Below are positions 1-64,000 of a DNA stretch of 64,000 bases, piece after piece; the first letter of the stretch is position 1; every line of letters begins with the position of its first letter. The stretch covers positions 2,992,036 to 3,056,035 of the forward strand of contig CP060501.1 of the NCBI GenBank assembly GCA_024760545.1, given 5' to 3'. The notes below the pieces were generated by a model, which saw nothing but the letters and a program-made list of their open reading frames with translations, searched no databases and was not told where the DNA came from. This DNA comes from Nitrospira sp. GTDB lineage: Bacteria; Nitrospirota; Nitrospiria; Nitrospirales; Nitrospiraceae. The translations under genes were made by a program, and so were the position numbers.

Positions 1-23
1 CGCTGATGCCACTTGACCTATCC

Positions 24-1028
24 TCAAGGAATCGAGCTGACCGGCTGCGGCTGAGGGTTGTCGGCAGCTTGGTCAAACTTGATCTCGATGTAGGCTTTAT
101 TCTTTAAATCTACCAGCCAGGATTGGTACATGTCATCGCTCTTCTTCTGGTAGACCAACGTCTGAATTTCACGCCATACATCCTCGTACTGACGAAACTG
201 TTTCGGCTTCTTGTCATCCAGACGGATGATTTGGATTCCCTCCGGGCTCTCAATAATGTCGGAGATCCCCCCCGGCACCAAGTGGGCGATCGCCTGTTCA
301 ATCACCGGTAAGAGCTCCCCGTGCCGGACCAATCCGAGCCGTCCGCCTTGCAGGGCATTGCCGCCGTCGGAATACTGCATGGCGACATCTTCAAATTTCT
401 CGCCGCGCTTCAGCTCATCCATGGCGCGCCGGGCCTTGGTCAGGGCGTCCGCCAGTCCGTCGGCGGAACGTGGCTTAATGATGATCTGGCTCAGATGGTA
501 TTCCTGGGGATGGGCGAATCGCTCGCGATGTTCCTGGTAGTACCGCTTAATCTCCGAGTCTCCGACCATAATGTTGCCGCGAATGTGTTGGTCTACTACT
601 TTCATGAGGATCAGCTGATCACGAACGTCCCGAACGTTCATCGGATTGGCGGTGTCGAGAGAGCCGCTTTGTTGCTTCACCTGCGCAAGGGCCTGCTTGA
701 CTTCGAGATCGGACACCTCGACCTTTTTGGCCTTGGCTTCTTGCAGTTGCAGTCTCCGCTCGATCAGCTTCGTCAATGCCATGTATTCCGCTGTCTTCAA
801 TCGCTGGGCGAGATCGTTTCCACGGTGCTCGCGGGAGAGACGCTCCTTCTCCGTTCCGAACTCTCGTTTGACATCCGACAACATGATCAATTCGGAATTC
901 ACGATGGCCACGATGCGATCCTGCAAATGAGCGGCTGAAAAGGCTGCGGGCCAGGTCGACACCGCCAACAAGGCCAACGGCAATTTGAATCGGATCAGCC
1001 AATCTGAACGGAGCGAGACGCGTTTCAT
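24..1028 (-). CDS. SurA-like periplasmic peptidyl-prolyl cis-trans isomerase
   Basis: A 334-residue exported chaperone/foldase. An N-terminal basic stretch followed by a hydrophobic core ending near AFSA (about residues 15-32) is a signal peptide. A SurA-type N-terminal helical domain follows (starting DRIVAIVNSELI), then one parvulin (PpiC) domain at about 170-285 with the family pattern GGRLGLV and the closing segment ESPEGIQIIRLDDKK. The family helps outer-membrane proteins fold in the periplasm. SurA of E. coli has two parvulin domains and this one has a single one. The start at 1028 is preferred over an upstream in-frame one at 1061 because it begins the signal peptide and follows GGTGAAAAG. 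It lies 72 bp downstream of a second isomerase on the same strand, which suggests one operon with mfd. Confidence 0.88.
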   Translation of the reverse strand: MKRVSLRSDWLIRFKLPLALLAVSTWPAAFSAAHLQDRIVAIVNSELIMLSDVKREFGTEKERLSREHRGNDLAQRLKTAEYMALTKLIERRLQLQEAKAKKVEVSDLEVKQALAQVKQQSGSLDTANPMNVRDVRDQLILMKVVDQHIRGNIMVGDSEIKRYYQEHRERFAHPQEYHLSQIIIKPRSADGLADALTKARRAMDELKRGEKFEDVAMQYSDGGNALQGGRLGLVRHGELLPVIEQAIAHLVPGGISDIIESPEGIQIIRLDDKKPKQFRQYEDVWREIQTLVYQKKSDDMYQSWLVDLKNKAYIEIKFDQAADNPQPQPVSSIP

Positions 1029-1100
1029 GATCTTTTCACCCGGTAGTGCGTGTGCCGACAATTCTACATGAAAAAGATAGGTCTGTGGAATCGGGTCAGG

Positions 1101-1997
1101 CTAGCGTTTTCCGGTGTCCTCGGTGATATAGCGGGAAGCCTCGGCGAAGCGAACAGCGGCGTTGGTCCGGATATCGGCTATGACTTCATCGAACCGTTTG
1201 CGGCGCTTATCGGCCAGTAACTCTTGCCGAAGCCGTTCCTGCGTCGCCAGGTCGGCTTGGATAATTGTCTCGTCAAGAGGGCTCAGCATAACCAAATAAT
1301 ACCCGTTCTCAGACTTAATGGGCGCACTGACCATCCCCAGTTTGAGCGTATGGATGACGGAATCAACTTCGGAAGGCACCAGCCCTTTTCGGTACGGCCC
1401 GAGGTCGCCCCCTTTTGCTTTTGTCTTCTCGTCGATCGAGTACCGTTGCGCGAACTTCGCAAAGTTTCCACCGCGATTGACCTGCGCCTCGAGGTCCCTG
1501 GCTGCATACACATTGGGCAGCAGCATCAGCGAGACGTTGGCTTTTAAAGGATCCAACAGCTCGCTTGCATGGCTCTCGTAGTAGGAGGCGAGTTCCCCCT
1601 GCGTGAGCTCGACCTTGGATTGGAGTTTGTCCTTCAATAGCTCGTCGAGGATCAACTGCTCTTTATATCTCTGGGTTTTGTCCCGTATGGCATCGTTCTG
1701 ATCAAGCCCACGGCGGCGGGCTTCCTGCATCAGCAGCTCTCGGGTGATGAGTTCATCCAGAAATCTTCGCTTGCCGCCTTCCTTTTCGTAGCGGGAACGC
1801 GTGGCCTGGGAAAGTTCGCCCCAGCGAAGATCAAATTCGGTTTGAGTGATGGCCCGCCCATTGACCAGGGCGACAACCGGCTCTTCTTGCCGCTCTGCGC
1901 AGCCCGACAATACCGCACCCCACCCGGCCAATAGGCCGACAAGAAGTAAAGACAGGCGATATGTGCTGCCGAGGATGGGGAACCGGAAAAGCATCAT
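1101..1997 (-). CDS. Lipoprotein peptidyl-prolyl cis-trans isomerase (parvulin family)
   Basis: About 298 residues, starting MMLFRFP. A hydrophobic segment ends in the lipobox LSGC with the lipidated Cys at about position 33, so it should be a membrane-anchored periplasmic lipoprotein. A SurA/PrsA-like N-terminal region (VALVNGRAITQTEFDLRW) is followed by a parvulin domain at about 160-260 with the pattern GGDLGPYRKG. PrsA/PpiD-like proteins of this design assist folding of exported proteins. Upstream in-frame starts at 2039 and 2123 exist and would overlap the end of mfd. I prefer 1997 because it gives a normal signal peptide length. The neighbouring SurA-like gene makes a two-chaperone cluster. 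Confidence 0.85.
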   Translation of the reverse strand: MMLFRFPILGSTYRLSLLLVGLLAGWGAVLSGCAERQEEPVVALVNGRAITQTEFDLRWGELSQATRSRYEKEGGKRRFLDELITRELLMQEARRRGLDQNDAIRDKTQRYKEQLILDELLKDKLQSKVELTQGELASYYESHASELLDPLKANVSLMLLPNVYAARDLEAQVNRGGNFAKFAQRYSIDEKTKAKGGDLGPYRKGLVPSEVDSVIHTLKLGMVSAPIKSENGYYLVMLSPLDETIIQADLATQERLRQELLADKRRKRFDEVIADIRTNAAVRFAEASRYITEDTGKR

Positions 1998-2022
1998 ATG
2001 TTGTGGCACATGCGGGTCTCGG

Positions 2023-5000
2023 TCATGAGGCAGTCGCATCCTTTTGGAGGGACTTGGTATCACAGAGATCGAGGCTTTGCAAGGTTGCGTTGAGTTCCGA
2101 GAAGAGTGACGGCCAGTCGTCATGGGTCATCTGGATTTCAAAGGAGAGGGGGGTTAGGAACCGCAGCCGCTTTTTAAGCTGGTCCATCAAGCGGTGGACT
2201 GCGCCCTCCGGGATTGCGGCTTTCGGTTGGAACACGATCTTTGCCGACCGTCCATGCACCTCAATGGTGGCCATGCGAAGACGTTTGGCATGAGTCCGGA
2301 GTTGCATCACTTCGAGAAGTCGTTCGACCGGTTCCGGAAGAGGGCCGTACCGGTCCTGAATTTCTCCATGCAACAGGGCCAGCTCGCCGAGTTGGCCACA
2401 CGCTGTCAGCCGTTTATAGAGGGACAGACGGTGATGCGGATCGGCCACATACAGTTCAGGAATAAAGGCTGAAACCGGCAGCTGGAGGGTCGGGTCCGGC
2501 TCTTCCTCGACAGCCTGGCCCTTCAACCGCTGGACGGCTTGTTCTACCATTTGCATGTAAAGATCCAAGCCGATGGCGGCGATATGGCCGGATTGCTGTT
2601 TCCCCAGGAGATTGCCGGCTCCTCGAATCTCAAGGTCTGCCGCGGCGATTCGGAATCCCGATCCGAGTTCCGTGAACTGCTGAATCGCGATCAATCGTTT
2701 CTGAGCATCGCCCGTGAGCGTTCCTTCGTCGGGGATGAGGAAGTACGCATAGGCCTGCTCTCCGCCGCGCCCCACTCGTCCCCGCAGCTGGTATAGCTGC
2801 GCGAGGCCGAAGAGGTCGGCCCGATGGACGATGATGGTGTTCGCGTTCGGGACATCGAGCCCGGACTGGATGATGGCCGAGGCGATCAAGACGTCAGCCT
2901 CACGCTTGACGAATTTCAGCATGACGGCCTCCAACGGCCTGCCATCCATCTGGCCGTGCGCCATGACCATCCGGGCTTCGGGAACCAACTGGTGCAGCCA
3001 CGCTCCGATCCGCTCCATGGTTTCAACCCGGTTGTGGACAAAATAGACTTGTCCCCCTCGTCCGAGCTCGCGCACGATCGCGTCTCGTACGGCCTTGTCG
3101 CTGAGTCGGATCACTTCCGTTTTGATCGCCAACCGTCCGGCGGGCGGGGTATCGATAATCGAGAGATCCCGAACACTCGACATGGCCATTTGAAGGGTGC
3201 GCGGAATGGGTGTGGCGGTCAACGTCAGCACATCAACCTGGGTGCGCAGTTGCTTCAGTCTTTCCTTATGCTTGACGCCGAACCACTGTTCCTCGTCAAT
3301 GATGACCAAGCCGAGTTGCCGGAACGCCACGTCCTTCTGAAGAAGCCGGTGCGTCCCGATCACGACGTCAATGGTTCCGGCCGAGACTTCTTTGAGAATA
3401 GCTTTGGTTTCCTTGGGCGACTGAAACCGAGAAAGCAGTGCCACCCGCATGGGAAACGGTCCGAATCGTTCGGCGAAGTTCTCGTAGTGTTGGTGAGCCA
3501 GGAGGGTGGTCGGCACCAACACGGCCACTTGTCGGTCATGCTCCACGGCTTTGAAGGCGGCGCGCATGGCCACTTCCGTCTTCCCGTATCCGACGTCCCC
3601 GCAGACCAGGCGGTCCATCGGCTTTGTCGATTCCATGTCCCGACCGATGTCCTCGATGGCTTTCAGCTGATCCGATGTTTCTTCGTACTCAAAGGCCGCT
3701 TCGAATTCGTGATAGAGGGTCGTCGTCGAGCCGTACGCATTCCGTTTCACCAATTCGCGGTTTGCGTAGAGATCGATCAGTTCTTGAGCCATCTCTTCGA
3801 TGTCCTTCTTCACCCGAGCGGTGGTTTTGGCCCAACTGGTTCCGCCAAGGCGATCCAGTCGAGGGACATGGCTTTCGGCCCCGCTGTAGCGTTGGATCTG
3901 ATTCAAACGATCGAGCGGGACATAGAGCGTATCTCCGCCGAAAAACTCCAGAATCAGGAAGTCGCTCTCGAAATCCTGCACCAACAGGCGTTTCAGTCCG
4001 CGATACTTGGCGATCCCGTGCTGCACGTGCACGACGTAATCGCTCACGTTGAGGTCTTCTAAGGAAGAGAGGAAGGTTGCCGTTCGGCTCTTTGGCTGTG
4101 GTTTATGTCGAGCTCCCTTCGCGAACAGTTCCTCTTCGGTCAACAGCGCAAGCCGAAGATCTCCGGAGAGAAACCCGGTCGAGAGATCGCCGTGCAACAC
4201 ATAAAATGGGAATTTTCCGGTAACCGGACTTGACCAGATCGACGGTTTCCATGGATCAGCCGGCAAATCGTGCTCTCGGAAAAGCGCCAGCAATCGGTCG
4301 ACCTGCCCGCGGCTCCGCGCCACCACCACGACACGATGCTCATTCCGCAGGCCTTCCAACAGACGAAGAGTTTGACTGAATGCGGCCCCCCGGACTCCGA
4401 GGCCTATGCTGCCGGGCAGTTGAGAGGAAAATGAAAAGGTCGGATTCCACGTTGGGTCCGGCGCCGTCAACGGTTCGAGCGCCAACATCGGCCACCCCGC
4501 AATCCGTTGTTGGATATCGTGCCAGGTCAGAAACAGTCGCTCAGGTGAAGGATAGGGGGACGACACGTCACGATCGACATGGCGAAGATATCCATCGTCG
4601 ATCTTTTCCCACGCCATCTCACATGTCTTTTTCAACATAGCCGGCTGATCGAGGGCGATAAAAGGGAACTCGGTGAGATAGTCAAATAATGTGTCCATGG
4701 AGTCGTACACGTCGGGGCTTCGCCACTCCGCGTCCGCCTGAATCGGCGCGATCGTATCCGTAGCGTCTGTGGGACGAATGAATTCCCGCGCCGGCAAGAC
4801 CCAGGCGTCGTTCAATTTTGTGATGGAGGTCTGGGTTGACGGGTCGAACAAACGAATGGATTCAACCTGATCGCCAAGAAATTCAACCCGGATGGGATTG
4901 GCATACGCGGTCGAAAAGATATCAACGATGCCACCCCGGATGCTGAACTCTCCTGGAATTTCCACAACGGACACGCGTCGGTATCCCAGGCGAAGCAGAT

Positions 5001-5493
5001 TGGTGGTGAGCAATTCCCGCTCCACGCTCGCCGCCTTCTCGAAGCGAAAAATCGCCTGCTCGAATATCGAGCGAGGGAGCAAACGGTGCATCGCGGCGGC
5101 GACGGAGGTGACGAGGAGGGTGGGCGGGGTAACCAGCAGCCGATGCAGCGTCGTCATCCGGCGGGCGATCAACCCGACGTGCGGCGCTGTTGCTTCATAG
5201 GGGAGCGTTTCCCATTCCGGGAACCAGGCCAGACCGTTAATCGGACGGCCCATGAGTTCGTGGAAGAAGCACAGGTCATTGAAGATCCGTTCGGCAGATT
5301 CGTCGGTTGCCGTGAGAATGACCCATGGTCGGGGATGGCCGGACGCATCTTTGCGAGGAGATCCAAGCAGCGTCAGAGCACAGGCCGCCGTTGATCCGTG
5401 TGTTCCAATCAGACAGGGACGAGCGCCGTCTTGGCCGAGTGCCGAATGAAGCGGAGCAAGCCAGGATGAGGAGTGGAGATTGTGCTCAGACAC
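2023..5493 (-). CDS. mfd: Transcription-repair coupling factor Mfd
   Basis: A full-length 1156-residue Mfd, the translocase that removes stalled RNA polymerase from DNA lesions and recruits UvrA. Visible in order: the UvrB-like N-terminal module (to about 300), the RNA-polymerase interaction region with [16 protein letters not shown] near 483, a superfamily 2 helicase with Walker [10 protein letters not shown] near 632, the DEEQ box in [15 protein letters not shown] near 732, the [12 protein letters not shown] and [14 protein letters not shown] helicase segments, and the C-terminal D7 regulatory domain. The start codon is GTG, 3 bp after the stop of the upstream rfaE2. The end is close to, or overlaps, the start of the downstream isomerase gene, so the four genes probably form one transcription unit. 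Confidence 0.97.
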
Positions 5494-5496
5494 GCA

Positions 5497-5979
5497 TCAC
5501 TTCGTGGTTGACCGGATGCGTTGAAGGAGTCCGGTTGTGGAAAGGCCGGAAACCATGGGAATGGTCTTGACCACGCCTCCGCGCGCCTCGACGATCTCTC
5601 GGCCGACGATATGGTCAATCGCCCAATCCCCGCCCTTCACGAGGACGTCCGGTTGGACGGCTGTGATGAGCTGGAGTGGGTCAGGCTCATCGAAGATCAC
5701 GACAAAATCCACGCAGCCCAAGGCCGCCACCACTTCAGCCCGTTGTGCCTGTGGCACGATCGGTCGATCGGGCGCCTTGTCCAACTTGCGGACAGACGCG
5801 TCACTGTTCACCGCGACGACCAGGAGATCGCCCAACGCCTTGGCTGCCTGCAGATAGCGCGTATGGCCGATATGCATGAGGTCGAAACAGCCGTTCGTGA
5901 AGACGACCCGTTTCCCCTTTGCTCGCTCAGCGGAAAGTTCGGACAGGAGTTGATCTCGCGGCAAAACCTTTGCGACCAT
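5497..5979 (-). CDS. rfaE2: D-glycero-beta-D-manno-heptose 1-phosphate adenylyltransferase
   Basis: A 160-residue nucleotidyltransferase equivalent to the C-terminal half of HldE. It transfers AMP from ATP to heptose 1-phosphate to make ADP-heptose for the LPS inner core. The cytidylyltransferase-fold signature is FTNGCFDLMHIGHTRYL (residues 27-43, including the HIGH motif), followed by VVAVNSDASVRKLDK and DVLVKGGDW. The kinase half (RfaE1) is not next to it, so this is the split form of HldE. A second enzyme of the same pathway, gmhA, lies about 5 kb away on the same strand. The gene sits directly upstream of mfd and is divergent from the histidine kinase. Confidence 0.95.
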   Translation of the reverse strand: MVAKVLPRDQLLSELSAERAKGKRVVFTNGCFDLMHIGHTRYLQAAKALGDLLVVAVNSDASVRKLDKAPDRPIVPQAQRAEVVAALGCVDFVVIFDEPDPLQLITAVQPDVLVKGGDWAIDHIVGREIVEARGGVVKTIPMVSGLSTTGLLQRIRSTTK

Positions 5980-6188
5980 AGCCCCATCATACCGTGCCGT
6001 CAGTCACAGGGAAAGAGCGACAAACTTACCCATTCCCCTGCCGGGCCGTGCTTTTTTTCTTCTCAGCGCTCTGTAAGTCCATGAAATTTCATCCTCAAGT
6101 CGTCACATAATGGACCGATACAGCACATAACGGACTCAAGGCCTGGTGTCGTCATGGGCCTGGGCCGATAGGTGCGCCCGGAGCGTGA

Positions 6189-9100
6189 ATGATGATGGAG
6201 GAGGGGGTGAGCGTTTTCTGGATCATTGCGGCGGCCAATGTGTTGGTCGTTGCTCCCTTGATTTTCTTGCTCATACAGACTTCTCGTCGCGCACGGGCAG
6301 GCTGGCTGCGCGCGGAAGCGGAAAGAATTCGCTTTCAGGAGAATGAACACAGGCTTCGGAGTGTCTTGGAAGCCGAACCGCAAGGGATTTTGGTGCTCGG
6401 GCTTGATTGCCGGGTGCTTCAGGTCAACCCGGCCGGGCGTGTCTTGTTCGATGCGGGCTTTACAGAAGAGATCGTCGGCAAAGACCTCCGAGACTGTATC
6501 CACGCGAATGATTGTCTGCGGATCGAAGAAATGCTGAAGGCGGCTCGAGAAGGCCGGGAAACCTGTGGAAAGGGTAGACTCATCGGGCTGTCGGGGCAAT
6601 CCCGCTGGATCGAAATCACATCCGTCCCGCTTCCGGCCGAAGACGGCACCGTGCAATCGGTTCTGAGCGTGCTCCGGGATGTGACAGAGGAAAAGCGTAG
6701 CGATCGCCGTCAAGCCCTCCAGCATGCCGTGGCGAAAGTCCTTGCAGAAGCCTCTACGGTCGAGCAAGCGATTCCGGAGCTTCTACGGGCGATTGCAGTC
6801 AGCTCGGACTGGCACGCCGGGCTATTTTGGCGAGTTCAAGAAGACCGGCGGTTTCTTCGTTGTGCACAGGCCTGGTCCGGCCATGAAGCCGCCTTACAGG
6901 ATTTTGTCAGGCTGCGGAAGCAGGAAACGTACATGTCCGGGGCTGGTCTGCCTGGGCGTAGCTGGGCCCGCGGTGAGCCCTTGTGGGTGGAGGACATTGA
7001 AAGGGATCCTGGAGCCGCGCCTGGATCTCTTGAAACCACTCGCATGTTGCACGCGGCTTGTGTGTTTCCCGTTTGGCTGAGAGCCAACGTCTACGGCGTC
7101 ATGGAGTTCTTCGGCCAAGAAGCGCAGTCACAGGATTGGGATCTCCTGAAAACATTGGGGACGATCGGAAGCCAGATCGGTCTTTTCATTGAGCGGGCCG
7201 AAGTGGAAGCGGCGCTCCATGAGAATGAAACCCGCACACGGCTGATCATCGACACAGCGCTCGATGCCGTGATCACGATGGATCATGCCGGTCGAATCAC
7301 GGAATGGAATGCCCAGGCAGAACAAATATTTGGGTGGTCTGCGTTTGAGGTTCTGGGACGCGATTTCGGCGACACCATCGTTGCGCCGTCCCATCGTCTG
7401 AGTTACCAGGAGTATGTTCGGCGTCTCCTTGAGCCTAGGGACATATCCATCGCAAACATGTTGATCGAGATGACCACCCTTCGACGTGACGGCCGTGAAT
7501 TCCCCGCTGAAATTGCCATGACGCCTTTGCCGGTCGAGGGCTCCGTCATCTTCAGCTCATTTATTCGAGATATCACGAGCCGGAAGGAAGCCGAGCAAGC
7601 GCTGAAAGATTACGCCCAGCAGTTGGAGCACATCAATCAGCAGCTGGATGCCGCCTTGAGGCAAGCCAAAGCCGCCACCGAAGCGAAATCGTCTTTTTTG
7701 GCGACGATGAGTCACGAGATCCGCACCCCGATGAACGGGGTCATTGGGATGACGGGTCTCCTGCTCGATACGAAATTGACCGATGAACAGAGAGAATATG
7801 CTGAAACAGCTCGAACCTGCGGTGACCATCTGCTGACGATCATCAACGACATCCTGGATTTTTCCAAGATTGAAGCGGGAAAACTGGATTTGGAAGTGAT
7901 TGAGTTCGATCTTCGCCTCGCCATCGACGAATCGTTGGACCTCGTCGCAGAACGAGCGTCATCCAAGGGTCTCAATTTGGCCTGTCTCTTTCACGCCGAT
8001 GTGCCGCGCAATTTACTCGGTGACCTCGGGCGCTTACGGCAGGTCGTGATGAATTTGATGGCGAATGCGATCAAATTCACCGACAGCGGCGATGTCATCG
8101 TGGAAGTGACGGTTGAGGCTCAATCGATGGAGGATTCGACCATTCGTGTTGCAGTTACGGACACAGGCATCGGGATTTCCGACGAAGCCCGCGAAAGGCT
8201 CTTTCGGTCGTTCAGTCAAGCCGATGGGTCCACCACGAGGAGATACGGCGGGACCGGTCTCGGCCTGGCGATTTGCAAACGACTTGTTGAGATGATGGGT
8301 GGAACGATTGGCGCGACCAGCCGGGTTGGAGAAGGGAGTTGCTTCTGGTTTACGGTGAACCTGCGCAAACAGGCTGAGGGCTTCCACAGAGCTGACCCGC
8401 CCAATGCCGTGTTGGAGGGTCTCCGTGTCTTGATTGTGGACGACAAGGCCATCAATCGAAAGATTCTTGAGCTGATGACCAAATCATGGGGGATGGAGCC
8501 GACGCTTGCCCATAGCGGCCCCGAGGCATTGGATGTGTTGAGCCGTCGACACGGACGGTCACGGTTTGATCTCGCGTTGTTGGACGTGGATATGGGATCG
8601 ATGGAGGGAATCGAACTGGTGCGTGCGATAAAGACCCGGCCTGAAGGAGCTGAGATCCGGCTTGTGTTGCTCACCTCGCTGGGCCGGCGGGGTGATGCCA
8701 AGATAGCCAGGGAAGCTGGGTTGGCAGCCTACTTGACAAAGCCGATCCGTGAGCGGCAATTGCACGATTGCCTTGCCGCAGTCATGACACAGATCTCGGC
8801 ATACGTGCCGACAACGAACGAACCGCTCCCCCTGATCACTCGCCACACACTCGCAGAAACCAATGCCAAAGTGGATCTTCGCATTCTCTTGGCCGAGGAT
8901 AACATTATCAACCAGAAAGTTGCCGTTCGTCTCTTCCAGCGGTTGGGCTATCGAATCGACGTAGTGGCCAATGGGCGCGAAGCCATCGAGGCGCTCTCTC
9001 ATGTTCACTATGACGTGGTCTTCATGGATTGCCAAATGCCGGAAATGGATGGTTTCGAAGCCACGAGGGAGATCAGGCAGCGTGAAGCGTCCAAAACTGT

Positions 9101-9374
9101 TTCGAGTTCCGGATTACGGGTTGCGGGTCCAAGGCAGGAGCATTCCCGTCTCCAACCAGAAACCGGTAACCAGAAACTCGAACCTTCCCATCACGTGCCG
9201 ATCATTGCCATGACGGCGAATGCGATGCAGGGTGATCGCGAACGGTGTCTGGCGGCAGGAATGGATGACTATCTCTCAAAGCCCATTTCTGTCGACGCGT
9301 TGGCCGGGGCCCTGGACCGCGCGAATCGGGAGCGTTTACGCTCCCAGTCCTCCAAGAACCAAGAAGCCGCGTAA
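6189..9374 (+). CDS. Hybrid sensor histidine kinase with PAS-GAF-PAS input and two receiver domains
   Basis: A 1061-residue membrane-attached hybrid kinase. One N-terminal transmembrane helix (about 8-28) is followed by a PAS domain (about 50-165), a GAF domain (about 185-345), a second PAS (about 350-470), a coiled coil, HisKA with SHEIRTPMNG (phospho-acceptor His near 509), HATPase_c (N box NLMANAIKFT near 625, DTGIGI near 658, GTGLGLAI near 690), a receiver with LLDVDMGSMEG (Asp near 799), and a second receiver with VFMDCQMPEMDG (Asp near 945). The second receiver is interrupted between helix 3 and strand 4 by about 28 extra residues encoded by a palindromic repeat. No partner response regulator is adjacent, so the signal and output are unknown. 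Several ATGs lie close together at the start and the exact one is uncertain by 1-2 codons. Confidence 0.93.
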   Translation: MMMEEGVSVFWIIAAANVLVVAPLIFLLIQTSRRARAGWLRAEAERIRFQENEHRLRSVLEAEPQGILVLGLDCRVLQVNPAGRVLFDAGFTEEIVGKDLRDCIHANDCLRIEEMLKAAREGRETCGKGRLIGLSGQSRWIEITSVPLPAEDGTVQSVLSVLRDVTEEKRSDRRQALQHAVAKVLAEASTVEQAIPELLRAIAVSSDWHAGLFWRVQEDRRFLRCAQAWSGHEAALQDFVRLRKQETYMSGAGLPGRSWARGEPLWVEDIERDPGAAPGSLETTRMLHAACVFPVWLRANVYGVMEFFGQEAQSQDWDLLKTLGTIGSQIGLFIERAEVEAALHENETRTRLIIDTALDAVITMDHAGRITEWNAQAEQIFGWSAFEVLGRDFGDTIVAPSHRLSYQEYVRRLLEPRDISIANMLIEMTTLRRDGREFPAEIAMTPLPVEGSVIFSSFIRDITSRKEAEQALKDYAQQLEHINQQLDAALRQAKAATEAKSSFLATMSHEIRTPMNGVIGMTGLLLDTKLTDEQREYAETARTCGDHLLTIINDILDFSKIEAGKLDLEVIEFDLRLAIDESLDLVAERASSKGLNLACLFHADVPRNLLGDLGRLRQVVMNLMANAIKFTDSGDVIVEVTVEAQSMEDSTIRVAVTDTGIGISDEARERLFRSFSQADGSTTRRYGGTGLGLAICKRLVEMMGGTIGATSRVGEGSCFWFTVNLRKQAEGFHRADPPNAVLEGLRVLIVDDKAINRKILELMTKSWGMEPTLAHSGPEALDVLSRRHGRSRFDLALLDVDMGSMEGIELVRAIKTRPEGAEIRLVLLTSLGRRGDAKIAREAGLAAYLTKPIRERQLHDCLAAVMTQISAYVPTTNEPLPLITRHTLAETNAKVDLRILLAEDNIINQKVAVRLFQRLGYRIDVVANGREAIEALSHVHYDVVFMDCQMPEMDGFEATREIRQREASKTVSSSGLRVAGPRQEHSRLQPETGNQKLEPSHHVPIIAMTANAMQGDRERCLAAGMDDYLSKPISVDALAGALDRANRERLRSQSSKNQEAA
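9100..9183. repeat. Palindromic repeat inserted in frame within the second receiver domain
   Basis: An imperfect inverted repeat of about 84 bp. The left arm at 9100-9127 reads as TTCGAGTTCCGGATTACGGG and the right arm at 9154-9183 is its approximate reverse complement (ACCGGTAACCAGAAACTCGA). The two arms are separated by about 26 bp. The reading frame stays open across it and gives about 28 low-complexity residues absent from ordinary receiver domains. Similar TTACGGGTT-type palindromes are common intergenic repeats in bacteria; here one is translated. Confidence 0.7.
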
Positions 9375-9403
9375 TCCGTCTCCCTCTATCACGCTTTGGT
9401 CGA

Positions 9404-10096
9404 TCACGCTAATTTCAGCGTCAGTTGCTCCGGCGCATCGACGAGCCTGCCCGGTCGGGCGGATGGGTGCATGATGTCTGATACGCGAGCGAGGTAGGGG
9501 AGAAGCCGATTCTCGATCGATCTGGTTGGTGACATGAGCTCTTCCAAAGAGCCTCGACAGGCACCGCAGTGGTGATGCTTGGGCTGGATGGATTTTCGTT
9601 GCCGTCGATAGACCCGCCCGCAGTCTTTGCAGCGCCAGGCAAATCTCGAGAGCGCAAGGACTTCCTTCTCCAAGGAGTGATGGGTCGTGACGGCCACTTC
9701 GCCGGACCGGTTGATCTCCGTCATTTTTCGCAAGAATTCCAGTCCATGATCGGGCCGCCGTTTCAGCACATCGAACTGCCATTGATGGATCATCTCATGG
9801 ACGAGGGTGTTCAGGAGTTCCTGTTCCGCATACGGTGTCCGTTCGGCGAGCCGCTCGAACAAAGGGAGCGACAGGCGAATCTCTCGACGGCTGCGGTTGC
9901 CGACGGGATATCCTGCTTTCGGCCCTCCACGGCTGGCGAACATGCCGACTGAGGAGGTGAGGCGCCGGCTCCAGCACATCGCAATCGGCGGCAATGAACC
10001 GGCAAAGTACCGTGCGTTCAGGCGCTGCCAATGAGCCTGCAGCTCTTCGGAAGACAAGAGGATTGAAGCAGTCGTGGCCGCCATGGCCGGTCTCAT
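9404..10096 (-). CDS. SprT-like zinc metalloprotease domain protein
   Basis: A 230-residue protein with a SprT/Spartan-like fold. The zinc-binding HExxH is LVHEMIHQWQF (His100, Glu101, His104) with a further His near 117 in PDHGLEF. A C-terminal zinc ribbon follows, CKDCGRVY and CGACRGSLEEL. In eukaryotes SPRTN degrades DNA-protein crosslinks; bacterial SprT proteins are poorly understood, so the function is open. The start overlaps the stop of the upstream gene by 4 nt (ATGA), showing translational coupling in the gmhA operon. The product ends about 30 bp from the convergent histidine kinase gene. Confidence 0.82.
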   Translation of the reverse strand: MRPAMAATTASILLSSEELQAHWQRLNARYFAGSLPPIAMCWSRRLTSSVGMFASRGGPKAGYPVGNRSRREIRLSLPLFERLAERTPYAEQELLNTLVHEMIHQWQFDVLKRRPDHGLEFLRKMTEINRSGEVAVTTHHSLEKEVLALSRFAWRCKDCGRVYRRQRKSIQPKHHHCGACRGSLEELMSPTRSIENRLLPYLARVSDIMHPSARPGRLVDAPEQLTLKLA

Positions 10097-11082
10097 CCCA
10101 ATTGCTCCAGCACCGCCGCGGCCAGCAACGGCAGCATGATTTCGTGGTGACCGGTCAGAGAATAGCCCTGGCCGCCCTTCTGCGTGGGGCGTCGCACGAC
10201 ATTCGTCTGCGGACGGTAATGAGAGAGGAAATCCATATTCACCGTGGTGATGTTCGCGATCGGATGGCCGAGATTTCGCCCCAACGACAGTGCTTTTAGA
10301 AACACCTCGGGAAGTATCACGGCCGATCCGATATTCAGGTAGACGCCGCCTTCCATCCCCGCAACAACGGCGGTCAAGCGCCTGAAGTCGAGAAGAGACG
10401 TGGCTCCGATGGCTGCTCCGTCCGCGGAGGGATGCATGTGGATGATATCGGTTCCGACTGCCACGTGCACCGTCACCGGTATACCGAGCTGGGCGCCGGT
10501 GGCTAAGATACTGACGGCTCGATTCGGAAACTGATTGCTAGAATGATTCAGATAGCGCCCGATGGCTTCACCCATCCCGTGGCCGTCCTTCGCCCCACGC
10601 GTGATCGCCTCATTCAGGATCCGTCCTGTCTCCTCCGCCATGCCGAACCGACCATCGTCGATCTCGGCATCGACTTCTTCAGACGTGTGACCCATCAGAG
10701 CCAATTCGAAGTCGTGAATAATCCCTGCCCCGTTCATCGCCACTGCGGTGACGATGCCTCGCTCCATCAAATCCGTGATGACCGGGGACAGCCCAACCTT
10801 GATCACATGGGCGCCGATCCCGACGATCACGGGACGGTGATTCCGATGCGCCTTCACGACGGCGTTCGCGACGGCCCGCAACGTCTTGACCGCTAAGATG
10901 TCCGGGAGGCGCGAATAGAATGTCGCGAACGATCCTCCGCGTTTCCACGGTGTGGCGAAGTCCGAAAGCCGTACCTTGCTGTGCCGTTTCTTCAACGGAT
11001 AGGTCTTGAGATCCGACGCATTGATCGGAGGGATCAAGGCGGGAGGACGAGTCGGGGAAGTCCGATCAGGACGCTTTCCCAA
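10093..11082 (-). CDS. Conserved protein of unknown function between gmhA and the SprT-like gene
   Basis: A 329-residue soluble protein that I do not recognise with certainty. It has an alpha/beta pattern with glycine-rich turns, PVIVGIGAHVIKVGLSP and AVAMNGAGIIHDFELALMG, then VAVGTDIIHMHPSADG and MEGGVYLNIGSAVILPEVF. The IHDFELALMG segment is reminiscent of the Rossmann-like enzymes related to deoxyhypusine synthase and the archaeal LOR/SDH domain, but the active-site motifs of those enzymes are not evident. It overlaps gmhA by 17 nt upstream and the SprT-like gene by 4 nt downstream, so it is certainly co-transcribed with them. No signal peptide or membrane segment is visible. Confidence 0.75.
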   Translation of the reverse strand: MGKRPDRTSPTRPPALIPPINASDLKTYPLKKRHSKVRLSDFATPWKRGGSFATFYSRLPDILAVKTLRAVANAVVKAHRNHRPVIVGIGAHVIKVGLSPVITDLMERGIVTAVAMNGAGIIHDFELALMGHTSEEVDAEIDDGRFGMAEETGRILNEAITRGAKDGHGMGEAIGRYLNHSSNQFPNRAVSILATGAQLGIPVTVHVAVGTDIIHMHPSADGAAIGATSLLDFRRLTAVVAGMEGGVYLNIGSAVILPEVFLKALSLGRNLGHPIANITTVNMDFLSHYRPQTNVVRRPTQKGGQGYSLTGHHEIMLPLLAAAVLEQLG

Positions 11083-11644
11083 GGAGATGATCCTCTACCA
11101 GTTCGCACAAGACATGGCCGAGTGTGATGTGGCTTTCTTGAATTCGGGAGGTGACCGTGGATGGCACGACAAAGGGATAGTCGACGAGGCCGGCCAGTTG
11201 GCTGCCTGTCGCTCCGGTCCACGCCACCGTGGTCAAACCACATTCGCGGGCGGCGGCGATCCCCTTCAGCACGTTCGGAGAATTCCCGCTGGTGCTGATG
11301 CCGATCGCGATGTCGCCTGGTCGGCCATGCGCCCGCACCTGGCGGGCAAACAGTTCTTCATAGCCGTAGTCGTTCGCGATGCAGGTAATGGCGGCAATGT
11401 CCGTCGCCAGCGCGATCGCAGGCAGCGGTACCCGGTCGCGTTTGTACCGTCCGACAAATTCCGCCGCGATATGGGCGGCGTCCGTTGAACTCCCTCCGTT
11501 ACCGAAGAGCAGAACCTTGTTGCCGTTCCGGAAGGCCTGCGCGATGAGCGTGGCGACCTCCACGATTCGGTCGGCATATTCGCGCGCAAACTGCTGCTTG
11601 ACGTTCGCACTGTCGGCAAAGGCCGTCAAAACAAGTGTTTGCAT
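11066..11644 (-). CDS. gmhA: Phosphoheptose isomerase
   Basis: A 192-residue SIS-domain enzyme converting sedoheptulose 7-phosphate to D-glycero-D-manno-heptose 7-phosphate, the first step of ADP-heptose synthesis. The SIS phosphate loop is seen in LLFGNGGSSTDAAHIAAEF, with GISTSGNSPNVLKG as the second loop. The metal/catalytic Glu of AAEFVGRY and the His of ESHITLGHVLCE match the family. It is the first gene of a three-gene minus-strand operon. It is transcribed away from the CARF gene, whose start codon lies about 110 bp away. Confidence 0.95.
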   Translation of the reverse strand: MQTLVLTAFADSANVKQQFAREYADRIVEVATLIAQAFRNGNKVLLFGNGGSSTDAAHIAAEFVGRYKRDRVPLPAIALATDIAAITCIANDYGYEELFARQVRAHGRPGDIAIGISTSGNSPNVLKGIAAARECGLTTVAWTGATGSQLAGLVDYPFVVPSTVTSRIQESHITLGHVLCELVEDHLLGKAS

Positions 11645-11755
11645 GGTCGGATTCTAGGGAAGGGAGTCTGGACTGTCAAGGTTGGGAGATCCCTTCATCA
11701 TATCCTGCAGCATCAAATTGAACACGGGATAGGGCGATGTTATAGTCGTCGCGCG

Positions 11756-13012
11756 ATGGCAAAAGATCAACCCGTCAAGGTACTCGTGATCGCATTGGTC
11801 GATGACGCGATGTCGGCGGTCTATTCGATCAATCGGCTCACGCCGGAGGCCTTGTGTTTTGTGTTGCCGGAAGGAAGCAAGGCCTTGGTGGAGTCTGCCG
11901 TGCAACCGAACATCCAGCAGATGCCGAGACGGTGGGATTGGATTGTGCTGGCGGAAACCGCTGAGTTCCCGACCTCCTATCAGACGCTTGCGCGCTCGTT
12001 GCCTGAACTGTTGCGGACGTGGGAGGTGCAGCCGGGTGAGCTGGTTGTGGACGTGAGTGGGGCGACACCGGCGATGGCCGGAGCGCTCACTGTGGTGGCG
12101 CTGCCGTGGACTTCTCGGCTGGTCGAACTGAGTCCGGCTCGCGAAGGACTTGATGGTGATCGCATTGAATTGGGCACGAAGACCCTCGTCTGGACGCAGA
12201 GCAATCCATGGGACGAGCAAGCGACGGTATCACGACGAGAAGGATGTGAGCTATTCAACCGAGGACTCTTCCACGCTGCAGCCAAACTCTTTCATGATGT
12301 GGAACTGCGGGTCAGTGGCGGGCAGAAGCCGCTGTATCGGGCATTGACGGATTTGGCTGACGGCTATGAATTGTGGGAACGGTTTCACTATCGTCAAGCT
12401 TGGGACAAATTGAAAACTGCGACGAAGGCTTTAGAAATGGCTTCGCTCTGGGGTGGACCGCCCGGCTTGAAGTCGGTCGTGCCTCCTATCAAGGCCAATG
12501 CCGGTTTCCTTGAAAAGATCGTCCTTGATTCCGCTGAGGTCAAAGAATTTGTGCCGTTAGATCTCTTGGCGCATGCAGGCAGAAGGCTCCTTGCCGGACG
12601 CGATCCTGAAGCGGCTATGGTCTCACTCGTCCGTGCTCTGGAGGCATTTGCCCAGGTCCGACTCCACAAGGCGCACAAGATGAGGAGCTGGGATGTGGCG
12701 CCCGAGCAGCTCCCACAGGCGCTTCAGGAAATGTGTCGCACCTGTTATCTCGAAGACATCGACGGCAAGTACAAGCTGCCGCTGCAGGCACAGTTTCGTG
12801 TGCTGGCCGGGTTGGGCGATCAACTGGGACAAACCTTCCTCAGGGAATGGCAGAAGATGAAGCCCCTGCTTGACGCAGCGAACCATGCGGTGTTGGGTCA
12901 TGGCTTCGAGCCCATCAAATCGGAACGAGTGCAGCAGTTGTACGAAGTGATCGTCCGACTCACCGGGGTTGCAGAGTCGTCGTTACCGAAGTTTCCGGTC
13001 CTGAGCCTTTAG
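11756..13012 (+). CDS. CARF-domain protein of the Cas02710 (TIGR02710) family, orphan
   Basis: A 418-residue protein that I assign to the CRISPR-associated Cas02710/TIGR02710 family. Residues 1-150 form the CARF Rossmann-like domain. They begin VKVLVIALVDDAM and contain the ligand-loop motif VDVSGATPAMAGAL (Asp99), the counterpart of the DxTGGTKxM loop. The middle region has REGCELFNRGLFHAAAKLF and GYELWERFHYRQAWDKL, typical of the family. The helical C-terminus carries RLHKAH (302-307) and NHAVLGHG (376-383). Members are thought to sense cyclic oligoadenylate in type III CRISPR immunity. There are no cas genes or repeats within this window. In the second motif the Arg expected before Asn is Ala375. 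The start at 11756 is chosen because the residues upstream look non-coding. No strong ribosome site is seen. Confidence 0.82.
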   Translation: MAKDQPVKVLVIALVDDAMSAVYSINRLTPEALCFVLPEGSKALVESAVQPNIQQMPRRWDWIVLAETAEFPTSYQTLARSLPELLRTWEVQPGELVVDVSGATPAMAGALTVVALPWTSRLVELSPAREGLDGDRIELGTKTLVWTQSNPWDEQATVSRREGCELFNRGLFHAAAKLFHDVELRVSGGQKPLYRALTDLADGYELWERFHYRQAWDKLKTATKALEMASLWGGPPGLKSVVPPIKANAGFLEKIVLDSAEVKEFVPLDLLAHAGRRLLAGRDPEAAMVSLVRALEAFAQVRLHKAHKMRSWDVAPEQLPQALQEMCRTCYLEDIDGKYKLPLQAQFRVLAGLGDQLGQTFLREWQKMKPLLDAANHAVLGHGFEPIKSERVQQLYEVIVRLTGVAESSLPKFPVLSL

Positions 13013-13197
13013 CATCGTCGCTCGTGAAACGTGAAGTGTATCTCGTCGAACAAGGAAGCTATCCGAGAAAGTCTTTTGGAGAAACTGGATCACGAGTCAA
13101 AGATGCTCAGAAATCTGATCAAGCGGTTATAGCAAAAGACGGTTTACAAGTGCGAGTTGCAGCGCATGCGAGATTCGCTTCACGAACGACGAGATGC
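13012..13197. repeat. Dispersed palindromic repeat, copy 1 (between CARF gene and ybgC)
   Basis: An inverted-repeat element of about 186 bp. The left arm at 13012-13045 contains CGTCGCTCGTGAA and GTGTATCTCG; the right arm at 13168-13197 contains GCGAGATTCGCTTCACGAAC. The right arm is the reverse complement of the left with small gaps. It starts at the last base of the CARF stop codon and extends into the first codons of ybgC, so it fills the whole intergenic space. It belongs to the same family as the copies at 23039, 23373 and 61372. Confidence 0.75.
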
Positions 13198-13606
13198 CAT
13201 CGAAGTTCGCATCTACTACGAAGATACCGATTGCGGCGGGGTGGTCTATTACGCCAATTATCTGAAATATTTTGAGCGGGCCCGTACCGAGTATCTTGAA
13301 GCGCGAGGGTATTCAGTTTCGGCATTGATGAAACAAAGCATTCTCTTCGTGGTGGTGCACGCCGAAGTGGCGTATTGCTCGCCTGGTCGGTACGGAGAAA
13401 CGTTGGTCGTCGAAACGGAAGTGGGCGATGTAACCCGGGCTGCGTTGACATTTTCGCATGTCGTGTGTGAGAAGGCGAGCGGCCGCGTGGTTGTGAAAGG
13501 CTCGGCTCGGTTGGCGGCGACGGACGGGAACGGAAAAGTCAAACGTCTGGACAGAACCATGGTCGCCGCGCTTCAGTCAGCGATCCATCCTTCATCCACG
13601 GCCTGA
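13166..13606 (+). CDS. ybgC: YbgC-type acyl-CoA thioesterase (hotdog fold)
   Basis: A 146-residue 4-hydroxybenzoyl-CoA/acyl-CoA thioesterase family protein. The signature is YYEDTDCGGVVYYANYLKYFERARTEYL, with the catalytic Asp in the DTDCGG-type segment, followed by strands of the hotdog fold (VVVHAEVAYCSPGRYGETL). In proteobacteria YbgC sits with tol-pal genes; none are adjacent here. The only ATG that gives the complete domain is at 13166, inside the right arm of a palindromic repeat, so about ten N-terminal residues (RDSLHERRDA) are repeat-encoded. A TTG at 13157 is an alternative. There is no good ribosome binding site, so expression may depend on the upstream transcript. Confidence 0.9.
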   Translation: MRDSLHERRDAIEVRIYYEDTDCGGVVYYANYLKYFERARTEYLEARGYSVSALMKQSILFVVVHAEVAYCSPGRYGETLVVETEVGDVTRAALTFSHVVCEKASGRVVVKGSARLAATDGNGKVKRLDRTMVAALQSAIHPSSTA

Positions 13607-13697
13607 TCCTAACGCGAAAACAGCGCGTGAAGCTCCCGCATTCAGCAAGTGCCGCCGCCGATCGCGTATCCGTAACAACGCATCGTAGTTTTGCGCC

Positions 13698-13727
13698 TTG
13701 ACTTGAAACCTACCTGCTCCGTACATT
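13698..13727 (+). promoter_or_regulatory. Candidate sigma70-type promoter for the protoglobin gene
   Basis: TTGACT at 13698-13703 and TACATT at 13722-13727 are separated by 18 bp and lie about 25 bp before the protoglobin start codon. A strong ribosome site (AAAGGAG) falls between them and the ATG. This is a sequence match only. Confidence 0.45.
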
Positions 13728-13751
13728 CGAAAAAAAGAAAGGAGTTGTGTC

Positions 13752-14351
13752 ATGAGTCAACAGTCAACTATCCCCGGTTACACGTACGGCACCCCTGCGG
13801 TTACAACGTCCCCTGTGACAGTTGCCGATTTTGAGTTGATGAAAAAGAGCGCCTTGTTCGGCGACGAGGATGTGAAGTATTTGCGTCTATCGCTCGATGT
13901 CGTGAAGGATCAAGTCGAGGCGATCCTCGACGTCTGGTATGGGTTCGTCGGATCCCAGCCCCATCTGCTCAAGTCCTTCTTGGGCAAGGGCGACGGCAAG
14001 CCGCTCGGTGATTATCTGGGCGGCGTGCGCAAGCGGTTCGGCCAATGGATTCTCGACACGGCCCGTGCGGAATACGACCAGAAATGGCTCGACTATCAGC
14101 ACGAGATCGGCTTGCGGCATCATCGCACCAAGAAGAACCGTACGGACAATGCGGCTGCATCCGCTGAAGTCGTCCCGTTTCGTGATCTCTTCGCGCTCAT
14201 CTTTCCGGTGACCTTTACGCTCAAGCCGTTTCTTGCTAAGAAAGGTCACTCCGCTGAGGACGTTGAGAAGATGTATGCTGCATGGGTGAAATCCTGCCTG
14301 CTTCAGGTGACGCTGTGGAGCCATCCCTACGTGAAAGCCGGAGATTTCTAA
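13752..14351 (+). CDS. Protoglobin family haem protein
   Basis: A 199-residue single-domain protoglobin (globin-coupled-sensor-like globin without an output domain). The fold is recognisable from FGDEDVKYLRLSLDVV, FLDVWY-like and KRFGQWILDTARAEYDQ segments. The haem-pocket stretch YQHEIGLRHHRTKKNRTD contains the proximal His candidate. Protoglobins bind O2, CO and NO and are proposed to act in gas sensing or detoxification; the partner here is unknown. The start follows AAAGGAG at the right distance. The gene stands alone, with its own promoter candidate. The previous gene ends about 145 bp upstream. Confidence 0.92.
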   Translation: MSQQSTIPGYTYGTPAVTTSPVTVADFELMKKSALFGDEDVKYLRLSLDVVKDQVEAILDVWYGFVGSQPHLLKSFLGKGDGKPLGDYLGGVRKRFGQWILDTARAEYDQKWLDYQHEIGLRHHRTKKNRTDNAAASAEVVPFRDLFALIFPVTFTLKPFLAKKGHSAEDVEKMYAAWVKSCLLQVTLWSHPYVKAGDF

Positions 14352-14677
14352 CGAAACACAAGGTAGAGTCCGGGGATAGACTGGTCCTCATCGGAGCGGA
14401 CTTCGGTGAGGGTCATGATGTTCCCGGCTCATCCGTCGCAGTTCGCGTGCATATCGATCCCACTCAATCCCAGACTTGAGGCCTCATCACGCAGTTTGTC
14501 CGGATCGGTGGAGCTCATGCGGCAGACTCCAGACTGTGCTGGTGATAGGAGCTTGAGGGATGACCGTTTGCTGCATCCGCCTAGGAGAGAGTTTCGGCGC
14601 GGATTATGGCTTGTGGATACTCTAGAGCTTGGCGATCAGGTCAACCGACAGGGCCGTGTAAGGTCCCCTCTGTCGCG
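14352..14677. other. Intergenic region with no recognised gene
   Basis: A 326-bp stretch between the convergent protoglobin and OmpA-like genes. Short open frames exist, but none has a convincing ribosome site or recognisable product. No clear hairpin plus T-run terminator was seen. Confidence 0.5.
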
Positions 14678-16114
14678 TCAACGATTCACCACACGTTGAG
14701 TGACTCCCTTGTGGTGGCGGGAAGCTACTCGGGATTTCTTGCCGACGTGGTTGTCTTTCTCGCCCGACAGGACACTGGGTTCTGACCACTGAGTGACGAT
14801 AATCTCCACCCGTCTGTTTTTACTCCGACCTTTATCGGTATCGTTGCTTGCGATGGGTCTGGTGGCCGCGTATCCGACCGATTTGACTCGATCGGCTTCG
14901 ACCCCGCTGCCGATCAAAGCCTGACCGGCGTGTTCAGCTCGTGCCTGGGAGAGTTCGATATTGTCTCGAAACGTTCTGCGAGGGTCGCTTCGGACGGGCT
15001 TGCTGTCGGTATGTCCGGCCACTTCGATGCTCTGGTAACGGAAATCATGCAAGATCGCCCCGATCCGTTCGAGCAACGAGGCGCCTCCCGGGGTCATCGT
15101 CACTTCGCCTGAACCGAATAGCTCGCCCGTCGCTAACGCCAGGGTCAGTTTATTACCCCGCTGCCGTAAGCCCACACGACCTTTCTTAAGCTCATCTTGC
15201 AGTGCGCTGCTGAGACTTTCACTGACCTTGGTGAGATCACTTCCTATGGCTTTCGCATCGTCCGGACGAACCGGATGGGGTTCTTGAGTAGGAGCTGCCT
15301 CGCCTTGCTTCGTAGAATTACGCTCCATCTCTGCAAGCAATTGCTTCGCCTGCGCGAGTTCCGCATTTCTGGCCGTAAGCTGCGGGTCGAGATCAGTCAG
15401 CTTTTGCGTGACTTGCTTAAGGTTGTCCTCAAGCTGCGCCAGATCCTGCTCTTTTCCTGCCAGTTGCTGTTCTAGCTCAACCACTCTGTTCCTGGCTTGC
15501 GTTAACTCTCCAGTCTGTGAGGGCACGTCACCGTTGAGTTTGGAATTGTCGTCGGGCTCGGATCGCGGGACTCTGGCCCCTTTCTTTTCTGCATCAAGCT
15601 GACGCTCGAGTTCGACGATTCGGCGCTTTGCATTCTCGAGACTGCTGACCGCAAGTTGTCGCTCGAGATCTTCGATTCGCTGTTTAGCCTGCTGCAGGTC
15701 GCTTTTCGTCGTGCTCAGCTCTTGAGACGGCTGGCTGTGTGAGTCTCCTGGGTCGCGCAGAGCATTGAGCGCCTGTTCTTTTTGGGCAAGCTGTGTCTCT
15801 AAAACACCCACGCGCTGCTTCTCAGCGTTCAGGAGATCATTCGCCGCCGTTGCCTTCTCTCGCAGCAGAGACAGTTCTTTCTCTTTCGCTGAGAGCTGCT
15901 GCTGGAGCTTGTCCAACGACGGCTCCTTCTCTGCTTCGCCTTTCGAGGTTTGGGGCGGAAACGAATACTTATTCTGGGGGAAATGGTCGTCGTGAACCTT
16001 GTAGAGAGGCGTTGTCGAGGTGCTACTTGTCGCTTGAAAGCCGGCTGCGATACTCGGAACGTGTCCGTTGATCAGCGTGAAGGTCGATGCCAGCACCAAC
16101 GCAAGTAACTTCAT
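14678..16114 (-). CDS. OmpA/MotB-domain protein with long periplasmic coiled coil
   Basis: A 478-residue exported protein. A signal peptide occupies about residues 1-24 (MKLLALVLASTFTLINGHVPSIAA). Residues about 65-290 are heptad-like coiled coil with repeated blocks such as LEQQLAGKEQDLAQLE and RIVELERQLDAEKK. The C-terminal third is an OmpA-like peptidoglycan-binding domain: SIEVAGHTDSKPV, NIELSQARAEHAGQAL, VGYAATRPIASNDTDKGRSKNRRVEI. It probably links the envelope to peptidoglycan with the coiled coil as spacer. There is no beta-barrel part, unlike true OmpA. The gene stands alone on the minus strand. Confidence 0.88.
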   Translation of the reverse strand: MKLLALVLASTFTLINGHVPSIAAGFQATSSTSTTPLYKVHDDHFPQNKYSFPPQTSKGEAEKEPSLDKLQQQLSAKEKELSLLREKATAANDLLNAEKQRVGVLETQLAQKEQALNALRDPGDSHSQPSQELSTTKSDLQQAKQRIEDLERQLAVSSLENAKRRIVELERQLDAEKKGARVPRSEPDDNSKLNGDVPSQTGELTQARNRVVELEQQLAGKEQDLAQLEDNLKQVTQKLTDLDPQLTARNAELAQAKQLLAEMERNSTKQGEAAPTQEPHPVRPDDAKAIGSDLTKVSESLSSALQDELKKGRVGLRQRGNKLTLALATGELFGSGEVTMTPGGASLLERIGAILHDFRYQSIEVAGHTDSKPVRSDPRRTFRDNIELSQARAEHAGQALIGSGVEADRVKSVGYAATRPIASNDTDKGRSKNRRVEIIVTQWSEPSVLSGEKDNHVGKKSRVASRHHKGVTQRVVNR

Positions 16115-16439
16115 GGCTTTATCTCACTTCCTTGGAGAATAACGTACAGTGATCGCAAGATAGAGTGGGAGGATTTCCGCCGGGCCTCAGGGCTCCGGAA
16201 CGCTGCTCACGATAAACCCGCACTGCAACAAGAGTTGAAGCGTCAGGGTTCTACTATAAAAAACGTCGATGCGCTTCTTCATCAGTGCCTCTGTGAACGA
16301 AAAAAGTCAGCCTATCCTATCCCCTTCCAGAATCACTTTGCAATCGAGGTCTTCGCGCTTTCCTCGAGCGCGCCATTTCGGCCCTGTTCGGCTTAATCAA
16401 GCGGGGTGACGGTGTGCGGTGGTCGGCGTTTGATCCGCA
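16115..16439. other. Intergenic region, nothing recognised
   Basis: A 325-bp stretch upstream of the OmpA-like gene and downstream of the small lipoprotein gene. It should hold the promoter of the OmpA-like gene, but no convincing -35/-10 pair or repeat was identified. Confidence 0.4.
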
Positions 16440-16763
16440 TCACTCAACAGGGTAGAAAGGATCTTTATTAAAAACCCGCTTGCCCCCTGCAATTCCACTT
16501 CCCGAACACTGATAGCCTTCGTGATTCAAAATTGGGAAGAAGAAGGAAAACCAATTGGTGCCCACTTCCACATCCTCGGGATTCAACCGCATGTTCCTCT
16601 GGCGCGCTTCCAGCTTCAGATTGAGCAAACAGCCATCCTGTGTGTACCCGGTTGCCGTGATTCTTGCGGACGGATCTCCTACCGGTTGCTTCGTCTGTGA
16701 CGCGCAGGCGACGAGGAATAACGATGAGACAATCCCAAGTGTCATAAGACGAAATGTTTTCAC
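16440..16763 (-). CDS. Small lipoprotein of unknown function
   Basis: A 107-residue protein with a lipoprotein signal (MKTFRLMTLGIVSSLFLVAC, lipidated Cys20). The mature part contains two Cys (GCLLN and YQCSGSG) that could form a disulfide, and no domain that I recognise. It is likely anchored in the outer or inner membrane and faces the periplasm. It is a single gene without close partners. Confidence 0.65.
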   Translation of the reverse strand: MKTFRLMTLGIVSSLFLVACASQTKQPVGDPSARITATGYTQDGCLLNLKLEARQRNMRLNPEDVEVGTNWFSFFFPILNHEGYQCSGSGIAGGKRVFNKDPFYPVE

Positions 16764-17457
16764 CGTTACCTCAAGCGATCGTTCATGTGACTACCGGCTG
16801 ACGGCTATGATGGACCTCAAGGGGCAAGGTCTGGGGAGATTAGTGGGGTTGGGAGCCTGACAAACGTTCCCATTTAAAAACAGCTTCCCTCGTCTGAGTT
16901 GCGGCGCATCCTCACATCTGCCCGACTACTTCCGTGAGGGGACGTGTTCGGAACTCATGAAAGTGGTGAGATTGTCGGAGAAACACACGGAATGTGTCAA
17001 GAAACGAGAAGAGAATCACCGGAACGCTTGATCCTCAGGGTTCCTGGGCAAGCTGTGATTGCCACAAAATTTAGTCCCCACCTTCTGTGGATAACCGTGT
17101 GAATAACTCGCCCTGGATACCAAAGCATGCCTCAATGACGTATTAATTCATCAAACTGCCTATTTTTTAGGCGTCTGTACCGGAACAGTTGAGGCACAAC
17201 TAATAGTGGTCCAAGTGTTCCTTCTAAACGTTTTCACCGCATTCCTAGCAATCTGTGCCTGGTGCCGAAAAGTTCACCGTAACGGAGTCGTTACCAATGC
17301 AACTATTTGGATCGCTATCCACAGCCTCGGGAATTTTCTGGGGATCACAGCCTAATCCATAGGCCAGGAGCGATGTTTGGCATCTGTCAAGAGCTGGTTA
17401 AAAAAAGAAAGCATCCTGGCAGCTGAAGAAGATAGGGCCAAATGGCTGCGAGACGAG
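16764..17457. other. Long intergenic region, nothing recognised
   Basis: A 694-bp stretch with only short frames on both strands and in-frame stops throughout. No tRNA-like cloverleaf, insertion sequence end or repeat family member was recognised. It could be degenerate coding sequence or hold an unidentified small RNA; the sequence alone does not say. Confidence 0.4.
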
Positions 17458-17634
17458 CTACTTTTTCCTATACACATTGAGCCCGACTTTCTCTTGCCGA
17501 TTCGGAACTGTCACATTTCCTTCCGTCGAAGCGATGATAATCGTCTTGCCGGTTGAGGACGGACCGAATTCCTTCGAGAGATCCACTCTAATCGTCAACA
17601 TAGATCCCTCCACGCTCATCTCGACATTCTTCAT
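17458..17634 (-). CDS. Small conserved hypothetical protein (58 aa)
   Basis: A 58-residue protein starting MKNVEMSVEGSMLTIRVDL. It alternates hydrophobic and polar residues as in a small beta-sheet protein and ends with a basic tail. The sequence SSTGKTIIIASTEGNVTVP is reminiscent of short conserved proteins found in many bacteria, but I know of no function. The ATG at 17634 is preferred over a GTG two codons upstream because it follows GAAAGGGTG. There is no signal peptide. Confidence 0.65.
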   Translation of the reverse strand: MKNVEMSVEGSMLTIRVDLSKEFGPSSTGKTIIIASTEGNVTVPNRQEKVGLNVYRKK

Positions 17635-17749
17635 GCTCACACCCTTTCAGTACTAGGATTATGCCCTCTTGGCGTTAGCACCCTATCCTTGCCGTAGTTT
17701 CCATTCACCTCAACCGTGAAGGAGTATCTCAGTCGTCGGATCGAGCAAA

Positions 17750-18211
17750 TTAACGGGCGAAAGGTTTGCTGGAAAGTTGCTTCGCGACTTCAGCTAGGTG
17801 GCTGTGTGCAACAGCGCCCTGGAAGCTGAAAGTCAGCACAAACCCGGAACATTGTGTGTACCCTGTCCCGCCCGGACCGGTCCCGTTCCGAAAATCTCCG
17901 GTCACCATGTCACCTTCCGTGCAGACTGGGAACGCCGTTTTCTTGAACACCGGGTTCTTCAAAATCGTCTCCATCATCTCTTTCATCATAGCCACCGTTT
18001 CGGGTTGCTGATCGATGTGCACATACACCGACAGCGTCTGCGCGTTTGGCCACTGCCATGCGCAGCCCTCACCGGTACCCATACTGGCCTGGACGGATAC
18101 GAGCGAGGGAGATGACAGCAGACTACAGACTTGAGCGGCCATAGGACTTGCCGCGTGGGTAGATGGTGCCACGAGGAATGCGCCGATGACGATGAAATAG
18201 AGGACGAACAT
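17750..18211 (-). CDS. Secreted hypothetical protein
   Basis: A 153-residue protein with a signal peptide (MFVLYFIVIGAFLVAPSTHAA, cleavage about 20-21). The mature part has four Cys (VCSLL, EGCAWQW, PVCTEGD, TQCSGF), consistent with disulfides in the periplasm, and the balanced layout of a small ligand-binding or inhibitor-like domain. I do not recognise the family. It is a single gene with about 170 bp of non-coding sequence upstream. Confidence 0.6.
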   Translation of the reverse strand: MFVLYFIVIGAFLVAPSTHAASPMAAQVCSLLSSPSLVSVQASMGTGEGCAWQWPNAQTLSVYVHIDQQPETVAMMKEMMETILKNPVFKKTAFPVCTEGDMVTGDFRNGTGPGGTGYTQCSGFVLTFSFQGAVAHSHLAEVAKQLSSKPFAR

Positions 18212-18380
18212 AGGTGTGAATTGTATTCATTGTCAGCTGCTTGTTCAATGGCCTGTCCATCGACGCAGCCTCATGCGTTTTTCGAGGCTAACCCAGCTAC
18301 TCAGTGATTTTCGAGATTGACACGGCTCGAAGGGAAGGATTGACCTTAAGAGTGAACAGGTTGATTCTTCCGCTAGACTC

Positions 18381-18860
18381 CTATTGCAACAAGGTAATCG
18401 TCGCAATCCAAATTTCGATTCCATAGCCTTCTTTGCGCTGGTCGATGCGTTTACCGACTATCTCGACCTTAGAGCCGACGCATGGACTAAGGGTCTCTAC
18501 GTCAAAACCGGCTACATACACGCGTAGTTGTTCCGTGCCGACAACCAGCGTGAAAGGCGCCTTACGGGTATTTGGACCCTCTTGAACCGGGATCCGTTGA
18601 AACACTCCGACGAAAAGTTCTTCGGGCTCCGGTCTTTTCAAATAGAAAGACTTTTCGGCAAAAACGTGTAGCGGCTTCAGGGTGTTATCTTGCCCAACGA
18701 TTTTCTTATCATTGTTCGCAGGAGCCGCCGGCTCGTTCGGTGAAGGCAGCCTGTGGTTCGACGTGTCAGGCTCGCTTCTGTGTGAAGCGGGATGACAGCC
18801 GACTCCAAGACAGGCTGCCAGAACGACTCCAATCAATCCTCGCTTTCCTCCTACGGTCAC
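18381..18860 (-). CDS. Small lipoprotein downstream of the subtilase
   Basis: About 159 residues. The GTG start at 18860 lies 4 nt after the subtilase stop and opens a lipoprotein signal peptide (basic GGKR, hydrophobic core, lipobox LGVGC with Cys22). An in-frame ATG at 18917 would give a 178-residue version overlapping the protease. A Pro/Ser/Asn-rich linker follows and then a domain with beta-strand character (FTLVVGTEQLRVYVAG, CVGSKVEIVGKRIDQR) that may be OB-fold-like. Its position suggests an accessory, inhibitor or substrate-binding partner of the two proteases upstream, but no function is known. Confidence 0.6.
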   Translation of the reverse strand: MTVGGKRGLIGVVLAACLGVGCHPASHRSEPDTSNHRLPSPNEPAAPANNDKKIVGQDNTLKPLHVFAEKSFYLKRPEPEELFVGVFQRIPVQEGPNTRKAPFTLVVGTEQLRVYVAGFDVETLSPCVGSKVEIVGKRIDQRKEGYGIEIWIATITLLQ

Positions 18861-18864
18861 CGAA

Positions 18865-20736
18865 TTAATTTCTGATGTGGGTCGCCCAATATACTGTTTG
18901 AGATCCCGTAGGAACATTGTATCCCCTGATTCGGATCATCCACGTTCCCGCTTGGAGCGTACCGTTCACACCGGTTCGCTCGAAGACACTGACACCTGAG
19001 AAGCCTTTGGCACGTTCGATTCCCGATGGATCGATCAGATGCACGTCGATATCATTGTGGGTCTGTGCCGCTGATTCGGGCCACCATAAGGCCACATCCA
19101 GATCCTTCTTCCCGGCTCCCACGTTTATGGGGATGTCGATGTTCATATGATTCCCGACTGAAACCTTGCCCCACCAAGCGTGGCCGTTGGTCGCCATCTG
19201 AAGGGGACCCGCACCCACCGTGTTGTCGTACGGCCATTCCCTCTGGCCATAGAGAATCATGAACGCATATGTCTGACCGTTATCGAATGATCCGAACTGT
19301 CGCAACCAGTTATGAGCCAACATAGCCACGGCTGCGGCATAAGGCGTAGCGCCGCTTGTGCCGGTGAAGACTTTTAATGCTGTATCGCTTGTGTTGCTGG
19401 CAGTCTCGCTCCACGTTGGAGCTTGGATATCCGGTTTGTAACGTGAATCGGTTGCGGGGCCGCGTCCCTGATTGTCGTACTGGGCGCCACCGTCAGTCAT
19501 GAACCCCCCGACACCAAGTACTTTGTGCGCAATCCCCGGTGAGCGCACCGTCGATGCGTTCGGACCGAAATTTCCGTTGGCTGAGACGAAAATGACCCCT
19601 GCATCGTATGCATTGTCGGCCGCTGTCGCGATGGTGCCGGTCTCCGACTCATTCGCCTGGATTTCTCCGACCAGCACTCGATCAAATGCCGCGATGCCTG
19701 CCTGTATAGCCCGCACGGCCGCCGATGTATTCAAACCGCCGGCAGAATAGATCTGCCAGCTGTCCGTCCGTATTGCCGTCACGCCGCGGTACTGGTTGCC
19801 AAGCCTGTTGTTTCCGGTCAGAAGTCCAGCGGAACTCGTGCCGTGATTCCATGAAAAGTCCGTCGGATCAAAATTTGGATTCGAACTATCGTTGCAATTG
19901 TTTCCACCGTTGACGCAATCCCGCATCCAGGCAATGTGATCGGGCGAATTGAACATGTTGTGCGTATCTCGAACGCCTGTGTCGAGAAGACCGATCCACG
20001 GATTGGTGAGCCCCAAGTTGAAATAAGGATCCGAGACGATTCTGTCCCGACCATCCTGAGCATCGTTATTGGCATTTGCGTCTTGTGGAGGCGGTTCACC
20101 CCCTTCAACCGGTTGGAGATACACGATTTCTCTGGATTCCGCGAGGCGTTGGATCTCTCCTATTTTCGCGGTTCCGACCACGCTATTGACGATCCAGAAA
20201 CCGTCGGATTGCTTGAAGTTGCCGTGCTTGGCCAGTTGCTTTACAGACCTTGCTTGGGACTCCGCCCGCGCTTTTTTGAGTGTGTCGATGGCATCCGCTC
20301 TCCGGGTCTTGCCTTCGTCACGGCTTTCTCCTGAACCTAGGTCAGGCAGTCGAGGTACCCGTAGATCCTCGTGAAACGTAACCATGATATCTACTGATTC
20401 GTCTGCTTTTTTCTTAACGATCCATTCCTGAAGCACGGGGCTGATCTTCGAGATCGCAGGACTCTCCCTGCCATCATGCGCTTTCATTTCTGATCTCTTG
20501 TCGATGTAGATATTCTTGACAGGAATTTCATATGTCTCGGCGACCTGGCCCCGTGTATCTGTAATGGCCGCCGATCGGACCTGATTCAGCGGGTCAAGCA
20601 TGACGCCGTAGGGGTTATAAATGCCGTCGTCGGATTGCGACCCCGTAACGCTCGGCTGAGTCGTGCACCCGATCAGCGATGCCACAAAAACAACAACGCT
20701 CAGAGAAACCGGATGCCGAATGCGGTTTGTGTTCAT
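18865..20736 (-). CDS. Subtilisin-family (S8) serine protease, lipoprotein
   Basis: About 623 residues with a lipoprotein signal (lipobox SLIGC, Cys24), so it should be tethered at the cell surface or in the periplasm. After a pro-region of about 200 residues comes a subtilase domain with the complete triad: Asp252 in GLLDTGVRD, His298 in SWNHGTSSAG, Ser461 in FTGTSGATPYAA, and the oxyanion Asn near 385 in SANGNFGPN. The last 100 residues look like a beta-rich C-terminal domain (DLDVALWWPES, GTWMIRIRGYN). The start at 20736 follows GGAGG; an upstream in-frame start is less likely. It is 42 bp downstream of a metalloprotease gene, hence an extracellular protease operon. Confidence 0.92.
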   Translation of the reverse strand: MNTNRIRHPVSLSVVVFVASLIGCTTQPSVTGSQSDDGIYNPYGVMLDPLNQVRSAAITDTRGQVAETYEIPVKNIYIDKRSEMKAHDGRESPAISKISPVLQEWIVKKKADESVDIMVTFHEDLRVPRLPDLGSGESRDEGKTRRADAIDTLKKARAESQARSVKQLAKHGNFKQSDGFWIVNSVVGTAKIGEIQRLAESREIVYLQPVEGGEPPPQDANANNDAQDGRDRIVSDPYFNLGLTNPWIGLLDTGVRDTHNMFNSPDHIAWMRDCVNGGNNCNDSSNPNFDPTDFSWNHGTSSAGLLTGNNRLGNQYRGVTAIRTDSWQIYSAGGLNTSAAVRAIQAGIAAFDRVLVGEIQANESETGTIATAADNAYDAGVIFVSANGNFGPNASTVRSPGIAHKVLGVGGFMTDGGAQYDNQGRGPATDSRYKPDIQAPTWSETASNTSDTALKVFTGTSGATPYAAAVAMLAHNWLRQFGSFDNGQTYAFMILYGQREWPYDNTVGAGPLQMATNGHAWWGKVSVGNHMNIDIPINVGAGKKDLDVALWWPESAAQTHNDIDVHLIDPSGIERAKGFSGVSVFERTGVNGTLQAGTWMIRIRGYNVPTGSQTVYWATHIRN

Positions 20737-20778
20737 GATTTTCAACCTCCGGAAAGAAAAAATGTTCAAATCTGGCAC

Positions 20779-21885
20779 TCAGCTGATTGCTGAGTTCCCC
20801 GGGCGAACCGAAATCCCGTATTTCCCGGTACCAGTGGGCTTGTAATGCCGCACGCGGGCATAGTACATGCCCGGATTCAACTTCGTCGCGATTTTGGCGT
20901 TGTATTTCTTCCCGCTGTCGTCGTCTTCAGCAATGACAGCCGTTTTATTGTTTGGGCCCAGGAGCACCATGACCACGTCCGTGGAACCTTTCGTCTCCAA
21001 GATATAGGGGCCTTTTGTGCCTACGGTGAAACTAAAGAGATCTTCCTCGCCGTGTTTCCCGATCAAGGCTTCGATCGGAGCCGCACCGACCGTAATAGCG
21101 GTGACGTCCGGAACGACTGTCTTGGGATACATCGTCCAGATGAACTCCTTATCGATTGCTGAAAGCTCGCGATTCCATCCGACCTCGAAATCGCCCAGCG
21201 TCAAGTCATTCGAAATGGGATAGTGCATGATGGATATTTTGTCGTACTCGGAGAAGTTGGTGCTGTCCTGCCCATATTTCTCAAACAGATTGTGGTCTAT
21301 ATCTTCTTTGGTCCAGTTGTTGGGAGGGCCCATGAAATATCGATAGACCGCTTCCTTGTCCCATGGAATGCCGGCTTCGGGATGCTGATGCTCGTGAATG
21401 CATCCCAAGGCGTGACCGAACTCATGGAGCACCACACGGCGATATTCGTCGTCTGTACTCGCAGGGGTCAGCCAGCCGTAGTTCATGGTTGGATTGGGTC
21501 TGGAGATCCCTAGCGCGTCGGTGCCAAGATAAGACCAGGATCCTTCTTGCAAGAACGAGATGCGGATTTCCGCGGACGGATCATAGGCAAAGTCGAACGT
21601 GATGTCTGCAAACTGACTCCATTGCTTCGCGTAATGCTCCACTTTGGCCTGCACATCGGGGTGGCCATCTAGAAAATGAACCCCCAATGTGCGGCCTTTC
21701 TGCCACTTTTTTCCCGTTACGATCGCCATCCGCATGCGATCGCTGGGATCAACCCCGAAGAGTGGAAAGTCACGCATCATTGGAGCATTGGCCGGATTCT
21801 CCTCCACAGCACGGCGACTCGTCTCAATCAATAACTCCCGGGGAACGAGACGATCGATGCACATTTTGACCCGTTTTCTCGACAT
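20779..21885 (-). CDS. Astacin/matrixin-like zinc metalloprotease with C-terminal PPC-like domain
   Basis: A 368-residue metzincin. The zinc site is HEFGHALGCIHEHQHP (His154, Glu155, His158, His164) and a Met-turn candidate is ISIMHYP. Residues about 260-365 form a beta-rich domain resembling the bacterial pre-peptidase C-terminal (PPC) domain (DLFSFTVGTKGPYILETKG, GMYYARVRHYKPTGTGKY). No signal peptide is present: the start (after TAGGAGG) reads MSRKRVKMCIDRLVPRELLI, so export, if any, must use another route. It is the first gene of an operon with the subtilase and a small lipoprotein. Confidence 0.88.
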   Translation of the reverse strand: MSRKRVKMCIDRLVPRELLIETSRRAVEENPANAPMMRDFPLFGVDPSDRMRMAIVTGKKWQKGRTLGVHFLDGHPDVQAKVEHYAKQWSQFADITFDFAYDPSAEIRISFLQEGSWSYLGTDALGISRPNPTMNYGWLTPASTDDEYRRVVLHEFGHALGCIHEHQHPEAGIPWDKEAVYRYFMGPPNNWTKEDIDHNLFEKYGQDSTNFSEYDKISIMHYPISNDLTLGDFEVGWNRELSAIDKEFIWTMYPKTVVPDVTAITVGAAPIEALIGKHGEEDLFSFTVGTKGPYILETKGSTDVVMVLLGPNNKTAVIAEDDDSGKKYNAKIATKLNPGMYYARVRHYKPTGTGKYGISVRPGNSAIS

Positions 21886-22358
21886 AGCCTACCTCCTACC
21901 TTAGGAGTCGGCTCAAGCAGAGCCAACTCTCCGTTGACTGCTTCACCAGACTGGACAGCCCAGCCCGTTCTTAGTCTCCGTAAGTGGAAAAAGCAACGAT
22001 GCATCCGTGAAGGCACTGAAGCATTTTTTGGGCCAGCGCATTCCAAACCTGGACTCTTGTTTTTCAAGCGCCTGACACAATTGGCCCGGTACCAACGGCT
22101 TATCTCTGGATCTGAGTGGATTCTGGCTGGGATCTGATTAAATAGAGAAGGTTGAGAAGAGACGTGACCAAGAAGTCGTCTTGGTCAAGGCGAGTGCTAG
22201 AGACAGCGGGTTACGAGTGGTTGAAACTCGGGTCCAAGCTATCGGTTGAGCATAGCGGAAAACCGTTGGGGTTGTGAGCTAGAAAGGATCAATCCTTTTA
22301 GGCCTTCGAGTGCGTTGAGATTTTTGGCGGCGATTAAGCAAACGACTATTCTCAGCTC
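21886..22358. other. Intergenic region, nothing recognised
   Basis: A 473-bp stretch between the metalloprotease start and the end of the nuclease-like gene. It must contain the promoter of the protease operon. There is a TTACGAGTGGTTGAAACTCGGG segment near 22210 that faintly recalls the palindrome in the histidine kinase gene, but it is too degenerate to call. Confidence 0.35.
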
Positions 22359-22955
22359 CTATGACCGTGCCTTTTCATATCCCTCTATGATTAACGTCTC
22401 CGCCACATTCTGTTCGTTCACGAATACGTCGGCGACGAGACGATTGTAGACATCTCGGCCCTTGGGGACGATGCGGATCGGCCCGCGGCGAAGCAACTCT
22501 TCCAGTCGTTGCTTGGCTGCCGGGCCGGCTAACTCACTCATTTCCGGGGTGTCAACGCCACGAAGTCTGATACGCTCGGCTCCGACGCGAATGGTATCGC
22601 CATCGACTGCCCGCACGTGTAAGGTACTCAGTAGGCGCATCTCGTGTCTCGACCGCGATCGAAGGGCTGAAAGGCGAGACTGTTTATGTATGGGACCTAG
22701 TTTGTAACGGCCTTTGGGATAGCGTTGTGGTCTGCTGTCCGGGGGACGTGGGGGCCGACGCTGCCTATACGTGGGAAGGCGATCCGAATGTTGCTCGTTC
22801 GGCGATGGATACCAGCAGAGGTCGCACTGAGGTTCCAGCGTTGAACCGATGTCGGATTTCTGTAGGCGCTGTGCATGGGCATGAGGTGGAGATAGGACAC
22901 ACAACATCCCGCAGACGAGCAAACGGGCTAGGATCGTTATTGGGCGCTGGTTCAT
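22359..22955 (-). CDS. Secreted thermonuclease-like (SNase) domain protein
   Basis: About 198 residues. A signal peptide (MNQRPITILARLLVCGMLCVLSPPHAHA) is followed by a Pro/Arg-rich linker of about 65 residues and then a staphylococcal-nuclease domain: VRAVDGDTIRVGAERIRLRGVDTPE, the second catalytic Arg in DVYNRLVADVFV, and VAETLIIEGYEKA. The catalytic Arg/Glu/Arg set appears present (Arg of RLRGVDTPEM, Glu of TPEM, Arg of YNRLV). The domain is shorter than classical SNases at the C-terminus. The start at 22955 is chosen because it begins the signal peptide; an upstream in-frame start exists at 23003. It probably cuts nucleic acid outside the cytoplasm. Confidence 0.82.
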   Translation of the reverse strand: MNQRPITILARLLVCGMLCVLSPPHAHAQRLQKSDIGSTLEPQCDLCWYPSPNEQHSDRLPTYRQRRPPRPPDSRPQRYPKGRYKLGPIHKQSRLSALRSRSRHEMRLLSTLHVRAVDGDTIRVGAERIRLRGVDTPEMSELAGPAAKQRLEELLRRGPIRIVPKGRDVYNRLVADVFVNEQNVAETLIIEGYEKARS

Positions 22956-23038
22956 AGCCTGTGTGCGTACGCAGGTGTCATGCCAAATTTGATCGATTGA
23001 CAACGTTCAAAACAGCATGCTGGAATGAGTTCATATTT

Positions 23039-23120
23039 CGTCGTTCGTGAAGCGTTGTTCGTATCTCGCTTTTGGAACGAGTCTGTCCCACGAGATACGC
23101 TTCACGAGGAACGAGATACA
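23039..23120. repeat. Dispersed palindromic repeat, copy 2
   Basis: An inverted repeat of about 82 bp. The left arm CGTCGTTCGTGAAGCG...GTATCTCGC is at 23039-23069 and the right arm CGAGATACGCTTCACGAGGA at 23091-23119. It ends 20 bp before the start codon of the 76-residue gene at 23140 and could form a long hairpin in its leader. An open frame that runs through it into that gene is repeat-derived and was not used. Confidence 0.75.
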
Positions 23121-23139
23121 CATCACGGAGGTCGAAGCC

Positions 23140-23370
23140 ATGGATATGATGGGACGTGTGGGGCTGGTTGAGATTCCTGTCTTGATTGCCCCGGATCAAA
23201 AAGTCTGGATGGACCGCATGATCAAGGAAGGGAAAATCGCCATCCCCCCGGGCGGAACGTTGGAGAAAGGGTCGCTGTATTCAATGTTTATCCGTATGTT
23301 GCTCCATAACGCGATGGAAGAACAGAAACGGCAGGAGGCTCTCGAAGCAGAAGACGAGGACGACGAATAG
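23140..23370 (+). CDS. Small acidic-tailed hypothetical protein (76 aa)
   Basis: A 76-residue protein starting MDMMGRVGLVEIPVLIAPDQ, with a good ribosome site (GGAGG) before the ATG. It is followed by a predicted helix with SLYSMFIRMLLHNAMEEQ and a strongly acidic end (EAEDEDDE). No family is recognised. It is flanked on both sides by copies of the same palindromic repeat, less than 25 bp away in each case. There is no signal peptide, so it is probably cytoplasmic. Confidence 0.65.
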   Translation: MDMMGRVGLVEIPVLIAPDQKVWMDRMIKEGKIAIPPGGTLEKGSLYSMFIRMLLHNAMEEQKRQEALEAEDEDDE

Positions 23371-23372
23371 GC

Positions 23373-23460
23373 GAACGTGAAGCGCGAAAGATCTCTCAGG
23401 TGGACTGTATCTAAATAGATTGACGATGTATCCTACGAGATACGAGCACCGCTTCACGAG
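23373..23460. repeat. Dispersed palindromic repeat, copy 3 (diverged)
   Basis: An element of about 88 bp beginning 3 bp after the stop of the 76-residue gene. The left arm GAACGTGAAGCGCGAAAGATCTC is at about 23373-23395 and the right arm TACGAGATACGAG...CGCTTCACGAG at 23434-23460. It is more degenerate than copies 1 and 2. It ends 8 bp before the hemL stop codon and could serve as a bidirectional transcript end. Confidence 0.6.
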
Positions 23461-23468
23461 GGACTCGA

Positions 23469-24752
23469 TTAGAGCTTCTTGAAGGCGGTGTGCGCGGCGC
23501 GGATAGTCTTCTCGATGTCCTGCGCGCTGTGGGCGGTGGAGAGAAAAGCAGCTTCGAACTGGGAAGGGGCCAGATAGATTCCCTGTTCCAACATATGATG
23601 AAAAAACTGACCGTACCGCTTGGTGTCTGATTGTTTCGCCGTATTCCAGTCCACAACCGGACCTGGAGTAAAGAAAGTCGTCAGCATCGATGCAACCCGG
23701 GTTTGAGTGACGGGAATACCCGACTTTTTTGCGGCCTCGCCGATCCCTTTAGCCAGGGCAGCTGATCGCTCCTCAAGTTGCTTATAAATCCCTCGTACCC
23801 GCAATTGTTTGAGCGTCGCCAATCCTGCCGAGACTGCCAGCGGATTACCGGAGAGCGTACCCGCTTGATAGACCGGTCCGACCGGCGCGATGAGATCCAT
23901 GATCTCTTTCCGCCCGCCATAAGCACCGACCGGCAATCCACCACCGATAATTTTCCCAAGGACCGTGAGGTCAGGCGTGATGCCGTAGAGCGCCTGCGCG
24001 CCTCCGTAACCGACGCGGAAACCGGAGATGACTTCATCGAAAATCAAGAGAATGTTGTGGTCGGCGGTCAGTTGTCTGAGTGTGGATAAGAAGTCGGGAG
24101 CAGGAGGGACAACGCCCATGTTGCCGGCAATCGGCTCAACGATAATGCAGGCAAGCCGGTCGCGGTTGGCGGCAATAAGCTGCTGGACTGTCCGAATGTC
24201 GTTATAGGGAGCCGTCAAGGTATGCTTGGCAAAGTCTTCAGGTACGCCCGGTGAGTCCGGAATCCCCAATGTTGCCAACCCTGACCCGGCCTTTGCCAGC
24301 AGGTAATCACCATGCCCGTGGTAGCATCCTTCGAACTTCATGACGGCCGTTCGTTTGGTAAACCCCCGCGCCACTCGGATCGCGCTCATCACGGCCTCGG
24401 TCCCGGAGCTGACCAGCCGAATCTTTTCCATGGAAGGGAAGCCGTTGCGGATTTCTTTGGCCAGCAATACTTCCGACTCAGTCGGAGCCCCGTAACTGGT
24501 CCCTCGCCCAGCCGCGTTCTTGATCGAGGTAATCACCGCCGAATGGGCATGACCCAAAATCATCGGCCCCCAAGAAAGGACATAGTCAATGTAGACGTTC
24601 TTGTCCACATCATAGAGCCGTGATCCTTTTGCGCGTGCGATGAAACGTGGCTGCCCACCGACCGAACGAAAGGCCCGAACAGGGCTATTGACGCCACCGG
24701 GGATGAGTTGCTGCGCTTCGGTGAAAAGCTTGGCGGAACGGGATGTTTTCAT
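23469..24752 (-). CDS. hemL: Glutamate-1-semialdehyde 2,1-aminomutase
   Basis: A 427-residue PLP enzyme making 5-aminolevulinate, the first committed tetrapyrrole precursor, from glutamate 1-semialdehyde (C5 pathway). Diagnostic segments are PGGVNSPVRAF near the start, LVSSGTEAVMSAIRVARG, FEGCYHGHGDYLL, LIFDEVISGFRVGYGG, and the PLP-lysine region VLGKIIGGGLPVGAYGG. Length is normal. The ATG at 24752 is preferred to a GTG seven codons upstream. It is a single gene, convergent with the repeat-flanked small gene. Confidence 0.97.
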   Translation of the reverse strand: MKTSRSAKLFTEAQQLIPGGVNSPVRAFRSVGGQPRFIARAKGSRLYDVDKNVYIDYVLSWGPMILGHAHSAVITSIKNAAGRGTSYGAPTESEVLLAKEIRNGFPSMEKIRLVSSGTEAVMSAIRVARGFTKRTAVMKFEGCYHGHGDYLLAKAGSGLATLGIPDSPGVPEDFAKHTLTAPYNDIRTVQQLIAANRDRLACIIVEPIAGNMGVVPPAPDFLSTLRQLTADHNILLIFDEVISGFRVGYGGAQALYGITPDLTVLGKIIGGGLPVGAYGGRKEIMDLIAPVGPVYQAGTLSGNPLAVSAGLATLKQLRVRGIYKQLEERSAALAKGIGEAAKKSGIPVTQTRVASMLTTFFTPGPVVDWNTAKQSDTKRYGQFFHHMLEQGIYLAPSQFEAAFLSTAHSAQDIEKTIRAAHTAFKKL

Positions 24753-25002
24753 AACGGGGGCGCACCCTATCACGCGGTACGAGAGATGGTCAAGAAACGC
24801 ATCGTCGCGCCATGAGTTGGAAGACGACCGATCAAAGTCAAAAAATGTCGTAAGAGATACACTTCTCTCAATTTCGATACAGCGGACGGATGGGAGCTCC
24901 GATTGGAAGCCGAATATTCCTTTGATTTCTCTGCTCTATAGGCACTCACGCATGACGGCGTAATTCTTGCTGTATTCATGCGTAATCAAGAGGGTGAGAG
25001 AC

Positions 25003-25275
25003 ATGAAGGTCATCTGTTCCTGGTGTCGAGGAGAAGGTCGAGACGGGTTGGTTGGAGAAAAGGCGCCGCTGGACGACCAGCGTGAAACCCACAGTATTTG
25101 TCTTGAGCATGAGAGGGCGGTGCGAATTCGCTGGACGGCGCATCGGAGCATAAGTCGATCCATGTTAACCACCAATGGAATGAGAGAGCGACCCTCGCGT
25201 GTCCGCCGGGTGGTGCTGTCGGCTGTTCAATTATATGTTGGTCTTAAGGGTTTCGCCTCGAAATCACGCCTCTAG
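25003..25275 (+). CDS. Small CxxC protein of unknown function
   Basis: A 90-residue protein starting MKVICSWCRGEGRDGLVGEK, with a second metal-ligand candidate pair in HSICLEHERAV. The Cys/His arrangement (CSWC ... CLEH) suggests a small zinc-binding domain. The C-terminal half is basic. The ATG follows GGTGAGAG. I do not recognise a named family. The gene stands alone between the divergent hemL and the convergent barstar gene. Confidence 0.6.
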   Translation: MKVICSWCRGEGRDGLVGEKAPLDDQRETHSICLEHERAVRIRWTAHRSISRSMLTTNGMRERPSRVRRVVLSAVQLYVGLKGFASKSRL

Positions 25276-25321
25276 CGGCCTAATCCATCGCAACCTGTTT
25301 CCGGAGCACATCGACGGCGGT

Positions 25322-25870
25322 CTATTTCGGGGAGGATTTGGCCGAACGTTTTGAGCGGGCTTTCGTCTTAGGCGCCTTCCGCTCTGCGGAGGAGAACTCG
25401 TCTAATTCCCAGCGCTTCCGACTCGTTTTGTCCTGTTCAGTCACCAAAAAGCACACATGGAATGGCGCGCGCCGACCATCGGCCGTTTGCCCCTTGCTCC
25501 AGGCTTCGCCGGCGTCACTCAGGACTTCCAACAACGTTTCATACTCCTCTTCATCATCGGGAAGCACAGCGTGCGCGTCGGCAATAAATAGAATGTAGCC
25601 TTTGGCAGGAAGCCACTCAAAATCGGCAAGACATTCCTCCAATGCGTCCCAGTTGTGTCCGAAGTACTCCGGAAAGGCCAGCACCCGGGCGAACTCATCG
25701 AACAGACCGGATGAGGTTCGGCATTTCTTCCCTTGGATGGTGCGCACCACGAATTCCGGTGGAACCTTCACCAACGTTGTGATCGGGGCTCCTCGCGGGA
25801 CAATAAGCAGTCCTGACCAAGGCGGCGTGGCGTTGCTCAGATGCGGGTACAGTGTCGGTTTCCCTGTCAT
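25322..25870 (-). CDS. Barstar-family ribonuclease inhibitor
   Basis: About 182 residues with a barstar domain in the middle: FPEYFGHNWDALEECLADFEWLP is the classical barstar helix whose acidic residues plug the RNase active site, and KGYILFIADAHAVLP and PFHVCFLVTEQD are the following strands. The N-terminus is extended by about 50 residues compared with Bacillus barstar, and the C-terminus has a Lys/Arg/Ser-rich tail. It lies 26 bp downstream of the barnase-like gene on the same strand, so it should be the immunity protein for that enzyme. The ATG at 25870 is preferred over a TTG at 25900. Confidence 0.88.
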   Translation of the reverse strand: MTGKPTLYPHLSNATPPWSGLLIVPRGAPITTLVKVPPEFVVRTIQGKKCRTSSGLFDEFARVLAFPEYFGHNWDALEECLADFEWLPAKGYILFIADAHAVLPDDEEEYETLLEVLSDAGEAWSKGQTADGRRAPFHVCFLVTEQDKTSRKRWELDEFSSAERKAPKTKARSKRSAKSSPK

Positions 25871-25896
25871 ACAGAATCCGCCGGGTTGGGCATTCC

Positions 25897-26349
25897 TCAA
25901 TTCAAAGGGACAAATGTTCGGTAGTGATCGCCCGTGTAGTACGCCTTTCCGGTCCGCTGCTCGATGACGATCCGTTCAGCATCGCGCCTGCGTCTCGGGA
26001 TCTTTGGATTGACATCATACTCTCGGTAGCGACCTCGTGGAAGAAGGCGTTCTCGATTCTGGAAATCGCGCCCACCGATGTACCCGGGGAGAGGGGCACC
26101 GCGTCGATCTTCCAACTGCTTGAGCAGATCGTATGCTTTCTGGGGAGCGGTTGTGAGTGAGGATGGGGTGTCGATTCGATGAGGAAGATTGGTTGAGGTG
26201 TTGCCCAAAAACGGACCATCGCCGGTGTCGGCTGCGGGAATTGAGATGGCGGACACCATGCCGATCGCGCATAACAGGATGGCGAGAAGCCCAATGAGCT
26301 GAATCCGCCGCCGCTGATCGTTGAGCACAGGTTCCTCTCTCGTGACCAT
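25897..26349 (-). CDS. Barnase/RNase Sa-like guanyl-specific ribonuclease, secreted
   Basis: About 150 residues. An N-terminal hydrophobic segment (LIGLLAILLCAIGMVSA) is a signal peptide or anchor. The C-terminal 65 residues are a microbial RNase (N1/T1/barnase fold): GYIGGRDFQNRERLLP, RYREYDVNP, RRDAERIVIEQ, TGDHYRTF. The catalytic set is complete: Glu110, Arg126 and His142 in this numbering. Start choice is ambiguous: ATG 26349 lacks a ribosome site, while GTG 26328 (after GAGAGGA) also opens a good signal peptide; ATGs at 26370 and 26406 are upstream. With the barstar gene 26 bp downstream it forms an RNase/inhibitor pair, perhaps used against competitors or for nutrient RNA. Confidence 0.88.
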   Translation of the reverse strand: MVTREEPVLNDQRRRIQLIGLLAILLCAIGMVSAISIPAADTGDGPFLGNTSTNLPHRIDTPSSLTTAPQKAYDLLKQLEDRRGAPLPGYIGGRDFQNRERLLPRGRYREYDVNPKIPRRRRDAERIVIEQRTGKAYYTGDHYRTFVPLN

Positions 26350-26552
26350 GCAGAGAACCGACCGTAGCATCCTCCTTTCAGGAAGGTCAAACAACGTAGC
26401 GGGCATTCACGTCGTTACCTGGATGTATCTAGCGCTGTTTGCTAGAATGACCCGGCTGATGTCTGCATCAGAAGAAAAGGGAACCGGAGTCATGTGTATG
26501 AATCAGTGCGCGGAGTCTACACGCTGTGGGTGAAAGCGGCTCGCTCGGACGC

Positions 26553-27116
26553 GTGAATGCTTTGCGCAAGTGTCTGGCGTATTCCTTTCTCGTTCTGGTT
26601 GCCCTCACTCCGGCAGCGATATCGAATGCACAGCTCACTCCCAGCGGCTCGATCAAACGATCTCCGGCGGAGGTCGTCAAGCGCTACGTTCTCCTAGATC
26701 AAAGGGGCGCGCGCTTGGACGCCCCCTCGTTCGACACGTTGACGCCTTATATCGATTGGAAGGAGGAGCCGGCATGGGGTCGTGTGGTGGTCGTCCAGGA
26801 CACCACCGTCCCGGATGATTATCGAAAATGGGAAATTCTCAGCAACCTGGAAGTGGTCATTCCGGTCACGTTTCAAGTACGGGGCTCGGTCTATTTGGAG
26901 ACGGCCACTTTCGTGTCTGAAGAAACTACCGAAGAGGTTCGTTTCCACGTGAAAGTGGTGGGGAACTACTGGCGTATCATCTCGCCGGTCATCCCTCCCC
27001 ACGTCGGACTGAAACGGATGATGAGTTTCGCGAGAGACGCGGCAGCCCATGAGCAGGATGACGCGCAACGGACGGTGCTTGCGGCGCTCATCGACTCCTT
27101 GAGAAAGGCTCAATGA
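26553..27116 (+). CDS. Exported hypothetical protein upstream of the phosphatase gene
   Basis: About 187 residues from the GTG at 26553 (an in-frame GTG at 26526 is also possible). A signal peptide (ALRKCLAYSFLVLVALTPAAISNA) is followed by a compact alpha/beta domain with SPAEVVKRYVLLDQRGARL, VVIPVTFQVRGSVYLETATF and RFHVKVVGNYWRIISPVIPPHV, a layout like NTF2/SnoaL-type folds, though I cannot confirm the family. The stop overlaps the start of the next gene by 4 nt (ATGA), so the two are co-translated. Confidence 0.65.
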   Translation: MNALRKCLAYSFLVLVALTPAAISNAQLTPSGSIKRSPAEVVKRYVLLDQRGARLDAPSFDTLTPYIDWKEEPAWGRVVVVQDTTVPDDYRKWEILSNLEVVIPVTFQVRGSVYLETATFVSEETTEEVRFHVKVVGNYWRIISPVIPPHVGLKRMMSFARDAAAHEQDDAQRTVLAALIDSLRKAQ

Positions 27117-27763
27117 TGGTCAAGACCCCCGTAGATCTATTGATTTTTGATCTGGATGGTACGCTCATCGAATCCAAGTGGGACATCGCGCGGTCCGTCA
27201 ATTTTACGCTTGCCGAGTTGGGATTGCCGGAGCGCCCCATCGAAGAAATTTTCGGGTTCGTCGGCGACGGCGTGAAGCGACTGCTGCGTTTGGCGGTCGG
27301 AGAGGGCAATCAGGTCAGATTCGAAGAGGCCTTGAAAGTATTTCGGGGCCATTATCTCGAACATTGTTTGGACCGGACGACCTTCTACCCAGGCATCGAG
27401 CCGATGCTGCAACACTTTACCCATACATACAAAGCGATTGCGACCAACAAGTCGATCGAATATACGCGCGTCATCTTGAACGGGTTAGGTCCGCAACATT
27501 TCCGGTACATGGTCGGTGGAGACAATGGATTTGGGCTCAAGCCGGAACCCGGCATGTTACTGCATATCATGGAAAAAGTGGGAGCCCCGAAGGAGCGAAC
27601 CGTTCTCGTCGGAGACAGCACCAATGATATTAATGGAGGACATAACGCAGGTATTCGCGTCTGCGCGGTTGGGTATGGCATGGGGAATCGAGAGAGGATG
27701 GCTGCGTGTCAGCCCGATTGGTTCATCGAAAAACCGGAACAACTCATGGAGCTCTTTACATAA
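27113..27763 (+). CDS. gph: HAD-family phosphatase, phosphoglycolate phosphatase-like
   Basis: A 216-residue haloacid dehalogenase-superfamily hydrolase. Motif I is FDLDGTLIES (nucleophile Asp in DLDGT), motif II AIATNKS, Lys motif KPEPGMLL, motif IV VLVGDSTNDINGG. The alpha-helical cap between motifs I and II is of the subfamily I (Gph/PGP) type. It would dephosphorylate 2-phosphoglycolate or another small phosphate ester. The gene overlaps the preceding exported-protein gene by 4 nt and is followed by the M16 pair. Confidence 0.82.
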   Translation: MMVKTPVDLLIFDLDGTLIESKWDIARSVNFTLAELGLPERPIEEIFGFVGDGVKRLLRLAVGEGNQVRFEEALKVFRGHYLEHCLDRTTFYPGIEPMLQHFTHTYKAIATNKSIEYTRVILNGLGPQHFRYMVGGDNGFGLKPEPGMLLHIMEKVGAPKERTVLVGDSTNDINGGHNAGIRVCAVGYGMGNRERMAACQPDWFIEKPEQLMELFT

Positions 27764-27783
27764 CCAGTCATGAGAGGTTGAGG

Positions 27784-29388
27784 ATGAGAGTACACGGCGG
27801 CAGCAGGACCTCGGTTCGTGCATTTGGTCGTCTTGTCCTTAGGGCGTGCGCGCTCAGTATGCTGAGCCTCCACTTACTCATCACCCTGTCGTACGCCGCC
27901 ACGTCGGGTCTTGCCGAGCGAGTCATCGAGCACCGGCTTGCCAATGGGCTGACAGTACTCATGGTGGAGCGGCATCAGACGCCCGTCGTTTCGATCAACA
28001 TCACGTTCGCTGTGGGCGGCATCAATGAGCAGGTCGGCCAAACCGGCCTCGCACATCTCTATGAACACATGGCCTTCAAGGGCACGCGTGTGGTCGGCAC
28101 GACAAACTATGAAAAAGAAAAACCGATCTTGGATGAAATCACATTGGTCGGAACGGAACTCGACCTGCGTCAGCGTGATGCGGCCGGAAGAAACGGTGGC
28201 GAGACAGCAGAGGAGCGAACGGCGATCGAATCGCTGCAGAAGCGCCTCCTGGATCTGCAGACGCAGGCTTCGCAGTATGTCGTCGGCAATGAAATGGCGC
28301 TCCTGTATCAGCGTCATGGCGGAGTCGGACTCAACGCGTCAACGGGAAAAGATTTGACGCGCTACATGATCAGTTTGCCGTCCAACCGACTGCCTTTGTG
28401 GGCGGCGATTGAATCGGATCGGATGGCCAATCCGGTGTTGCGGGAATTCTATAAAGAACGCGGCGTTGTGATGGAAGAACGGCGCCTGCGCAACGACGAC
28501 AGTCCGAACGGTCTGCTGTTCGAAACCTTCACCTCTACCGCGTTCCGCGCCCACGGCTACGGGATTCCCACCATCGGATGGGGGTCTGATATCCTGGCAT
28601 TGACACCCGCCGCCACGGAATCCTTTTTTAAGGCCCAGTACGGTCCGAATCGCGCCACCATTGCGCTGGTCGGCGATATCAATCCGAAGGAAGTCATCGC
28701 GTTGATTGAACACACGTTCGGAAAGATTCCTGCCGCGCCGCCGCCTCCGCCGTTGGTGACGGTTGAGCCGGAACAGCGAGGCGAACGGCGAGTCGAAGTG
28801 GAGTTTGATGCCGAACCGGTCATCGTCATCGGGTATCACAAGCCGACGTTGAGGCATCCGGACGACGATGTGTTCGATGTGCTCGACGCGGTGCTGAGCG
28901 ACGGACTCACCTCCCGCTTACATCAGAAGTTGGTGCGAGAGAAACGACTGGCCGCCTCAGTCGGGTCTGATGCCAGTCATCCGGGAGTGCGCGCGCCGAA
29001 TCTGTTCGTCGTCACCGCTACGCCGCTGGCCCCTCATACGACAACAGAAGTAGAAACCGCCATCTATGAAGAGATTGAGCGCCTGAAACGAGAGCCGGTC
29101 TCGTCCCAAGAGTTGGAAAAGGTACTCAACAATTTGGATGCCGATTTGGTGCGGGGCCTGCGATCGAATAGCGGCTTGGCATCTCAACTGGCGTTGCATC
29201 AGGCAGTCGCCGGTGACTGGCGCTATATCCTGACCTCACGTGATAAGGTTGCCAAAGTCACGGCCGCCGATGTGCAGCGAGTGGCCGCGCAATACTTTAC
29301 AAAGTCGAATCGCACCGTCGCAGTCCTCGTGAAGAAGGGAAACACGAAGGCGATTGCAGCGGTGCCGGCCGGTGAGGTGAGACCATGA
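27784..29388 (+). CDS. M16-family zinc metalloprotease, catalytic subunit
   Basis: A 534-residue exported peptidase. A long basic N-region and hydrophobic core (LRACALSMLSLHLLITLSYA) act as signal peptide. The inverted zinc motif is HLYEH (His91, Glu94, His95) in GLAHLYEHMAFKG, and the distal Glu is expected about 70-80 residues on. Two M16 half-domains follow, with GDINPKEVIALIEHTFGKIP and the C-terminal half from LRHPDDDVFDVLDAVL. The start at 27784 follows GAGGTTGAGG. It overlaps the next gene by 4 nt, and the two products probably form a heterodimer like mitochondrial processing peptidase. Confidence 0.92.
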   Translation: MRVHGGSRTSVRAFGRLVLRACALSMLSLHLLITLSYAATSGLAERVIEHRLANGLTVLMVERHQTPVVSINITFAVGGINEQVGQTGLAHLYEHMAFKGTRVVGTTNYEKEKPILDEITLVGTELDLRQRDAAGRNGGETAEERTAIESLQKRLLDLQTQASQYVVGNEMALLYQRHGGVGLNASTGKDLTRYMISLPSNRLPLWAAIESDRMANPVLREFYKERGVVMEERRLRNDDSPNGLLFETFTSTAFRAHGYGIPTIGWGSDILALTPAATESFFKAQYGPNRATIALVGDINPKEVIALIEHTFGKIPAAPPPPPLVTVEPEQRGERRVEVEFDAEPVIVIGYHKPTLRHPDDDVFDVLDAVLSDGLTSRLHQKLVREKRLAASVGSDASHPGVRAPNLFVVTATPLAPHTTTEVETAIYEEIERLKREPVSSQELEKVLNNLDADLVRGLRSNSGLASQLALHQAVAGDWRYILTSRDKVAKVTAADVQRVAAQYFTKSNRTVAVLVKKGNTKAIAAVPAGEVRP

Positions 29389-30863
29389 AGAGGGCAAAGA
29401 GACAAGGGGTAGAAACGGGGAGTCTTTCCCGGTTGAGAATGCTGCTCTGCATGGCGACCGTTTTACTGATGGATGGAGCTATCGCTTGTGCGGCCGACCA
29501 GACCTTCGGCGATCCCAGAACCATGACGTTCAAGCCGGTGGAATTTTCCCCGCCCGAGCCGGAGCGAGTTGTCCTCGGCAATGGCATGGTCGTCTACCTG
29601 TTGGAAGACCATGAATTACCGCTGGTCACCGTCACGGCCACCATGAGAACAGGGAGTTGGCTTGATCCAACCGATAAGGTCGGACTGGCGGCCATGACGG
29701 GGGCGGTGATGCGTACCGGCGGTGGGGGGAGTCTTTCGGCAGAGCAGGTTGATGCGGAGTTGGAACAATTTGCGATCGATGTCAGCATCGGAATCAGCAG
29801 ACAGTCCGGATCGGCATCCCTGGACGTTCTGAGCAAAGATGTGGATCGCGGGTTGGAGATCTTCGCGGGTCTTATCCGAACCCCGGCGTTCGAACCTGCG
29901 CGTGTCGAACTGGCCAAGTTACAGGCCATGGAGGGGATCCGTCGCCGACAAGATAACCCTGGCTCCGTCGTCAGCCGGGAATTTGCCAAGTTGCTCTATG
30001 GAACGGACCATCCGACCGCGCGAGAAAGTTCAGTGGACTCGATCTCGCGCATCACGCGGGACGATCTTGTCGCGTTTCATCGCAATACGATTCACCCGAA
30101 CGGCATGATCCTCGGTGTGACCGGTGACTTCAAGAGAGACGACATGCTGACCTCGCTCAGAAAAACGTTCGGAGATTGGAAGCGAGGTTCTGTGCCCGAG
30201 TTGAAGATTCCGGATGCGCAGGAACCGGGTGCGTCTCGTCCGGTCGTCCGGTTCGTCGATAAGGACACTTCTCAGACGCATCTTCGAGTGGGACATCTCT
30301 CGATCAAGGAAAATGATCCCGATTATGTCGCATTAGCCATTGCGAACGATATTTTGGGCGGAAGTTCGTTTCGCAGCCGCCTGTTCAACGACGTGCGGAC
30401 CAAGCGGGGGCTGGCCTACTCGGTCGGCAGCCGACTCAATACGGGAATGCATGATCAAGGGGTCTGGCTGATGCGGGCGGAAACCAAGATGACCTCCACG
30501 CAGGAAGTGATCGAGCGGTTTGTTGCGAACATCGAACGTATACGCGCCGAACCGGTGACCGATACCGAGCTTGCCGAAGCGAAGGAAGCGTATGTGAATT
30601 CGTTCGTCTTCTCTTTCTCCAGCCCGTCGGCCATCGTCAGCCGTTTGATAGAGCTAGAATATGATGGGTTGCCGAAGGACTTTCTTCAACAGCTGCGCGC
30701 GAAGGTGGTGAAGTTGACCAAGGAGAACGTCTTGGCAGCAGCCAAGAAACACTTGCGCCCTGATCGCTTGAAGATCCTTGCCGTCGGCTCTGGTGAGGCA
30801 TTGCCGAAAGCGCTGTCAACGTTCGGAGACGTGAAAGAAATCAAACCGGTGCCGGAGGGCTAA
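29385..30863 (+). CDS. M16-family protein, non-catalytic partner subunit
   Basis: A 492-residue exported M16 homologue with a signal peptide (MLLCMATVLLMDGAIACA). The domain begins VVLGNGMVVYLLEDHELPLV, but the zinc motif is lost: where HxxEH should be, it reads KVGLAAMTGAVMRTG, as in the alpha-type partner subunits. The rest of the fold is intact (GVTGDFKRDDMLTSLRKTFGDW, GGSSFRSRLFNDVRTKRGLAYSVG). The last segment contributes the Arg/Tyr pair (RTKRGLAYSV) used by partner subunits to bind substrate. Its start overlaps the catalytic subunit gene by 4 nt. Confidence 0.92.
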   Translation: MKRAKRQGVETGSLSRLRMLLCMATVLLMDGAIACAADQTFGDPRTMTFKPVEFSPPEPERVVLGNGMVVYLLEDHELPLVTVTATMRTGSWLDPTDKVGLAAMTGAVMRTGGGGSLSAEQVDAELEQFAIDVSIGISRQSGSASLDVLSKDVDRGLEIFAGLIRTPAFEPARVELAKLQAMEGIRRRQDNPGSVVSREFAKLLYGTDHPTARESSVDSISRITRDDLVAFHRNTIHPNGMILGVTGDFKRDDMLTSLRKTFGDWKRGSVPELKIPDAQEPGASRPVVRFVDKDTSQTHLRVGHLSIKENDPDYVALAIANDILGGSSFRSRLFNDVRTKRGLAYSVGSRLNTGMHDQGVWLMRAETKMTSTQEVIERFVANIERIRAEPVTDTELAEAKEAYVNSFVFSFSSPSAIVSRLIELEYDGLPKDFLQQLRAKVVKLTKENVLAAAKKHLRPDRLKILAVGSGEALPKALSTFGDVKEIKPVPEG

Positions 30864-30883
30864 GCGTTCGCTGGGCTGGAAGC

Positions 30884-30930
30884 GCGGTCACGTTCGACGC
30901 TGCTATGGTGCGAGGGGGCCGCGTGACCGC
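30884..30930. other. Inverted repeat downstream of the M16 pair
   Basis: A perfect 9-bp inverted repeat, GCGGTCACG at 30884-30892 and CGTGACCGC at 30922-30930, with a 29-bp loop, starting 21 bp after the M16 partner stop. No T-run follows, so an intrinsic terminator is uncertain. The rest of the stretch to 31260 shows no gene. Confidence 0.35.
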
Positions 30931-31260
30931 CGGGACAATTTCTCTCTTAAACGCGCGCGCCTTTCGAATAGGCTTTCCTCCTCGGAGCTCACTCCTACTT
31001 TAAGTCATTTGACTCTCATTCCCCTCACGCCTCCTTGACCGCCGCGACATCGCGACGAAAGCCATATCGTATCAACACTTCATCACCTTGATCGCCGGCC
31101 GCATGGCGCGGTACTGTGAAGGATGTCTGCGACGAGAGACGGTTGTTTCACGTAAGGGACAGAGTCGTGGTACTCTGTATCGAATTGATCGACTGAGAAT
31201 GAAGGTGGCTGGGTAGGTTTGGCAACCCTATGTCGATCGCTGAGTGGAGAAGGCTCGTGT

Positions 31261-32103
31261 ATGCCGCTCGAAGATGAATTTTGCGATATTCTGAAAAAAT
31301 CACGCACAGGGCAAGGCCTCTCGGTCGGCGATGTTTCGAGAATGACGGGATTGCCCGGTGGCGATATTACCGCGTTGGAACGAGGAGATCGGCCGCGGGA
31401 TCGTGCCGAAGTGCGTGCCTTGGCGAAGGGCTTGGGCCTGCGAGCTGAGCCGCTCGAACAGATTGCGATCGATAAGTGGGAACCGGTTGCGCAGCACATG
31501 CCGCCGTGGGTGGAAATGGTTCACGGGTCCATCAACGGGTATGGTGTGCAGGGGTACATCGTGCATGATGAGGGTGAGGCAGTGTTGGTCGATACGGCTT
31601 ATAACGCACCGGCCATGCTGGATCTGCTTCGTCGATACCGATTGCGTCTCATCGGCATTTGTTTGACCCATGGCCACGCGGACCATGCGGATGGGATCGA
31701 GCAGATTCTGGGCCAACATGAAGTCCCGGTGTACCTGGGACCGGAGGATGTGAGCCTATTGAGTTGGCGGCCACGAACGGAATTGCTGGTCGTGCCGGGC
31801 GATCGATTGTCGATCCAGGTTGGGCGCCGTGCCGTCCGATGTATGACGACGCCGGGACATACACCGGGTGGGATCTGCTATCGGGTGGATGATGCACAGT
31901 TGCCGGTCTGTTTCGTCGGTGATACGCTGTTTGCCGGATCAATCGGCCGGTCCAATCCCAAGGAGTTGCATTCAACTCATCTCAATTCAGTTCGCCGCCG
32001 GGTACTGACTCTTTCCCCGGATTATCGTCTCTTGCCCGGACATGGACCTGCCACAACCGTGGAGGAAGAACTCGATCACAATCCGTTTGCGATGATTCAG
32101 TAA
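31261..32103 (+). CDS. HTH (XRE-like) plus metallo-beta-lactamase-fold fusion protein
   Basis: A 280-residue protein. Residues 1-65 form an XRE-like helix-turn-helix (GLSVGDVSRMTGLPGGDITALERG). From about 85 on there is a metallo-beta-lactamase fold with the two-metal site THGHADHADG (His137, His139, Asp141, His142), TTPGHTPGG, FVGDTLFAGSIGRSN, and LPGHGPATTVEEE, closest to the glyoxalase II/hydroxyacylglutathione hydrolase type. The fusion of a DNA-binding-like module to a hydrolase is unusual. It may be a substrate-sensing regulator, or the HTH may mediate protein contacts. The start follows GGAGAAGG. It is 11 bp upstream of an M50 protease gene, probably in one operon. Confidence 0.85.
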   Translation: MPLEDEFCDILKKSRTGQGLSVGDVSRMTGLPGGDITALERGDRPRDRAEVRALAKGLGLRAEPLEQIAIDKWEPVAQHMPPWVEMVHGSINGYGVQGYIVHDEGEAVLVDTAYNAPAMLDLLRRYRLRLIGICLTHGHADHADGIEQILGQHEVPVYLGPEDVSLLSWRPRTELLVVPGDRLSIQVGRRAVRCMTTPGHTPGGICYRVDDAQLPVCFVGDTLFAGSIGRSNPKELHSTHLNSVRRRVLTLSPDYRLLPGHGPATTVEEELDHNPFAMIQ

Positions 32104-32114
32104 GCGAGATTGTT

Positions 32115-33095
32115 ATGGACGGCTTCGGGCGGAATGAACATCAGAATGTGGATAACGGTCTCGTCATCGAGACGAGAGAAGAGTCTGCGCCACCGCCTGT
32201 GGAAGAGGCGGAGAGCGGTGACGACATAGCGCCGTCGTTTTTTTCACAGTGGGCATTGCCGGTCGTCCTCTTTACCCTGACCGTCTTTACGACTCTGTGG
32301 GCCGGTGCCTATCAAGTCTATAACGGACCGGCGCGCGGCCCCCTGAATTTCCTTCTGACCTCTCCTGAGACGCTCTGGCGGGGAATTCCGTTTGCCGGTG
32401 CGTTGCTCTTTATTCTCACCACACACGAGTTGGGGCATTATCTGTTGTCCAGGATCCACCGAGTACCCGCTTCCTTGCCGCTGTTCATTCCGGGGCCGCC
32501 TCATTTTATCGGAACCTTCGGCGCCATCATCCGCATGCGGGGACCGATTCTCAGTCGTCGTGCGTTGTTCGACATCGGCGTCGCCGGCCCCTTGGCGGGC
32601 TTCGTGGTCGCCGTCCTCGCGCTGATCGTCGGGCTCAATTTGTCCACGGTCGTCGAGCGAACGGCGACGTATGGTTTGCACTTGGGCGAGCCCTTGCTGC
32701 TCCAGTTCATGTCGTGGGTGGTGATCGGGCCGTTACCGCCTGAAGCTGACGTGGTGTTGCATCCGATCGGCTTTGCCGCGTGGTTCGGGCTTTTTGTGAC
32801 CTCACTCAATCTCATTCCGATCGGCCAGCTTGACGGCGGCCATGTCGCATACGCGTTGTGGGGCTCGCGACAGCGGACAATGGCGCTCGCCTTTCTCCCA
32901 ATCTTGTTGATCCTGGGCTTCGTCGGCTGGTCGGGTTGGTTTCTGTGGGCCTTTATGGCGGGACTGTGGGGCGTCGGCCATCCTCCTGTCATGGATCCTC
33001 ATGTTCCGCTAGGTCGCAACCGGACGATTGTCGGATGGATTGCGCTAGCGGTGTTTGTCACGACCTTTGCCCCAGTTCCCTTTTCCTTCCACTAA
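32115..33095 (+). CDS. M50-family membrane metalloprotease (site-2 protease-like)
   Basis: A 326-residue polytopic membrane protein with a hydrophilic N-terminal stretch of about 45 residues. The zinc motif THELGHYLLS (His104, Glu105, His108) lies in a membrane helix, and the third ligand is in LIPIGQLDGGHVAYAL (Asp240). Between them are the characteristic glycine-rich helices. This is an intramembrane protease architecture, likely cleaving a membrane-bound regulator or signal peptide remnant. It follows the HTH-MBL gene by 11 bp. Its stop is immediately followed by the 240-bp repeat element. Confidence 0.88.
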   Translation: MDGFGRNEHQNVDNGLVIETREESAPPPVEEAESGDDIAPSFFSQWALPVVLFTLTVFTTLWAGAYQVYNGPARGPLNFLLTSPETLWRGIPFAGALLFILTTHELGHYLLSRIHRVPASLPLFIPGPPHFIGTFGAIIRMRGPILSRRALFDIGVAGPLAGFVVAVLALIVGLNLSTVVERTATYGLHLGEPLLLQFMSWVVIGPLPPEADVVLHPIGFAAWFGLFVTSLNLIPIGQLDGGHVAYALWGSRQRTMALAFLPILLILGFVGWSGWFLWAFMAGLWGVGHPPVMDPHVPLGRNRTIVGWIALAVFVTTFAPVPFSFH

Positions 33096-33335
33096 CAGAC
33101 TGTTGAAAAAGCCCTCCAGCTTCGTTCTCGCGTCGCTCAGAGGCTCAAGGTGGGGAATAATCCATTCAAAGGGGGTTTATCCGTTCGCCAAGAATCATGC
33201 TACGGGCGAACGGCTCACACGAAGTGCGGTTTGTACCTCCTCACCTCTTCGCTTACTGCGGCCTTGCCCGGTGACAAGCGCGTCTCGACGCGCCGGGGTG
33301 GGTGGGTGAGAACGAAGGCCTTTTTGAACAGCCTG
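33096..33335. repeat. 240-bp repeat element with imperfect terminal inverted repeats
   Basis: The left end CAGACTGTTGAAAAAG...CTTCGTTCTC (33096-33129) and the right end GAGAACGAAGG...TTTTTGAACAGCCTG (33308-33335) are reverse complements except for a few bases and one short gap. The ends border a non-coding body of about 180 bp with in-frame stops in all frames. The element begins directly after the M50 stop codon. The structure is that of a small non-autonomous element (MITE-like), but no target-site duplication is obvious. Confidence 0.65.
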
Positions 33336-33449
33336 CGCCTCGGACCTTACAATCCTTCGCTCTGCCGCATTGGGAAATTGCATAACAACACTTCGTCCCG
33401 TTCTCCGGATTTCCTTGTCCGATTCACCTCACGATCTTAGAGTGTGTCC

Positions 33450-34202
33450 ATGATCACAGGAAGCACATCCACGACTCACTGTCCGAAATGTCAGGCGGAA
33501 CAGAGTGAGAAAGCAGAGGAGTGCGTGCGTTGCGGCATCATCTTCGCCAAGTACCGGCCGAATGCGGTGAGGGCCCGTGTTCGAGGATCCTCACCATCGG
33601 TCGATCGCTCTCAGTGGTTTCTGACGGCCAAGCAGTGGTTGATCGAATCGGATACGACGACCGATTCGATGACATTCTACGGTCGGGCAGCCGTGTTTGT
33701 GGTCATGATCGGGTGGGGTTGGAAGTTCATCGTGACGCCCTTGGAAACGAACTACACCGGTGAATCATTTCTCCATCTGATCAATCTGCCTTTTCACGAA
33801 GCCGGACATGTGATCTTCATCCCATTCGGTCGTTTCATGACGATTCTGGGAGGGACTCTGGGTCAGATTCTTATGCCGATCATCTGTCTCGGCACGTTTC
33901 TTCTCAAGACCCGCGACCCGTTCGGCGCTTCTGTCGCGTTGTGGTGGACGGCCGAGAGCATGATGGATATCGCTCCTTACATCAACGACGCGCGGGCGCT
34001 GGACCTCATGCTCATCGGCGGAGTAACCGGAAAGGAAACCGACGGGCACGACTGGAACAACATTCTGACAATGCTGGACTTATTGGAATGGGATCACCGG
34101 TTGGCTCATCTCACGTATAACGCTGGCATTCTCCTCATGCTCGGTTCCTTCCTCTGGGGAGCCGCTCTCTTGTTGCGCCAATATCGTAGGCTGTCCGCCT
34201 AA
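33450..34202 (+). CDS. Zinc-ribbon membrane protein with HEAGH metalloprotease-like motif
   Basis: About 250 residues. A short N-terminal zinc ribbon (CPKC at 11-14, CVRC at 25-28) is followed by a membrane domain with three or four helices. The motif PFHEAGHVIF (His116, Glu117, His120) has the HExxH form of zinc proteases of the M50 type, and it is followed by GGTLGQILMPI. A classical third ligand such as the DGG motif is not clear, so activity is not proven. The ATG at 33450 is preferred to a GTG at 33444. It sits downstream of the repeat element and upstream of the kdp cluster, without operon linkage to either. Confidence 0.7.
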   Translation: MITGSTSTTHCPKCQAEQSEKAEECVRCGIIFAKYRPNAVRARVRGSSPSVDRSQWFLTAKQWLIESDTTTDSMTFYGRAAVFVVMIGWGWKFIVTPLETNYTGESFLHLINLPFHEAGHVIFIPFGRFMTILGGTLGQILMPIICLGTFLLKTRDPFGASVALWWTAESMMDIAPYINDARALDLMLIGGVTGKETDGHDWNNILTMLDLLEWDHRLAHLTYNAGILLMLGSFLWGAALLLRQYRRLSA

Positions 34203-34322
34203 CTCGCCTCACCTTCACTGCTCCGATACCATTCTTTTTTGTGGTCAAAGTGCGAACCATCCGCCAATGCCTTCTTGTTTTGCACGAGTCTTGATCCCTT
34301 CTTGGCGATCCGGTCGTCTATT

Positions 34323-34351
34323 TTGACACCATTTTTACGGCGAAGTTTGTA
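34323..34351 (+). promoter_or_regulatory. Candidate kdp promoter
   Basis: A consensus -35 element TTGACA at 34323-34328 is followed after 17 bp by the weak -10-like TTTGTA. It lies about 50 bp before the first small ORF of the kdp operon. A poor -10 is typical of activator-dependent promoters, and KdpE is the expected activator. No defined KdpE box was identified. Confidence 0.35.
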
Positions 34352-34380
34352 GGGTAATTGTGAAAGGAAGTCACGCCGCC

Positions 34381-34470
34381 ATGGACATCATCACCATCGG
34401 GCTGTCGATCGGGTTCTTTCTGTTCTGTGCCTGGCTGATATTTGGTTTGGATCGCCTGCAAGGAAAATAG
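34381..34470 (+). CDS. Tiny membrane protein upstream of kdpF (29 aa)
   Basis: A 29-codon ORF preceded by AAAGGAAG: it starts MDIITIGLSIGFFLFC and ends RLQGK. It is one hydrophobic helix of about 20 residues with a short charged tail. It ends 2 bp before the kdpF start. Small hydrophobic ORFs of this size at the head of kdp operons are known from other bacteria, so it is probably a real gene, perhaps a second KdpF-like stabiliser of the KdpABC complex. The function is not demonstrated. Confidence 0.6.
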   Translation: MDIITIGLSIGFFLFCAWLIFGLDRLQGK

Positions 34471-34472
34471 TG

Positions 34473-34562
34473 ATGAATGCGATGTATGCACTGGGCGGAG
34501 TGGTGTCGGCGGGGCTCCTGGTCTATCTCATGGTCGCGTTATTGAAGGCTGAATGGTTCTGA
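34473..34562 (+). CDS. kdpF: Potassium-transporting ATPase subunit KdpF
   Basis: A 29-residue single-helix protein, the size of E. coli KdpF. Its sequence GGVVSAGLLVYLMVALLKAEWF matches the KdpF pattern of a helix ending in an L-x-A/N-E-x-F motif. It stabilises the KdpFABC complex in the membrane. Its stop codon overlaps the kdpA start (TGATG), so translation is coupled. Confidence 0.88.
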   Translation: MNAMYALGGVVSAGLLVYLMVALLKAEWF

Positions 34563-36367
34563 TGACGATGAATGCCATTCTGCAAGTGCTCGTGTTTTTT
34601 ACCGTGCTGCTGGCTCTCGTCAAACCGCTCGGCTGGTATATGTCGAGAGTTTATGAAGGCGCGCCCTGCGGCCTGGACTATCTCCTCGCTCCCGTTGAAC
34701 GAACCATGTACCGGTTTTGCGGCGTTCGACCGGCCGATGAAATGGATTGGAAAAACTATGGGACAGCCATGCTGCTGTTCAATGCAGCGGGGCTCTTGCT
34801 GCTGTATAGCTTGCAGCGCCTACAGAGTTTGTTACCCCTCAACCCGGCTCACCTTGGTGCCGTCGCTCCTGACCTGGCCTTTAATACGGCCGTGAGTTTC
34901 GTGACCAACACCAACTGGCAGGCGTACGGCGGAGAAACCACCCTGACATACCTGACCCAGATGCTCGGCCTGACCGTGCAAAACTTCGTCTCCGCAGCCA
35001 CCGGGATGGCGGTGCTCGTCGCATTGATCCGAGGCCTCAGACGTCACACGTCAACGACGCTTGGAAATTTCTGGAGCGATCTGGTTCGTAGCACGCTCTA
35101 CATTCTTCTGCCGCTTGCTCTACTCGTATCCCTCCTACTGGTGTCCCAGGGAGTTGTCCAGACCTTCGATTCATATCGGACGGTGACCGTCCTGCAGCCA
35201 TCGGGTTACGACAAAGCCGTGAGAGATGGGAACGGCCAAGCGATCCTCGATGAGCAGGGGAAGCCAATAGTCGAACACACAACCCTACTTGAGCAAGTCA
35301 TTGCGGTAGGTCCGGTGGCTTCCCAAATCGCGATCAAGCAGCTCGGCACGAACGGCGGCGGGTTCTTCAACGTGAATTCCGCCCATCCGTTCGAGAATGC
35401 TACACCACTGTCCAATTTCATTGAAGTCTTGGCCATTCTTCTCATACCGGCCTCGCTTTGCTACACGTTCGGTCGGATGGTGAACGATACCCGCCAAGGC
35501 TGGGTACTTCTGGCCGCCATGACTATCCTTCTGTTCTGCTTTGTTCCCATCGGGTTGTGGGCGGAGCAAAGCGGCAATCCCTTGCTTGCCGAACTCGGTG
35601 TGGATCAGCAGCCTCAAGCCGGCCAAGCCGGCGGCAACATGGAAGGAAAAGAGACGCGATTCGGCATTACCGATTCGGCCCTGTGGTCTGCTGTGACGAC
35701 GGCTGCGTCCAATGGCGCGGTGAACTCAATGCACGATTCGTATACTCCATTGGGTGGACTCGTGCCGCTGTTCCTCATGCAATTCGGCGAGGTGGTCTTC
35801 GGCGGAGTCGGCTCGGGACTGTACGGCATGATCGTCTTCGCTATCATCGCAGTGTTCGTTGCGGGATTGATGGTTGGACGGACGCCGGAATATCTGGGAA
35901 AGAAGATCGAGCCCTACGAGATGAAAATGGCCGCACTGCTGATTCTGATCATGCCCATTGTCGTCTTGGGCCTCACGGCAGTCGCGGTCAGCACTGAAGC
36001 AGGTCGATCATCGATCTTGAATGCCGGTCCTCACGGGTTCAGCGAAGTGCTGTATGCCTATACGTCCCAGGGCAACAACAACGGAAGCGCGTTCGCAGGT
36101 CTGAACGCCAATACTCCTTTTTACAACCTCACCGGTGGGATCGCGATGCTGATATCCAGGTTCTGGCTCGCTATTCCGACTCTGGCGCTTGCAAGTTCCC
36201 TGGCCGGCAAGAAACTGGTTCCGGCTGGTCCCGGAACCTTGCCGACCCACACCCCCTTATTTGTTGTTCTTTTGATCAGCGTCGTGGTGATGGTCGGAGC
36301 CCTCACGTTTCTACCGGCCCTGGCCTTGGGGCCGATCGTTGAGGAGCTGAGGATGGGGGGGCGGTAA
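34562..36367 (+). CDS. kdpA: Potassium-transporting ATPase, potassium-binding subunit KdpA
   Basis: About 601 residues with ten or so transmembrane helices. It is the superfamily-of-K-transporters subunit that selects and carries K+. Characteristic pieces are the first selectivity loop [38 protein letters not shown], and the last selectivity region [15 protein letters not shown]. Length is about 40 residues more than E. coli KdpA. The start at 34562 overlaps the kdpF stop; an upstream ATG at 34553 lies inside kdpF and an in-frame ATG at 34568 is also possible. Confidence 0.97.
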
Positions 36368-36372
36368 CAAGG

Positions 36373-38502
<2,130 letters not shown>

Positions 38503-38541
38503 TCAGGACGTCGACCGGGTGGCCGAGAAAGAGGGAAAAGC

Positions 38542-39117
38542 ATGAAGGAACACATACGACCCACCCTGACCATGCTGCTACTGCTGACTATCCTGACGGG
38601 TCTTATCTATCCGCTGGCCATCACAGGATTGGCCAACGTGTTCTACCCTGATCAGGCGAACGGCAGCATGATCGTGCATCAAGGCACGGTGATCGGGTCC
38701 AGGCTGATCGGACAGTACGTTGACAAACCGGAGTATTTTTGGAGCCGTCCGTCGGCGACGGAGCCGTTTCCTTACAACGCCGCAGCGTCGGGAGGGTCGA
38801 ACCTTGGCCCTACCAACCCGGCCCTGATCGAAACGGTCACAGCCAGAGTGGCCGCCTTACGAGTCGCAGATCCCGGTAACGACGTGCCCATTCCTGTCGA
38901 GCTGGTCACCGCCTCGGGGAGCGGGTTGGACCCCCATATCAGCCCGGCTGCCGCCTTCTACCAAATCAAGCGTGTGGCCCGTGTGAGAGGCCTGGATGAA
39001 ATCATCGTGGGAACACTCGTGGCTCAACACATAGAGGAACGTCAATTCGGATTCCTGGGTGAACGCAGAATCAATGTTCTACTGTTGAATCTTGCGCTCG
39101 ATGCGTTACCCCGTTGA
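38542..39117 (+). CDS. kdpC: Potassium-transporting ATPase subunit KdpC
   Basis: A 191-residue protein with one N-terminal transmembrane helix (TMLLLLTILTGLIYPLAITGL) and a periplasmic domain. Conserved segments are GSRLIGQYVDKPEYFWSRPS, YNAAASGGSNLGPTNP, and ASGSGLDPHISPAAA with the KdpC motif SGLDPHIS. The family is thought to raise the affinity of the pump for ATP or K+. It is followed by a 43-residue ORF before kdpD. Confidence 0.97.
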   Translation: MKEHIRPTLTMLLLLTILTGLIYPLAITGLANVFYPDQANGSMIVHQGTVIGSRLIGQYVDKPEYFWSRPSATEPFPYNAAASGGSNLGPTNPALIETVTARVAALRVADPGNDVPIPVELVTASGSGLDPHISPAAAFYQIKRVARVRGLDEIIVGTLVAQHIEERQFGFLGERRINVLLLNLALDALPR

Positions 39118-39159
39118 ACCAATTCCTCGTTGAAATCTTCGACACAGTGAGGATCTGTT

Positions 39160-39291
39160 GTGTGGTCATTGTTCATCCTGTTTCTACTGACGATTTGGGC
39201 GATGGCCTGCTTGATCTGGCTGTTGTGGAAATGGCTGCCACCAAGCGGTAGGGTGCGCCGCCCCCCTCAAAATCCCTTCGCCAAACCATAA
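39160..39291 (+). CDS. Small membrane ORF between kdpC and kdpD (43 aa)
   Basis: A 43-codon frame starting GTG after AGTGAGGA. It encodes one hydrophobic helix with many Trp (LFILFLLTIWAMACLIWLLW) and a basic Pro-rich tail ending NPFAKP. It lies 42 bp after kdpC and about 115 bp before kdpD. The ribosome site, membrane helix and charge pattern are those of a real micro-protein. Its position inside an otherwise compact operon suggests a regulatory or stabilising role with KdpD or the pump. I know of no named family. Confidence 0.5.
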   Translation: MWSLFILFLLTIWAMACLIWLLWKWLPPSGRVRRPPQNPFAKP

Positions 39292-39406
39292 GCATTTCCG
39301 AAGTCTATCCAAGTGACGTAAAATTGGCGGGAGGGCGCCCGACTCCTCAGGCACATGGTTTGAACGTTGCCGGAATATCTCAGGCAACTAGGACTAGACA
39401 TCAGCG

Positions 39407-42109
39407 ATGGATACACAACGTCCGGATCCCGACGCGCTGCTCAAGCGTGTGCAGGCTGAAGAGGCCCGGCAGCTTCAAGGAAAGCTCAAAGTGTTCTTCG
39501 GCGCCAACCCCGGCGTGGGGAAAACCTATGCCATGCTGGAGGCGGCTCATGAGCAGCGGCGAGACGGCGTGGACGTCGCCATCGGTGTCGTCGAGACACA
39601 TGGTCGCACGGAGACCGAGACGCTGGTAAGCGGACTGGAAGTCATACCGCGCCGCGCGGTCGAGTATCGCGGCACGACACTCCTGGAATTCGATCTCGAT
39701 GCGGCGCTGGCGCGCCGTCCAACCGTTATCCTCATGGATGAACTCGCACACAGCAACGCACCGGGTTTACGCCACGCCAAACGGTGGCAGGATGTGCTGG
39801 AGATCCTCAAAGCGGGCATCACGGTGTACACCACGGTGAACGTACAGCATTTGGAAAGCCTGAATGATGTGGTTGCGCAGATTACGGGTGTGCGCGTGCG
39901 GGAGACCATCCCGGATTCTGTGCTCGAGCGGGCGGATGACGTGGAGTTGATCGACCTTCCCCCGGATGACCTCCTCCAACGACTCAAAGACGGCAAGGTC
40001 TATGTTCCGGAACAGATTCAGCACGCCATTCAGAATTTTTTTGCGAAGGGCAATCTGATCGCGCTTCGTGAACTCGCCCTGCGGCGCACTGCCGAACGGG
40101 TTGATCAGCAGATGGAAGTGTATAGACGCGATCATGCGGTGGTGCGAACCTGGCCGGCGGCAGAAACCATCATGGTGTGCGTGAACATGAAACCCCGCGG
40201 TCCGCGTTTGATCCGCGCCGCCCGTCAGATGGCCACGGATCTTCATGCCAAGTGGATCGCGGTGTATGTGCAGATTCCCCGGCACCTGCGCTCACCGCAA
40301 ATCGAACGGGATCGTCTGGTACAGACGTTACGGTTGGCGGAGCAGTTGGGGGCCGAAGCGGTGACGATAGCCGGTGAACATGTCGCCCAGGAAATTCTGA
40401 GCTATGCGCGAAGCCGTAATGCCACCAAGATCATCGTTGGAAAACCGGTGCGGCCTCTCTGGAAGGAATGGATTTTCGGCTCAGTGGTATCGGAACTGGT
40501 CCATCAGAGCGGGGACATCGACGTATACGTCATTACGGGTGAAGCGGGCGAAGGCGAACCGGTTGCCCGACGGAGTCTCGCGAGAACCAGTAAAACGGAC
40601 GGGTATGTCAACGCGTTGTTCGGAGTGCTGATTGCGACGGCCATCGACTGGTTGATGTTCCCGTATTTCTCGGCCGAGAACCTGATCATGATGTATCTCA
40701 TCGCCGTGATCGCCATCGCGATTCGTTGCGGCCGCGGCCCATCGGTGCTTGCCTCAGCCTTGAGTGTCGCAACGTTCGACTTCTTCTTTGTGCCGCCGTA
40801 TTACTCCTTCTCCGTCTCGGACATTCAATACCTGTTGACCCTCGGAGTCATGTTAGTGGTGGCGCTGGTCATCAGTAATCTCACGGTGCGGTTGCATCAT
40901 CAGGCGGCCTTGTCCCGGTACAGGGAAAGACGCACCGGAGTTCTGTACGCGATGAGTCGAGATCTCGCCACGCATCGGGGAACGGACATGCTGACCCAGC
41001 TTGCGGTCGCGCATCTCCGAGAGGTATTCGACGCACAGATCGCTATCTTTCTGGCGGATGCCAACAAGAGAGTACAGCTCCAGCGCGGCGAACAGTTGTA
41101 TTTTGAGCTGGACCCGAAGGAGTCAGGCGTCGCGCAGTGGGTGTTCGACCACAATGAGCGAGCCGGATTCGGTACCGATACGCTGCCGGGGACCAGCGCA
41201 TTATATCTCCCGTTGGTCGGCTCAGGCGGAGCGATCGGAGTCATTGCCGTACGGCCCAAGGACTCTGCACTCCTGCTCGATCCCGAACAACTTCATCTTC
41301 TGGAATCCCTGGTGAATCAAACGGCCTTGGCGATCGAAAGGACTCGGTTATCCGAAGAAGCTCAGCAAGCGCACGTGGCGGCCGAAACCGAGCGCATGCG
41401 TAGCGCGATTCTCAGTTCCGTGTCCCACGACCTGCGAACGCCGCTCGCGACCATCAGCGGTGCCGCCAGCAGTTTGGTGGCGGGGCAGGAAGCTCTCACT
41501 GTCGCAGCTCGGCAGGATCTCGCTCGATCCATCTATCGAGAGGCTGATCGACTGGACCGATTACTGAGGAATCTTCTTAATATGATGCGGCTGGAAGCGG
41601 GAGCCGTACGGCTCAGCAAAGAGTGGCACCCGTTGGATGAAATCATCGGTGCCGCCCTCTCGAGGCTGGAGGGACGATTCCCCGAACATATCGTCAACAC
41701 TGACTTGCCTGCCGAACTGCCGTTGCTGTTGGCCGATGGGGTACTCCTGGAGCAAGTGATTATCAATCTTGTGGAGAATGCGGTGAAGTATGCGCCTGTC
41801 GGAACCGAAATTGGTCTGACGGCGTCGACGACCGACCACCAGGTCGTCGTGGAAGTCGCTGATCGGGGACCCGGCATTCCAGCCGGAGAAGAGGCACTGA
41901 TTTTTGATAAGTTTTATCGCGGAAAATCCGCTCGGGAGGGAGGAGTCGGGCTGGGGCTGACCATTTGTCGTGGCATCGTTGAAGCGCATGGCGGACGGAT
42001 CTGGGCTCAAAATCGGCCGGGCGGGGGTGCGCTGATTCGGTTCTCGATCCCCCTGCCGGACGAGCAACCGGCTGTCGAACGAGAGGCCGACGCAAATTCG
42101 GCAGGTTGA
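39407..42109 (+). CDS. kdpD: Osmosensitive K+ channel histidine kinase KdpD
   Basis: A 900-residue sensor kinase. N-terminal KdpD domain with the P-loop GANPGVGKTY (32-41), then a USP-like domain (about 250-375), four transmembrane helices (about 405-500), a GAF domain (about 520-650), HisKA with SSVSHDLRTPLA (His674), and HATPase_c with NLVENAVKYAP and GVGLGLTICRGIVEAHGG. It senses low external K+ or ionic strength and phosphorylates KdpE. It lies 34 bp upstream of kdpE. Confidence 0.97.
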   Translation: MDTQRPDPDALLKRVQAEEARQLQGKLKVFFGANPGVGKTYAMLEAAHEQRRDGVDVAIGVVETHGRTETETLVSGLEVIPRRAVEYRGTTLLEFDLDAALARRPTVILMDELAHSNAPGLRHAKRWQDVLEILKAGITVYTTVNVQHLESLNDVVAQITGVRVRETIPDSVLERADDVELIDLPPDDLLQRLKDGKVYVPEQIQHAIQNFFAKGNLIALRELALRRTAERVDQQMEVYRRDHAVVRTWPAAETIMVCVNMKPRGPRLIRAARQMATDLHAKWIAVYVQIPRHLRSPQIERDRLVQTLRLAEQLGAEAVTIAGEHVAQEILSYARSRNATKIIVGKPVRPLWKEWIFGSVVSELVHQSGDIDVYVITGEAGEGEPVARRSLARTSKTDGYVNALFGVLIATAIDWLMFPYFSAENLIMMYLIAVIAIAIRCGRGPSVLASALSVATFDFFFVPPYYSFSVSDIQYLLTLGVMLVVALVISNLTVRLHHQAALSRYRERRTGVLYAMSRDLATHRGTDMLTQLAVAHLREVFDAQIAIFLADANKRVQLQRGEQLYFELDPKESGVAQWVFDHNERAGFGTDTLPGTSALYLPLVGSGGAIGVIAVRPKDSALLLDPEQLHLLESLVNQTALAIERTRLSEEAQQAHVAAETERMRSAILSSVSHDLRTPLATISGAASSLVAGQEALTVAARQDLARSIYREADRLDRLLRNLLNMMRLEAGAVRLSKEWHPLDEIIGAALSRLEGRFPEHIVNTDLPAELPLLLADGVLLEQVIINLVENAVKYAPVGTEIGLTASTTDHQVVVEVADRGPGIPAGEEALIFDKFYRGKSAREGGVGLGLTICRGIVEAHGGRIWAQNRPGGGALIRFSIPLPDEQPAVEREADANSAG

Positions 42110-42143
42110 CCGGGAAGGGGTGACGCGAGAAGTGTGAGGTCTT

Positions 42144-42836
42144 ATGTCACAACAAGCAACGATACTCCTGATCGAGGATGAACCGGAGATCCGGCGGTTT
42201 CTTAGAACTTCCTTGCCGGCGCATGGTTTCCGACTCCATGAAGCCGCGACGGGGAAGGATGGGCTCATCGAAACCAAGGCGAGAAACCCGGATCTCATCC
42301 TTCTGGATCTCGGGCTTCCGGATCTCGATGGAACCGAGATGATTCGCCAACTGCGGGAGTGGACGCAGATTCCCATCATTGTGCTGTCGGCTCGAGACCA
42401 GGAACAGGCGAAAGTGGCGGCGCTCGACCTGGGCGCGGACGACTACATCACTAAGCCGTTTGGAGTGAACGAACTCCTTGCGCGGATGCGGGCGGCGCTT
42501 CGCCATGCGTCCCGAACAGCCGAAAGCGGTGAATCAGTGTTTACCCTCGGCGATCTGAAGGCAGATCTCGGGCGTCGGCAGGTGTTTGTTTCAGGGAAAG
42601 AAGTTCATCTGACCCCGATCGAATATAAGCTGCTCACCACCTTGATCCGGTATGCCGGTAAGGTGCTGACCCACCGTCAGCTGTTGAAGGAAGTCTGGGG
42701 CCCGCTCCATGTGGAAGAAGGTCATTATCTGCGTGTGTATATGCGCCAGTTGAGAAACAAACTGGAGAAGACCCCCGCCCATCCCCGCTATCTTGTCACG
42801 GAGCTTGGAGTTGGATATCGACTCCGGACAGAATGA
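42144..42836 (+). CDS. kdpE: KDP operon response regulator KdpE
   Basis: A 230-residue OmpR/PhoB-type regulator. The receiver domain (1-120) has the acidic pair EDEPE, phospho-acceptor Asp55 in LILLDLGLPDLDG, and the KPFGVNELLARMRA Lys. The C-terminal winged helix includes LTPIEYKLLTTLIRYAGKVLTHRQLL and VYMRQLRNKLE. It should bind upstream of the kdp operon and activate it when phosphorylated by KdpD. Confidence 0.97.
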   Translation: MSQQATILLIEDEPEIRRFLRTSLPAHGFRLHEAATGKDGLIETKARNPDLILLDLGLPDLDGTEMIRQLREWTQIPIIVLSARDQEQAKVAALDLGADDYITKPFGVNELLARMRAALRHASRTAESGESVFTLGDLKADLGRRQVFVSGKEVHLTPIEYKLLTTLIRYAGKVLTHRQLLKEVWGPLHVEEGHYLRVYMRQLRNKLEKTPAHPRYLVTELGVGYRLRTE

Positions 42837-42956
42837 TCTGAGGCCGATCCTGACGCCGTCCTTACAGTCGCGGCATTGGTTTTTATCCCGTTTTGATGCC
42901 TGACCCAGTATAGTTTGTGTGTCGAGCTTCTACCGGTTCTTCCGAGGGCGCACATA

Positions 42957-44222
42957 ATGCGGGTAGGCGCTGGTCAGTTCTCTCCGGTTGATCAGAAGAT
43001 AATCGGTCAACGAGACCGATTCTGCGAACATCTCTATTGCTTGGTGATCGTCTGTGCGGTACTCGCAACGGCGCCTGTCTCCGAGGCTCAGGACTTGAGC
43101 CAGCAGTCGAAGGAAAATCCCACGTCTCTGGATCGTCCGTCGAATTCCGCAGATGCCGGGACGGCCAACTGGCACTATGGCGCCTATCTCGATGTGAGTT
43201 ACATCGGGAATTTCAATTTTCCCGACAACCACCTCTGGCGCAGTCGGACCACCGCATTCCACCATAACGAGGTTTCACCCAACATGGGGTTGGCGTATGT
43301 GCGAAAGGATGCGGGAGAGTCTTCGCGTTGGGGCATGGAGCTTGGCTTCCAAGGCGGTCGAGATTCGGAAGAGTTTGCATTCCTGGCTGGTGAAAGGCGA
43401 GTCGATGGGGCGGACGTGCTCAGACATGTGCACCGGGGGAATGTGTCGTACCTGGCTCCGGTCGGAAGGGGAATGCTGATCACCGCCGGCCTGTTCAACA
43501 GTTTGATGGGGTACGAGTCACTCTACGCAAAGGATAACGCCAACTACACGCGGTCATGGATCGCGGACAATACGCCGTACATGATGTTCGGTGTGAATGC
43601 TCAGTATCCGGTGAATGAGAATTTCACCATCACTGCTTTTGTCGTCAACAGTTATTATCATCTCGCGCACCCGAACGATCTCCCGAGCTACGGGGGGAGA
43701 TGGATCTGGAAAGCCACGCCACGGTTCACGCTGATCCAAACACTTTACGGAGGACCGGATCAGAGGCAAACATCCTTGGAGTTCTGGCGTCTGTATGGAA
43801 ATCACATTCTGGAATGGAAAGGTGACGATGTGACGGTGGCGGCGTCCTTTGATGTCGGAACAGAGAGCATCGCCGGTCAACCTGGCAGCCCACGAACCTT
43901 TGTCATGGGAGGCAACGTGGTGGTGAGATGGCATGTCACCGGTCCTTGGTCTGTGGCGCTGCGGCCTGAGTTTTACTGGGACCGGAATGGCCGGTGGACA
44001 GGAGCCGAGCAGTTCGTAAAGGCCATCACGTCTACCGTCGAGTACAAGTTCCCGTACAAATGGATGAATACGATCATACGAGTCGAACATCGTTACGATG
44101 AATCAACTGGAGTTGGAGGCGGGTTTTTCAAGAACGGCGAGATCCGTCCCGGTGTAAATGAACTTGCGCCAGGGCAACACCTGTTCTTACTGGGAATGCT
44201 TCTAAGCTTGGATTCACCGTGA
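42957..44222 (+). CDS. Outer-membrane beta-barrel porin-like protein (OmpL/BBP2-like)
   Basis: About 421 residues. A signal peptide region lies near residues 20-45 (CLVIVCAVLATAPVSEAQ). The mature part has the alternating aromatic/polar pattern of a beta-barrel: WHYGAYLDVSYIGNFNFPDN, LAYVRKDAGESSRWGMELGF, and the last strand LFLLGMLLSLDSP. I match it to the putative porin-2 (OmpL-like) type; sugar or ion specificity cannot be read. It lies about 120 bp after kdpE on the same strand, so it may be part of the K+ response. The start at 42957 was chosen over an upstream one at 42915. Confidence 0.75.
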   Translation: MRVGAGQFSPVDQKIIGQRDRFCEHLYCLVIVCAVLATAPVSEAQDLSQQSKENPTSLDRPSNSADAGTANWHYGAYLDVSYIGNFNFPDNHLWRSRTTAFHHNEVSPNMGLAYVRKDAGESSRWGMELGFQGGRDSEEFAFLAGERRVDGADVLRHVHRGNVSYLAPVGRGMLITAGLFNSLMGYESLYAKDNANYTRSWIADNTPYMMFGVNAQYPVNENFTITAFVVNSYYHLAHPNDLPSYGGRWIWKATPRFTLIQTLYGGPDQRQTSLEFWRLYGNHILEWKGDDVTVAASFDVGTESIAGQPGSPRTFVMGGNVVVRWHVTGPWSVALRPEFYWDRNGRWTGAEQFVKAITSTVEYKFPYKWMNTIIRVEHRYDESTGVGGGFFKNGEIRPGVNELAPGQHLFLLGMLLSLDSP

Positions 44223-44960
44223 GTGGGGGATGGAGTGCGAGAACGCTTCTGTCCATAACGGGAGCTGATCGACGATGCGCTTGCTGATTCCTTCAATGGC
44301 GTGCGATTTGGCTTCTTTGAGAGCGGCGGTATCCTCGACCAAGACCGCCGAGCCGACCAGCTTTGCGACTCCTTCCGCTGACTGGATGGGTGCCTGCCAC
44401 TCGGAACGGACAGCCAACAAGCTTCCGGTGACCATGACTAACGCGGTGCTTTCAGTGCCGGGAGCGAGATAGGCGCCGATCAGGGTTGGATAAAACCACG
44501 CATACCGGTTGTTGTACCGATCGACCGCGCCCGCACCATCTACAAGCAAGACCAGATCGGCGCCATAACGCGCGCCGAGTTGTCTGACTCCACGGATGTT
44601 CTCCGCTCGCAATGTCGCATCCATCAGGACGAACGTGTCAGCCAGTATGTGCTGATCGCGCAATGGCATCAGCTGGCGGAGAAGCTGGTCTCGATCCGCA
44701 CTCAGCCATTCGACTTTGCTGATGGATGGTCGACTTGGAAAGTCGTGATCCGCAAAAAACACACCGAGGCGAAATGGCGGAGAGAGACGAGATTCTTGGC
44801 TTGCGAGAGGCGTGTTCTTGTGATTAGGAGCGGGATCTACGCGAAGGGCTTCGATCATCGCAGCCTGATCGAACCCGTGGCTCTTCGCGCAGCCGGCCGA
44901 TACGGTCATGGTCAGTGCAAGGGCGATCGAGAAGCGTAGTCCTACTACCCACGCACTCAT
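44214..44960 (-). CDS. Lipoprotein of unknown function
   Basis: A 248-residue protein with a lipoprotein signal (lipobox VSAGC, Cys24). The mature part has an alpha/beta pattern with LRLGVFFADHDF-like and GARYGADLVLLVDGAGAVDRY segments, then a small membrane-like stretch near LIGAYLAPGTESTALVMVTG. This resembles lipoproteins with a TolB-like or NLPC-like nucleotide-binding shape, but I could not assign a family. It converges on the porin gene and overlaps its last 9 bp. Confidence 0.6.
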   Translation of the reverse strand: MSAWVVGLRFSIALALTMTVSAGCAKSHGFDQAAMIEALRVDPAPNHKNTPLASQESRLSPPFRLGVFFADHDFPSRPSISKVEWLSADRDQLLRQLMPLRDQHILADTFVLMDATLRAENIRGVRQLGARYGADLVLLVDGAGAVDRYNNRYAWFYPTLIGAYLAPGTESTALVMVTGSLLAVRSEWQAPIQSAEGVAKLVGSAVLVEDTAALKEAKSHAIEGISKRIVDQLPLWTEAFSHSIPHSR

Positions 44961-45093
44961 TGGGCCAAGCGCCTCACGCTATCAGAATTCGCTTCCATCT
45001 CTGAACCCGATGATGAATTCGACCACATGTCTCCCCAAAGGCTGTTTACACGGCCACTCGATGGAATGCCCGCAGGTTATCGGAAGGAAGGAC

Positions 45094-45561
45094 CTAATCC
45101 GCGATTGGGAGAATGCGATCGGCCACTGCCTGCACGACTCCTTCTTCTTCAGTCACCACCTTCAACCCTTTGAAACTGAGGTAGTATCCTCCATGACTCG
45201 GTGCCTGAATCGTGGCACCCACTTCGACGCGATCTCCCTCCTCAACTTCCGGGTCACGGACGAGGGGTCTGCCGCAAATACCCAATACTGCCACTGGGAT
45301 AGTCGCAGCATCCTCTTCGAGGCGAAACAAGTAGGCTCCATAACAACTGTCTCCATTCGGAACTGTGTAGGGGGCCAAGGGCTGCACATCACGCACGATG
45401 CCCTGCAACGTGACATGCCGAAGGTGGTAGCCCCGTGGCTCATCAAGTATCTGCTGGATGCTGATCGGTTCCTCTGCCCACAAGAGTAGCGGTGTGCCGG
45501 TTGTCATGAACATCAGCATGAAGCCTACAAAATGAGCGACAACACGGACCTGCGTGATCAT
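45094..45561 (-). CDS. Exported OB-fold-like hypothetical protein
   Basis: About 155 residues. A signal peptide (RVVAHFVGFMLMFMTTGTPLLLWA) is followed by a beta-rich domain: RGYHLRHVTLQGIVRDVQPL, CYGAYLFRLEED, EEGDRVEVGATIQ, which has the layout of a single OB-fold. Two Cys (DSCYGAY and LGICGRP) may form a disulfide. No named family is recognised. It is the single gene between a lipoprotein and the M20 peptidase and is divergent from the latter. Confidence 0.6.
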   Translation of the reverse strand: MITQVRVVAHFVGFMLMFMTTGTPLLLWAEEPISIQQILDEPRGYHLRHVTLQGIVRDVQPLAPYTVPNGDSCYGAYLFRLEEDAATIPVAVLGICGRPLVRDPEVEEGDRVEVGATIQAPSHGGYYLSFKGLKVVTEEEGVVQAVADRILPIAD

Positions 45562-45667
45562 GATGGATGAACGGCATTCTATCATCTTCGATTGAATCCC
45601 GCGGCGCTTTCTCTTCCAATTCGTGATCGCTATAATCCACCAGTTTCAGTCAAGGAGGATCACTCGT

Positions 45668-47035
45668 ATGGTGAATGAGCGGCAGCTCCGGACGTTCATA
45701 AACGAATCGCGGCCGGGATTTGAGGATTTCTTGGGTCAGATGGTGAAGGTTCCGTCGATCAGTATGGACTCATCCCGAACCAGCGATATGCGGCGCATGG
45801 CCGATCTCGCGGCTCAGTATTTGGCGGGAATAGGCGCCAAGGTGCAAGTGGTAGAAACCGGTGGATATCCTCTCATCTCTGGTGGATGGACAACAGGGGC
45901 TGAGCATCCGACCGTCACGATCTACAACCATCTGGATGTGCAACCGGCGCAGGAGCCGGAATGGAAGCAAGCGCCGTTCGAGTTTAGGAATGAGCACGGC
46001 ATGTACCATGGTCGAGGCGCCACCGATGATAAGGGGCCGGCTCTTACGGCGTTGTTCGGTGCTCGATATGTCATCGAGCAAGGGTTGCCGATCAACATCC
46101 GTTTTCTGTGGGAACTGGAAGAAGAGATCGGGAGTCCGCATTTTGCCGAGGGTCTTAAGGACGGCGCGGCCGTCCCAAGACCGGATTCCGTCGTCGTCTC
46201 GGATACCATCTGGATTGCCAAGGGACGGCCTGCGGTACCATACGGCTTGCGCGGTCTGCTCGGCGCGCGACTGGTCTTGCGCACCGGGGAGAAAGACGCA
46301 CATTCGGGTGTGACCGGAGGCGCAGCTCGCAACCCCCTGGCTGAGTTGATGGAGGTCGCGAATACCTGCCTCGATGCCAAGACCGGAAGAGTGAAGATAC
46401 CGGGATTTTATGACGAGGTCGTTGAACCTACGAAGGAGGAGATCAGGAATTTCCTCAAGTCCGGCTTTCAAGTAAGCCGTTTCAAGGAAGCCTACGGATT
46501 CAGATCTCTGCGCACGAAAGATCCCGCCGATATCATGCGAAGAATTTGGGCATCTCCGACCTTTGAGATTCATGGTCTCAGCGGGGGATACCATGGGCAA
46601 GGCGTTAAAACGGTTGTGCCTGGTCATGCCGAACTCAAGGTCAGTATGCGCCTGGTCCCAAACCAGACGCCCGAAAGGGTATTTGCCCTGCTGAAGAAGC
46701 ATGTGGCTCGCGTGAATCCCAGCGTGAAAGTGGAACGAGAAGGCATGCTTCAGCCATTTAAGGGTGATTTTGCCGGGCCCTACGTGGATTGTGTGAAGCG
46801 CGCCATAAAAGCAGGGTTCGGTAAGGATCCGGCCTTTGTGCGAGAAGGAGGATCAATCGGCGCAGTGGTCACCATGCAGAAAGCCTGGAAGGCTCCGATC
46901 CTCTTCATGGGTTTGAGCTTGCCGGAACATGGGTATCACGCTCCCAACGAATATTATGATTGGGGGCAAGCCTCCGGCGGAATGAAGGCGTTCGCGCACT
47001 ATTTCTCGGAATTAGCAAAGATAAGAAAAGGATAG
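45668..47035 (+). CDS. M20-family metallopeptidase (dipeptidase/carboxypeptidase-like)
   Basis: A 455-residue zinc peptidase. Metal ligands are visible in IYNHLDVQPAQEP (His), HGRGATDDKGPALTAL (bridging Asp) and FLWELEEEIGSPHF (catalytic and metal Glu), with further ones in VVSDTIWIAKGRPA and LPEHGYHAPNEYYDWG. The lid/dimerisation domain lies at about 205-320. The start follows AAGGAGG; an in-frame start 45 bp upstream is less likely. There is no signal peptide, so it is a cytoplasmic peptidase of broad specificity, length normal for the family. Confidence 0.92.
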   Translation: MVNERQLRTFINESRPGFEDFLGQMVKVPSISMDSSRTSDMRRMADLAAQYLAGIGAKVQVVETGGYPLISGGWTTGAEHPTVTIYNHLDVQPAQEPEWKQAPFEFRNEHGMYHGRGATDDKGPALTALFGARYVIEQGLPINIRFLWELEEEIGSPHFAEGLKDGAAVPRPDSVVVSDTIWIAKGRPAVPYGLRGLLGARLVLRTGEKDAHSGVTGGAARNPLAELMEVANTCLDAKTGRVKIPGFYDEVVEPTKEEIRNFLKSGFQVSRFKEAYGFRSLRTKDPADIMRRIWASPTFEIHGLSGGYHGQGVKTVVPGHAELKVSMRLVPNQTPERVFALLKKHVARVNPSVKVEREGMLQPFKGDFAGPYVDCVKRAIKAGFGKDPAFVREGGSIGAVVTMQKAWKAPILFMGLSLPEHGYHAPNEYYDWGQASGGMKAFAHYFSELAKIRKG

Positions 47036-47331
47036 AGCCTGTTTTGGGCAGTTTGAACATCCTGCCGAGGGGGCAAATGGTCGGTTTTTGAACATTGTTT
47101 CGCAAAAATTGTTTGGCCGTGTCGTTTCTCATCTTGCCGTTGACTGGATGGCTCTATGCTCAGGCGAGGAAGCTGCCCTAATTCATTGCAAATCAATATG
47201 ATACCTGGCAGGAGGCTTTCCAGGCTGGGCATGGATGTTGCTGAAGCATATGTCAGAGGTCTAGGGATGGTCGCAGTGGTGGCAATGCTAAAGTTGATTG
47301 TATAAAGGCTCTTGGGTATCCTGAGCATCCC

Positions 47332-47661
47332 ATGGATACCGAAACGACCAATGTGGTAGTTGTTATGGTCACAACGCCAAGCCAAGATGAAGCGATCAAG
47401 ATTGCCGATCAACTGGTCAAATCTCACCTCGCAGCCTGCGCATCAACGATTCCCACGGTTCGCTCAATATATTGGTGGGAGGGGAAAATCGTGGATGATC
47501 AGGAAGCGCTACTCCTGATCAAGACCACCTCGGATAAATTCACTTCCCTACAGGAGACAATCCAAAAGATGCATTCTTACAAAGTGCCGGAAATCATAGC
47601 CCTTCCGGTAATTAAAGGGTTTCCACCGTATCTTGAGTGGGTTCAACGTGAGACCTCCTAG
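47332..47661 (+). CDS. cutA: Divalent-cation tolerance protein CutA
   Basis: A 109-residue CutA1-type trimeric protein. Diagnostic segments: VVVMVTTPSQDEAIKIADQL, LAACASTIPTVRSIYWWEGK, EALLLIKTTSDKF, and KVPEIIALPVIKGFPPYLEW. The family binds copper and other divalent metals in vitro. It is cytosolic. Single gene, with about 300 bp of non-coding sequence upstream (47036-47331) in which nothing was recognised. Confidence 0.95.
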   Translation: MDTETTNVVVVMVTTPSQDEAIKIADQLVKSHLAACASTIPTVRSIYWWEGKIVDDQEALLLIKTTSDKFTSLQETIQKMHSYKVPEIIALPVIKGFPPYLEWVQRETS

Positions 47662-47791
47662 ATAATGTGGTTGAAACTGTTTGGCCGAAACACTATTTTA
47701 AGCATTGACCATACATGATTAATTCGGTAATTTGCCGGGCGAGATCAGTCGAACCGAGCGATGGATAGGTAGAGGTAGGGGGGCGAAGACT

Positions 47792-48811
47792 ATGGGGCAA
47801 ACAAACGGTCCAGAGGGCGATGCCTATACGGTCGTAGTTTTTCGAGGGTCCACTGCAAAACCCCTTCGCTTCAGCTTTTCAAAGAAGCTTCTCCGTAGGT
47901 TGCTTGTGTGTGTAGGGCTGGTCGTTCTTGCCGATCTCCTTGTGGTCTCTCACTACGTTATTAGAACGGGAGAAGTATGGGAACTGGCTGCCTTTCGTAC
48001 TGAAGCAATGAGTGCACGAGAGCAGACTGCGGCATTCACGAGCGCCATTGACGATCTGAAGAAACGCATTGGGGCCATGAATGAGGTAAATCAAAGACTT
48101 CGGGTCATGCTCGGAATAGAGGTTCCTAAGTCAGGCGATATGGTCAATGGTCGAGGTGGTGAGGAAGTGCCGCTTCCTGAGGAAGGGGGTATACCCCGCG
48201 CCAACGGGAACAATCCCATGGACCCCATGCCAAGCTCTATGGAGCGTACGGAGGGAACTCCCGAGCAATCCTCTGCCAGCATCGAACCATCTCCAAATGA
48301 CGTGGCGGCAGTGGCCGCGGTCAAGGAAGGCCTGGAATGGCTTTCGAAAGCCGCGACGGCGCAAGAGCGCATGTTGAACGAGTTATCGCAAGCTGCCGAG
48401 CAACGCTCAACTCGCTGGGCCTCGACACCTTCGATTTGGCCTGTGAGAGGGTGGGTAACGTCGGGGTTTGGTCCTCGAATTTCTCCGTTTACGGAAAAAC
48501 CAGCCTGGCATGACGGATTGGATATCGGAGCCGCGCCAAACACTCCGGTCCGTGCTCCCGCTCAAGGAAGGATTACATCCATAGGGTACGATCCTAAGCT
48601 TGGGCACATGGTTCGTGTTGACCATGGCTACGGAGTTGAAACTCTTTATGGGCACCTGGCGAAGGCACTGGTGAAAGAAGGCCAGAGAGTCGATCGCGGC
48701 GACGTCATTGCGCTTGTCGGGAGCTCGGGCCTTTCCACGGGTCCTCACCTCCACTACATGGTGAAATTGAACGGACAGGCACTAGACCCCACCAAGTACA
48801 TCCTAGAGTAA
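47792..48811 (+). CDS. M23-family (LytM) peptidase, membrane-anchored
   Basis: About 339 residues. One transmembrane helix (about 33-55, KKLLRRLLVCVGLVVLADLLVV), a coiled-coil region to about 115, a Pro/Gly/Ser-rich linker, then a LytM domain (about 230-335) with metal ligands in AWHDGLDIGA (His240, Asp244) and GPHLHYMVKLNG (HxH about 320-322). The active site is intact, so it is a peptidoglycan endopeptidase rather than an EnvC-like activator. The ATG at 47792 follows GGGGGGCG and an upstream frame is not needed. Confidence 0.9.
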   Translation: MGQTNGPEGDAYTVVVFRGSTAKPLRFSFSKKLLRRLLVCVGLVVLADLLVVSHYVIRTGEVWELAAFRTEAMSAREQTAAFTSAIDDLKKRIGAMNEVNQRLRVMLGIEVPKSGDMVNGRGGEEVPLPEEGGIPRANGNNPMDPMPSSMERTEGTPEQSSASIEPSPNDVAAVAAVKEGLEWLSKAATAQERMLNELSQAAEQRSTRWASTPSIWPVRGWVTSGFGPRISPFTEKPAWHDGLDIGAAPNTPVRAPAQGRITSIGYDPKLGHMVRVDHGYGVETLYGHLAKALVKEGQRVDRGDVIALVGSSGLSTGPHLHYMVKLNGQALDPTKYILE

Positions 48812-48956
48812 CAGAGAGTCAGACGTTCTCAGTGTGAGAGTTTGAGTTGTTCCCATCCAAGGTCGCTAACCTCACTCCAATCCAGTTCTTGGCGAGACTC
48901 CATGCTGTATTATTACCGTCAGGTATCATCTAAAGCGTAAAGTAGAAAGACAGCCC

Positions 48957-50639
48957 TTGACCGACCTCGACATCGCGCAGTCTGTCAATCCCCGCCCTAT
49001 CGTCGATATCGGTTCCCAGCTCGGGATACGTCCCGAAGAGCTCACCCTGTATGGTCGCGACAAGGCAAAAGTCTCCCTGCAGGTATTGGATCGTCTCCGG
49101 TCAGTGCCGAAGGGACGGTATGTCCTTGTTACAGCGATTAATCCAACACCCTTAGGAGAAGGGAAGACGACGACCTCCATAGGCCTTGCCATGGGGCTCT
49201 CACGGCTAGGGCATAGGACGGCGCTGACCCTTCGGCAGCCCTCTCTCGGGCCCGTGTTTGGAGTGAAGGGCGGCGGTACCGGCGGAGGGCGCGCCCAAGT
49301 TATTCCGATGGAGGATATCAACCTTCACCTGACCGGGGATGCCCATGCAGTCGCCGCCAGCCATAATCTCCTCTCAGCGTTCCTCGACAATCATCTGTTT
49401 CACGGAAATGCACTCTCGATCGATCCTCAACGGGTCACATGGCCTCGGACTCTATGTATCAGTGATCGAGCTCTCAGGGAGGTCTTGCTGGGAGAGGAGT
49501 CAGGCAGGCGCCTGGGGCAGTTTGTCATTACCGAGGCATCAGAAATTATGACGGCGCTGGCCTTGGCAAAGGATCACCGAGACCTCCGTGGCCGACTTGG
49601 CCGAATTGTGGTGGGGCTTACGAAATCAGGTGCGCCAGTCACAGCCGAAGAGCTCGGTTGTGTGGGATCAATGGTTGTGCTGCTGAAGGACGCCCTAAAG
49701 CCGAACCTGGTCCAAACCCTCGAAGGGACTCCTGCATTCGTCCATACAGGCCCCTTCGGCAACATTGCGCACGGCAACTGCTCAGTCATATCCGATGCGA
49801 TTGCTTTGAGATGTGCGGATTTCGTTGTGACAGAGGCGGGTTTCGGCAGCGATCTTGGGGCAGAGAAGTTTTTTAATATTAAGTGCCGGGTGTCGGGATT
49901 CACACCGACGGTGGCGGTGGTGGTGGCGACATTAAGGGCTTTGAAACTCCATGGCGGTGGAGGTGTTGCCAAGGCCGGCGTTGCGCTACCCGCAAGTTTG
50001 ACGGGGCCGAATCAGGAAGCGTTATCGAAGGGAATCTCCAATCTCGAACAGCATGTCGCCAACGTACTGGCGCATGGAGTCCCGGTTGTTGTCGCGGTGA
50101 ACGCCTTCAAGAGTGATCCCCAGGATGAGTTGGATTGGGTTCGAGAACAGTCGCTGAAGATGGGGGCTGTGGATGCGGCGGTATCAACCCACTGGGCTGA
50201 CGGCGGGAAGGGGGCCGAACAGCTGGCAGCTGCGGTTGCCAAAGCATCCGAGAAGCCGGCCCATTTCAGACCTCTCTACGAATTATCCTGGCCGATCAGA
50301 GAAAAGATCGAAACCATTGCTACGCAGATGTATGGGGCAGCGGGGGTCAAGTTTGAGCCGGAGGCGGAGCGTCAGATTGACACCGCAGAAGCATTGGGAT
50401 TCGGTGGTTTACCAGTCTGCATGGCCAAAACTCCGCTGTCGTTGTCACACGATCCCACATTAAAGGGGAGGCCGACCGGATTCACGGTTCCCATTCGGGA
50501 ACTGCGTATTTTGGCCGGAGCGGGATTCGTGACTGCGGTTTGTTCGGGGATTCAATTGATGCCGGGATTGCCCAAGAAGCCGGCAGGTGAGCGGATCAGT
50601 CTTGACGCAACAAGCGGAAACATTGTGGGACTTTCGTGA
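48957..50639 (+). CDS. fhs: Formate--tetrahydrofolate ligase
   Basis: A 560-residue enzyme, normal length, that makes 10-formyl-THF from formate, THF and ATP for purine and one-carbon metabolism. The P-loop is TPLGEGKTTTSIGLAMG (about 64-80), followed by PSLGPVFGVKGGGTGGG, LTGDAHAVAASHN, and TEAGFGSDLGAEKFFNIKC. The start codon is TTG with AGAAAGA upstream. It ends 4 bp from the end of the convergent hflC gene. Confidence 0.97.
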   Translation: MTDLDIAQSVNPRPIVDIGSQLGIRPEELTLYGRDKAKVSLQVLDRLRSVPKGRYVLVTAINPTPLGEGKTTTSIGLAMGLSRLGHRTALTLRQPSLGPVFGVKGGGTGGGRAQVIPMEDINLHLTGDAHAVAASHNLLSAFLDNHLFHGNALSIDPQRVTWPRTLCISDRALREVLLGEESGRRLGQFVITEASEIMTALALAKDHRDLRGRLGRIVVGLTKSGAPVTAEELGCVGSMVVLLKDALKPNLVQTLEGTPAFVHTGPFGNIAHGNCSVISDAIALRCADFVVTEAGFGSDLGAEKFFNIKCRVSGFTPTVAVVVATLRALKLHGGGGVAKAGVALPASLTGPNQEALSKGISNLEQHVANVLAHGVPVVVAVNAFKSDPQDELDWVREQSLKMGAVDAAVSTHWADGGKGAEQLAAAVAKASEKPAHFRPLYELSWPIREKIETIATQMYGAAGVKFEPEAERQIDTAEALGFGGLPVCMAKTPLSLSHDPTLKGRPTGFTVPIRELRILAGAGFVTAVCSGIQLMPGLPKKPAGERISLDATSGNIVGLS

Positions 50640-50643
50640 AGGG

Positions 50644-51504
50644 TCAGCGTTGTTTCAAGTAGCGGAAGAATTCTGAATCCGGGCTCATCACCAAGGTGGA
50701 ACCTTCTTTGAAGGCGGACTTGTAGGCTTCCATGGAACGGGTAAACTCGAAAAACTTCTGGTCCTGTCTGTACGCATCGGCATAGGTCCGAAACGCTTTA
50801 GCATCACCGCTGCCGCGGAGTTCCTCAGATTCTTTATAGGCTTGGGCGAGGATAATTTCCCGGTCTTTTTCGGCTTCTGACCTGATTTTCTGGGCTTCCT
50901 CGGCTCCTTCCGCTCGATACTGTTTGGCCTGCCGTTCTCGCTCCGCTTGCATACGCGCGAAGACCGCTTTTTCGTTCTGTTCGGGCAAATCGGCCCGCTT
51001 GATCCGCACATCCTGGATCTCGATACCGTACGCCGAGGCCTTTTCATTCGCGCGTTCGGTGACCACCCGCATGATCTCGGCCCTCGTGCTCGAGACGATT
51101 TCAAGCAACTCGTGGCGGCCCAGTTCGACGCGGAGCTCGGAATAGATGATATCGTGCAACCGTTGGAGGGCGCCCCGCTGGCTTTGGAATGCCTGATAGA
51201 CCTTCAACGGATCTGTGATCCGCCATTTGGCGAAGTTGTCCAGCAACAAGGTCTTCTTGTCCTGGGTAATGACATCCTGCGCATTCGAATCGTAGTCCAA
51301 CAGTCGTTTTTCGAAGTACGTCACCTCCTGGACGAACGGCATTTTCATGTAGAGTCCGGGTTCGGTGATATTGCGCACGGGTTTTCCGAGTTGCACGACG
51401 ATGGCCGTCTGGATGACGTCCACGACGAAGATCGGAGACGCGCCAAGCACAAACAACGCGACAATCGCGGCCAGGACTGTGATCGCCAATCCCTGTTTCG
51501 TCAT
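50644..51504 (-). CDS. hflC: FtsH protease modulator HflC
   Basis: A 286-residue SPFH-domain membrane protein: an N-terminal helix (LAITVLAAIVALFVLGAS), the SPFH fold with VQLGKPVRNITEPGLYMKMPFVQEVTYFEKRLL, and a coiled coil (ARMQAERERQAKQYRAEGAEE). With HflK it forms a cage in the cytoplasmic membrane around FtsH. It overlaps hflK by 4 nt. Normal length and order (hflK-hflC). Confidence 0.95.
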   Translation of the reverse strand: MTKQGLAITVLAAIVALFVLGASPIFVVDVIQTAIVVQLGKPVRNITEPGLYMKMPFVQEVTYFEKRLLDYDSNAQDVITQDKKTLLLDNFAKWRITDPLKVYQAFQSQRGALQRLHDIIYSELRVELGRHELLEIVSSTRAEIMRVVTERANEKASAYGIEIQDVRIKRADLPEQNEKAVFARMQAERERQAKQYRAEGAEEAQKIRSEAEKDREIILAQAYKESEELRGSGDAKAFRTYADAYRQDQKFFEFTRSMEAYKSAFKEGSTLVMSPDSEFFRYLKQR

Positions 51505-52628
51505 GGTCTGGTACCCCGAGATTTTAAGCTAGGAGATGGCTCAGGCCGAGACTCCTCAATCTCCGGTTGTGAACCTGACTTGACGCCGGCCGTGGACGCA
51601 GGTCTGGAGTGACGGTCTAAGGGAAGATACGGCAGCAAACGCTCACCGCCTTTTCCGTCGATAATGATCTTCTCCATGTTCGGCAGAATTTCTTCCATCG
51701 TTTCGATATAGATCCGTTTGCTGATCACGTCCTTCGCTTGGTTGTACTCCTTCAAGGTCGCGAGGAAACGGTTCGTCTCTCCCTGGGCACGATTGAGTCG
51801 GGCCTGCGCAAACCCCTTTGCTCGGTTGACCAGTTCAGCGGCTTCACCTTTCGCCCTCGGGATGATGTCGTTTCGGTATCCTTGGGCTTGATTGATGAGC
51901 TTTTCACGGTCTTCTTTGGCGTTCGTCACGTCTTTGAAGGCGGCGGCGACCGCTTCCGGAGGACCGACGTCTTGAAGTTGCACGGCGGCAATCTGCACGC
52001 CGGAGCGGTACTGATCGAGGATCAGTTGGAGCAACGTCAAGGTGTCTTGCTGAATCACCGCTTTCCCGGTGGTCAGGGCTTCATCGATCTTGCTCTTGCC
52101 GACCACTTCCCGCATCGAGGCTTCAGCCGCCTTGCCGATCGTTTCATGGATATCCGCTACATTGAACAAGAAGTCGCGAGCTTCCTTAATCTTATATTGG
52201 ACGATGAACTCGATGGCGAGGATGTTCATATCGCCGGTGAGCATCAGGGCTTCCTGAGGCACCATCTGCTGGCGGCCTTGCTGGTTGGTCCGGAAGCCGA
52301 CCTCCACACGATAGAGTTTAGCGACTTTCGGCTGGAGGACGGTTTCAACGAGAGGAATCTTGAAGTGAGGACCGGGCTCAACCGCGCGGACCGGCACACC
52401 GAACCGTTTCACGACACCTTCTTCGTCGGGAGCGATGATGAACACACTCTGCCAGACCAGCAGAATCATCAAGGCGGCGAGGACGAGGTTCCACATTCCG
52501 CCCGAGGGTAGGAGGCTCTTCAACTTGCCGGGAGGAAACAGATCCTTGAATTGCGATTGGGCCTGCTTGAATGCTTCCTCAAGCGGATCAGCCTTTTTAC
52601 CCCAAGGATCTTTTGGGTCCCAGACCAT
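51501..52628 (-). CDS. hflK: FtsH protease modulator HflK
   Basis: A 375-residue SPFH protein. A short Gly/Pro-rich cytoplasmic head (about 1-45) is followed by a transmembrane helix (NLVLAALMILLVWQSVFII) and the SPFH domain (EEGVVKRFGVPVRAVEPGPHFKIP, QVEVGFRTNQ). The last 60 residues are Pro/Ser-rich. It is upstream of and coupled to hflC. The start ATG is at 52628. Confidence 0.93.
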   Translation of the reverse strand: MVWDPKDPWGKKADPLEEAFKQAQSQFKDLFPPGKLKSLLPSGGMWNLVLAALMILLVWQSVFIIAPDEEGVVKRFGVPVRAVEPGPHFKIPLVETVLQPKVAKLYRVEVGFRTNQQGRQQMVPQEALMLTGDMNILAIEFIVQYKIKEARDFLFNVADIHETIGKAAEASMREVVGKSKIDEALTTGKAVIQQDTLTLLQLILDQYRSGVQIAAVQLQDVGPPEAVAAAFKDVTNAKEDREKLINQAQGYRNDIIPRAKGEAAELVNRAKGFAQARLNRAQGETNRFLATLKEYNQAKDVISKRIYIETMEEILPNMEKIIIDGKGGERLLPYLPLDRHSRPASTAGVKSGSQPEIEESRPEPSPSLKSRGTRP

Positions 52629-52902
52629 TCAGAGATGTTTGAAATCCAATGAATAACAGGAAACGGTCCCACACATTAACAGAGTGCGGCTACTGTGACA
52701 AGGTGCCAAGGCATGAATACAAGAAGCTGAACACTATCGGAGAGAATATAGCCGCATATCACACCGTGATTCCCATGGCGGGTAAAGGAGGGAGGTCCAG
52801 TGCGCCTCCAAGTAACTGGGGACCTGGAACGATAGATTGATATCGAAATACCGAGAAGAGACTTGAAGAGGCAGTCGTTTGTTTCGCGTGGTCAAGCAGG
52901 GC

Positions 52903-53073
52903 TCAGAAAACCTTCCCTAAAGCCTCCAGCAGGGTCAGGTCAAAGTTCAGACGGTAAAGATTCACTTGCAGGGCTTCAAAGGTCTCTCCTTGCACCCAGT
53001 GGTCGGGAAAGTTCGGCAGATAGGCCAGCCACTGCTTTTCATTTTCCAGATAGAAATATTTAATCGCCTGCAT
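52903..53073 (-). CDS. HicB-like antitoxin-family small protein (56 aa)
   Basis: A 56-codon gene starting MQAIKYFYLENEKQWLAYLP and then NFPDHWVQGETFEALQVNLY. This is the HicB partial-RNase-H-like fold: the strand pair, the FPD...QGET turn and the amphipathic helix with LYRLNFDLT. Antitoxins of this group normally sit next to a HicA (double-stranded RNA-binding-like) toxin. No HicA-sized frame is present on either strand within 600 bp. No DNA-binding tail is visible. The 274 bp between it and hflK show no gene. Confidence 0.7.
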   Translation of the reverse strand: MQAIKYFYLENEKQWLAYLPNFPDHWVQGETFEALQVNLYRLNFDLTLLEALGKVF

Positions 53074-53516
53074 GGGGCACCCCTAATATAGATTGTGGCA
53101 ACACACCAAAACACGCACCCGTCCCTCAAACCACTCATGAATTCGAACACAAGATTGTATACAAGTCAACAATCGCCTCGAAGCCCGCCTAGGGACGTCC
53201 TGTTCAGTAACTTTTTGAGAATTGCCTCTTGCACAGTATTCTAATAAGAACGCTGGTGTTTCTGAACTGGTGAAAGCCCGAAGCCCGTTCAACTTATGAT
53301 CCCCGCTGCTGCGTCAATGCTGTCTTCCGCATCCGCTTCTCGTACTATTATCGGCCGGTCTCGCTTCATTCTGGATAGGGAAACACCTTAGGAACTCACA
53401 AAAAAGACCTGAATCTAAGTCGCTGGGCCATTGAATTGGGACAGCGATGTAGCCCTACGGTCGATTCATGCGGTTTTCGGGGTTGGCGGCGTATGCTTGA
53501 CGAAGGCCGGTTGCGC
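53074..53516. other. Intergenic region between two HicB-like genes
   Basis: A 443-bp stretch. No HicA-like frame, repeat family member or structured RNA was recognised. Confidence 0.4.
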
Positions 53517-53810
53517 TCAGTGATTGCTGATCATCGTGGACAGGAGCTGTTCAACCCGTGCTCGGCGCTTGATCTGGGCGCGCGACATCGGACGGGACAT
53601 CGTGGGGGTGTGACTGTGATGCTGGTTGTACTCACTCTGCTGGTATTGGTCCTGTTCTTGCTCCCGGGCGGTGAGCTCTTGATGCAGTTGCCACAGCTTG
53701 AACTGCAGCTCCTCGAACGAGTTACCATGCGCTTCAAACTCTGGATAGCCCTCCAGATACCCGCGCCACCCGTTTTGTTCCTGCAAGATGATGTATTTAG
53801 TGGAATGCAT
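53517..53810 (-). CDS. Second HicB-like small protein (97 aa)
   Basis: A 97-residue protein. Residues 1-48 repeat the HicB layout of the gene at 52903: TKYIILQEQNGWRGYLEGYP, then EFEAHGNSFEELQFKLWQLH. It continues with a Gln/His-rich stretch and a basic C-terminus (SRAQIKRRARVEQLLS) that could bind DNA or RNA. No HicA-like toxin is adjacent. The two HicB-like genes share strand and fold but are 440 bp apart, probably an old duplication or two lone antitoxins. Confidence 0.65.
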   Translation of the reverse strand: MHSTKYIILQEQNGWRGYLEGYPEFEAHGNSFEELQFKLWQLHQELTAREQEQDQYQQSEYNQHHSHTPTMSRPMSRAQIKRRARVEQLLSTMISNH

Positions 53811-54135
53811 GAGGGAAAGTATATCTGGAGTTTTCAGGTGCGCAAGTGAAGAGAGGAAAGAAACAGCGGGGACGGCCGCCTGCGAAAAGTGTCAAGAAAG
53901 CCAATGGGTTAAGTCGGCAGTCCCCAGCACAATCTGTGAAGGCCTTCGCCCTTAGTCATGATGCTCACCCGGGAACACACTTTTGATCTGAGGCAAGTAC
54001 AACCCGATTGACAATTACCGCCAACAAACCAGTATCTAGACAACCCGTACCTGATCCTCCGTGAAGATGAATCCACGACTGCATATCCTCGTTGACTGGG
54101 CCACGCCCGCCGAGTAGCCTCCGTCTTGAGTATTT
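53811..54135. other. Intergenic region, nothing recognised
   Basis: A 325-bp stretch upstream of the GNAT gene. It contains a short basic frame starting KRGKKQRGRPP near 53848, which I consider too uncertain to call. Confidence 0.35.
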
Positions 54136-54606
54136 ATGACATTTCAACTGGCGCTTGCAGAAGCTGATGACGCGGAGGCCATTGCGACGATGGTGGGGGA
54201 ACTGTTGCATGAGATCATGGCCCTCGTGAGCGACAAGAGTTTTGATTTCGATGTTGCCGAGACTGTCGGTCGAGCACGCTCCTGGATGGCGGAGGGACTG
54301 TACACCGTGTTGCTCGCGCGGGCGGAAGACAAGCCGGTTGGAGTGCTTGCTCTCTATGAAAGTTATGCGCTGTACACCGGAGGTGTGTATGGAACGATCC
54401 CGGAATTCTATGTCCGGTCGGCGTACCGTTCGCATGGGATTGGATCAGCACTACTTGCCGAAGCTCAAAGAATTGGCCGGCAACGAGGATGGACACGTCT
54501 CGAAGTCACCACTCCTCCGTTACCGCACTTCGATCGGACGCTGAGCTTCTATCAACGGAACCACTTCACCCTCTCCGGTGGGCGCAAGTTGAAATTGGAG
54601 CTGTGA
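54136..54606 (+). CDS. GNAT-family N-acetyltransferase
   Basis: A 156-residue acetyltransferase. The acetyl-CoA-binding P-loop is RSAYRSHGIGSALLAEAQRIG (the RxxGxG/A pattern RSHGIGSA), preceded by VYGTIPEFYVR and followed by WTRLEVTTPPLPHFDRTLSFYQRNHF. The substrate is unknown. The stop shares one base with the start of the next gene (TGATG), a strong sign of a functional pair. Confidence 0.87.
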   Translation: MTFQLALAEADDAEAIATMVGELLHEIMALVSDKSFDFDVAETVGRARSWMAEGLYTVLLARAEDKPVGVLALYESYALYTGGVYGTIPEFYVRSAYRSHGIGSALLAEAQRIGRQRGWTRLEVTTPPLPHFDRTLSFYQRNHFTLSGGRKLKLEL

Positions 54607-55022
54607 TGAAGCCGGTGATCCAACGGGAACAAACCGGCTGCGGCATCGCCAGTGTCGCGGCGCTCTCCGGCGTGAGTTATGGCGCCGCAAAGCGTGTGGC
54701 CAACCGGATGGGCATCTCTGCGGCGGACAGCCGCTTGTGGTCGGAGACGGCGTATGTGCGTCGGCTCCTCAAGTACTATCGGCGTCACGCGTCGTCAAGA
54801 GTGCTGCCGTTTGTTTCGTGGGAAGCGCTGCCGAGTCGAGCGCTCTTGGCAATCAAGTGGCATCGGATGAGAGGGCGAGCATACTGGCATTGGGTGGTCT
54901 TTGTCCGAGATCCCGGCAGGGCCTACGTGCTGGATTCGGGTCCGAGTCTCACACGCCATGTCCGGACGGATTTCGGCCGCATGAAGCCGAGATGGTTTCT
55001 TGCAGTGAAGGAGTTTTCGTGA
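54606..55022 (+). CDS. C39-like cysteine peptidase
   Basis: A 138-residue protein of the papain-like C39 type. The catalytic Cys is in EQTGCGIASVAALSGVSY (Cys11), the His in GRAYWHWVVFVRD and the Asp in AYVLDSGPS. C39 peptidases remove double-glycine leader peptides from bacteriocins; the family also contains stand-alone members. It is translationally coupled to the GNAT gene, and in other bacteria GNAT and C39 domains occur fused in one protein, so the two probably act on the same peptide or protein. No bacteriocin-like leader gene was recognised nearby. The start at 54606 excludes a longer upstream frame. Confidence 0.75.
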   Translation: MKPVIQREQTGCGIASVAALSGVSYGAAKRVANRMGISAADSRLWSETAYVRRLLKYYRRHASSRVLPFVSWEALPSRALLAIKWHRMRGRAYWHWVVFVRDPGRAYVLDSGPSLTRHVRTDFGRMKPRWFLAVKEFS

Positions 55023-55271
55023 TTTCGTCCTATCCTTTCCGCTTCATTGCTCGCAGATAGACTCCAGTTCTGCATCGTCTTCCAAGGAAACCGGCCGACA
55101 CGTTCAATGGATGGCGCATCGTTGGACTGGTCTGCAGATTGCGCGGCGGATGGGGCTGTCAATTTGGCGTGAAAATGTCGACAAGAACCGCTTTCACCGA
55201 TACATTTTCACCCAGGCGTTCGGAAACGTTCCGATTTGATACTCCAATCGACTGTAGAGAGGAGCCCAGAC

Positions 55272-55793
55272 ATGATGCCAACCCAAACACTCACGGATGA
55301 ACAGTTGAAGAACCACGCGATCAGACAAGCATTGGCGGGCGATACCGTTGGCGCGCGACACACCGTCAGTGGAATGGTCGACAGACGGTATCTGCGGGAA
55401 GTCTGGCAAATGATGCTGTTCATCCAATCGGAACGCGGGGACGTGCAGGCCGTCAAGGACACAATCCTCTCATGTCCCGATCCGTCGTTGTTGGCAAGCC
55501 ACTTCTACCTTGAGCTTCCTCAAGTCTTCGTCAAGGCCGGGGACCGATCAGGAGCCATCGAGATCGCGCAGGCCATGGGTCAGTATGGCGTATTGCCGCT
55601 CATCGGAATTGCCGCCCACTTGGCTGAGGACGGTGATGCCGTCGGGGTACGAGAGGCGCTCTCTTACATTGATGAAGATTTGAGAGCCCTGATTCTGTAC
55701 AAAGTAAGCACCTGTCTACCAAAGGGCGGGCGACTCGACGCACCGAGCACGGCGATGGACCAGAGTTCTCCTTCCGGTTCACTGGCGGCCTGA
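55272..55793 (+). CDS. Helical hypothetical protein (173 aa)
   Basis: A 173-residue protein starting MMPTQTLTDEQLKNHAIRQA after GAGAGGAGC. The sequence is built of short amphipathic helices (ARHTVSGMVDRRYLREVWQM, GDRSGAIEIAQAMGQYGVLP) like a tetratricopeptide or similar helical-repeat scaffold. The end is Ser/Pro-rich. No family recognised. It lies between the GNAT/C39 pair and recQ with its own ribosome site. Confidence 0.6.
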   Translation: MMPTQTLTDEQLKNHAIRQALAGDTVGARHTVSGMVDRRYLREVWQMMLFIQSERGDVQAVKDTILSCPDPSLLASHFYLELPQVFVKAGDRSGAIEIAQAMGQYGVLPLIGIAAHLAEDGDAVGVREALSYIDEDLRALILYKVSTCLPKGGRLDAPSTAMDQSSPSGSLAA

Positions 55794-55914
55794 CAGTTTC
55801 CATAACCAAGTCCGCTTACGCACACGTCTCTTGACTCCTTCCCCCGGCGTGCCTAGCCTAGCGACGATTCTACATGGATAAGCGGGAGTGCTTGGATGAT
55901 CCAACCTAAGCACC

Positions 55915-57789
55915 ATGGGAAAAATCGCTCCAGTTCACCTCACCGTGGATGATCTGACTCGACAGCTCAGCGAACGATTCGGTTTTGCGACGTTTCGGCC
56001 AGGCCAGGAAGAAGTCATTCGCGAGGTGTTGGCTGGGCGAGATGCGATGGCAGTCATGCCGACCGGACAGGGAAAGTCGCTCTGCTATCAATTACCGGCG
56101 ACCCTCTTGCCGGGGCTGACGCTGGTGATTTCTCCGCTCATCGCGTTGATGCAAGATCAAGTGACTGCCATGAAGCAGCGGAAGATTGCTGCGGCGGCGT
56201 TTCACTCCGGCCTCACCGGGTTTGAAAAGAACCGCGTGATGCAGGATCTCCAGCAGCGGCGGCTTCAGCTGCTCTATCTGGCGCCGGAACGGATGCAGCA
56301 TGAGGGGTTTCTCCAACTGTTGCGTTCTCTCTGGGTTTCATTACTGGTGGTCGACGAAGCGCACTGCATTTCCCAATGGGGCCATGATTTCAGGCCTGAT
56401 TATCTCAAGATCGGTCACTTACGCCGGCAACTTACAAATCCTCCCTGTCTGGCGCTGACTGCTACGGCCACCACTCGAGTGCAAACGGATCTCTGCCAGC
56501 GGCTGTCGCTCCGCGATCCATTCCGTTTGGTCGCAGGTTTTCGCCGGGCCAATCTTGCCTTGTCCGTCCACCTCTGTCAGTCACGGGGGGAAAAACTGAC
56601 GACGCTGGAACGCTTGGTTCGCGAGACGGAGAAGGGCACGATCCTCGTCTATTGCGCCACCCGCAAGGCGGTAGAGGAGGTTGCGGCATGGCTGGGACAA
56701 TCTCACCCTTCGGTCGGCTACTATCATGCCGGTCTTTCGGATGAGGAACGGCGACTCGTCCATGACGATTTTCGCCGGGGGAGGCTGAGGATTTTGGCCG
56801 CGACGAATGCCTTCGGCATGGGCATCGATAAGTCGGACGTCCGATTGGTCGTGCATTTCGACATTCCAGGGAGTGTGGAAGCCTATTATCAAGAGGTCGG
56901 GCGTGCCGGTCGCGACGGACGTCCCGCTGCCTGTGTGTTGCTTTTCCACGAGCGTGATCTGGCCACGCAGGAATACTTCATTGAGCAGGCGTCACGAGAT
57001 CCTGAAGGCGTTGAACGTGCCGGGCGAATGAGGACGCTCCTTCAAGAAATGCTGGGATATGTATCGGTATCGACTTGCCGGCAGCTCGCGATTCTTGAGT
57101 ACTTCAGCGATGAAGCCGAGCTGGCCTTGGGCCCTTGCAGCCTGTGTGATCGGTGTGTCGCACCGCTGCGGCAACAGGGCCGGACGATTACTCACGATCC
57201 TGCCGTTTCCGAGAAGGCGATCTTGGAAACCGTATCCTGGTGTATGGGACGGTTCGGCATGAATCGAATCGTCGACATTCTTCGTGGAAGCCGTTCAAAA
57301 GTGCTGCTGGCCTACGGTGCAGAAGCCTGTCCGACATATGGGACTTGTCGAGCACAGACGAAGCTGTCTCTGACCGGCTTGGTGAAGGGCCTCATCGACT
57401 CAGGGTATCTTCAGGTCGAAGGCACGGAGTATCCCACTCTCGATGTGACGCGCACTGGGCGAGAGGTTCTGCAAGGGTTTCGCACCGTGATCTTCACACA
57501 GGGAGAGGAACATCAGTCCGATTTATCGGTGAAGAAGCAGAGTCGCGTGTATGCCGCCTCTATCCCGCCGGATCCACAGCTCTTCGAACGGCTCAGACAG
57601 CTCCGCACCGAACTTGCCGAGGAAGAGGGCGTTGCCCCGTTTGTCATTTTTCACGACAAAACGTTGAAGGCTATTGCCGGTTCCAAGCCCGTGACGCATG
57701 CCGCCTTGTTGGAGATTCCCGGCATCGGCGACGCGAAGGCAGAACGGTATGGCCGGCGAGTGTTGAATGTGGTCAACGGCGATCAATAG
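55915..57789 (+). CDS. recQ: ATP-dependent DNA helicase RecQ
   Basis: A 624-residue RecQ. Helicase motifs: I in MPTGQGKSLCYQLPA, II in VVDEAHCISQWGHDFRPDY, III ALTATATTRV, V and VI in ATNAFGMGIDKSDVRLVVHF and YYQEVGRAGRDGRPA. The RQC zinc site follows with CSLCDRC, then the winged helix (TRAQTKLSLTG-like), and a C-terminal HRDC domain (LRQLRTELAEEEGVAPFVIF). A full-length repair/recombination helicase. Confidence 0.95.
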   Translation: MGKIAPVHLTVDDLTRQLSERFGFATFRPGQEEVIREVLAGRDAMAVMPTGQGKSLCYQLPATLLPGLTLVISPLIALMQDQVTAMKQRKIAAAAFHSGLTGFEKNRVMQDLQQRRLQLLYLAPERMQHEGFLQLLRSLWVSLLVVDEAHCISQWGHDFRPDYLKIGHLRRQLTNPPCLALTATATTRVQTDLCQRLSLRDPFRLVAGFRRANLALSVHLCQSRGEKLTTLERLVRETEKGTILVYCATRKAVEEVAAWLGQSHPSVGYYHAGLSDEERRLVHDDFRRGRLRILAATNAFGMGIDKSDVRLVVHFDIPGSVEAYYQEVGRAGRDGRPAACVLLFHERDLATQEYFIEQASRDPEGVERAGRMRTLLQEMLGYVSVSTCRQLAILEYFSDEAELALGPCSLCDRCVAPLRQQGRTITHDPAVSEKAILETVSWCMGRFGMNRIVDILRGSRSKVLLAYGAEACPTYGTCRAQTKLSLTGLVKGLIDSGYLQVEGTEYPTLDVTRTGREVLQGFRTVIFTQGEEHQSDLSVKKQSRVYAASIPPDPQLFERLRQLRTELAEEEGVAPFVIFHDKTLKAIAGSKPVTHAALLEIPGIGDAKAERYGRRVLNVVNGDQ

Positions 57790-57888
57790 CCATCGACGAT
57801 CGGCTCTCGGTCTCACGCGCAACCTGCCTTGCCCGCATGGGTCTTGGTGGACAACTTGCTTCGGGTCGACAAGTCGTTCGACCACTCA

Positions 57889-58110
57889 TTACGCTGCCTG
57901 TGCCGGTTGAGCTGCCGTACGTGCTAACCGTGATGCAAGCCGCTCGGCTCTCTGTGCGCGCCGAACCATACGGTTGTGCTGGATCACTGGATCAACGATA
58001 TTGCCGCACGTGACACACCGGTGTGCCCGCATCCACATCGGCAGATAGCTTTCTTGCATGTCCAGTAGATGATCCACGATCATCAGCCCGCAGCACCTTG
58101 TGCATTTCAT
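57889..58110 (-). CDS. Small zinc-ribbon-like protein (73 aa)
   Basis: A 73-residue protein: MKCTRCCGLMIVDHLLDMQE, then RCVTCGNIVDP and a basic Arg-rich tail. Two CxxC pairs make a four-Cys zinc ribbon. The start at 58110 follows GGAGGG; a longer frame with 21 extra residues was rejected. No known function. It converges on recQ. Confidence 0.65.
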   Translation of the reverse strand: MKCTRCCGLMIVDHLLDMQESYLPMWMRAHRCVTCGNIVDPVIQHNRMVRRAQRAERLASRLARTAAQPAQAA

Positions 58111-58554
58111 GGGAACTCCCTCCTTGCTGAATCGTTGAGAACCGGTGCCCCTACCCGCGATCCATGCCTTCATCTGCTCAGGAAATAAGCAATGCTGGTG
58201 CCAGAGTAAGGCACAGCTTCACGAGCCATTTCCCTTCCATCGTCCCGTTATGCCTTGCGGCCTTCCAGCAGGCTCCAGTAGGCGCTTGCAGACCAGTCTG
58301 TGGAGCTCGCTTTCTCTTCTACGCATGAGTTCCAGAAATGGATTTCAATCGCGGATGGTATCTCGAGCGATACGCACGGAGGAACAAAACGATACAGCTA
58401 TTACGCTTCGCGAAGGGCAACACCGATTCTGCGTGAATTCCGCCCACTGTCCGGCAACGAAGTTTTGTGGTTGGAGCCACCCAACGGAAGATGCTAATGA
58501 TATGAACCGGCACGGGGGAGTCATGTACTTCACAGCCGCCAGAGGAGACCTCTT
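58111..58554. other. Region with no supported gene
   Basis: A 444-bp stretch between the small zinc-ribbon gene and the tyrosinase operon. A 65-residue frame from GTG 58300 to 58497 is open, but no family or ribosome site supports it. Confidence 0.35.
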
Positions 58555-58932
58555 ATGGCTAAGCGACGCGAAATAGAGCGACCCACTACCAAATCGATTC
58601 ACTCCTATGTGACCAAGAATGCCGGCCGCGTGAAGCAGACGCAGCGGTTGCCTCACCACAGGGCTGAATCCGTGCGGACGGCCGAGTATCGAGGGCATCA
58701 CATCGTTGTGAAGACACGATATGCCATCGAAGTGGATGGACGACCGGTGATGGGGCATTTGGGGGTAACCAATGACGGCCATGTTCACTATCACCCGGTG
58801 CCCAATCTGTCCTTCGCTTCGGCGGTTGATATGGTGAAAGCCATTATCGCTGTGTTCCCGGACCGCTTCCCAAAGAAAGCCAAGCCCAAGAAGCAAGGCG
58901 GCATGCATGGGGCGAAACACGCTCACCGCTAG
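58555..58932 (+). CDS. His-rich protein, probable copper caddie (MelC1-like) for the tyrosinase
   Basis: A 125-residue protein starting MAKRREIERPTTKSI after GAGGAG. The core has EYRGHHIVVKTRYAIEVDGR, then HLGVTNDGHVHYHPVPNLSF and ASAVDMVKAII, with a His-rich end (GGMHGAKHAHR). The order Y-R-G-x-x-I, V-D-G, H-x-x-V...D-G...H-Y...F-x-S/T...A-V resembles Streptomyces MelC1, the caddie that delivers copper to tyrosinase. It lies 9 bp upstream of the tyrosinase gene, as melC1 does with melC2. The assignment is an inference: MelC1 also has a signal sequence, which this protein lacks. Confidence 0.6.
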   Translation: MAKRREIERPTTKSIHSYVTKNAGRVKQTQRLPHHRAESVRTAEYRGHHIVVKTRYAIEVDGRPVMGHLGVTNDGHVHYHPVPNLSFASAVDMVKAIIAVFPDRFPKKAKPKKQGGMHGAKHAHR

Positions 58933-58941
58933 GAGGTTACG

Positions 58942-59898
58942 ATGGCTGTCACGCGACCCAATCTGTTGACGAATGCCGTGGCTAGACAACAGTACGCGCG
59001 AGGGGTCAATCTTCTGAAACAAGAGTTTCCCGGACCGACAACCTCGAGTCTGGGTATCCCCGGTCCGTCGACACCTGTGAGCACATATGACCTCTTTGTG
59101 GTGTGGCATCACACGGCCATGATGACGATGACGCCGCCGGACCAAGGGGATCGAAATGCCGCTCACCGCGGCCCCGTGTTTTTCCCCTGGCATCGCTTCA
59201 TGCTGATTCAGCTGGAGCTCAATCTTCAACGGGTGTTAAACGACGCGACGTTCGGTTTGCCCTACTGGGATTGGGCCACCGATGGACAGCGCACGGCAGC
59301 GCAGCAGCGACGATCACGAGTTTGGCGAGCCAGTGCAATGGGAGGGACGGGTACTCCCGTGCGGACCGGACCCTTCCGGTTTAGGTCCGGGAACCCTACC
59401 AGTTTTCGCGTGCGAATCGAAGCGGATGAAAACGGACAGCTGGCGCAGAGCAATCGGGGATTGTCTCGCGCGCTGGGCTCGTTTATTCAAACTCTACCCG
59501 ACAAAACCGACACGGAAGGTGTGCTCGCGTTGACGCCATATGACACGCCAAATTGGGACACCACCTCGGCGGGGTTCCGTAATCGATCTGAAGGATGGGC
59601 ACCGCCCGATGCGCCGGCTTTGCATAATCGCGTACACGTGTGGGTTGGCGGGGACATGTTGCCGTCTACCTCGCCCAATGACCCCGTCTTCTATATGAAT
59701 CACTGCAATATCGATCGTCTGTGGGAGGCCTGGCTGACTGAGCATGGACGAACGTACCGTCCACTCCAGAGCGCACCGGCCTTCTTACAAGGACATCGGA
59801 TCAACGATGAGATGTCTTCGTTAATCTCGGCACCGATGACACCGGCCGACATGCTCGATGTACGGTCTATTTATGTCTATGACTCGATTGAAGTGTAG
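58942..59898 (+). CDS. Tyrosinase-family type 3 copper protein
   Basis: A 318-residue binuclear copper enzyme. CuA ligands lie in VVWHHTAMM (His56/57), AAHRGPVFFPWHRFM (His75, His84). CuB ligands lie in LHNRVHVWVGG (His228, His232) and YMNHCNIDRLWEAW (His254). Such enzymes hydroxylate phenols and oxidise catechols. There is no signal peptide. It lacks the long C-terminal caddie domain of fungal enzymes, which fits the small upstream gene supplying that role. Start after GGAGG. Confidence 0.9.
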   Translation: MAVTRPNLLTNAVARQQYARGVNLLKQEFPGPTTSSLGIPGPSTPVSTYDLFVVWHHTAMMTMTPPDQGDRNAAHRGPVFFPWHRFMLIQLELNLQRVLNDATFGLPYWDWATDGQRTAAQQRRSRVWRASAMGGTGTPVRTGPFRFRSGNPTSFRVRIEADENGQLAQSNRGLSRALGSFIQTLPDKTDTEGVLALTPYDTPNWDTTSAGFRNRSEGWAPPDAPALHNRVHVWVGGDMLPSTSPNDPVFYMNHCNIDRLWEAWLTEHGRTYRPLQSAPAFLQGHRINDEMSSLISAPMTPADMLDVRSIYVYDSIEV

Positions 59899-60060
59899 TG
59901 GGAAGCACAGCGCTCTACCGCGATTCTTTTAAGGAGCGGCACTCTTAGCTAAGTAGCCCTCGTGTCTATCAGATAGTAAGCCCATTCTCTGTCGGACCGT
60001 CACGTATCATCTCCTTTGAGTTGACAAGCTTCCGACCCACCGTCGAGAATCCCTTTTAGG

Positions 60061-61305
60061 ATGTCATCGAAAGAAATTCCAATCGCCAGTCAACCAGTGG
60101 TGCCCGCGGCTCAAGGGGACGAGAAACCGACATTTCCGCCCTACGACGGGCCGGCGTTCTTGTCGTACGGGTTTCGACCCTTCTTTCTGGGAGCGGCGCT
60201 GTTTGCCGGTCTCGCTGTCCTGGCCTGGGTCGCTCTGTTCGCGGGCCGGGTGCAGGTGGATTTTCTCTATCCTCCGCGCGAATGGCACGTCCACGAGATG
60301 CTGTTCGGGTATCTGCCGGCGTTGATCGCGGGATTTTTGTTGACGGCTATGCCCAACTGGACCGACCGTATGCCGCTCAGGGGCGTGCCGTTGCTCATGC
60401 TGTTCCTGCTGTGGCTGGGAGGGCGACTGCTGATCGTGTTCCCGTGGGCGGGTGCGTCTATAGCTGCAGCGGTTGACGGAGCCTTTCTGGTCGCGCTGGC
60501 CGCCTACGTGTGGCGGGAGATTGTTGCCGCGCGAACGTGGGATCGCGCGCCGATCGGGGTGTTGGTGAGTTTCTATGCCTGTGCCAATATCCTCTTCCAC
60601 CTATCGGCATTGCGCGCCGCGCCCACGGATTTTCCTGAGCGTCTCGCCCTGTCGGTCATGACGCTGATGTTGACGATCATCGGCGGACGTCTCACGCCCA
60701 CCTTCACGCGCGAGTTCTTGAGTGAACGCAACATATCCGAGCTGCCGGAGGTGTTTACTCCGGTGGATGGGATTGCGATCGCCCTGGTGCTCGCGGGTGC
60801 CGTCACCTGGATTATTCAGCCGGAGAGCCTCTTGGCAGGAGTCATGCTCATCGTGGCTGGGATGGCGAGTCTGGGGCGATTGCTGCGCTGGACCGGGTGG
60901 AAGACCTGGCCAGAGCCATTGGTGTTGATTCTCCACGTAGGCTACGGATGGGTGGGACTGTTTTTGGTAGTCCTTGGCGCATCGATTCTGGGGCTTGGGT
61001 TGTCAACTGCCAACGCGGTCCATCTTCTCACCACCGGGGCGATGGGCACGATGACGTTGGCGGTGATGACCCGAGCAAGCCTTGGCCACACGGGACGACC
61101 ACGACATGCCGATCGGCTCACCGTCGCGATCTACCTGATGATCAATCTCGGGGCCTTGCTCCGCATCTTTGCTCCGAACCCCGACACTCCCACGGCGCTG
61201 ACCCATGCAATGATGGGCTTGTCGGCGCTTAGCTGGGGTGGAGCATATCTTCTCTTTGCCCTTCATTATGGCCCCTTCCTTGTCCGGCCGAGCCTGGATG
61301 AGTAG
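60061..61305 (+). CDS. NnrS family protein
   Basis: A 414-residue integral membrane protein with about twelve helices. The N-terminal segment AFLSYGFRPFFLGAALFAGLA and the REWHVHEMLFGYLPALIAGFLLTAMPNWT region with its His residues are the family hallmark. NnrS proteins carry haem and copper and are made in response to nitric oxide. The family reduces NO stress by an unclear mechanism. Single gene. No clear NO-responsive operator was identified upstream. Confidence 0.92.
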   Translation: MSSKEIPIASQPVVPAAQGDEKPTFPPYDGPAFLSYGFRPFFLGAALFAGLAVLAWVALFAGRVQVDFLYPPREWHVHEMLFGYLPALIAGFLLTAMPNWTDRMPLRGVPLLMLFLLWLGGRLLIVFPWAGASIAAAVDGAFLVALAAYVWREIVAARTWDRAPIGVLVSFYACANILFHLSALRAAPTDFPERLALSVMTLMLTIIGGRLTPTFTREFLSERNISELPEVFTPVDGIAIALVLAGAVTWIIQPESLLAGVMLIVAGMASLGRLLRWTGWKTWPEPLVLILHVGYGWVGLFLVVLGASILGLGLSTANAVHLLTTGAMGTMTLAVMTRASLGHTGRPRHADRLTVAIYLMINLGALLRIFAPNPDTPTALTHAMMGLSALSWGGAYLLFALHYGPFLVRPSLDE

Positions 61306-61336
61306 GGGTTTCACAAGAAGAACGACTGGCGTCCCA

Positions 61337-61367
61337 TTGACCTGTGCGGTATCATTAGTATCTATAA
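61337..61367 (+). promoter_or_regulatory. Candidate ssrA promoter
   Basis: TTGACC at 61337-61342 is followed after 16 bp by TATCTA at 61359-61364 (overlapping TATAAC at 61363). It would place the transcript start near 61372, about 95 bp before the mature tmRNA, so the palindromic repeat at 61372 would lie in the leader. Prediction only. Confidence 0.35.
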
Positions 61368-61371
61368 CGCA

Positions 61372-61456
61372 CGTCGTTCGTGAAACGTGAAGCGTATCTC
61401 GCATGAAGTCCGTTGGTGTTTTGCGCTTCACGAATGACGAGTGGTAACGCTTCACA
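61372..61456. repeat. Dispersed palindromic repeat, copy 4 (upstream of ssrA)
   Basis: The left arm CGTCGTTCGTGAAACGTGAA...GCGTATCTCGC is at 61372-61402. The right arm GCGCTTCACGAATGACGAG is at 61423-61441, and a further GCTTCAC follows at 61449-61455. It ends 12 bp before the 5' end of mature tmRNA. Same family as copies 1-3. Confidence 0.7.
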
Positions 61457-61468
61457 AAGTACACGAAA

Positions 61469-61818
61469 GGGGGCGACCGGTTTCGACGGGGATACTGAGG
61501 TCACTGTCGCATGTCGAGCTCTCGGGGACTCGTAACCCTCCGGGAAAATGCAACTGCCAATCAAGAACTGGCACTCGCAGCCTAATTTAGGCTGAGACGT
61601 CGTTCCATCTGAGGCCCGCGGGGGTGGAATGGCGCGATGCAGCGGGCTGGTCCCAAGCCGGTGCTCAGCGGCCGAGGATGAGAACTTTCTGGGCTAGCGG
61701 CTGTTCTAAGCTTGCCGATAGGCGTGGATGGCTGCGAAACTTAAATTGTCGGCTACACATGTAGACGCAGTGCACTGACGATCTTCGGACAGGGGTTCAA
61801 CTCCCCTCGCCTCCACCA
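61469..61818 (+). ncRNA. ssrA: Transfer-messenger RNA (tmRNA)
   Basis: A one-piece tmRNA of 350 nt. The 5' end GGGGGCGACCGGTTTCGACG and the 3' end GGGTTCAACTCCCCTCGCCTCCACCA form the tRNA-like domain. The acceptor stem GGGGGCG pairs with CGCCTCC, and the T-arm loop is TTCAA. The encoded tag peptide reads ATANQELALAA followed by TAA at about 61552-61587, with the resume codon GCA. It rescues stalled ribosomes with SmpB. The 3' CCA is encoded in the genome. The last 22 nt overlap the recombinase gene on the opposite strand. Confidence 0.95.
61797..61818. other. Putative attachment site (attL/attR) at the 3' end of ssrA
   Basis: The T-arm and acceptor 3' end of tmRNA, a known integration target, form the boundary between the core chromosome and the recombinase gene. 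A matching copy of part of this sequence would be expected at the far island end beyond the window. Confidence 0.6.
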
Positions 61819-63482
61819 CCACGGTTGATCAGGCTCGCGCCGGTCAACAAGCGATCGAATGTCCCGGTTGCCGTGAAGCGGTAGCCGGGCTTCCCCTCCT
61901 CCAGTATTGGCTCACACAGAATATGCCCATCCAGGAGCTTTCGGAGCATCTGGCGGGAAAGATCGACATGTCGCCCGAATAACGACGGGAGACTGCCCAG
62001 CTCCTCCTGTAAGCGCTTCGTAAGCCGCTTTTGATCCAGAGAGAGGGTGGTGGCTAGCTCTTGAAGATGCTCAAGTTCCTTGGTGAGTGCGAGCTTCCGT
62101 GCCTCCTCGCGATGAAGGGAGTGCACGACGGTCGGAGTTCCCTGGCCGGTTGCGACTAATTCCACCAGGTGGTGAAGGCGAGTCTCGATCAGAGACAGCT
62201 CGCGGAGTAGGGCCGTGTGCTGGTCGGGAAAGCGATCTTGTTTGGCTCGAAGCTTCTCTAATGCCCGGGCGACGGAGGCTGTGAGGACCCGATCATCAAT
62301 GGCCTCGTTCATGGCGTGTAGGATGGCGGAATCAAGCAGGTCTTGACGGATTGAGACCGCATTCGTACAGATCGCAGGGCCGCGCTTATGATAATACGAA
62401 CACCGGTAAACGGTCTTTCCGGACTGACCCTGGGGCCCCTTCTTGATAGCTACGATGGATCCGCCGCACGTCACACACTTGGCGATGCTGCTCAAGAGAT
62501 AGGCGCTGTGCTGGTCCTCGCCGGTGGGACGGGCCACGAGCCTTCCTTGCGCTTCACGTTGGTAGGCGGCTGCGTTCTTTCTTCGCCTGGCTTCAACCTG
62601 TTCCCACAACACATCCGAGACGATACGCAGTTCAGGCGCTTCAAGGCGAATCCAGTCTGATTCTGGACGTTGGCGCCGCTTCCTCGTGCCACCGCGTTGG
62701 ATCGTCTGTGTTCGGTTCCACCACACGATGCCCCGATAGAGGTCCCGCCGAAGAAGTTCCCGGATAGCCGTTGGACACCACCCCAGAGGTCCGCCCATGG
62801 GTGGGGCAACACGATCCTCATTGAGACTCTTCGCAATGGCGGCCAAGCCAAACCCGGACGCATAGCGCTCGAAAATCTGAACCACGACCGGCGATTGCTC
62901 AGAATTGATCTTGCGGACCACATGCTGGCGTCTGAGAGTTCCATCCGCATTCCGATCCGTGCCATAGACCGGGAAATTGTCGTAGCCATAGATTTTATTG
63001 CCGGTCACATAAAGGCTTTTGGCCTTGCGCAACATGGCATCGTGAGTGCGTTGGCTCGCTTTCTCACGTTCAAACTCGGAGGCGAAGTTCGTGAGCGCCA
63101 GCAGCATCTTGTCTGTGGCGCTATCAAGCTTCCGTTCCTGGTCGGTGAGATAGAAGAAGACCTGCACCCCTGCATCGACAATCTGCTTGAAGGCATAGCC
63201 GACCTGGATGGCTTCACGGCCGAGCCGCGATTCCTCGGACATGACCAAGACCTGAAAGGGTGCGTGGGGCTTGAGGGCGTTCATGAGCCGCAAGAATCCG
63301 GGCCGTTTCACAAATTCGGCGCCGCTGACCCCGTCATCGACGAACACATGATTGTCGGAGACCGTCCAACCCTTCTTCTCGGCGTAGGCCTTGGCGTTTT
63401 CGATCTGGCGAGTGACTGAGCGGGCCTCGGCGGCTACGCCGGTCTGTTCCGTGGATTTTCTCGCGTACACAGCTGCCTGCAT
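61797..63482 (-). CDS. Large serine recombinase of an ssrA-integrated genomic island
   Basis: A 561-residue site-specific recombinase. The resolvase domain (1-150) starts AAVYARKSTEQTG, with the nucleophile Ser in ARKST, and continues with the helix region EESRLGREAIQVGYAFK. The recombinase domain (about 180-290) is followed by a zinc ribbon (CVTCGGSIVAIKKG ... CSYYHKRGPAICTN) and a long coiled coil (about 390-500). The last six codons and the TGA stop lie inside the 3' end of ssrA. The stop codon is the complement of the T-loop sequence. This shows insertion at ssrA and makes this end the island's attachment site. Convergent with ssrA. Confidence 0.92.
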   Translation of the reverse strand: MQAAVYARKSTEQTGVAAEARSVTRQIENAKAYAEKKGWTVSDNHVFVDDGVSGAEFVKRPGFLRLMNALKPHAPFQVLVMSEESRLGREAIQVGYAFKQIVDAGVQVFFYLTDQERKLDSATDKMLLALTNFASEFEREKASQRTHDAMLRKAKSLYVTGNKIYGYDNFPVYGTDRNADGTLRRQHVVRKINSEQSPVVVQIFERYASGFGLAAIAKSLNEDRVAPPMGGPLGWCPTAIRELLRRDLYRGIVWWNRTQTIQRGGTRKRRQRPESDWIRLEAPELRIVSDVLWEQVEARRRKNAAAYQREAQGRLVARPTGEDQHSAYLLSSIAKCVTCGGSIVAIKKGPQGQSGKTVYRCSYYHKRGPAICTNAVSIRQDLLDSAILHAMNEAIDDRVLTASVARALEKLRAKQDRFPDQHTALLRELSLIETRLHHLVELVATGQGTPTVVHSLHREEARKLALTKELEHLQELATTLSLDQKRLTKRLQEELGSLPSLFGRHVDLSRQMLRKLLDGHILCEPILEEGKPGYRFTATGTFDRLLTGASLINRGGGGEGS

Positions 63483-63731
63483 TTACGCCTCGACGACCTC
63501 TGGTGAACCCGGACGATGCCGCTGAACCTCAGCGAATGTCAAGCCCGGAGCAGGACCCGTGGTGTGGACCGACTGGTATTCCTGCACGAGGATCTCGGAG
63601 AGCAGCTCTACCACGGCGTTAAAGACATCGGGTGGCCAAGTCTCCGAACCCAGGCCTCGCCGGAGGCCGGACCCTTGCCCCTCAGCAATACCCGAAGCAC
63701 GTGCAGGAGTCGATACAGTGAGCATAATCAC
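63483..63731 (-). CDS. Island-encoded hypothetical protein (82 aa)
   Basis: An 82-residue protein with no recognised family. It contains a central helix ([19 protein letters not shown]) and a Pro/Gly-rich end. The GTG start overlaps the stop of the helicase gene upstream; an ATG two codons in (63725) is also possible. Its stop adjoins the recombinase start, so the three island genes are one unit. Base use is G+C-rich like its neighbours. Confidence 0.5.
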
Positions 63732-64000
63732 TCGATCCCTAAATCCTCGAACCGTGCATATCGATCCACAAACCGCAGGCGCCGATCGCCGACGGGCCCA
63801 TTGCGATGCTTCCGGATAAGAACCTCGGCGACCCCCTTCTCCTCAGTGTCCCGCACATACACTTCGTGTCGGTACAGAAACAGCACGAGGTCGGCATCCT
63901 GCTCGATGGCGCCAGAATCGCGAAGGTCGGAGAGCATGGGGCGCTTGTCGTCTCGTCGTTCGCACTCTCGAGACAGTTGGGAGAGCGCGAGGACAGGGAT
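63728..64000 (-). CDS. Replicative DNA helicase (DnaB-type), C-terminal part, cut by the window end
   Basis: Partial: the gene runs past the window start on the minus strand (5' end outside). The visible 90 residues are DnaB C-terminal: [20 protein letters not shown], then [20 protein letters not shown], with the DnaB-like [21 protein letters not shown] region and [14 protein letters not shown], which carries the arginine-finger stretch. An island-encoded helicase implies self-replicating or phage-like capacity. The upstream Walker A part is not in the window. Confidence 0.88.

Follow-up and report, generated by a model that had tools for sequence, protein, structure and literature searches.

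The copy of a dispersed inverted repeat that stands immediately 5' of the tmRNA gene (ssrA) in the window, the whole 64,000-nucleotide stretch of Nitrospira sp. DNA analyzed here, is most probably a tolerated passenger. It would lie in a transcribed leader that RNase P removes, within a permissive pocket of fast turnover, and comparison of ssrA loci makes a working role for it unlikely. As judged from motif positions, transcription would start from a conserved block at 61327-61363, at about 61362-61372, and the first 97-107 nt or so of the pre-tmRNA would fold into a hairpin. RNase P would then cut before G61469, after AAA, as tmRNA biology and the conserved AAA suggest, and the leader would be discarded together with its hairpin. 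Within the pocket, palindromic repeats would be gained, lost, exchanged and altered in 7-nt steps. The gap would be permissive, since constraint is confined to the promoter and the last few bases, and the repeat would be kept mainly because it is harmless there.

The ssrA locus and its promoter block

The host genome comprises 4.81 Mb in two contigs. At the locus, an NnrS-family gene is followed by TTGACC (61337-61342), the repeat and the tmRNA. The RF00023 covariance model scores this tmRNA at 174.7 bits over model positions 1-374, covering the whole family, and its tag reading frame encodes ANQELALAA. The features of the locus are as follows.

60061-61305: NnrS-family gene, upstream of the promoter block and the tmRNA
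61327-61363, + strand: conserved ssrA promoter block, TGGCGTCCCATTGACCTGTGCGGTATCATTAGTATCT, recognized by conservation among ssrA loci; its -10/-35 assignment is ambiguous
61362-61372, + strand: inferred transcription start range, from two possible -10 elements
61368-61443, + strand: predicted hairpin at the pre-tmRNA 5' end, from fold prediction and an inverted repeat beyond 500 shuffles
61372-61401, + strand: left arm of the repeat, in heptamer phase CGTCGTT CGTGAAA CGTGAAG CGTATCT CG
61424-61439, + strand: right arm of the repeat, CGCTTCACGAATGACG
61448-61455, + strand: extra right-arm unit, CGCTTCAC, aligned with relatives
61466-61468, + strand: AAA preceding the mature 5' end, presumed context of the RNase P site
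61469-61818, + strand: mature part of the tmRNA (ssrA), tag ANQELALAA, Rfam RF00023

The original prediction took TTGACC near 61337 for a plausible promoter, placed the repeat between it and the mature tmRNA 5' end, and expected a pre-tmRNA beginning with a hairpin. The positions bear out this order, since the copy occupies 61372-61463 and the tmRNA begins at 61469, and the comparison of ssrA leaders across relatives supports the upstream promoter. We extracted 95 ssrA loci (62 including the window, and 33 further ones); the named relatives that share a tmRNA 26-mer are mostly Nitrospira. The block core TTGACCTGTGCGGTATGATG (20 nt, at most 6 mismatches within 300 nt) was found at 82 of the 91 loci that have at least 300 nt upstream, versus 1 of 273 shuffles, and at 76 of the 91 when at most 4 mismatches were allowed. 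The loci missing it at 6 mismatches are L114, L118, L119, L120, L123, L130, L169, L172 and L179; L118 has it at the expected place with 7 mismatches, and L172 is masked. Across 56 aligned loci, conservation runs from a TGG located 10 nt before TTGAC to a TATCT located 22 nt after the start of TTGAC, dropping on either side; TTG is invariant, and in TATGAT position 2 is A and position 6 is T in 56 of 56. Within the window genome the block has one exact site, and its other occurrences, four of them, need 2 mismatches.

Because this block is conserved upstream of the leader, the 5' end of the pre-tmRNA very probably falls at the repeat or slightly before it, so that the RNA begins with the hairpin. 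Two start options are possible. TATCAT (61350-61355) may serve as the -10 element, with a start near 61362, or TTGACC may act as the -35 element with TATCTA (61359-61364) as the -10 element, with a start near 61371; either option would place the repeat within the transcript. A sigma-70 consensus scan of 61200-61900 returned no promoters, and neither candidate -10 reading was reported, so the inferred start might be misplaced. At the other end of the leader, RNase P generates the tmRNA 5' end. The bases at -1, -2 and -3 before the mature 5' G are A in 84, 83 and 80 of 84 leaders, and this conserved AAA fits a constrained RNase P site. An Rfam scan of the window and of the loci of 7 relatives placed tmRNA alone above the cut-off, with no other leader element, which ruled out a known Rfam element in the leader.

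Nitrospira sp. BO4 belongs to the same species as the window genome, and its upstream stretch, promoter block, leader and gene are all identical. The sequence that follows ssrA in BO4 sits about 23.4 kb further on in the window genome (G000:C1:3077260), where the last 14 nt of the tmRNA (61805-61818) are repeated. A large serine recombinase (Resolvase, Recombinase and zinc ribbon) runs from 61797 to 63482 on the minus strand and past the window end, and it ends in the tmRNA 3' end. From these alignments we conclude that a 23.4-kb serine-recombinase element is integrated at the ssrA 3' end and is missing there in BO4.

A family of heptamer-built inverted repeats

The left arm at 61372-61401 matches a reference copy at 13016-13045 at 93%, and a copy at 23039-23068 matches that reference at 77%. 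With at most 3 mismatches, the pattern TCGTGAARCGTGAAGCGTATCTCG matches twice in the window and 0 times in 100 shuffles, and a slightly wider form has 9 matches genome-wide, with 0 for a reversed control. The predicted hairpin consists of a 13-bp core, 61372-61384 with 61427-61439, and weaker inner and outer pairs. The longest inverted repeat in the copy, with at most one mismatch, comprises 12 Watson-Crick pairs; 500 shuffles gave a mean of 6.9 and a maximum of 11. The predicted RNA fold of the 114-nt stretch is unexceptional (-32.6 kcal/mol, z -1.11; 28 of 200 shuffles equal or better). Elsewhere in the window, at 23376-23465, CGTGAAGCG words in facing orientation adjoin the copy at 23039-23113.

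The arms are built in a 7-nt phase. GTRAR words at distance 7 form 51 pairs in 82 unique ssrA leaders versus 0.3 expected from shuffles, and 18 pairs in 25 stretches of the window genome versus 0.2 expected. Across 23 clusters of genomic copies, five words account for 70 of the 93 heptamers in phase (CGTGAAG 26, CGTCGTT 13, CGTATCT 13, CGTGAAA 12 and CGTCTCT 6), a share that is partly by construction because runs had to contain a family word. A crude rule places 12 of the 23 clusters outside ORFs of at least 80 aa. One relative has an unbroken heptamer array, with matches in steps of 7 over G176:C25:58523-58574.

A heptamer-built inverted-repeat family is widespread in the Nitrospira family. 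The 17-mer CGTGAARCGTGAAGCGT, with at most one mismatch, has 15 sites in the window genome and as many as 155 in one relative, and it is present in 68 of 77 genomes of the genus; its reversed control has 0 sites in the window genome and was found in 2 of the 77. In a sample of 118 genomes of the phylum, 28 contain CGTGAARCGTGAAGCGT. These are 13 of 14 from the genus (the window's own genome included), 9 of 9 from other genera of the same family and 6 of the 93 remaining genomes, with 1 to 11 sites each; both genomes from another family of the same order are without it (0 of 2). The reversed control pattern, of TGCGAAG-type heptamers, is itself frequent in another family of the phylum, f7, where G081 and G090 have 27+20 and 16+10 sites. 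Those two genomes and other members of f7 may therefore carry a different heptamer repeat family.

The Nitrospira literature that we covered on palindromic, repetitive and tandem repeats leaves the heptamer family undescribed; most subscription papers lay outside this scope, so this is not proof of absence. Searches on heptamer repeats in bacteria, on pre-tmRNA and RNase P, and on insertions in ssrA leaders turned up nothing pointing to the window repeat. For Nitrospira moscoviensis, an excerpt of PMC12306157 puts the number of predicted REPs at 3,788, and passages of PMC5767232 concern CRISPR, not the window repeat.

Content, turnover and folding of the leader pocket

From the TATCT of the block to the gene, leaders range from 34 to 226 nt (60 leaders). 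After 11 of the 95 loci were left out, for having no promoter match (at most 7 mismatches, 50-300 nt), a contig end or masked bases, 84 leaders could be classed: 33 heptamer, 16 with a MITE-like palindrome that we call B, 9 with partial or remnant B, 6 hexamer, 9 short, 6 other, 4 weak heptamer and 1 mixed. Palindrome B (GGTTGTTCAAAATGGC ... TTTTCAACAACCTG, 150-220 nt) occupies this same pocket in many Nitrospira species, for example at L041, L061 and L067, and in some leaders it is cut down to its CAACAACCTG end. Palindromes with a 6-nt unit, of GGTTGAGGCTGAGG type, occur in the pocket at L016, L071, L180 and L129. Two different ssrA loci, L115 (PLBR01000206) and L176 (PLBR01000099), occur in palsa_1310, a metagenome-assembled Nitrospira, and may reflect a mixed assembly or two genes.

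The content of the pocket changes between close relatives. In five pairs (L025/L029, L025/L022, L012/L011, L012/L016 and L137/L143) the leader is swapped beside a gene that is 99% identical, with the promoter block 86-95% identical and the 110 nt upstream 91-95% identical. The leaders at L025, L021 and L020 differ by single-unit losses, and that at L012 retains just the right tail of what its close relative L011 contains, most of the arms being gone. On an IQ-TREE tree of ssrA (81 rows; three truncated genes excluded, and five short leaders with a B tail scored as B), the leader classes need at least 25 changes versus a mean of 36.5 with shuffled labels, and are therefore partly inherited. The window gene falls in a clade of 9 (support 97/95), of which 3 have heptamer leaders and the other 6 have B or its remnants. 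The tree is built on about 345 nt and has many weak branches, that of L183 being aberrant, and species may have exchanged ssrA itself.

The heptamer pattern was found in none of the 110-nt stretches upstream of 30 tRNA genes of the window genome (30 of 45 found), which ruled out a general habit of RNA-gene leaders. When the window is cut into 581 tiles of 110 nt, 2 of them contain it; the ssrA copy, split by a tile border, is not one of these. Set against the 33 heptamer leaders at ssrA, the tRNA control supports a preference of the repeat for the ssrA leader, in a comparison of one genome with many related genomes.

Fold z-scores lie below -2 in 30 of 60 leaders (median -1.96) and in 29 of the 49 longer than 60 nt; none of the ten leaders of 34-47 nt folds that well. 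Eight homologous heptamer leaders have a mean column identity of 78%, which could reflect selection. The pairs of the window hairpin form in 84.5% of the cells of their alignment, versus 21-49% for slid versions. Covariation is no higher than in shuffles, with 1 of 25 pairs altered on both sides (mean of 1.0 in shuffles) and 8 of 25 invariant, and the alignment speaks neither for nor against selection on pairing. Precursors were folded for 62 of the 84 loci, the others having no recognized 3' end, and folding of such long RNAs is rough. In the window, the acceptor stem is predicted to pair at 0.99-1.0 with the leader attached, and pairing between leader and mature part to be negligible. Mean predicted acceptor pairing is 0.97 in 26 heptamer leaders and 0.98 in 7 short ones, compared with 0.64 in 12 B leaders, 0.59 in 9 partial B leaders and 0.68 in 5 hexamer leaders. 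Interference with the acceptor stem is thus predicted for some B and hexamer leaders, so the prediction of an inert leader does not extend to all loci.

Competing readings and known repeat systems

The original prediction had also proposed that the repeat could change the processing or stability of the RNA. This idea is weakened by leaders of 34-47 nt that lack marked structure, by the leader swaps beside near-identical ssrA genes and by an acceptor stem that is predicted to stay undisturbed. We regard it as unlikely that the hairpin itself is selected, either to shield the pre-tmRNA 5' end or to tune RNase P cleavage, with the repeats interchangeable. The frequency of heptamer and B palindromes (33 and, with parts of B, 25 of 84 leaders), the predicted sparing of the acceptor stem by heptamer leaders and the lack of the heptamer pattern upstream of the 30 tRNA genes all speak for selection, and the excess of well-folded leaders would also be expected if the hairpin were useful. 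However, the short leaders do without such a fold, covariation equals that of shuffles, L012 has lost most of the arms of L011, and the repeats are palindromic wherever they are located, so structure arrives with them. Quite improbable, in our estimate, is a more elaborate version in which selection maintains the leader as a sequence-independent hairpin cassette. This cassette would cap the 5' end against decay or time RNase P and would be refilled repeatedly from the genome's palindromic repeats, while heptamers would spread by an undescribed copying of in-phase 7-nt words.

That the pocket is an insertion hot spot, a target favored by mobile MITE- or REP-like elements and not merely permissive, seems improbable as well. 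Several unrelated palindrome families in one pocket, the number of class changes on the tree and the ssrA-tRNA difference would suit it. Yet a Y1_Tnp (RAYT) gene is absent from the window genome, no target-site duplication was identified at a locus that has no clean empty site, heptamer leaders from distant species can be aligned from end to end, so that many were inherited or exchanged, and the tRNA control comes from one genome only. Least credible is the idea, also raised in the original prediction, that the repeat supplies the true promoter, located within or after it, the hairpin then being absent from the transcript. No textbook promoter was found upstream, in keeping with that idea, but the upstream block is conserved, is essentially unique to ssrA in the window genome and is retained by repeat-free relatives. 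Moreover, the A-rich end, with AAA at -3 to -1, is the sole conserved part between repeat and gene. On the strength of the block and this pattern, a main promoter in either position was rejected.

If the repeat is indeed a passenger, a nearly universal RNA has a precursor that can absorb much insertion and turnover while its promoter and cleavage site are kept. The natural series of leaders, from almost none through a heptamer hairpin to a 200-nt palindrome, is well suited to tests of what the pre-tmRNA leader does.

It is useful to set the repeat beside known systems. Like REP and BIME elements, it is a short, dispersed, imperfect palindrome, and it may also resemble them in a largely intergenic location and in the number of copies per genome. 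It differs from those associated with RAYT in that a Y1_Tnp (PF01797) search gave 0 matches in the window genome (5 of 14 control genomes were positive), which ruled out REP elements moved by a RAYT transposase, and in that its arms consist of in-phase 7-nt words. To our knowledge, such words are not a hallmark of REPs. The STRRs of cyanobacteria are heptanucleotide direct repeats, and the window repeat likewise has a 7-nt unit in tandem. As described in PMC4679880, TAACTGA heptanucleotide direct repeats of Beggiatoaceae, Cyanobacteria and Bacteroidetes share with it a 7-nt unit, a variable unit number and probably a mostly intergenic location, whereas the window repeat has several in-phase words, arrays that face each other as a palindrome, and a different lineage. 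With MITEs and REPINs it shares the form of a non-coding inverted-repeat element of about 60-220 nt, including terminal inverted repeats (61372-61384 and 61427-61439), and the B-type leader of relatives resembles such an element; it differs in having no demonstrated target-site duplication or partner transposase (PF01797 searched). In E. coli, the pre-tmRNA has a short leader that RNase P removes. The window leader would likewise be cut off at the tmRNA 5' end, but it would be about 97-107 nt long with a repeat hairpin, and the ssrA leader is hypervariable across the genus.

Follow-up and report, generated by a model that had tools for sequence, protein, structure and literature searches.

The window analysed here is a 64,000-nucleotide stretch (C1:2992036-3056035) of a 4.8-Mb Nitrospira sp. 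genome. It holds the tmRNA gene ssrA on the plus strand (61469..61818), which was recognised by ARAGORN and by Rfam model RF00023 (174.7 bits, E 2e-69), encodes the tag ANQELALAA and offers its 3' end as an attachment target. Facing it on the minus strand is int (61797..63482), an open reading frame for a large serine integrase of 561 aa when integrated, with the Pfam domains Resolvase, Recombinase and Zn_ribbon_recom, a zinc ribbon, in that order (E 1.2e-23, 1e-21 and 3.6e-11, all above the cut-offs). In the alignment of its relatives Y6, R8 and S10 are invariant, and the motif Y-[AV]-R-K-S with the catalytic serine is kept. Immediately 5' of int the ORF list gives a small minus-strand ORF of 82 aa without a Pfam match (63483..63731), and next to it lies the 3' part of the island's dnaB-like helicase gene (63728..64000, minus strand, DnaB_C E 1e-35), which encodes 502 aa in full, beyond the window (DnaB_C 1.8e-88 for the full gene).

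The two genes int and ssrA overlap in antisense by 22 bp (61797..61818). An earlier, sequence-only reading of this DNA had placed the end of a serine recombinase ORF antisense within ssrA and had drawn its final six codons and TGA from the acceptor stem and T-loop; ARAGORN, Rfam and Pfam agree with the first statement and a reverse-complement match with the second. Reverse-complemented, the ssrA acceptor stem and T arm give the last codons of int, GGT GGA GGC GAG GGG AGT TGA (GGGEGS*), with the stop TGA antisense to the TCA of the T-loop. Because intact relatives in other Nitrospira and in other phyla repeatedly end alike in tmRNA or tRNA genes, the overlap is evidently not a product of chance.

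Positions 61819..64000 of the window are the left part of a 23,420-bp island that runs on outside the window to window-equivalent position 85224. Its left end is marked by the 14-bp attL core CCTCGCCTCCACCA (61805..61818, plus strand) and its right end by a second copy of CCTCGCCTCCACCA, the attR core (C1:3077260-3077273, window-equivalent 85225-85238, outside the window), the two cores lying 23,420 bp apart. The attR core is followed by the native ssrA 3' flank AACC..GCGC..GCCGGCGGC..GCCGCCGG, which contains a terminator-like hairpin and stands directly behind ssrA in island-free strains. In the same-species genome G082, ssrA reads straight into this flank and the 14-bp core is common to both alignments, so this natural empty site fixes both island ends to the base. 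The repeated ssrA 3' segment that the sequence-only reading had proposed to look for at a far island end is thus present at C1:3077260, and neither observation that it had set against itself, a missing downstream att repeat and an unchanged gene arrangement in island-free strains, was made, since the repeat exists and ssrA of G082 runs into the flank. The island has the features of a tDNA island: a restored target gene, a repeat of its 3' fragment, int inside and an empty site in a close strain.

Several further observations concern the island and its surroundings. Two other copies of the core outside the window, at C1:3080020 and C1:3091456 (L005:6621 and L005:18057), were the first candidates for the far end and were rejected when the empty site of G082 placed that end at 3077260. 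Each is backed by a decayed integrase 3' end, and both are remnants of older insertions. Between them lie ORFs resembling a 2-oxoacid:ferredoxin oxidoreductase and FtsH, so that core-like genes are located among island remnants. A GC-rich hairpin like the native ssrA terminator is found behind ssrA in the island-free loci L046, L059 and L067 and to the right of attR cores; since integration moves this terminator-like hairpin to the far island end, integrated ssrA would need another terminator. Outside the window the island encodes a protein in which four cadherin-like beta-sandwich repeats come after a TIR domain (L004:9019-10734, plus strand), possibly a defence or sensing protein. At its right end are two terminase-small-subunit-like genes (L005:1924-2427 and 2934-3377, minus strand), which together with dnaB and int suggest that the island is a phage satellite or a decayed phage.

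The claim of the sequence-only reading that the int C-terminus depends on the integrated state was borne out by the reconstruction of the circle that it had called for. Integrated int encodes 561 aa ending in ..GGGGEGS; when the far flank is joined to the core, the circular form encodes 584 aa ending in ..GGGGEALNPSLISHLGPSLTFTIQGKVLAA. Here GS is replaced by ALNPSLISHLGPSLTFTIQGKVLAA, so that the circular gene reads ..LINRGGGGEALNPSLISHLGPSLTFTIQGKVLAA against ..GGGGEGS in the integrated one, and the predicted junction sequence ..GGAGGCGAGGCGCTCAACCC.. continues in frame to a TGA. The codons missing from integrated int were read at the right island end (C1:about 3077183-3077259, minus strand). 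Recombination cuts int at the core, so one gene would give two proteins according to its state. In the reconstructed circle the int TGA overlaps the ATG of a gene for a TSCPD-domain protein (L005:3374-3787). The stop codon in the T-loop, on which the sequence-only reading had laid weight, holds for the window int but not as a rule: other relatives read across the tRNA in different frames to stops at different places, and what is conserved is the passage over the core rather than a stop in the T-loop.

The tail of the circular form, that is, the codons from the core to the distant stop, is conserved among elements at ssrA. Of 79 Nitrospira genomes searched with the far arm, 14 had matches. Twelve distinct far arms from 10 genomes keep the frame open from the core to the same stop over 25 codons, ending in VLAA (ten arms), VRAA (one) or VLAT (one), so that 11 of the 12 end in AA. 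Divergence per site in this family is ~0.10 in the tail versus ~0.62 directly past the stop, and variable tail sites fall on the three codon positions as 8/7/13. One additional old copy has compensating -1 and +1 indels within the tail and retains the end GKVLAA*, and the circular reading of the older ssrA arm at 3080020 ends in RFHIHGIALAA. A tail of this kind is clearly not a chance reading frame. It was also considered whether GCATGA, conserved where the tail ends, reflects the start of a downstream gene. A long ORF follows only in the window's island (TSCPD, 137 aa), with ORFs of just 10-44 codons in the other arms, and a downstream gene therefore does not explain the conservation of GCATGA.

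The same arrangement recurs at other targets. All but two of the intact close Nitrospira relatives with mapped neighbours end antisense in the tmRNA gene or in a gene for tRNA-Ala, -Glu, -Met or -Arg, the exceptions being L010/L162, which lies away from ssrA, and L090/L173, which has a tRNA-Glu core without a tRNA. The layout is also found in Acidobacteria, Rokubacteria, Gammaproteobacteria and other groups, where tRNA-Ser and tRNA-Leu are among the targets. Ending in the tDNA target is, as far as these sequences go, the rule for the two integrase clades studied here, clade A, to which the window belongs, and the distant clade B. The three reconstructed tRNA-Glu circular forms have integrases ending in LRFTIELLVEAA (VEAA; G000, 24,466 bp), WAIPFQGVVQAA (N. 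moscoviensis, 17,201 bp) and LIIPFSGGVPARAA (G019, 3,923 bp), with the final residues VEAA, VQAA and ARAA, and the reconstructed tRNA-Met element of G079 (13,853 bp) has an integrase ending in FNPSVTIALTA. The tRNA-Glu element of G000 is a second island of 24.5 kb (C1:2354651-2379117, L122-L123), in which a serine integrase of 51% identity adjoins a DnaB-like gene. Next to the contig start, G000 has another serine integrase, of the distant clade, at tRNA-Met (C1:1538-3136, L100); no far end to match it was found in the final 60 kb of this contig. In L173 (G081 C48, a MAG) the tRNA-Glu core lies inside the integrase ORF and the IPFKG motif is kept, with no AA end in frame; GCG GCC GCA TAA stands in the neighbouring frame, as if the tail had been frame-shifted. 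The close relative L162 (79%; G007 C27:203571-205330) has a 12-nt ssrA-type core at a non-ssrA locus and an unrelated C-terminus. It was considered as an attP form and rejected, as it lacks the conserved P' arm despite that core; its locus is possibly a secondary attachment site.

Reconstruction is not the only source of evidence for the tail, because core and tail also share a single ORF on natural contigs whose attP is intact. Such contigs, from IMG/VR and one MAG, have a tRNA core within the integrase ORF and no tRNA adjoining it. These relatives were obtained from IMG/VR with an alignment as query; the window int as a single-protein query gave no matches there, and searches of plasmid and phage collections returned distant matches only. 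In L226, L227, L195 and L228 a stretch of 14-21 nt matches the 3' end of tRNA-Glu and lies 48-67 nt ahead of the stop, and the tails end in RRAA, RRAA, RRAA and KVA, respectively. Intact attP sites with tRNA-Met cores in the integrase ORF occur in the distant clade in L244, L245, L257, L259, L261, L278, L284 and L309. L230 and L231 have AA ends and no recognisable core was found in them; L204 and L207, in which no core was found, were left out of the counts. We are highly confident of the sequence-level picture, namely the island ends, the empty site, the two C-termini read off the DNA, a frame and stop that are conserved, and relatives with an intact attP that are laid out alike.

The tail is very probably selected as protein. 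Eight distant-clade tails differ pairwise by 0.29/0.28/0.56 at the three codon positions, 107 of 109 base changes in codons for identical residues are at position 3, and the strand [LVI]RIPL is retained. Two distant-clade Nitrospira elements at different targets, G016 (ssrA) and G076 (tRNA-Met), have FSPTIRVPLR in common with six synonymous codon differences and zero others. The excess at position 3 and the exclusively synonymous change reject a purely DNA-level cause, and they bear directly on the proposal that the tail DNA is kept merely as the P' arm of the attachment site, its open frame being a by-product. Serine integrases touch roughly 25 bp on either side of the att core; the arm adjoins the core and the length from core to stop is almost constant across the ssrA family, as that proposal would have it. 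The conservation, however, spans ~77 bp and breaks off at the stop, one old copy has compensating indels, and AA ends are built from different codons in unrelated arms, all of which make a mere P' arm very unlikely. Ordinary gene overlap, in which the integrase simply has no stop before ssrA and its ends are functionally meaningless, would fit the integrated C-termini, which change freely from one target to the next (GGGEGS, ASPTGFEPVF, GVPNGI) and are probably unselected for that reason. It would not account for the circular-form tails, which are conserved where the integrated ends are not, nor for the core and tail in one ORF on intact-attP contigs, and we regard it as very improbable.

Our results support a model in which attP lies inside the int reading frame, ~25 codons ahead of its true stop. 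In circular form, int would encode the 584-aa integrase with the conserved tail and the end -Leu-Ala-Ala. When the circle recombines with the 3' end of ssrA, int would be cut at the core and the tail codons carried to the far island end, leaving integrated int with an ssrA-antisense end (GGGEGS). The Ala-Ala end may act as a ClpXP/ssrA-type degron that makes the circular-form integrase short-lived, and integrated int would give a stable, altered integrase. We consider this explanation as a whole, with attP in int, a selected tail removed by integration and a degron in the window's clade, to be probable.

The part of the model that concerns the degron and the two stabilities in the window's clade is held more tentatively, as close to an even call. 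It is favoured by the Ala-Ala ends, the host tag, the likeness to ClpXP signals and the predicted disorder of the tail. Among the circular-form families of this clade 10 of 12 have an Ala-Ala end, versus 21 of 789 other genes (2.7%) at the same loci (binomial P ~1e-14, with related elements treated as independent though they share ancestry). The 12 families are two ssrA arms, the three tRNA-Glu reconstructions, L195, L226, L227, L228 (VA), L230, L231 and L173 (not AA); L162, like L173, does not end in AA. The host tmRNA tag ends in ALAA (ARAGORN), and AA-ended tails of the ssrA-tag kind are classical ClpXP signals. AlphaFold2 predicts the tail of the clade A protein L227 to be disordered, with pLDDT < 50 over residues 555-570, from a shallow alignment of 18 rows with few tails. 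Ala-Ala as a universal rule was rejected, since it is mainly a trait of the window's clade: just 3 of ~25 intact-attP proteins of the distant clade end in AA, too few for a degron function to account for the tail in general.

It is also quite possible, if short of probable, that the tail is no degron and instead takes part in the work of the enzyme, as a short strand or peptide on which activity or direction depends. In that case the long form would favour attP x attB and the truncated form would be weaker or changed, stabilising the integrated state, as reported for Mx8. A hydrophobic core [IV]-x-[IV]-P-[LF] is found in the tails of both clades (IPFQG, IPLRG, RIPL, IIPF) and points to an older role, enzymatic or regulatory. 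In the AlphaFold2 model of L261 (clade B) VRIP at residues 513-516 forms a strand in a block of pLDDT 75, behind a linker of low confidence in which the tRNA-derived core lies. In Mx8 the integrase changes specificity when the 3' end is swapped (PMC6070905). Against a role in the enzyme, the tail of the window's clade is predicted to be disordered and has the terminal Ala-Ala as its most constant feature. The L261 model aligns with the solved structures 9y66, 9dxh, 9iu2, 9u2s and 4kis, and its tail is outside the aligned range, so a structural precedent was not found; residues 511-520 had no solved match among the matches listed. Returning to the model, its general form, in which widespread tRNA- and tmRNA-targeting serine integrases rewrite their own C-terminus, the tail (a degron in the Nitrospira clade, a strand elsewhere) limits or directs the enzyme, and integration switches stability or direction, seems to us evenly balanced between true and false. 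If it is true, a single DNA crossover couples integration to integrase turnover or direction. The biology is in any case wider than the sequence-only reading supposed, as numerous relatives of the element, from other bacteria and from viruses, share the layout.

The serine integrases phiC31, Bxb1 and Listeria LI have the same domain layout and fold as int. These three are not known to have attP inside the integrase reading frame. The SSV integrase is a tyrosine recombinase whose gene is split by integration, unlike the serine int here. Archaeal virus integrases of the SSV type reach across attP at a tRNA gene, and int resembles them in this crossing (PMC4383910). In the Myxococcus phage Mx8, attP likewise lies inside int, and integration gives a new 3' end and an altered protein (PMC6070905, PMC4383910). 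Mx8 differs in that it is placed in the attP-crossing list of Islander, a survey of tyrosine integrases only (PMC4383910), and the passages considered describe no Ala-Ala tail. In the mycobacteriophage BPs, attP lies in a regulatory gene, and a C-terminal ssrA-like degron of the circular form is lost on integration, which stabilises the protein (PMC4557955). There the split gene is that of the repressor and the degron is proven by experiment, whereas here it is that of the integrase and the degron is putative.

The closest layout is that of DsiB in the ssrA islands of Dehalococcoides, where a serine recombinase gene adjoins attL and its 3' end always overlaps att (McMurdie 2011, PMC3146451), as int overlaps attL at ssrA. 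Its authors suggested that full function might be reached only in the circular element and called the stop unclear, and the passages considered describe no circular C-terminus, conserved tail or Ala-Ala end; the likeness noted here is one of layout. The DsiB-type module is described there as including a second small serine recombinase and RecF-like, ParBc and Mom genes (PMC3146451). The window's island has a small resolvase (L004:5848-6558) beside the DnaB helicase, and no RecF-like, ParBc or Mom domains were found among the island proteins scanned, which were part of its ORFs. The Islander survey gave serine integrases as 'not known' to target tDNAs (PMC4383910), and our results indicate that they commonly do. 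The remark of the sequence-only reading that a serine integrase at ssrA is less usual therefore agrees with that literature, but such an integrase is not unique, as DsiB overlaps its target alike (PMC3146451). The attP-in-int layout (DsiB, Mx8, SSV) and a degron removed by integration (BPs) were already known. New, as far as the literature considered goes, are that serine integrases have a circular tail which is defined and conserved, that it ends in Ala-Ala in the window's clade, and that the layout is spread over two integrase clades and many tRNA targets. The question left by the DsiB work in 2011 thus receives an answer from sequence, in that circular integrases of this kind possess a defined, conserved C-terminus. 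It also suggests that cloning a serine integrase out of an element integrated at a tRNA gene yields a protein whose C-terminus is wrong and comes from the host, a point of importance for the mining of integrases as tools for genome engineering.
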